Source: a virus
Virus record (IMG/VR): IMGVR_UViG_3300042469_001506
Coordinates: 1-20,808 of that record
Strand: one strand, 5' to 3'
DNA length: 20,808 nucleotides
Position 1 is the first letter of the stretch; each line of letters begins with the position of its first letter. The notes beneath the pieces are model-generated. The model was not told where the DNA came from, made no database searches, and saw nothing but the letters and a program-made list of their open reading frames with translations. Position numbers and translations under genes: made by a program. Below, in pieces: positions 1 through 20,808 of the stretch.

Positions 1-473
1 GCATACATTGTGCACACAAAATCCTTGTTTGTGGTGTACTGATGTTCTGGCAAGTTAAAGTGCATCACGGCTTGCCTAGAATCCTTGTCTTTAAGGAGAG
101 AACCTATTGCCCAGTCGTACTGGGTGAATCCATGAGGATTCTTTTTAGCAAATAATAGATTACCGTATGATGAGTTGACAGTCCCGTCAGGGTTCTGGAT
201 TGATTCCCAGAATTTAGCGTACTTTTTAATAAAGGCTGCATCGTTTCTGCCAGCAAAGTACCATAAAAGTTCTGCGGCAATATATTTTTTCTGAGAAGAG
301 CGTATCTTGTTTGTATAGAGACAGGAAAGTGGATTTTCAAGTATTAACACAGTATTTGCATTTTCACGAATACTGAGATCCCTAGGTCGAGTCTCATATT
401 CCGGGCAGCGCATCAAATCAGTTAAACTCGAACAGTATAGACTTGCGAAATCTTTTTCTCGATATATTTGCAT
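1..473 (-). CDS. Thymidylate synthase / dCMP hydroxymethylase family enzyme (partial, runs off left edge)
   Basis: Translating the minus strand from the ATG at 473-471 gives 157 uninterrupted codons to the window edge. The product belongs to the folate-dependent thymidylate synthase superfamily, which transfers a one-carbon unit to C5 of dUMP or dCMP. Visible landmarks are AELLWYFAGRND at about residues 67-78 (conserved Glu68), WESIQ..GTVNSSYG at 89-104, QYDWAIGSLL at 118-127, the phosphate-binding SRQ at 132-134, and the catalytic cysteine in KDFVCTMY (Cys154). The NSSYG and DFVCT segments resemble T4 dCMP hydroxymethylase (gp42) at least as much as cellular ThyA, whose cysteine lies in PCH. 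The C-terminal half, which holds the Asn/Asp that separates dUMP from dCMP enzymes, is outside the window, so the substrate is undecided. The gene is divergent from the late block. The superfamily call is firm; the exact enzyme is not. Confidence 0.85.
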   Translation of the reverse strand, partial: MQIYREKDFASLYCSSLTDLMRCPEYETRPRDLSIRENANTVLILENPLSCLYTNKIRSSQKKYIAAELLWYFAGRNDAAFIKKYAKFWESIQNPDGTVNSSYGNLLFAKKNPHGFTQYDWAIGSLLKDKDSRQAVMHFNLPEHQYTTNKDFVCTMY

Positions 474-490
474 GATTTTTTATTTTTGAT

Positions 491-521
491 TTTATACATG
501 GAGGCCAGCATAAAGTTTCAA
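491..521 (-). promoter_or_regulatory. Possible sigma70-like promoter for the left-edge TS-family gene
   Basis: On the minus strand, TTGAAA (521-516) and TATAAA (496-491) are separated by 19 nt and lie just upstream of the start at 473. A second perfect TATAAT lies at 536-531 but has no good -35 partner. The spacing is longer than the ideal 17, so this is a weak, motif-only call. Confidence 0.3.
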
Positions 522-546
522 TCTAAATTGATTATACTTAAAAACA

Positions 547-554
547 GATAAATA
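547..554 (+). promoter_or_regulatory. Candidate T4-type late promoter (GATAAATA)
   Basis: GATAAATA followed by ATA matches the NATAAATA form of the T4-like late promoter, which is a single -10-type element read by gp55-type sigma factors. It sits in the 88-nt divergent gap, 15 nt before the first late gene at 562. The same core plus ATA recurs before the collagen-like gene at 4027. With so short a distance the leader would be only a few nucleotides, so it may merely reflect an A+T-rich spacer. Confidence 0.4.
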
Positions 555-561
555 ATAAAGA

Positions 562-930
562 ATGATAACAACTAAAGTTTGGCTCCGATGGAACAAGTTA
601 AATCTGAAGTGGAACAAGATAAACATTAATTGGGAGGATTTATATGTACTAATTGATGTTGCCGGTTCCGGGACAGGCGGTCTCCTAGTGGACGATCGAG
701 ACGTTTGGCAAAGCGTCGATCGACAACTAAGAAATCAGGGATTAACTCAAGAAAAAAGACAAAAATTTTTAAAGATAGTAATTGAAGTAAATGGACTACA
801 GAAAGAAATAAACAAGCCGATTGATCAAATAAAAAAATCGATAACGGTTGACCACATTAAAAATACTATTGCCCAAGTCGCACCAGACGCGCGAATACAG
901 GCAATAAACATAAAAAACACCAATGGATAA
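562..930 (+). CDS. Conserved-looking phage protein of unknown function (122 aa)
   Basis: This is the first gene of the plus-strand block, transcribed away from the TS-family gene. The N-terminus is rich in Trp, Lys and Asn, with WLRWNKLNLKW followed by NINWEDLYVLIDV at about residues 8-33. The segment from about residue 60 to 115 is charged and probably helical. I see no signal peptide or membrane segment. Its stop overlaps the next start by 8 nt (ATGGATAA), so the two genes are probably translationally coupled. The block context suggests a virion or virion-assembly protein. I do not recognise a family with a known role and assign none. Confidence 0.7.
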   Translation: MITTKVWLRWNKLNLKWNKININWEDLYVLIDVAGSGTGGLLVDDRDVWQSVDRQLRNQGLTQEKRQKFLKIVIEVNGLQKEINKPIDQIKKSITVDHIKNTIAQVAPDARIQAINIKNTNG

Positions 931-1699
931 AAATTTCAACTCGTTTCAGCAAATGCTAGGTGGTCTAGGTCAAAAGAGTTTTCGCTCTTTTAGAGATTGG
1001 GCCCAAAACGCGAATGGGGTACCAGAGAACCAAGAAAAGATGGAAGACTCAGTTACACCACAAGTTACGCCTGCCCCTATAAATGAAGTACAGGAGCCGG
1101 AAATAGTGGCTACTCCTGAAAAAAAGGCGGAGCCTGCACCTAAAAAGGACATTGTTTCTACTCTAATGGAAAATTTGGCAAACTTTGAGTGGACAAATCA
1201 ATTAGAGGAAACTGAAGCATTTATACCAAAAAAACCTGTCAAGCAAACACCACTTGCCAAACCTCTGCGAAAAGAGCCAGTTCAAGTAAAAGAAGAAAGA
1301 CGGTTTTCAGAAAGACCCAAAGAAAAAGTCGAGGATCAAACAAAACATTATAGGGTATTCAAGGACAAAGAAGAAAATTTTGAATGCAATCTAAAAGTAG
1401 AAGGCACTAGTCTATCTGACGCAAAGGTAAGGATCGTACTTGAATCTGATTCTTGGAATTTTGTTTTTCATGGAGAAATTTACGGCGACGGTAGATGTGT
1501 TGTTCCAATAAAAAAGGGAATTCCTCTCATCGAAGGAGCAATAGGAAACATAAAGCTTGAGGTAATTGCAGAAGATCAATTATTCGTCGGTTGGGAGGAC
1601 ACATTTAAAGTCGAAACTTCTAAAAAAATAAAAGTAGAAGTTAAAGATAAAAAATCAATTAGTGTAGATTTCAACACTCGGTTTGATAGAAATCGTTAA
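923..1699 (+). CDS. Phage protein with a disordered linker and C-terminal beta domain (258 aa)
   Basis: The protein has three parts. Residues 1-35 are a short helical N-terminus. Residues about 36-140 are rich in Pro, Glu and Lys (PAPINEVQEPEIVATPEKKA and similar) and look disordered. Residues about 142-250 look like a compact beta domain (FECNLKVEGTSLSDAKVRIV, then KLEVIAEDQLFVGWEDTFKV). I recall similar beta domains in hypothetical proteins of marine T4-like phages, with no function attached. It overlaps the upstream gene by 8 nt and is followed after 10 nt by a collagen-like fibre gene, so a structural or scaffold role in the tail or fibre region is plausible. The C-terminus is basic (FDRNR). 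That this is a gene is well supported; the function is unknown. Confidence 0.75.
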   Translation: MDKNFNSFQQMLGGLGQKSFRSFRDWAQNANGVPENQEKMEDSVTPQVTPAPINEVQEPEIVATPEKKAEPAPKKDIVSTLMENLANFEWTNQLEETEAFIPKKPVKQTPLAKPLRKEPVQVKEERRFSERPKEKVEDQTKHYRVFKDKEENFECNLKVEGTSLSDAKVRIVLESDSWNFVFHGEIYGDGRCVVPIKKGIPLIEGAIGNIKLEVIAEDQLFVGWEDTFKVETSKKIKVEVKDKKSISVDFNTRFDRNR

Positions 1700-1709
1700 T
1701 TAAAATAAG

Positions 1710-2330
1710 ATGCCAGGACCATTAGATTTTACGGATAATAGTGTATCGTCAACGTACAATAGGCTTGTACAGACGGATGGCGCCGGAAATTATTTTAATG
1801 GACTCGGAGATCCGCTAATGATAAGCGGAGCACAAGGCGATCAAGGAGACCAAGGAGCACAAGGAGACCAAGGAGCACAAGGAGACCAAGGAGCACAAGG
1901 TGCTCAAGGAGCACAAGGAGCACAAGGAGCACAAGGTGCTCAAGGTAACCAAGGAGCACAAGGAGACCAAGGAGCACAAGGAGCACAAGGTAACCAGGGA
2001 GCATCAGGATCAACGCTTCCTAGTGTACAAACAGTAACTTCAGCACCAACAGTAACGCCAACGGCTTCCGATAACATAGTAGTTATAAATGCACAAGCAT
2101 CAGGTCTTACCCTTGCCAATCCTACTGGAGTTTGGGTCGACGGTCAGTCCTTGATTATTAGAATTGAAGATAACGGTGTTGCACGAGCTATTGGATACGG
2201 AGCAAATTACAGGGCAGTTGGTGTTACCCGACCTACAATAACCACTGCAGGTAAGGTGACTTACTTAGGAATACTTTATAACTCTAATGATACAAGATGG
2301 GATATTATAGGAGTAACAACCGAATTTTAA
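1710..2330 (+). CDS. Collagen-like phage fibre protein with C-terminal globular domain (206 aa)
   Basis: Residues 1-39 form a non-repetitive attachment region. Residues about 40-102 are some 21 Gly-X-Y triplets, nearly all GAQ, GDQ or GNQ with Gln at the third position and no proline. Residues about 103-206 form a globular tip containing VWVDGQSLIIRIEDNGVARA and ending in DDTRW-like NDTRWDIIGVTTEF. Such collagenous stalks trimerise in phage fibres and carry a C-terminal tip. I recall similar C-terminal domains from phage tail-fibre or receptor-binding proteins. The start is preceded by AATAAG and no Shine-Dalgarno site, and the next gene begins 3 nt after the stop. Likely role: a side-fibre or adhesin subunit exposed on the virion. 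Confidence is high for the collagen architecture and moderate for the receptor role. Confidence 0.85.
   Translation: MPGPLDFTDNSVSSTYNRLVQTDGAGNYFNGLGDPLMISGAQGDQGDQGAQGDQGAQGDQGAQGAQGAQGAQGAQGAQGNQGAQGDQGAQGAQGNQGASGSTLPSVQTVTSAPTVTPTASDNIVVINAQASGLTLANPTGVWVDGQSLIIRIEDNGVARAIGYGANYRAVGVTRPTITTAGKVTYLGILYNSNDTRWDIIGVTTEF
1827..2007 (+). repeat. Short tandem repeat encoding GAQ/GDQ collagen triplets
   Basis: A 9-nt coding unit, GGAGCACAA or GGAGACCAA, is repeated about 20 times with few synonymous changes. The 18-nt unit GGAGACCAAGGAGCACAA appears three times in succession near 1846-1899. The tract is open to length change by slippage or recombination, in steps that keep the reading frame. 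Confidence 0.8.
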
Positions 2331-2333
2331 TCT

Positions 2334-3758
2334 ATGTATAGAGACGTGATTACTTTCATGGGAAGACAACGTGCCTTTGTTATTGAAGTCAAGACGGATA
2401 ATGTTGGCACTTCAACATCAAGTCAGTTCACTATACCAACTACCGGTGGAGCATATAACTATTCTGTTACAACACAAGAACATAATTTGTCAGGTCTGAC
2501 CGGAAGTACCACACTTACATTTTCTACGCCTGGTACATATCAGATCGAGATTCGCGGCGTCTTTTCAAGGATATTCTTCAATAATCTAGGAGACCGACTT
2601 AAATTACTCAGAGTTGTTCAATGGGGCGATATTTCTTGGGTAAGTTTTGTAAATGCCTTTAACGGTTGTTCTAACATGGATGTGACTGCGAGTGATACAC
2701 CAAGATTATCTGGCGTCGTAACTTTACAATCGTGCTTTGTAGGATGTAGTTCGCTTATTAATGCTAATGGAAGCATAGGATCTTGGAATACGACCACGAT
2801 CACCAATATGGCAACAGTATTTAATAATGCAACTCAATTTAATCAAAATCTTGGTGCCTGGAATGTGTCGTCTGTATTGTTCTTTTCAGCTATGTTTCAA
2901 GGAGCTACTAATTTCAATAATGGCGGTAGTTCAGATATTAATAATTGGAGTCTCCGAACTACAGGAACGATTGATATGTCTAGTATATTTAGGTCTACCT
3001 CATTCAATCAACCAATCGGTAGTTGGACAACATCAGCAGTAACAAACATGGCCGGCATGTTCTTTGGATGCGTCACGTTCAATCAAGCAATCGGTAGTTG
3101 GAATACAGCAGCGGTTCAAAATATGTCTCAGGTGTTTTTTAATAATACATCTTTTAATCAAGATATAAGTGGTTGGAATACTTCTGCTGTAAAAAATATG
3201 ACACAGATGTTTAGTTCCGCTTCTTCTTTCAATCAGCCGATTGGAACTTGGAATACGTCAGCCGTCACAACTATGTTCCTTATGTTCCAATCGGCAACGT
3301 CATTTAATCAAGACATTAGTTCTTGGGACACTTCAAGCGTAACGAATATGCAATTTATGTTTAATAGCGCAATCGCTTTTAATCAGAATATAAGCTCTTG
3401 GAATGTTTCAGCAGTTACCACATTTGGTCAGATATTCCAAGGGGCTACTGCATTTAATCAAAACCTTTCTGCTTGGACTCTAAAACTTACTGGAATTACT
3501 AACATGGATAGTTTCTTCAGAAGTTCTGGTATGTCAACTGCAAATTATACAGATACACTAGTAGGTTGGGCCAATTATGTCTTTAATAATTCCAGTCCAT
3601 ATAGTCTAGCACTCACAGTTCAGACATCCAGAACCTTCCAAAATTCAAGATCTGGCGGTGCAAATTTTGCAAATGCAGGTGCTGCTAGAACATATTTAAC
3701 AACCGCCACTCCTACTGGAGCAGGTTGGACAATCACAGGAGATACAGTTATCGCATAA
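2334..3758 (+). CDS. BspA-like (DUF285) 25-residue-repeat surface protein (474 aa)
   Basis: Residues 1-110 resemble the N-terminal part of BspA/DUF285 proteins ([24 protein letters not shown], then QWGDISW). From about residue 140 to 400 there are about nine imperfect 25-residue units of the form FNQ-x-I-x-x-WNTSAVTNMxxMF. They include [32 protein letters not shown] and FNQDISSW. This is the leucine-rich-repeat-like solenoid used by bacterial surface adhesins. The C-terminal 70 residues are Asn/Thr/Ala-rich and end in [13 protein letters not shown]. No signal peptide is visible, which fits a virion component rather than a secreted host protein. It lies between two collagen-like fibre genes, so receptor binding is likely. 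The family call is strong; the role is inferred. Confidence 0.88.
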
Positions 3759-3775
3759 AAATAAAATTGAAAGAA

Positions 3776-3970
3776 ATGCCGATTAGTATACAAGTTACAC
3801 AAGATACCTGGTTCATAGGACACGATCCTGATTTTGAAATAGTTCACTATTCATTTGTTGAAACCGGAACTCGATTAGATTCAGGTCAGGAAATAATAGA
3901 ATTATTTAACAATGAACAGGATTGGACAAATCGTCTACTAGAAATAGGGATAACTTTGCCGGGCATTTAA
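3776..3970 (+). CDS. Small unknown protein in the fibre block (64 aa)
   Basis: I chose the start MPISIQVTQDTWFIGHDPD at 3776. It leaves a 17-nt gap after the BspA-like gene and follows GAAAGAA, whereas an upstream in-frame ATG at 3725 lies inside that gene. The product is small and acidic, with a mixed sequence (FVETGTRLDSGQEIIELFNN) and no membrane segment, cysteine or recognised motif. Genes of this size between fibre genes are often fibre accessory or chaperone proteins, but nothing in the sequence shows this. Function unknown. Confidence 0.6.
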   Translation: MPISIQVTQDTWFIGHDPDFEIVHYSFVETGTRLDSGQEIIELFNNEQDWTNRLLEIGITLPGI

Positions 3971-3976
3971 TTTCTT

Positions 3977-3984
3977 GATAAATA
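3977..3984 (+). promoter_or_regulatory. Candidate T4-type late promoter (GATAAATA)
   Basis: TTGATAAATAATATGAG lies in the 56-nt gap before the gene at 4027, one of the largest gaps within the late block. Its core equals the element at 547-554. About 40 nt of leader would remain before the ATG. Finding the same motif before two late genes supports promoter function, although TATAAATA also occurs by chance inside genes here. Confidence 0.45.
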
Positions 3985-4026
3985 ATATGAGACTTTATTT
4001 TACTCAGAAAATACAACTAACATAAG

Positions 4027-5295
4027 ATGGCAATTTCCTACTTATATCCTACAATAGATTTTTCGACAGTAGATTATATTAATATACCAAACGGCGCATA
4101 TCTTATTGCATTCGATGCAAATAATTCTGATCTCCTATCTAAGATCGATAACTTAGGTAACATCACAGTAGTAGAAGGAGGAGGTGGCGGAGCCGGTCCA
4201 CAGGGACCTCAGGGTGCACAGGGAGCGGCAGGCTCACAGGGATTACAAGGCTCACAGGGTTCTGCTGGCTCTCAAGGTTCACAGGGAACCGCAGGTAGTC
4301 AGGGAGCGCAAGGCTCAGCTGGCTCTCAAGGAGCACAAGGAAACCAAGGAGCACAAGGAGCGGCTGGGGCTCAAGGCAATCAGGGAACCGCAGGTAGCCA
4401 AGGAGCGCAAGGCTCAGCTGGCTCGCAAGGAGCACAAGGAGCGGCTGGAGCCCAAGGTAATCAGGGAACCACAGGTAGCCAGGGAGCGCAAGGCTTTCAA
4501 GGAACAACAGGTACACAAGGCCAAAACGGTATATCAATTTCATATTATAAATATAACGCAAGAACAAATTCACAAACACCGCCGCCTAGCAATTCACAAA
4601 TTATGTGGAATAGTGCAACGCAAATAAGTTCAACTATATTATATGTCTCACACTTAACAAGAGATAGTATAGATATTGATGTCTTCTTAGCATTAATTAA
4701 TTCTGGTGATACTTTAATTATTCAAGATGAAAATAATTCTAATAATTATCAAAATTGGACAGTAAACGGCACACCTACGATTATACCTAATGATTATGTT
4801 TCTATACCCGTTACATATGTGACTGGTGGATATTCATTTAGTAATGGACACGATATAATACTAGTTCCTTTATCTATTGGTATAGAAGGACCACAGGGTC
4901 CTCAAGGTGCACAAGGAGCTCAAGGTTCAGCTGGATCTCAGGGTTCACAGGGTGCACAAGGAGCTGTCGGAGCACAGGGAGACCAAGGTGCAGCAGGAAG
5001 CCAAGGATCACAGGGAGATCAGGGTGCACAAGGAACACAAGGAGATCAGGGTGCACAAGGATCAGCCGGTTTGCAAGGCTCTCAGGGAGATCAGGGAGTA
5101 GCTGGTGCGCAAGGAACCCAAGGATCGCAAGGATCAGCAGGATCGCAGGGGCCACAAGGAACCCAAGGATCACAAGGTGACCAAGGAGCCACTGGAGCTG
5201 GAGCGCAAGGCGATCAAGGAGATCAAGGAGACCAAGGTGCTCCAGGAGGCGAAGGAAATATAAGCAAGCTTTTTAATTATTATAATTTTGCATAA
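4027..5295 (+). CDS. Long collagen-like fibre protein with two collagen stalks (422 aa)
   Basis: Residues 1-50 are a non-collagenous head ([20 protein letters not shown]), followed by a flexible GGGGGAG linker. Collagen stalk 1 spans about residues 57-168 and stalk 2 about 288-409. Between them is a globular domain at about 169-287, rich in Asn, Ser, Ile and Tyr. The triplets are mostly GAQ, GSQ, GNQ, GDQ, GAA and GSA, with Gln dominating the third position. The protein ends only 13 residues after the second stalk ([12 protein letters not shown]), so it lacks a large C-terminal tip. The tip may be supplied by another protein, or the gene may have lost one. The start is preceded by ACATAAG and no Shine-Dalgarno site, and a candidate late promoter lies about 45 nt upstream. 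Likely a side fibre or tail-associated stalk. Confidence 0.85.
4284..4500 (+). repeat. Near-identical DNA repeats in the first collagen stalk
   Basis: A unit starting GGGAACC(G/A)CAGGTAG and continuing into AGGGAGCGCAAGGC occurs from 4284, 4383 and 4464. The steps are 99 and 81 nt, both whole numbers of triplet codons. The first two copies stay alike for about 60 nt. This points to recent in-frame duplication within the stalk. Confidence 0.75.
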
Positions 5296-5308
5296 AAAAT
5301 AAAAGAAT

Positions 5309-5728
5309 ATGGCAGCAAATACAAGTCCAATTTTCACAAGACAGGGTAATTTTACCCCTGCTCGAATAGCAGCAGCAAATATTGCATCAGACGGATCTGG
5401 TGCATTGGTAACATTAGTAACGGCAGCAGCCGATGGAACTCGAGTTGATGGAGTCAGATTTATAAACTCCCAAACGACGGCAGCGGCGGCCGGTGCCAAA
5501 GTGTTTCGTATATTTTTGTCGGACACCGGTGGGGCAAACCCTAGATTGGTCGGAGAAGTTGCAGTAGCAGCCGTGACTCGATCAACGACAGCAATTGGCC
5601 AGACTGTACTATACACATTTGACCAGCCAATTATTATGCAAAGCGGTCAAATCATGAGTGTCATTCAATCAATCCACGCCGGAGGACAGGATCAAACGGA
5701 CGCCATTGCCTATGCTGGAAATTATTAA
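5309..5728 (+). CDS. Probable phage structural protein (139 aa)
   Basis: This compact, Ala/Thr/Val-rich protein begins MAANTSPIFTRQGNFTPARI and continues with alternating beta-strand-like segments (GALVTLVTAAADGTRVDGVR, KVFRIFLSD, PIIMQSGQIMSVIQS). It has no cysteines, membrane segment or signal peptide. Proteins with this opening are common in phage structural regions as fibre-associated or decoration-like proteins; I recall the pattern but no assigned role. It sits 13 nt after the second collagen-like gene and 12 nt before the next small gene, so it is in the same late unit. The structural class is likely; the exact role is unknown. Confidence 0.65.
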   Translation: MAANTSPIFTRQGNFTPARIAAANIASDGSGALVTLVTAAADGTRVDGVRFINSQTTAAAAGAKVFRIFLSDTGGANPRLVGEVAVAAVTRSTTAIGQTVLYTFDQPIIMQSGQIMSVIQSIHAGGQDQTDAIAYAGNY

Positions 5729-5740
5729 AAATTAAATAAT

Positions 5741-5983
5741 ATGACTTATAAAATTCTTTCTACAAGACAAAACGAAGAAATCCTCTACACAGAAGTTGAA
5801 TATAACTTCGACGGAAAATTAGTGACGATTGACATGGGGCACTCTTCTCCTAGGAGCGCACAGGAGATAGAAGATAATATTAAACTTAGAGCCTCTACTG
5901 AACTCTATAAAATACAGGCAACTGCTCAGTTAACTGCGTTGATTAGTAAACTACCAATTGACGTAGAAAAACCTATTGAATAA
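5741..5983 (+). CDS. Small unknown protein in the late block (80 aa)
   Basis: The 80-residue product starts MTYKILSTRQNEEILYTEVE, probably a beta-hairpin, and ends with a helical segment (ASTELYKIQATAQLTALISK). There is no recognisable motif. Its stop overlaps the following start by one base (TAATG), which implies translational coupling to the large beta-structured protein. It could be an assembly partner of that protein, but this rests on position only. Confidence 0.65.
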   Translation: MTYKILSTRQNEEILYTEVEYNFDGKLVTIDMGHSSPRSAQEIEDNIKLRASTELYKIQATAQLTALISKLPIDVEKPIE

Positions 5984-7983
5984 TGGCAGTATATACACTA
6001 GCAGCTACTGGGAACTGGAATGCCGCAGCTACTTGGGGAGGCGCTGGGTTTCCTATTGCAGGCGACACCGCTAATATCACAGGAGGATTTACTTTAACAG
6101 TTAATGTGGCATCTGCATGTGCAATAGTCGACTTTACAGGCTTCACCGGAACCTTAACAGTCAACAATACATTAACAGTCACAGGAAACATTACTTTCGT
6201 TAATGGATTTACCACTAACACAGCTTCAGGTACACCAATACTATCCAAGACAGTAGGCGGTACTTTAACTATGCCGGGTGCTGGATTTACATGGCCTTAT
6301 GCAATTAACTTTGCCGGCGGTGCAACATATACACTTGCCAGTGGAGACTTGATTGTTAATGGAACAGTAACTGTTGTTGGAGCCGGCAATGCTACAGTTA
6401 ATGGAGTGGGAATAAATCTCGATGTTAAAAGCGTAACAGCAACTGCTTCTTATTTGTTAGGCACAGTAAAAGTAAGATTTACACAAACTGGTGGTACTTG
6501 GGCCGGTTCAATCGCTACAACTGGTGGTTTGGAAATAGCAATATTTGCAACTGTTAATCCTGACTTAACGCTATCCGGCGCTAGATACGGTGGTGGAACA
6601 CTTACTTATACTAGTGGAAATATGGGTGTGCAGAATCTTATACTTATCGGAACTGTTACGTTTGTTAATATTAGCTCAATAACTTTTAATACATTAACTG
6701 TTGGTCAAGTTGGTAGTCTTACTATATTAACAGCAGATGGTGATATAAATTGTACAACTTTAACAACCGCTGGGGGATCTGCAGGATTTAATAACGCACA
6801 AATAAATTCATCCTCTACAAATTTTAATATTTATTGTGCTAACTTAAATTATATATGGGGATTACAGTCGGCTACTTATACTATTGTAATTAATGCAACA
6901 GGAGCAATAACACCTACCAACACAGATGGTAGAACCTTTTTAAGGTTAGCGCTAGTTATAAATACTACTGGAACAGTAACCGCGAATACTGCTGTCATTA
7001 GACTTTGGAGCACTGCGACAATTCCAGGATCCCTTACCTATATTCAGGGGAATATTACACAAACTTTTAATGGAGCAATATTAGCTTTCCTAGAACCGCC
7101 ATTTACATGTGACACAGGTAATATTGAGTGGTCTGGTGTAGCTATAGGTGTGACAGAACCATCCGTCGGTGATTTTACGCTATTAAGCAATCTACGAGTA
7201 AAGAATTTATCAATTGGAAATGGAGGGAATAGCGGCACATGTCGATTAAGAAACAACGGCGGAGATATTTATGTTTCAGAAAGTTTTGGACTCGGAAATA
7301 GTAACATTGGTGTAACTGTTACTGGTCCAGCAACGGGTACTACTGCAACAATTAATATGATAGGTAGTGGAATTATATCAAGTATTGGTAACATTAATAC
7401 CATATTTGGTTTTCCTGGATTGTTTGTGCCTTTAATAATTGATACTGGTGGTAAGTATATTATAAGATCAACCTCATTAGACACATTGTCAGTCCTTTAT
7501 GATAATGCCTTTATTAAGTCTGGTATATTTACTCTACTAAGAGGAAAAGTTGAAGTTGATGCTAATACTAAATTGATTGCCGGAGTTTTATCAACACCGA
7601 GTATCTTTACTAATATGCATCGTATACCTTTTAACACAGTCTATTTAGTACCAACTGTAGCACATACACTAAATGAGTTTTTTTGTGGAAAGCCTGGAAG
7701 ATATTGTAGAGTATTCTCTACAACTGCGGCTAACGTTACAATAAATTTCACAGATAGTTTTGAAAAATTTTCAAGATTTTGTTTGCCAACTAATATAACA
7801 ATTGCAAGACGAGGTCAAGTTAAATTACTTAACTCAAAGGGCAATCGAAATAATACTAACTTAGGATTTACTTATTTTGATGGAGCACAGCCGTATGGTG
7901 CACCACAAAATAATCCTATTGTTTATATTCCAAGCACATGTTTTGGTATAGGAGATAGCCCAGCCGATCCTAATTTTTTTTAA
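5983..7983 (+). CDS. Large beta-structured adhesin-like virion protein with N-terminal G8-like motif (666 aa)
   Basis: The N-terminus (residues about 1-75) contains NWNAAATWGGAGFPIAGDTA, then repeated TLTV/LTVTG strands. That is the W-x-tW-g-g-xxP-xxGD signature seen in G8-type and related beta-helix domains of surface and carbohydrate-associated proteins. Most of the remaining 590 residues are Gly/Thr/Asn/Ile-rich short strands, typical of a beta-solenoid. A more mixed C-terminal segment follows from about residue 560, with HTLNEFFCGKPGRYCRVFST and a Pro/Asn-rich end at NNPIVYIPSTCF. There is no signal peptide. It is translationally coupled to the preceding 80-aa gene and is the last gene of the late block, ending 3 nt before the convergent glycosyltransferase. 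Likely a large fibre or tailspike. No catalytic residues can be assigned by eye. Confidence 0.75.
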   Translation: MAVYTLAATGNWNAAATWGGAGFPIAGDTANITGGFTLTVNVASACAIVDFTGFTGTLTVNNTLTVTGNITFVNGFTTNTASGTPILSKTVGGTLTMPGAGFTWPYAINFAGGATYTLASGDLIVNGTVTVVGAGNATVNGVGINLDVKSVTATASYLLGTVKVRFTQTGGTWAGSIATTGGLEIAIFATVNPDLTLSGARYGGGTLTYTSGNMGVQNLILIGTVTFVNISSITFNTLTVGQVGSLTILTADGDINCTTLTTAGGSAGFNNAQINSSSTNFNIYCANLNYIWGLQSATYTIVINATGAITPTNTDGRTFLRLALVINTTGTVTANTAVIRLWSTATIPGSLTYIQGNITQTFNGAILAFLEPPFTCDTGNIEWSGVAIGVTEPSVGDFTLLSNLRVKNLSIGNGGNSGTCRLRNNGGDIYVSESFGLGNSNIGVTVTGPATGTTATINMIGSGIISSIGNINTIFGFPGLFVPLIIDTGGKYIIRSTSLDTLSVLYDNAFIKSGIFTLLRGKVEVDANTKLIAGVLSTPSIFTNMHRIPFNTVYLVPTVAHTLNEFFCGKPGRYCRVFSTTAANVTINFTDSFEKFSRFCLPTNITIARRGQVKLLNSKGNRNNTNLGFTYFDGAQPYGAPQNNPIVYIPSTCFGIGDSPADPNFF

Positions 7984-7986
7984 GGC

Positions 7987-9237
7987 TTACATAAAACGAT
8001 TTTCTCCAGGAAGAACACGATCTTCCTTTATTGCACGTAACCAGGCCCTAGTGCAAGGCACATTATTATCCTGCATCCACTTACTATAACACTGAGTCTC
8101 CAGTAGTCTGGCTTGAAACTTTATAGAATCGTTATAGATGAACTGTGCTTGCTCCTTTCTAGTGTAGTAAAAGAAGCTATTCTCATTCCAATAACTCACG
8201 TGAGTAGGATCCTGGAAGGCTCCACGACCGTCGGTTGACGGTACTTCAATAAATGCCCAAGCTCCGTGTGCCAAAACACGGTGTAGCTCGCACATAGTGA
8301 AGTGTTTATTGGATAGGTGCTCTATCACATGTGAGGCATTGACAACTCCAACTGAATTATCTTCAAAGGGCCATCTCTGGTTGAGGTCGGCCTGGATCGA
8401 ACCGTTACGTACGTCAACTGTTTCGTAACCAGGCTTGCCAAATAATCCTCCGCCTAGGTCAAGCTTAAGTAGACCTCGTAAATCGGCCTCACGTTCGGCA
8501 AGAGGCTGTTGCCACTTAAGAAAAAGCTCGTGAGTGCCCTGTTGTATTGCGGCATTGCGTTGCAGCCAAGTATTTTCTCCATGAATACGATAAAGATAAA
8601 GAGTCTTTTTAATTTGCTTGAACTTGGACACCATGTAAGTGCGAATCATTAGTTCCTGATCGTCTAAAATTGAGAGAGAAGCATCGTGTCCTCCTAGTTT
8701 GGCATATACATCGCGTCGCCATGCACGAATATGATCAGGCGCATAAAAAATCAAAGAAAGAGCACCAGAGTCAGCCTCAAATGAGTTCATCGATATGTAA
8801 TTGCGATCGGCCCACTTAAAGTAACGATGGGTCCAGCCATAATATGAACCATATGGGGTAAATGTATCTGTTAGTTTTGCATTATCACTATAAACAAAAC
8901 CTGTATCTGGATCCTCAGCAAAGGCTGCGGCAACTTCAACTAAACAGTCAGGTGTAAGCAAGTCATCGTGATCAACTTCAAGTAGAGCCTCTCCAACACC
9001 AAGGTGAAATGCTCTATTTTTAAGATAGCCGACATTTTTGCTTTGCTCTCCAGGAATATCTGCATGAATTTTGACTCTAGCGTCTTCTAGAAGAACGCCA
9101 GGTAATTGGGCTGGAGTAAGCCCACCGTTGAGGTAGAGAATCCACTCCCAATCAGAATAGGTTTGGGCCAAGATAGAATCGTAAAGTTCTAAAAGATACT
9201 TTGGAGTGTGGGTTGGTGTAATAATGCTTAATTTCAT
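7987..9237 (-). CDS. Glycosyltransferase family 2 - SAM methyltransferase fusion (416 aa)
   Basis: Residues about 1-230 are a GT-A glycosyltransferase: MKLSIITPTHTPKYLLELYDSI at the start, the metal- and sugar-nucleotide-binding DHD in LLEVDHDDLLTPDC (87-97), and LSILDDQELMIRTY at about 188-201 as the acceptor region. Residues about 255-416 look like a class I methyltransferase, with motif I KLDLGGG (258-264), an acidic second strand VDVRN, and SHVIEHL (302-308). It ends in a DPTHVSYWNENSFFYYT segment typical of Methyltransf_11-like enzymes beside sugar genes. Parts of the gene are near 50% G+C by eye, higher than its neighbours, which hints at transfer. It is last in the minus-strand unit, 3 nt after gp46. 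Possible targets are host surface glycan, phage DNA or virion proteins; the sequence does not decide. Confidence 0.82.
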   Translation of the reverse strand: MKLSIITPTHTPKYLLELYDSILAQTYSDWEWILYLNGGLTPAQLPGVLLEDARVKIHADIPGEQSKNVGYLKNRAFHLGVGEALLEVDHDDLLTPDCLVEVAAAFAEDPDTGFVYSDNAKLTDTFTPYGSYYGWTHRYFKWADRNYISMNSFEADSGALSLIFYAPDHIRAWRRDVYAKLGGHDASLSILDDQELMIRTYMVSKFKQIKKTLYLYRIHGENTWLQRNAAIQQGTHELFLKWQQPLAEREADLRGLLKLDLGGGLFGKPGYETVDVRNGSIQADLNQRWPFEDNSVGVVNASHVIEHLSNKHFTMCELHRVLAHGAWAFIEVPSTDGRGAFQDPTHVSYWNENSFFYYTRKEQAQFIYNDSIKFQARLLETQCYSKWMQDNNVPCTRAWLRAIKEDRVLPGENRFM

Positions 9238-9240
9238 AGT

Positions 9241-10911
9241 TTAGCCTACTTTTGTTATTTTCATCTCAGAAAAATGATCCTGAGTTTGTACGAGTATACG
9301 ATAATTAAAAAATTCTTCAGGTAGAGACTCGTGAGAGACCACGAAGATAGTTAGCCTGTATTTTTCTGCGTATTCTTTGAGTATTTCAATTGCCTTGTAC
9401 ACATTGTTTTTGTCGAGCGAACTAAAGATCTCGTCCAAAAATAGAACGTTCATCTGGCTGTGCTTCATCTTGATAATTTCAATAAAGGCTAAGAGCACGA
9501 TGAGGTTCATCTTTTTACGTTGGCCGCTAGAAAGGCTCTCAGGTGAGACCTCCATGCCAAGGTAGGAGATAATTGGATTAAAATCACTGTCAAATTCAAA
9601 CTGAAACTTAAACTCAAGGCGTTCAGAGATATTTTGAATTCTGGAATTGAGCGTGGGAATGATCTTATCGATCAGGGTTTTCTTGATACCCGAGTCAGAC
9701 AAGAGGTCGTCTAGTGTACTAAATAGATTTAGAGTAGTGGACCTTTCCTCTAATGTTAGAGACTCAGTTTCTATTTCCGTCTGAATAGATTCAATGATGG
9801 ACTGAATTGCCTGTTCGCCGTCTGAATCTATTTCTTTGGAAAGCTTTTCTAAGTCGCCTTCTAATTGTTTAAGATCAGCCGTGACCTTGAAAAAGTCTGA
9901 TTTTACGGTATTTTGCTCCTCTACTATCTCGTTGGCTTTTGCACTAAGTGCAGTGAAAGTCTCGCGTAGTGCTGGAATAGACTCCTCTAGGGCTTTTTTC
10001 TTTAGGGCAATTGCCTCCTTTGTCTTGGTGGAAGCCTCTGACGTAAGGTCGTTTAGACAGTGTGGACAACGATTTTTTTGATAGAGCTCTAACTTTTCAG
10101 CCAGATCGACAAGTTTATTTTTAGAAGTGGTGATCTCATCTCGAGCAGAATTAACTGACTTTTGAGCAGCATCGACTTCTCCTTTAAAAGAAGAGTATTT
10201 TGTGCGGATCGTTTCTAACTCCTGTTGCGTGGCCAGGATCTTTGACTTTACCTCTCCTGAATGGGAATCTTTCTTCTCAGAGAGCTTGATTCGTAATTTG
10301 GAAAGCTGATCGGCCGACGACGCTAGCGTTGACTTATTTCGATCAATTTTAGAATTGAGCAAATCAATCTCTTTTTTGCCATGTTTTAGATCTTCCTTTA
10401 CGACGGCACGCATGTCAGTCAGGATATCAATACCAAAGATACGGTCGACGATCTTACGCTTGTCAGCCTGGCTCAGGTTGATAAATGATTTAAAATCATC
10501 AAAGGAAAGACTGATTGTATTACAAAAAACAGAAAAAGGGATCTTTGTTAGTTCGTCTTCGATAAATTCGTCTACTTTTCTCTTGTCAGGTAAGTTGAAG
10601 TGTGCTCCATTTATTTTGATGTCACTAAAGTTCGGTTCAATACCCCTAGTAAGCTCAACCGTCTCGCCAGAGTTAGTAAGAAACTTGATGCTGGTCATTG
10701 CATTCTTGTTGATCCAATTGGGGATATCTTTCATTTTACGAATAGCCGAACGTCCATAGATCGAGACAGTCAGTGCCTCTTTGATTGAGGATTTTCCCGA
10801 GCCGTTTTCTCCTTCCACAAGGATAAGCTGTGGCTCATCCGTGAAGGTGAACGTTTGTAGTAGGTTACCGTAGGAAAGGATATTTTTGTAGGAAAGTTCT
10901 AATAATTTCAT
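9241..10911 (-). CDS. 46: Recombination endonuclease subunit gp46 (SbcC/Rad50-like, 556 aa)
   Basis: This is the ATPase subunit of the T4-type gp46/gp47 complex, the phage Rad50/Mre11, which resects DNA ends for recombination-dependent replication. Walker A GENGSGKSS is at 34-42. Long charged coiled-coil arms flank a zinc hook RCPHC (Cys282, Cys285). The ABC signature SSGQRKK is at 461-467, Walker B NVLFLDE at 488-494, the D-loop SSLD at 497-500, and the switch His in VVSHES at about 527. The length is close to T4 gp46. The start ATG overlaps the gp47 stop by 4 nt (ATGA), so the two subunits are coupled. All key motifs are intact. Confidence 0.96.
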   Translation of the reverse strand: MKLLELSYKNILSYGNLLQTFTFTDEPQLILVEGENGSGKSSIKEALTVSIYGRSAIRKMKDIPNWINKNAMTSIKFLTNSGETVELTRGIEPNFSDIKINGAHFNLPDKRKVDEFIEDELTKIPFSVFCNTISLSFDDFKSFINLSQADKRKIVDRIFGIDILTDMRAVVKEDLKHGKKEIDLLNSKIDRNKSTLASSADQLSKLRIKLSEKKDSHSGEVKSKILATQQELETIRTKYSSFKGEVDAAQKSVNSARDEITTSKNKLVDLAEKLELYQKNRCPHCLNDLTSEASTKTKEAIALKKKALEESIPALRETFTALSAKANEIVEEQNTVKSDFFKVTADLKQLEGDLEKLSKEIDSDGEQAIQSIIESIQTEIETESLTLEERSTTLNLFSTLDDLLSDSGIKKTLIDKIIPTLNSRIQNISERLEFKFQFEFDSDFNPIISYLGMEVSPESLSSGQRKKMNLIVLLAFIEIIKMKHSQMNVLFLDEIFSSLDKNNVYKAIEILKEYAEKYRLTIFVVSHESLPEEFFNYRILVQTQDHFSEMKITKVG

Positions 10912-12017
10912 TGCTCGTAGCTCTTGTTGTTACGTAAACTGTCGTATATTTGTTTAAATTGATTGGTAATTTCTCCTGAAAAATCCGGAGAATAGTTTAG
11001 GGACTTTAATTTCTCTTCTAGTACAGTAAAGATATTATATTCATAGTTTGAGTCGATTTCAACTTCACTACGGCTTTTTGTCTGTTCCGTTGAATAGGAA
11101 AAGAACTCGAGTCGGCGGTGTCCGTACTCTTTAATAATTTCAGTAAATCTAGTGAGTGGAAACCTGGAAGAAAACTCGGATTCAATTAGCACATCGATAA
11201 AGTTGTTGGCAAAGATGGCCTTTAATTGGGCTGCGTTTAGATTCAAGAGATCAAAAATATCGAATTTTAGGTGTTTTGGTGAAAAGTCGTTTGGCACAAA
11301 CTTTTCTACAAAGTCCTTGCCGGTCGTGTCCACCACATAAAATCCTTTTTGATTACCGCGATCTCCACGGTCCATCTCGTATGGAGTACCAACATAGACT
11401 ATTTTTCCTTTTTGTTGGCGAATGTGGATATGTCCAGAATAGACTCGCTTATAATTATCGATGTCTGTTGCAGTAAGTCCATGTTCGAGCTTGGTGGCAG
11501 AGTTAAGGCTAAATCCAGTAAAATCAGCATGGCAAAAGAGATAATCTGCCCTGTGCTTTTTTACGTGAGCCAGTAGGTCTTCTGATTTTTCACACCATGG
11601 CAGGATAAGAACGCGGTGCTCATTGATCTTGATTGGGGTCGGTGTTTCAAAGATATGAAAGTTTGGAAACATGCGATCGTATCCCTTGAGTGAGTGCACA
11701 TCGGTTCGATCTTTGTAATAACAGTCATGGTTACCAACAAAGAAATAGACTCCTCGACGAAACTTTACGCATAATTTCTCAGCCACACGGTGAGAGACTT
11801 CCTGGATACGAACGTTGGTCGATTCTCGAACGTGGTTCCAATCACCGACTTGCAGGAGAATATCCCGATCGGGGTCAAAACCTTCCGCGTCTACCTGTTT
11901 TAAGAAGTGATCTAGTAGAAATTCTGTCTGGATATCTGACCACTCTACTGAGTTATTCCTGATGCCGAGGTGAAGATCACCCAACATAAATATTTTTCTA
12001 ATGTTACTTAGATTCAT
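10908..12017 (-). CDS. 47: Recombination endonuclease subunit gp47 (SbcD/Mre11-like, 369 aa)
   Basis: This is the metallophosphoesterase nuclease partner of gp46. All metal-binding motifs are present: GDLHLG (13-18), GDWNH (58-62, the GDxxH form seen in Mre11), GNHD (95-98), CHADF (His163) and GHIH (195-198). The C-terminal third lacks recognisable motifs and would hold the region that contacts gp46. The length is in the usual range for T4-like gp47. Its start overlaps the stop of the upstream 76-aa gene by 4 nt, and its stop overlaps the gp46 start by 4 nt. Confidence 0.96.
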   Translation of the reverse strand: MNLSNIRKIFMLGDLHLGIRNNSVEWSDIQTEFLLDHFLKQVDAEGFDPDRDILLQVGDWNHVRESTNVRIQEVSHRVAEKLCVKFRRGVYFFVGNHDCYYKDRTDVHSLKGYDRMFPNFHIFETPTPIKINEHRVLILPWCEKSEDLLAHVKKHRADYLFCHADFTGFSLNSATKLEHGLTATDIDNYKRVYSGHIHIRQQKGKIVYVGTPYEMDRGDRGNQKGFYVVDTTGKDFVEKFVPNDFSPKHLKFDIFDLLNLNAAQLKAIFANNFIDVLIESEFSSRFPLTRFTEIIKEYGHRRLEFFSYSTEQTKSRSEVEIDSNYEYNIFTVLEEKLKSLNYSPDFSGEITNQFKQIYDSLRNNKSYEQ

Positions 12018-12244
12018 CCTTGTGGAGCTAAAAAGTCGATATCGATTGTATTGATTATTCTTTCGAGCTTATTGATAAAGGTCGAAAACGTGGCATAGCT
12101 GCCAAAGGTATACGTAGTCGGAAGAACTGAATTTGCATCCCAAAAAGTAAGAGTGAAGGCAACAGCATCGGCTTCTATCTTATAGAGCTGATCTAGGTTG
12201 ATATAATCGGGCGTACCGACATCCGTAATTTTAATCCAGGCCAT
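12014..12244 (-). CDS. Small unknown protein between gp47 and the helicase group (76 aa)
   Basis: The 76-residue protein reads as four or five short beta strands and a helix (MAWIKITDVGTPDYINLDQL, then FTLTFWDANS, then FSTFINKLERIIN). It looks like a small single-domain beta protein with no cysteines or catalytic motif. It is coupled on both sides: its start overlaps the upstream stop by 1 nt (TAATG), and its end overlaps the gp47 start by 4 nt. Tight coupling to gp47 suggests co-expression with the recombination nuclease. Function unknown. Confidence 0.65.
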   Translation of the reverse strand: MAWIKITDVGTPDYINLDQLYKIEADAVAFTLTFWDANSVLPTTYTFGSYATFSTFINKLERIINTIDIDFLAPQG

Positions 12245-12846
12245 TAGTGTATCTTTTTTTTGTGTATTTTTCCATCTAAGAAATTGTACTTCTTGTTTAA
12301 TTCGATAAGTAGTAGTTCCTGAATATCAGTCTCTAACATATCGAATAGTTTCTTATACTCAAGTGATGAGAGCGCAGATATTGCCTCTAAGATATAAATT
12401 GGACTATAAAAAACTATCTCGTTTACTGGTAAATCTAGTGAAGAATTTATCCGGTTAAAGATAAAATTGACCTCATCCTTTGAGAGTTTAATTTTACCTG
12501 GAGCAGATTCTCTAGCTGAGTTTTTAAGTATCTCAGAGATAAGTGGGTCAATTTGTATAAAACTGAAAATATTATCTAAGATAAATTTTGTTTCAAGCAT
12601 CTCCTCATACTCATATATGTCTCGAAGGTACGAATCTGAGTAATCTCCAGAAACACTAATTCCTCCAGTCATGCGATATTCTTCTGCCTCGGGCAAGCCC
12701 TCTCCAGTATTATAACGATTGTTAAAGATTTTATCTTCTCGAACTATTGGAGGCAGCTCTTCAGCGGAGCAATCCTCCTCTTCTTCGATAATATCCTCCA
12801 CATAATCGTTGTCGTGTTCTTCAAATTCTTCTTCACCTATTGTCAT
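12244..12846 (-). CDS. Acidic unknown protein downstream of the helicase gene (200 aa)
   Basis: The first 40 residues are strongly acidic (EEEFEEHDND, EDIIEEEEDC). A mixed middle follows, and from about residue 80 the protein looks helical (LETKFILDNIFSFIQIDPLI, ISALSSLEYKKLFDMLETDI), ending in the basic tail DGKIHKKKIH. It lies 15 nt after the gp41 helicase gene and is coupled to the next gene by TAATG. The acidic head with a helical body would suit a protein that binds a replication factor or mimics nucleic acid. A helicase loader is one possibility by position, since no gp59-like gene is seen, but I find no sequence match to gp59. Function unknown. Confidence 0.65.
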   Translation of the reverse strand: MTIGEEEFEEHDNDYVEDIIEEEEDCSAEELPPIVREDKIFNNRYNTGEGLPEAEEYRMTGGISVSGDYSDSYLRDIYEYEEMLETKFILDNIFSFIQIDPLISEILKNSARESAPGKIKLSKDEVNFIFNRINSSLDLPVNEIVFYSPIYILEAISALSSLEYKKLFDMLETDIQELLLIELNKKYNFLDGKIHKKKIH

Positions 12847-12861
12847 TTATCATAGATTATT

Positions 12862-14340
12862 TTATATTGAGTTGAATAGTGCATCATAATCTTCTTCACT
12901 AATAACTGTTGATTTTTCAGGTTTTGCCGAGATTTCAGAGTACTCTGTCCTAAGCTCGTCCTGCATTTTGTTTACCTCTGCATCATCACTATAAAACTCG
13001 CTATTTTGGCCGACCTCTTCAGTTAATCTAAAGTAGTCTTTAACCATTGCATAGAACTTATAGCTTTCTTCATAACCATTATCTCGATTTGCGATTATTT
13101 TAATCTTCATTCTGCTCTCAAGAGGACTTCGCATTATACCAAAGAGAGAGTCGACCGTGTGGATCAAACCAAAGGATTCGGCAACTGAGTCCATGCCCAA
13201 GTCAAAATTATCAATAGCTTCACGCTTGACTTGAGTAGCACTAATAATGCACCATTCATTTCGCATTGCGACGCCGCGAAGCTCTTCTGAAATACACTTT
13301 ATTTTTTCATAAAGTCCGCTCTGATCTTTGATTGGGCGTAACAAATTCAAATAATCAACTACTATCACCTTGAACTTACGATTCATTTTGCTCTCAAGAC
13401 GTAGAAAATAATTTTCAATGTCAATTGCTGTTGCACTGCCTGTAGGAAAATCTTTAATGACGAGTTCACCGCATGTTTTTGATTTTTCCTTAAGTTCGGC
13501 AATTTTGGTCATGATGATTTGAGTCGCGTGAGCATCAGTTATCCCAGAGTAGACGTCGGATGGAATATTTAAGATGTTTGAACCAATACGCTTCATGTAT
13601 TGTCTCTCTGGCAACTCAACGGTCACTAGACCAGTTACATTGCCGATAAGAAAAGATCTAGCTGCAATATTTCCAAGAACCATTGATTTTCCAACTTTCG
13701 GTCTGCCTTGAAAAACAACTAGTGATTTTGGATTCCATCCTCCACCCAGACACTTATCGAAAAAAGAAAAACCAGTAGGGCTACCGTTTTTTGGGAGCTG
13801 GATATGTGATTCAGGATTGAAAAAATTAAGACCGGTGTCTCCACTAGAAAAATTAACGGCAAGCTTGCTGCTAATATCGTTACGAACCTTTTCAGAAATC
13901 TTATCGATGTTTTCAGGATCAATTGAAGTCGTCTTTAAGTATGTGAGAAGATCAAATACAGTAAGATTAAGGTTTCTGAGAAGAATGAAAGACCGTACAT
14001 ATTTGTAGAGATAGTCATAATTGTATTCTCGCAAGTTGAAAGCATAGAGATCATCGAATTCTTCATCGTCGACTGAGGTATTTGTAAGTTCAAGATAACT
14101 TTTTAATTCTTTACGGTTGGGCACTTTTCCATATTCTCTAAAAAACTTTAGAGCAATCTTATAAGATTCTTGGCGAGAGTCTTCATTAAAATAACTAGCT
14201 TTTATCATCACCATGAGTTCTTCGCGTCTTAAAGAGTCATGACTTTTAGGCTTGAGTTCATTATTGTCGTTGTCCTCATTTAGAACAAAGTTCCAAACCA
14301 TTTTTTCTAAAGAGTCAATATTTTCTGTAAAGTCAATCAT
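12862..14340 (-). CDS. 41: Replicative DNA helicase gp41 (DnaB-like, 492 aa)
   Basis: This is a hexameric 5'-3' helicase that unwinds the fork and works with primase. The N-terminal ~165 residues are helical and would be the collar and linker. The RecA-like motor follows: PTGFSFFDKCLGGGW (188-202) is the usual DnaB/KaiC entry, Walker A GRPKVGKS is at 212-219, ELPERQYMKR at 242-251 corresponds to helicase motif H1a, Walker B VIVVDYLNLL is at 325-334, and SATQVKRE (367-374) is the motif H3 region. The C-terminal ~40 residues are acidic. The length is close to T4 gp41 (about 475). The start overlaps the 111-aa gene upstream by 4 nt. Confidence is high. Confidence 0.95.
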   Translation of the reverse strand: MIDFTENIDSLEKMVWNFVLNEDNDNNELKPKSHDSLRREELMVMIKASYFNEDSRQESYKIALKFFREYGKVPNRKELKSYLELTNTSVDDEEFDDLYAFNLREYNYDYLYKYVRSFILLRNLNLTVFDLLTYLKTTSIDPENIDKISEKVRNDISSKLAVNFSSGDTGLNFFNPESHIQLPKNGSPTGFSFFDKCLGGGWNPKSLVVFQGRPKVGKSMVLGNIAARSFLIGNVTGLVTVELPERQYMKRIGSNILNIPSDVYSGITDAHATQIIMTKIAELKEKSKTCGELVIKDFPTGSATAIDIENYFLRLESKMNRKFKVIVVDYLNLLRPIKDQSGLYEKIKCISEELRGVAMRNEWCIISATQVKREAIDNFDLGMDSVAESFGLIHTVDSLFGIMRSPLESRMKIKIIANRDNGYEESYKFYAMVKDYFRLTEEVGQNSEFYSDDAEVNKMQDELRTEYSEISAKPEKSTVISEEDYDALFNSI

Positions 14341-14672
14341 TCTAGTGTGTAGAAGTTAGTTAGTGCCTTTTGGGTTATTTTCATCTGCTCTCCTTCCACA
14401 AGTATGTATTCTTGTGCAATAAGAGTCTTTATTTTTTTAACTAGGATTTGCTTAAAGGTTTCATCCTTTAGTCTATCTCCAAAAACATATTTTAAAGAGT
14501 TAGAGGTAAATTTAAAACTATCTAACGAAGCGGCTTTTCCCTTGGCCTGAATTACCTTATTTAGATATTGTAGAATATCAAACAGGGAAGAAAGCTCGTC
14601 GTGCAGCCTATCTTCATTATGAACTAAGAGATAGTACTTGATTGGTAGATCAGAGCGAAGCTTCAGAATCAT
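14337..14672 (-). CDS. Small winged-helix-like protein between uvsX and gene 41 (111 aa)
   Basis: The protein is mostly helical. Its C-terminal half (KQILVKKIKTLIAQEYILVE, then GEQMKITQKALTNFY) reads like the helix-turn-helix plus wing of a winged-helix domain. It overlaps the end of uvsX by 23 nt, the largest overlap in this block, and ends 4 nt inside the helicase start. In T4 the order is uvsX, gene 40, gene 41, and gp40 is of similar size, so this is the positional counterpart of gene 40. I cannot confirm homology by eye. A DNA-binding accessory role in replication is equally possible. Confidence 0.65.
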   Translation of the reverse strand: MILKLRSDLPIKYYLLVHNEDRLHDELSSLFDILQYLNKVIQAKGKAASLDSFKFTSNSLKYVFGDRLKDETFKQILVKKIKTLIAQEYILVEGEQMKITQKALTNFYTLE

Positions 14673-15849
14673 CGTTTAGTTCTCCTAATTCTTCATTTTC
14701 TAATAAATCGATTTCGGCTTGTGTTTCAGGAAACTTGAAGGTCGGTTTAATTATTTTTTCATCGAGTTCATGTAGCACAGTATCCGTAAAGAGTCGAGCT
14801 GAAAAAAATTCTCTAACCGGGACCTCGTCTCCATTGTGACGAATAATATAGTTTTTTGCCTGTATACTTGGTTTAACATACCAAACCACGTCTTCTACTT
14901 CAAATTTATGACACTTTGTTTGGTCTTCAGGTTTAAGCTTTGCAAATTCCTTTTCAGTTAATTTAGAACCGCGAACAACACCGCAGTTTTCCCAATTAAC
15001 AAATTGTTCAAGACCAACATATTGATTCATGCCCTTGTGAAAAGAAATATGAAATTCAATATCGATTGGCTTGGCCAGACGATTTTTTCTGGTCTTTGAG
15101 CGAACAATAATTCCAGTAGTTGTCTTGTTTTCATCACGCAGTGTGCCTTTGCTTAACATTAAAATGATTGATGCCGAGAACTCTGGACCTCCTCCGCCAG
15201 ACATGCCCTTTGGAGTATATTGATCCATCGAGGCGTAAGTATGGTTCGTGAAAATAAATGGCACCTTAAGATTAGAGAGGTCAAGTGTAAATGATTTGAA
15301 GAGGGCACGCAATTCTTTGGACCTCAATCCCATATCGGCTGCATTCTTACCAGCATCCATGTCACGTTTACTCTTATCAGTATCAAGCATTCCAACTGAA
15401 TCGACAAAGATTGCTGCTTTCATGCCTGGATTCTCCTTCATCGTATCGATAAAATCGTTGATAAAGAATTTAACATCGCTGATAAGCCCCATTCGTAGAT
15501 ATTTTAGCTTATCAAGGTCGACTCCAAACTTTATGTAATCGGAACGATCGATTGCGCCTTCAGTGTCGATGTAGAAAACAAAATAATTGTTCTTTTGTAG
15601 TTCGCGAACGGCATTAAGACACAGGAATGTTTTTCCAGCGCCAGAATCGCCTGCAATACCGATACTTCGAGTATTAGGATATCCTCCAAAGACAGAGCCC
15701 GACATTTGGGCATTGAGCAAGTAGTTACCTGTCGGAATAAACTCATCAATATCGGAAAATCCCATTAGGGAGACCTTTGTCTTGAGTTTCTTCTCTAGGA
15801 GGTCATTGAATTTATTGAATGCAGAGAGTGCATCTTTTGTATTTGCCAT
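14650..15849 (-). CDS. uvsX: UvsX recombinase (RecA/Rad51-like, 399 aa)
   Basis: This recombinase forms filaments on single-stranded DNA and carries out strand exchange for recombination-dependent replication and repair. Walker A GDSGAGKT is at 67-74. The catalytic Glu lies in YIDTEGAIDR (93-102), Walker B AAIFVDS at 145-151, and the DNA-binding L1/L2 region includes FTNHTYASMDQYTPKGMSGG (200-219). The C-terminus is acidic (LENEELGELNDDSEASL), as in many RecA-family proteins. T4 UvsX is about the same length. The gene starts after a 48-nt gap holding a small hairpin and an A+T-rich leader, so it may have its own promoter. Confidence 0.96.
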   Translation of the reverse strand: MANTKDALSAFNKFNDLLEKKLKTKVSLMGFSDIDEFIPTGNYLLNAQMSGSVFGGYPNTRSIGIAGDSGAGKTFLCLNAVRELQKNNYFVFYIDTEGAIDRSDYIKFGVDLDKLKYLRMGLISDVKFFINDFIDTMKENPGMKAAIFVDSVGMLDTDKSKRDMDAGKNAADMGLRSKELRALFKSFTLDLSNLKVPFIFTNHTYASMDQYTPKGMSGGGGPEFSASIILMLSKGTLRDENKTTTGIIVRSKTRKNRLAKPIDIEFHISFHKGMNQYVGLEQFVNWENCGVVRGSKLTEKEFAKLKPEDQTKCHKFEVEDVVWYVKPSIQAKNYIIRHNGDEVPVREFFSARLFTDTVLHELDEKIIKPTFKFPETQAEIDLLENEELGELNDDSEASL

Positions 15850-15868
15850 GAAAAATTATGATTTATTA

Positions 15869-15887
15869 CTATTTTACTAAAAAATAG
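15869..15887 (-). promoter_or_regulatory. Small hairpin in the uvsX leader
   Basis: CTATTTT and AAAATAG form a perfect 7-bp stem around a 5-nt loop in the 48-nt gap before uvsX, about 20 nt upstream of its ATG. It is too A+T-rich and short for a convincing terminator. It may affect translation or message ends, or may be chance. Confidence 0.25.
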
Positions 15888-15897
15888 AGGATAGTTT

Positions 15898-16461
15898 CTA
15901 ATCGTTAAGATAAGAAAGTAATAAAAGAGAGCAGGAAAGAACTAACGAGTCAGCAATCTCTCCCTTAACTAGGCGAGTAAATCTCACCTTTTCAATAGAG
16001 GAAATGTTTGGATTTGGATTGAGCCCAGAGATCACAAAGTCCCCAGGATCTGCAAAACGGCTAAGATTTAGTCCATAACAGCGAAACTGCTTTGAAAAAG
16101 GCAGTCCATGGTTTACTCTACCAAGCAAGTAGACGTCGTCTACCTCGATTTGCTGGAGACCCATTTCTTTTTTGATACAGGCGGAAATTGCATCGAGGTA
16201 GGTATCAGTCTCATTTTGATCGACTGTATCGGTAATACAGGTAAAGGCTGATTTGTCAGATAAGTAATCTTGATACTTTGCCACATAGATATTTTTGACC
16301 TGATTGTGTTCATTTAGATCAAACGGCAAAATACAAATCGATTCCTGTTCGCAGGAGAGTCTCTTTATCTTAGCGCCACCCTCTTTAGCAAAGGAGTAGA
16401 CTGAATATTTGCCATCTGTATATTCTTGAACTTTTTGTAGGTCTCGACTAGTTGGTTCCAT
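15898..16461 (-). CDS. Nudix-fold-like protein with degenerate Nudix box (187 aa)
   Basis: The central part follows the order of a Nudix hydrolase. There is a strand ending ITDTVDQNETD (76-86), a helix where the Nudix box should lie (AISACIKKEMGLQQIEVDDV, 91-110), then YLLGRVNHGLPFSKQFRCYG and LNLSRF. In active Nudix enzymes that helix reads R-E-x-x-E-E-x-G; here the glutamates are largely replaced (ACIKKEMGL), so metal-dependent hydrolysis is doubtful. It is the gene before uvsX in this unit and overlaps the 210-aa gene upstream by 14 nt. A binding or structural role is more likely than catalysis if the fold is right. The gene is firm; the fold is a by-eye inference. Confidence 0.6.
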   Translation of the reverse strand: MEPTSRDLQKVQEYTDGKYSVYSFAKEGGAKIKRLSCEQESICILPFDLNEHNQVKNIYVAKYQDYLSDKSAFTCITDTVDQNETDTYLDAISACIKKEMGLQQIEVDDVYLLGRVNHGLPFSKQFRCYGLNLSRFADPGDFVISGLNPNPNISSIEKVRFTRLVKGEIADSLVLSCSLLLLSYLND

Positions 16462-17080
16462 CGACTTCGGTTAAATTTATGGTTGCTTTCTCCCTCTTAG
16501 GAAGAGGAGGAGCGAGTATGGCTTGGATTGAATTCTTTACCACTTGTTTATTTATCATTGCATGCAAGTGATCGGCAAGTTCGCTCACAAACTGTTCTTT
16601 ATTTTCCGCGTTTTGATACATCAGCTTAAGTAACTTTCTCTCTGGGATACGTACCTGCATATTTAAAGTAAGAGTTGCCTCCTCGCTGTTGAATATGGCA
16701 AACATATTTTGCCTTTTTGGCTCGACCACAGGCTGAGAATTTTTCTCTGGAGGAGCGGTATGCGCAGTAGATATTGGAACAGCAATTGTCTGCACAGGAA
16801 CCTTTGGTTCAGGTCGTACTTTTTGACCATAGATCGATTCGACCTCGCCTCTAGTAAGAGGCTGACTGTCTCCATGAATCATTAATAGGTTTAAATTTAG
16901 TTTTGTACTGTCGATCTTTGAACCATCATCAAATATTATGATAAAGCGACCGTCGGGTAAGGCATCAACGTCCTTACATTTTACAACTTTAGCCAAGAGT
17001 TCAGGTCGATCTGGTTTGATCCATTGGAACTTTTGGCCCGTAAAGTTTTGTTTTAGGGAAATAAGTCTGTCCGTATTCAT
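16448..17080 (-). CDS. Unknown two-part phage protein (210 aa)
   Basis: I chose MNTDRLISLKQNFTGQKFQW at 17080 as the start. It leaves a 16-nt gap after the upstream gene and follows AAGGAAA, one of the few Shine-Dalgarno-like sites here, while the longer frame would start inside that gene. Residues about 1-80 look like a small beta domain (GRFIIIFDDGSKIDSTKLNL). Residues 95-130 are a Pro-rich linker, and residues 135-200 are helical (RKLLKLMYQNAENKEQFVSE, then LADHLHAMINKQVV). It may bridge two partners. No family with a known function is recognised. Confidence 0.65.
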   Translation of the reverse strand: MNTDRLISLKQNFTGQKFQWIKPDRPELLAKVVKCKDVDALPDGRFIIIFDDGSKIDSTKLNLNLLMIHGDSQPLTRGEVESIYGQKVRPEPKVPVQTIAVPISTAHTAPPEKNSQPVVEPKRQNMFAIFNSEEATLTLNMQVRIPERKLLKLMYQNAENKEQFVSELADHLHAMINKQVVKNSIQAILAPPLPKREKATINLTEVDGTN

Positions 17081-17096
17081 TTGGGTTTCCTTTTTT

Positions 17097-17360
17097 TTAA
17101 TTGGTTGAAATGTCTTCCATGGTAGAAGCATTTTTATTTTTTTCAACTTCTCTAATAAATTCTTCATTTAATTGGTTGGTTGGAGTGGTGAATGTATTAT
17201 AGTAGGCAGAGTCCCACAGAGGAACGATTGCCGATTTCACATCTTTATGATAGGATGCGATACGTTTTCTAATTTCCCGAATTTGTCCGGGTTCAAGTCG
17301 ATTTTTGCTAGCGTCAAGGTAACCTTCAAGCCAGTTGATAAATTTGTCAGCTGTTTCCAT
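17097..17360 (-). CDS. Small helical phage protein (87 aa)
   Basis: I chose METADKFINWLEGYLDASKN at 17360 as the start because it follows the upstream stop by one base (TAA-A-ATG) and an A-rich tract. A longer frame from 17450 would overlap that gene. The protein is mainly helical; FINWLEGYLDA followed by LEPGQIREIRKRI resembles small conserved proteins of unknown function that occur in many tailed phages. The last 40 residues are polar and Asn-rich. Function unknown. Confidence 0.6.
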   Translation of the reverse strand: METADKFINWLEGYLDASKNRLEPGQIREIRKRIASYHKDVKSAIVPLWDSAYYNTFTTPTNQLNEEFIREVEKNKNASTMEDISTN

Positions 17361-17361
17361 T

Positions 17362-17658
17362 TTATTTTTTATTTTTTTTGATGATTTCGTCTGCGATACT
17401 CGATAGGTCGACTTGAGGTCGCTCTTTAAGGAGGAGCTCAATCTCTTCACGAGTTTTGGTAATTAGGTCAGCAAGTTGTGCGTCGTCTGCATCAGTTGCA
17501 TTCAGGACTTTAAAATCTATATCAGTCAGGCCCTGTGCTCTATATGTAAGCACGTGATATTCTTCTCCAAGCTTGTAATCAAGGTCCTTGTATACTTGTC
17601 CAATCGAGTCTGGATCTGCATTCGGCGGAAAGCCGACAATAAATATTGGTTTTGCCAT
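17362..17658 (-). CDS. Small unknown protein directly after the polymerase fragment (98 aa)
   Basis: The product begins MAKPIFIVGFPPNADPDSIG, a beta strand with a Gly-Pro loop, and ends in a charged helix (LIKTREEIELL-like, then VDLSSIADEIIKKNKK). The start lies one base after the polymerase fragment stop (TAA-G-ATG), so the two are almost certainly co-translated. It shows no polymerase motif, so it is not the missing half of gp43. A small partner of the split polymerase is conceivable from position alone. Function unknown. Confidence 0.65.
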   Translation of the reverse strand: MAKPIFIVGFPPNADPDSIGQVYKDLDYKLGEEYHVLTYRAQGLTDIDFKVLNATDADDAQLADLITKTREEIELLLKERPQVDLSSIADEIIKKNKK

Positions 17659-17659
17659 C

Positions 17660-19084
17660 TTAGTTTAAATTTTTTAGGGCTTTTATTTTACCTTGAGTGG
17701 AAATACGTTCGTCATAGAGTCGAGTAAGGATAATTCGAGCAACAGAATCTGATTCGCTAGAGAAGAGAGTATCGTTCTTTGTGTGAATTTCAGTGCCTTT
17801 GGCCTTGACAGTATCTTTTTTACCAAGATATGTATCGGGAGAAATATTGAACTGGATTTGGATATTTGGATACATTGAGGAAAAGTCATAACAGGAAACA
17901 TAGTTATAGTAACCAGGTACTGGCTTTTTCACGTAGGCACCTTCATAGGTACCATCAGAGTCATTTGATGCACCCCAAGGTAATTTCATCATCTTTAGGT
18001 TCTTATTTAAGAATTCACGGCACATCAAGATTTCGGCAATATACACCGGACTAAATACTTTGTTTACCTCGACCTGGGCAACGTTTGCAATCGAATAGGC
18101 AACGTCTAGTAGAGAAAGCTTGTCCTCTATAAGCTTTACGAGTACAACATCGATCACGTTATATAGGGTAAAGAGATAGGTGTCTTTTTGAAACGAAAGA
18201 AAAGTAGGATATTTGTGCTTTAATTTTGCTACTCCTAATACTAGGTTGGCAATGTAATCAAGTTTGTAGTTTTCGACAACTTTATATGGCTTAAGCTTTT
18301 CAAAAACCTGCATATAGTCTAGAACGCCTAAGTGAGCTGGAATCTTGTTCTTTGAGATAAGACTGCGAGAAGGTAGGTTCAGGGTAGAATCAACTTTCAT
18401 GTTTTTAGCACGATTCATCAAGTATTTCCAGTCAAATTCAGTTACGTTCCATCCGGTTACAAAAGAAAACTTGGGCACAATATTCTTAAAGTAGAACTCG
18501 AGCAATTCAGTTTCAGTAGAGAAGAACTTGTACTTGATCTTGAATTCCTGCTGAAAGAGAGCAGCGTCTTGCGGACGAAGCGGAGTGGTCTTTCTAAAGT
18601 ATTCATTGACTTCTTTTTCCATTCGAACTATATCATCTGAAGAGAGACCTTCAGGCTTACCATCATCATGTAGTATAGAGAGAATATAGGTAATATTGTC
18701 TTCATTACAGAAGGAGATAAGACCGACTGGCATCCTGGCACGTTCTGGATCGGGAAAAGAGTCGTCAATTAGCTTGATCTCAATATCAAGATAGGTTTTC
18801 TTTGGAATGTGGTCAAAGCTATAGATCATTTCAAGCTCATCGGAGGTAAGTTTTTCCTGAATAAGCTCTTGTACTCTAAACTGATTGATATATCGACCTT
18901 CTGACCTGCTCTTTTTTGTATATTTTCCATCCCAATTCTTGGTTGCAGTAGGAGTAGCCGACTCTACCCAATTGTAGAGTTCATGATCAAGTAATCTCTT
19001 CTTAATAAAAGAGATTCTACCTTCTGGATCGTAATAAGAGATGGTTAGCGTATTGTCGTCTAGTACTTCTGCTCCGATTATCAT
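17660..19084 (-). CDS. 43A: DNA polymerase gp43, N-terminal part only (exonuclease plus motif A; 474 aa)
   Basis: This is a family B DNA polymerase of T4 gp43 type, ending about half way. The 3'-5' exonuclease is complete: motif I YLDIEIKL (Asp100, Glu102), motif II GWNVTEFDWKYL (211-222), motif III YNVID (Tyr308, Asp312). EGAYVKKPVPGYY (381-393) and motif A CYDFSSMYPN (Asp400) open the palm. The protein stops at KIKALKNLN, in the fingers, before motif B (K-x3-N-S-x-Y-G) and motif C (D-T-D). T4 gp43 is about 900 residues. The next gene starts one base later and is unrelated, so this is a clean gene end rather than a frameshift. A second protein from elsewhere must supply motifs B and C. Split gene 43 is known in some T4-related Aeromonas phages. 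Confidence 0.92.
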   Translation of the reverse strand: MIIGAEVLDDNTLTISYYDPEGRISFIKKRLLDHELYNWVESATPTATKNWDGKYTKKSRSEGRYINQFRVQELIQEKLTSDELEMIYSFDHIPKKTYLDIEIKLIDDSFPDPERARMPVGLISFCNEDNITYILSILHDDGKPEGLSSDDIVRMEKEVNEYFRKTTPLRPQDAALFQQEFKIKYKFFSTETELLEFYFKNIVPKFSFVTGWNVTEFDWKYLMNRAKNMKVDSTLNLPSRSLISKNKIPAHLGVLDYMQVFEKLKPYKVVENYKLDYIANLVLGVAKLKHKYPTFLSFQKDTYLFTLYNVIDVVLVKLIEDKLSLLDVAYSIANVAQVEVNKVFSPVYIAEILMCREFLNKNLKMMKLPWGASNDSDGTYEGAYVKKPVPGYYNYVSCYDFSSMYPNIQIQFNISPDTYLGKKDTVKAKGTEIHTKNDTLFSSESDSVARIILTRLYDERISTQGKIKALKNLN

Positions 19085-19320
19085 ATTTTAGGTTTAAAAA
19101 GTTCATTAATATTTCCACATGCTGCACAGGCAATAACTTGCAAGGGCACAATTGAGTCTTGTGAGCCGCCTGTCATGAATTTAGATACTTTTTTTAGCAT
19201 CATACGTTCTTCAAAAACTTGACCGTTGCACTTTTCACACTCAATATAAGGTGCATCTGCTAGGTGGATGTTAAGTTGCGATTGGCCTCTATCTGGGCCA
19301 CCTCCTGGGATTATGTCCAT
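19081..19320 (-). CDS. Small zinc-ribbon protein (79 aa)
   Basis: Two CxxC knuckles, ECEKC (Cys28, Cys31) and ACAAC (Cys65, Cys68), frame about 33 residues of beta structure (FEERMMLKKVSKFMTGGSQD). This is a typical zinc ribbon that would bind one zinc ion. I recall similar small proteins near replication genes of marine T4-like phages, with no function attached. The start overlaps the last 10 nt of the homing endonuclease gene, and the stop overlaps the polymerase start by 4 nt (ATGA), so it is coupled to the polymerase. It may bind nucleic acid or a replication partner. Confidence 0.75.
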   Translation of the reverse strand: MDIIPGGGPDRGQSQLNIHLADAPYIECEKCNGQVFEERMMLKKVSKFMTGGSQDSIVPLQVIACAACGNINELFKPKI

Positions 19321-20240
19321 TCTTTATTGGTTTTTTTTTTTATTATAGTTATATCAGAATCAACGAATGTGGTTTTTATATAAGACGTTCCTTTTTTCCA
19401 TGTAAATCCTTTATATTTGGTTTTATTTTTAATTGCTCTGAATATCATTTGTTTTGAAAGATTCAAAACATTTTTTATTTGATTGATCGATTCCCATTCA
19501 TGTATTAACCGACACTCGTCATATTGAAGAATAGTATATCGTATTGAATTAGTATGATTTTTCTTCCTAGATGATGTATCTTTTTTTCCTAGAGGTCTTC
19601 CTACTTTTTTATATTCAATGTGATGACACGATGTTGTGTAACTCCAACGGTACCCTCCACAGCTATTCCTTTTTCCATTACACGCAGAAGAAAGATTACC
19701 TCTACTTTTTGCATTATTTAAGGAAAAATACGCATGCTCTAAACTCTGAAAGGTATTTAAAAGATCTCCAGTCATTGAAAATTGATATACCGGCCGCGAT
19801 GAATTTTTTGAACTTAATGAAATAGCAATGACGGAAAGAGGCATTTTTTCTTTTTTTGATTTTTCAATATTTGTTATGATATGTATTTTTTCAGGAGAGA
19901 GACCTTTCATCAATTTCTTTATATTTTCTTTTTCAGAATTTTGTCTATTCTTCCAATATTCTTTTAAAACTTTTTGAGACCAGCCTCTTCCTCCATCTTG
20001 TATGTTGTATAACGTGTGTCCTACTTCTTTAAAGTACGATATCCAATAAACTTCACGAGCATCTAATTCTTCTTCCGATTTAACTTCTTCTAAAATTTCT
20101 TTTAGAAAATTAATTTTACTATATTTTCGTATAGCCTTACATATTAATTTTCCAGATCCAAAATAATTGGGATCATTTGTTTTAGACTGGCCTATATAAA
20201 TTTTACCATTGCATAAATTTGTAACCTTGTAAATTATCAT
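19311..20240 (-). CDS. GIY-YIG homing endonuclease with NUMOD-like DNA-binding repeats (309 aa)
   Basis: The N-terminal GIY-YIG nuclease (about 1-85) shows IYKVTNLCNGKIYIGQS (3-19), NYFGSGKLI, and the catalytic Glu in AREVYWISYF (61-70), then YNIQDGG. The C-terminal part has two NUMOD1-like modules: RPVYQFSMTGDLLNTFQSLE through GGYRWSY (149-201), and ILQYDECRLIHEWESINQIK through YKGFTWKK (237-283). A basic linker (VGRPLGKKDTSSRKKN) joins them. It is a free-standing mobile gene between dUTPase and the zinc-ribbon gene, very A+T-rich compared with its neighbours. A perfect inverted repeat lies directly before its start, and a run of 11 A residues lies near its 3' end. Its likely effect is spread into phages lacking it by cutting the empty site. 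Confidence 0.9.
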   Translation of the reverse strand: MIIYKVTNLCNGKIYIGQSKTNDPNYFGSGKLICKAIRKYSKINFLKEILEEVKSEEELDAREVYWISYFKEVGHTLYNIQDGGRGWSQKVLKEYWKNRQNSEKENIKKLMKGLSPEKIHIITNIEKSKKEKMPLSVIAISLSSKNSSRPVYQFSMTGDLLNTFQSLEHAYFSLNNAKSRGNLSSACNGKRNSCGGYRWSYTTSCHHIEYKKVGRPLGKKDTSSRKKNHTNSIRYTILQYDECRLIHEWESINQIKNVLNLSKQMIFRAIKNKTKYKGFTWKKGTSYIKTTFVDSDITIIKKKTNKEWT

Positions 20241-20292
20241 TTTTCATTATTTTTAATTATATATCAAAGTACATAATTAAAAATAATGAAAA
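20241..20292. repeat. Perfect 20-bp inverted repeat filling the dUTPase-endonuclease gap
   Basis: The arms TTTTCATTATTTTTAATTAT (20241-20260) and its exact complement (20273-20292) flank a 12-nt loop. The 52 bases run exactly from the base after the endonuclease ATG (20240) to the base before the dUTPase stop (20293). In the message, the 3' arm ends directly at the AUG, so folding would hide the A-rich initiation region. Phage homing endonucleases are known to be held back by such hairpins. With one G/C pair per arm it is not a typical terminator. Confidence 0.85.
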
Positions 20293-20760
20293 TTAATATC
20301 CATTTTTTTGCCTATCGCGATTGTGTTTGTTCTTGCTCATGTACATGTTATACATTTCCTGTGGAGTCATGCCGATTGAGATTGCATAATTCATGAAAAA
20401 ATGGAGCATATCAACAATCTCAAACTTACACTCAAGTTGATCCGCCGAAGAAAGATCGGAAAATTTCATAAAGCCGTATCGGGTAAAGTCTTTTTTCCAA
20501 TACTTCCAGATCGCGTTTCCGCTGCCGTCTTTGACTCCTCCAAGGGCATCAGTTGCCTCATGGATCTCGTCGACCAATGCGTGTGAGTTAACATGCCAGA
20601 AATTCATTATTTCTCTAAGGCTCATGTTTTCAAAGTTCCAGCCGTAAACTGTTGCTTGTGTGTCTTTTTGAAGTGACATTATGTCACCTAGTGTGTCTTT
20701 GCTTTTGGAATAGAGGTCATCTATCGGTAGGTCCGAACACTGATTATCGAAGTTTGCCAT
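20293..20760 (-). CDS. Dimeric dUTPase (dUTPase_2 / MazG-like all-alpha NTP pyrophosphatase, 155 aa)
   Basis: This enzyme hydrolyses dUTP (and perhaps dCTP or dUDP) to the monophosphate, keeping uracil out of DNA and feeding dUMP or dCMP to the TS-family enzyme. The all-helical order and motifs fit the dimeric family: ALVDEIHEATDALGG (61-75) gives the first acidic metal site, WKYWKKDF follows at 85-92, FEIVDMLHFFMNYAISIGM (113-131) gives the second, and KNKHNRDRQKNGY (143-155) is the C-terminal K-x2-N-x2-RQ-x2-GY signature. Residues 1-45 are an added polar N-terminal segment. It is the first gene of this run visible at the right edge, with a TATAAT 18 nt upstream of its ATG. Confidence 0.85.
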   Translation of the reverse strand: MANFDNQCSDLPIDDLYSKSKDTLGDIMSLQKDTQATVYGWNFENMSLREIMNFWHVNSHALVDEIHEATDALGGVKDGSGNAIWKYWKKDFTRYGFMKFSDLSSADQLECKFEIVDMLHFFMNYAISIGMTPQEMYNMYMSKNKHNRDRQKNGY

Positions 20761-20777
20761 TTGTAAGTGCTTTATCT

Positions 20778-20783
20778 ATTATA
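20778..20783 (-). promoter_or_regulatory. Possible -10 element upstream of dUTPase
   Basis: A perfect TATAAT lies on the minus strand (in CTAGTATAATAGATAAAG), 18 nt before the dUTPase ATG. The window ends near where a -35 would lie, and no good -35 is visible in the remaining bases. It could start the early/middle unit that runs leftward. Confidence 0.3.
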
Positions 20784-20808
20784 CTAGTTGCAAAAATAGA
20801 GATCCACC

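What the first reader, a model, noticed from the sequence alone, without database searches (positions are those of the whole stretch)
17660..19084. DNA polymerase split between motif A and motif B, with no second half nearby
The fragment has all three exonuclease motifs and the first catalytic Asp (DFSSMYPN), then ends at KIKALKNLN in the fingers. Motif B and the DTD of motif C are absent from every reading frame I examined in the 20.8 kb. The next gene begins one base after the stop, so this is a settled gene boundary, not a sequencing error. The active site must be completed in trans by a protein encoded elsewhere, with one catalytic Asp on each chain. Known precedents are split gene 43 in Aeromonas T4-like phages and, as I recall, a two-gene polymerase in Rhodothermus phage RM378. 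In the Aeromonas phages the halves lie close together; here at least 17 kb separates this fragment from any other half on the downstream side.
Basis: partly seen in the sequence, partly recalled or inferred. Interest (0 to 1): 0.75.

Follow-up and report, generated by a model that had tools for sequence, protein, structure and literature searches.

The report
Phage DNA polymerase in two genes
This uncultured phage carries only the first half of its replicative DNA polymerase here; in related phages the second half sits in another gene 38-67 kb away, so two separate proteins almost certainly join to build one active site.

Summary
ORF 17660-19084 (-) is the N-terminal half of a T4/RB69-type family B polymerase. 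It has all exonuclease residues, motif A (Asp400 = RB69 Asp411) and the first finger helix, and it stops at the fingertip (about RB69 residue 496). Motifs B and C are absent from all six frames of the window, a 20.8 kb viral fragment. I found the missing half in relatives: in 14 of 25 long related IMG/VR records a separate ORF starts across the fingertip (about RB69 542) and carries motif B, motif C and thumb. It lies 38-67 kb downstream, beside a primase gene. Eight large relatives hold no full-length PolB, PolA or Pol III alpha. All 158 IMG/VR relatives examined are split at the same place; many distant ones keep the halves 1-6 kb apart, often around ribonucleotide reductase genes. In the tree the split unites this lineage with Lak, 635 kb megaphages and Bacteroidota jumbo phages; Aeromonas phages and Atu_ph07 split independently at the same spot. 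No intein or intron was found, so the halves most likely assemble non-covalently, as reported for Aeromonas phage 25. New variant of a known kind. The partner from this very phage was not seen.

The parts
17660..19084 (-). PolB N-terminal half (PolN): NTD, 3'-5' exonuclease, first palm segment with motif A, first finger helix
18779..18787 (-). Exo I residues D100-I-E102 (RB69 D114, E116)
18431..18433 (-). Exo II residue D218 (RB69 D222)
18149..18151 (-). Exo III residue D312 (RB69 D327)
17885..17887 (-). Motif A catalytic D400 (RB69 D411) in CYDFSSMYPN
17663..17743 (-). First finger helix (residues 448-473) and break point near RB69 residue 496
17656..17662 (-). Stop TAA, one base, then ATG of the next gene
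17362..17658 (-). 98-aa ORF directly after PolN, found in the nearer relatives only, no family
14650..15849 (-). UvsX-like recombinase; in phages with the halves close together it follows the C half, here it follows PolN and small ORFs
20293..20760 (-). ORF that is the usual upstream neighbour of PolN in this lineage

Best explanation
The ORF is the N-terminal subunit of a two-chain replicative DNA polymerase of family B. The C-terminal subunit (motif B Lys, motif C Asp-Thr-Asp, second palm segment, thumb) is encoded by a distant gene, about 50-70 kb downstream on the same strand by analogy with the nearest relatives. The two chains meet at the palm and at the two finger helices, whose tip loop is where the chain is cut. 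They form one active site non-covalently, with Asp400 on one chain and the DTD pair on the other. The cut arose once in the ancestor of this phage group, with the halves close together around intervening genes; in the window's lineage the C half later moved next to a primase gene. Shown: the two ORFs in relatives, their complementarity, conservation, co-occurrence and tree. Inferred: non-covalent assembly and activity, the order of the evolutionary steps, and the location of the C half in this particular genome.
For: Second half found in relatives as a separate ORF. Pfam PF00136 is covered up to about 145 by one ORF and from about 137 on by the other, with nothing else, in eight large records. 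No Pol III alpha or PolA there. Catalytic residues are invariant in both halves: D100, E102, D218, D312, D400 in the N half; K19, N23, Y26, G27, D97, T98, D99 in the C half. The same break occurs in 158 loci with no full-length case. N and C distance matrices correlate at r = 0.98 over 76 taxa. Strong purifying selection (NG86 dN/dS about 0.02, dS near saturation). AlphaFold models of each half match RB69 gp43 and are poor where the other half should pack: N residues 369-441 mostly below pLDDT 50, C residues 1-50 at 51-58. Aeromonas phage 25 gp43A and gp43B, cut at the same place, co-purify and are active (review PMC2988022).
Against: The C half of this very phage was not observed. No complex was modelled, because the structure tool does not take joined chains. 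Part of the N-C distance correlation is shared ancestry. Low pLDDT at the interface may partly reflect shallow alignments. 11 of 25 long records lack the C half, although in none does the contig reach beyond about 47 kb downstream of PolN.
Confidence: 0.9

Rival explanations
1. The halves are covalently joined after synthesis, by a split intein or by a trans-spliced group I intron.
For: Split inteins join PolB pieces at motif C in MIJ3 (PMC6892783), and intein halves occur there in Lak, PTm1 and LR756500. Aeromonas 25 has an intron in gene 43B (PMC2993671).
Against: The window N half ends in the finger helix with no intein residues, and the next gene starts one base after the stop. C halves of the lineage start directly at the second finger helix. 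No intein family in either half. No Rfam intron near either gene. In Lak and PTm1 the intein halves flank motif C but not the fingertip break.
Confidence: 0.03
2. The N half is a stand-alone exonuclease or regulatory protein, and replication is done by another polymerase.
For: The exonuclease domain is complete and is the best-folded part of the model.
Against: Motif A Asp400 and neighbouring motif residues are kept invariant, which an exonuclease does not need. No other polymerase family was found in eight large relatives. The C half co-occurs and co-varies with it.
Confidence: 0.04
3. Truncated pseudogene or assembly/sequencing error.
For: None found.
Against: Same ORF end in 78 related loci and the same break in 80 more distant ones; a 99.8% identical copy in another contig; dN/dS about 0.02.
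Confidence: 0.01

Closest known systems
Aeromonas phages 25 and 44RR split gene 43 (43A/43B)
   Same: T4-type PolB cut at the same fingertip site (phrog_262 497/497); two chains reported to co-purify and be active (PMC2988022)
   Different: Halves are adjacent (about 140 bp apart in 44RR); independent origin in the tree; a homing endonuclease gene and an intron are involved in phage 25
Lak megaphages, 635-642 kb uncultured megaphages (LR745206, LR756502, LR756504), LR756500, Tenacibaculum phage PTm1, Chryseobacterium phage MA9V-2
   Same: Same fingertip break and same clade (100/99 support)
   Different: Distances range from a few kb (PTm1, MA9V-2) and 10 kb (LR756500) to about 100-280 kb; Lak, PTm1 and LR756500 have a further split-intein break at motif C. 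I found no paper describing the fingertip break in these phages
Moraphages (PMC12619734) and MA9V-1 (PMC10537231) annotations
   Same: Two polymerase families are listed per genome (VOG00275 and VOG00710; ORF135 and ORF138), as two halves would be
   Different: Neither paper calls them halves in the passages I searched; whether the window belongs to the moraphages was not tested
MIJ3 / PA5oct PolB with split intein (PMC6892783)
   Same: Family B polymerase of a jumbo phage in two genes
   Different: Broken at motif C (PA5oct phrog_262 about 583/581) and rejoined by a split intein
Rhodothermus phage RM378
   Same: PolB in two distant genes (22.1 and 80.1 kb)
   Different: Broken between exonuclease and polymerase domains (336/379), so both catalytic Asp residues are on one chain
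Split PolB of Methanobacteriales and Nanoarchaeum (Kelman 1999; Choi 2006, cited in PMC4104785)
   Same: Functional PolB from two genes, non-adjacent in Nanoarchaeum
   Different: Archaeal PolB3; break sites not compared here; intein-mediated joining in Nanoarchaeum
PHROGs phrog_2062 and phrog_1918
   Same: phrog_2062 (502 aa) matches this N half; phrog_1918 (382 aa) matches the C half
   Different: Database labels say only 'DNA polymerase', not that they are two halves

Membership tests
T4/RB69 gp43-type family B DNA polymerase | Exo I-III carboxylates | tested here: met
   D100, E102, D218, D312 align with RB69 D114, E116, D222, D327
T4/RB69 gp43-type family B DNA polymerase | Motif A Asp | tested here: met
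   D400 = RB69 D411
T4/RB69 gp43-type family B DNA polymerase | Motif B Lys and motif C DTD on the same chain | tested here: not met
   Absent from the window; on a separate ORF in relatives
T4/RB69 gp43-type family B DNA polymerase | Fold | tested here: met
   Both AlphaFold halves hit RB69 gp43 first (E 3e-20 and 6e-12); TM-scores are modest (0.60 and 0.49 by query) as each half is partly unfolded alone
Aeromonas-type fingertip-split gp43 (43A/43B) | Break between the finger helices | tested here: met
   Window ends near RB69 496, 44RR near 512
Aeromonas-type fingertip-split gp43 (43A/43B) | Halves adjacent | tested here: not met
   38-67 kb apart in relatives
Aeromonas-type fingertip-split gp43 (43A/43B) | Two chains form an active enzyme | not testable with these tools
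   Needs biochemistry
Fractured gene with split intein | Intein halves at the break | tested here: not met
   None in either half
Megaphage/Bacteroidota-jumbo split PolB clade | Monophyly of the split sequences | tested here: met
   27 split rows on one side of a 100/99 branch, no intact row among them; several long branches within, root not inferred

The most novel reading that the evidence does not exclude
A fingertip-split replicative polymerase is the ancestral state of a very large group of jumbo and mega phages, which keep it as an obligate two-subunit replicase whose genes have drifted up to hundreds of kilobases apart. Separate expression of the subunits may be used to control replication.
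Probability: 0.35. Interest if true: 0.75.

Novelty: new variant of a known kind. Interest (0 to 1): 0.58.

Why it matters
Replicative polymerases are normally one chain because the metal-binding aspartates must sit in one active site. Here a whole phage group, including some of the largest known phages, has kept the active site divided between two genes, in many cases far apart. It shows that the finger tip is a repeatedly used break point (at least three origins in the tree), makes two-subunit assembly testable with many natural pairs, and explains why databases list two different 'DNA polymerases' for one enzyme in such phages.

Tried and rejected
Second half in the window: none. Intein or intron joining: none found. 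Another polymerase family as the real replicase: none in eight large relatives. RM378 as the same architecture: rejected, different break. Homing endonuclease as the cause of the split: the GIY-YIG gene upstream is a recent insertion missing in a 99.6% identical relative, so it cannot explain an ancient split. My reading of the ORF of about 250 aa between the halves in close-halves phages as a sliding clamp rests on eye only: no Pfam, PHROG or PDB match. Two-chain modelling was not possible with the structure tool.

Full report
Observation. The ORF at 17660-19084 (-) is complete: ATG, 474 codons, TAA at 17662-17660, one base, then the next ATG. It matches the PolB exonuclease domain and only positions 22-139 of 453 of DNA_pol_B. 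Exonuclease residues D100, E102, D218, D312 and motif A D400 align with RB69 D114, E116, D222, D327 and D411; the chain ends near RB69 residue 496, inside the fingers. A profile of the C-terminal half finds nothing significant in the six frames of the window. The window is a 20,808-base IMG/VR virus record, so absence here says nothing by itself about the genome.

Not an artefact. 78 related loci were fetched, 36-100% identical; all end at the same place. A second contig (L002) carries the gene at 99.8% identity. The gene is under strong purifying selection (NG86 dN/dS about 0.02, with dS near saturation).

The second half. A search of 25 large related records with phrog_262 found in all 25 the N half (ending near profile position 497) and in 14 a separate ORF starting near 497 and ending near 840. 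In these 14 the gap between halves is about 38-67 kb and both are on one strand (for example 43 kb in the 270-271 kb records G014, G015, G016 and G024, whose coordinates fit circular permutations of one genome; 52 kb in G004; 53 kb in G010; 67 kb in G002). A further record (G029, 253 kb) shows 45 kb. The 11 records without it have at most about 47 kb of sequence downstream of the N half, so the gene may lie off the contig. The C half begins at M...IKxLDLKQNAIKILINSxYGAFGN (motif B) and carries YTDTDS (motif C); its motif B Lys19 falls on RB69 K560, so its start is near RB69 542. Its neighbour downstream is a primase-like gene. In eight large records Pfam DNA_pol_B is covered by exactly these two ORFs, and no Pol III alpha or PolA is present.

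Co-conservation. Motif residues of both halves are invariant across 29 N halves and 28 C halves. Over 76 taxa the N and C distance matrices correlate at r = 0.98 (none of 1000 permutations as high), which is expected for one enzyme but is also partly shared ancestry. AlphaFold models of each half hit RB69 gp43 first. In each the region that should pack against the missing half is poorly predicted: N residues 369-441, mostly below pLDDT 50, holding motif A, and C residues 1-50, holding motif B. I read this as neither half being able to complete the palm alone; shallow alignments may contribute.

How widespread. All have the N half ending at profile position about 500; 50 also hold a C half starting at about 502, 1-6 kb downstream on the same strand (median 4.1 kb); none is full-length. 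In the examples read, the usual order is N half - nrdB - nrdA - an ORF of about 250 aa - C half - UvsX. In the window lineage the order is N half - four small ORFs - UvsX - gp41-like helicase - gp47 - gp46, with the C half gone. Among named records the same break is in Lak-A2 and Lak-C1, LR745206, LR756502, LR756504, LR756500, MA9V-2 and PTm1, as well as in Aeromonas 25 and 44RR and in Atu_ph07; T4, RB69, KVP40, Aeh1, S-PM2, HTVC008M, Cr30, phiW-14 and SCTP-2 are intact there.

Tree. In a 40-row tree of the N region, 27 split sequences (window lineage, Lak, the 635-642 kb megaphages, LR756500, MA9V-2, PTm1, L078) are one side of a 100/99 branch, with no intact sequence among them; Aeromonas and Atu_ph07 are split inside intact groups. 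Three changes are the minimum. Some rows are long (PTm1, MA9V-2), so the inner order is unsure, and the root is not inferred. The simplest reading is one ancient split with the halves close together, followed by relocation of the C half in several lineages.

Mechanism. Splicing is unlikely at this joint: no intein sequence at either end, the next gene begins one base after the N-half stop, and no intron family is found. In Lak, PTm1 and LR756500 intein halves flank the motif C break but not the fingertip break. Non-covalent assembly is the remaining option and has a precedent: Aeromonas phage 25 gp43A and gp43B co-purify and polymerize DNA (review PMC2988022; the original Petrov 2010 paper was not read). 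The fingers are two antiparallel helices joined at an exposed tip (general knowledge of RB69 gp43), so a cut there leaves the helices able to pair.

Literature. Eight library searches and reading found split gene 43 in Aeromonas phages, a split-intein PolB in MIJ3, two polymerase VOGs in moraphages (PMC12619734), two polymerase ORFs in MA9V-1 (PMC10537231) and gp276/gp277 in Atu_ph07 (PMC6102473), but no statement that these jumbo or mega phages carry one polymerase cut at the fingertip. Subscription papers are mostly missing from that library, so priority is not certain. PHROGs already holds the halves as separate families, phrog_2062 and phrog_1918.

Verdict. Observation confirmed and interpretation supported. 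New variant of a known kind: a fingertip-split gp43 whose halves are encoded tens of kilobases apart, as a fixed trait of a large phage group.

Noticed in passing
window 19311-20240 (insertion about 19344-20291): A free-standing GIY-YIG/NUMOD-type homing endonuclease gene sits in a roughly 948 bp insertion that is missing from the 99.6% identical locus L002, so it is a recent mobile insertion just upstream of the polymerase gene.
   Followed up: partly
L164:1484-3652: A mini-intein with Ser at both junctions is inserted at motif C (YTDTD|S) of the C half.
   Followed up: partly
L173/L201 (Lak-A2), L309-L312 (PTm1), L171/L198/L203 (LR756500): PolB is in three pieces: the fingertip break without intein and a second break at motif C with intein halves.
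   Followed up: partly
L307 (Agrobacterium phage Atu_ph07): The polymerase gene is two adjacent ORFs cut at the fingertip, independently of the window lineage; probably the gp276/gp277 published as two DNA polymerases.
   Followed up: partly
L112:3041-4474 and L107:1525-3147: C halves of this lineage carry about 100-180 extra residues after the thumb, with no family match; C halves of the close-halves phages are about 400 aa and lack them.
   Followed up: no
L336:9398-13253, L348, L313: In the wider group the two polymerase halves flank nrdB, nrdA and an ORF of about 250 aa that looks clamp-like by eye but has no database match.
   Followed up: partly
window 1710-2330 and 4027-5295: Two ORFs with collagen-like GXX repeats (GAQGDQ...), near a repeat protein at 2334-3758 with SFNQ...WNTSAVTNM repeats; probably tail fibre or surface proteins.
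   Followed up: no
G002, G014, G022, G023 and others: The large relatives carry a third, separate ORF of about 250 aa matching only the exonuclease part of phrog_262.
   Followed up: no
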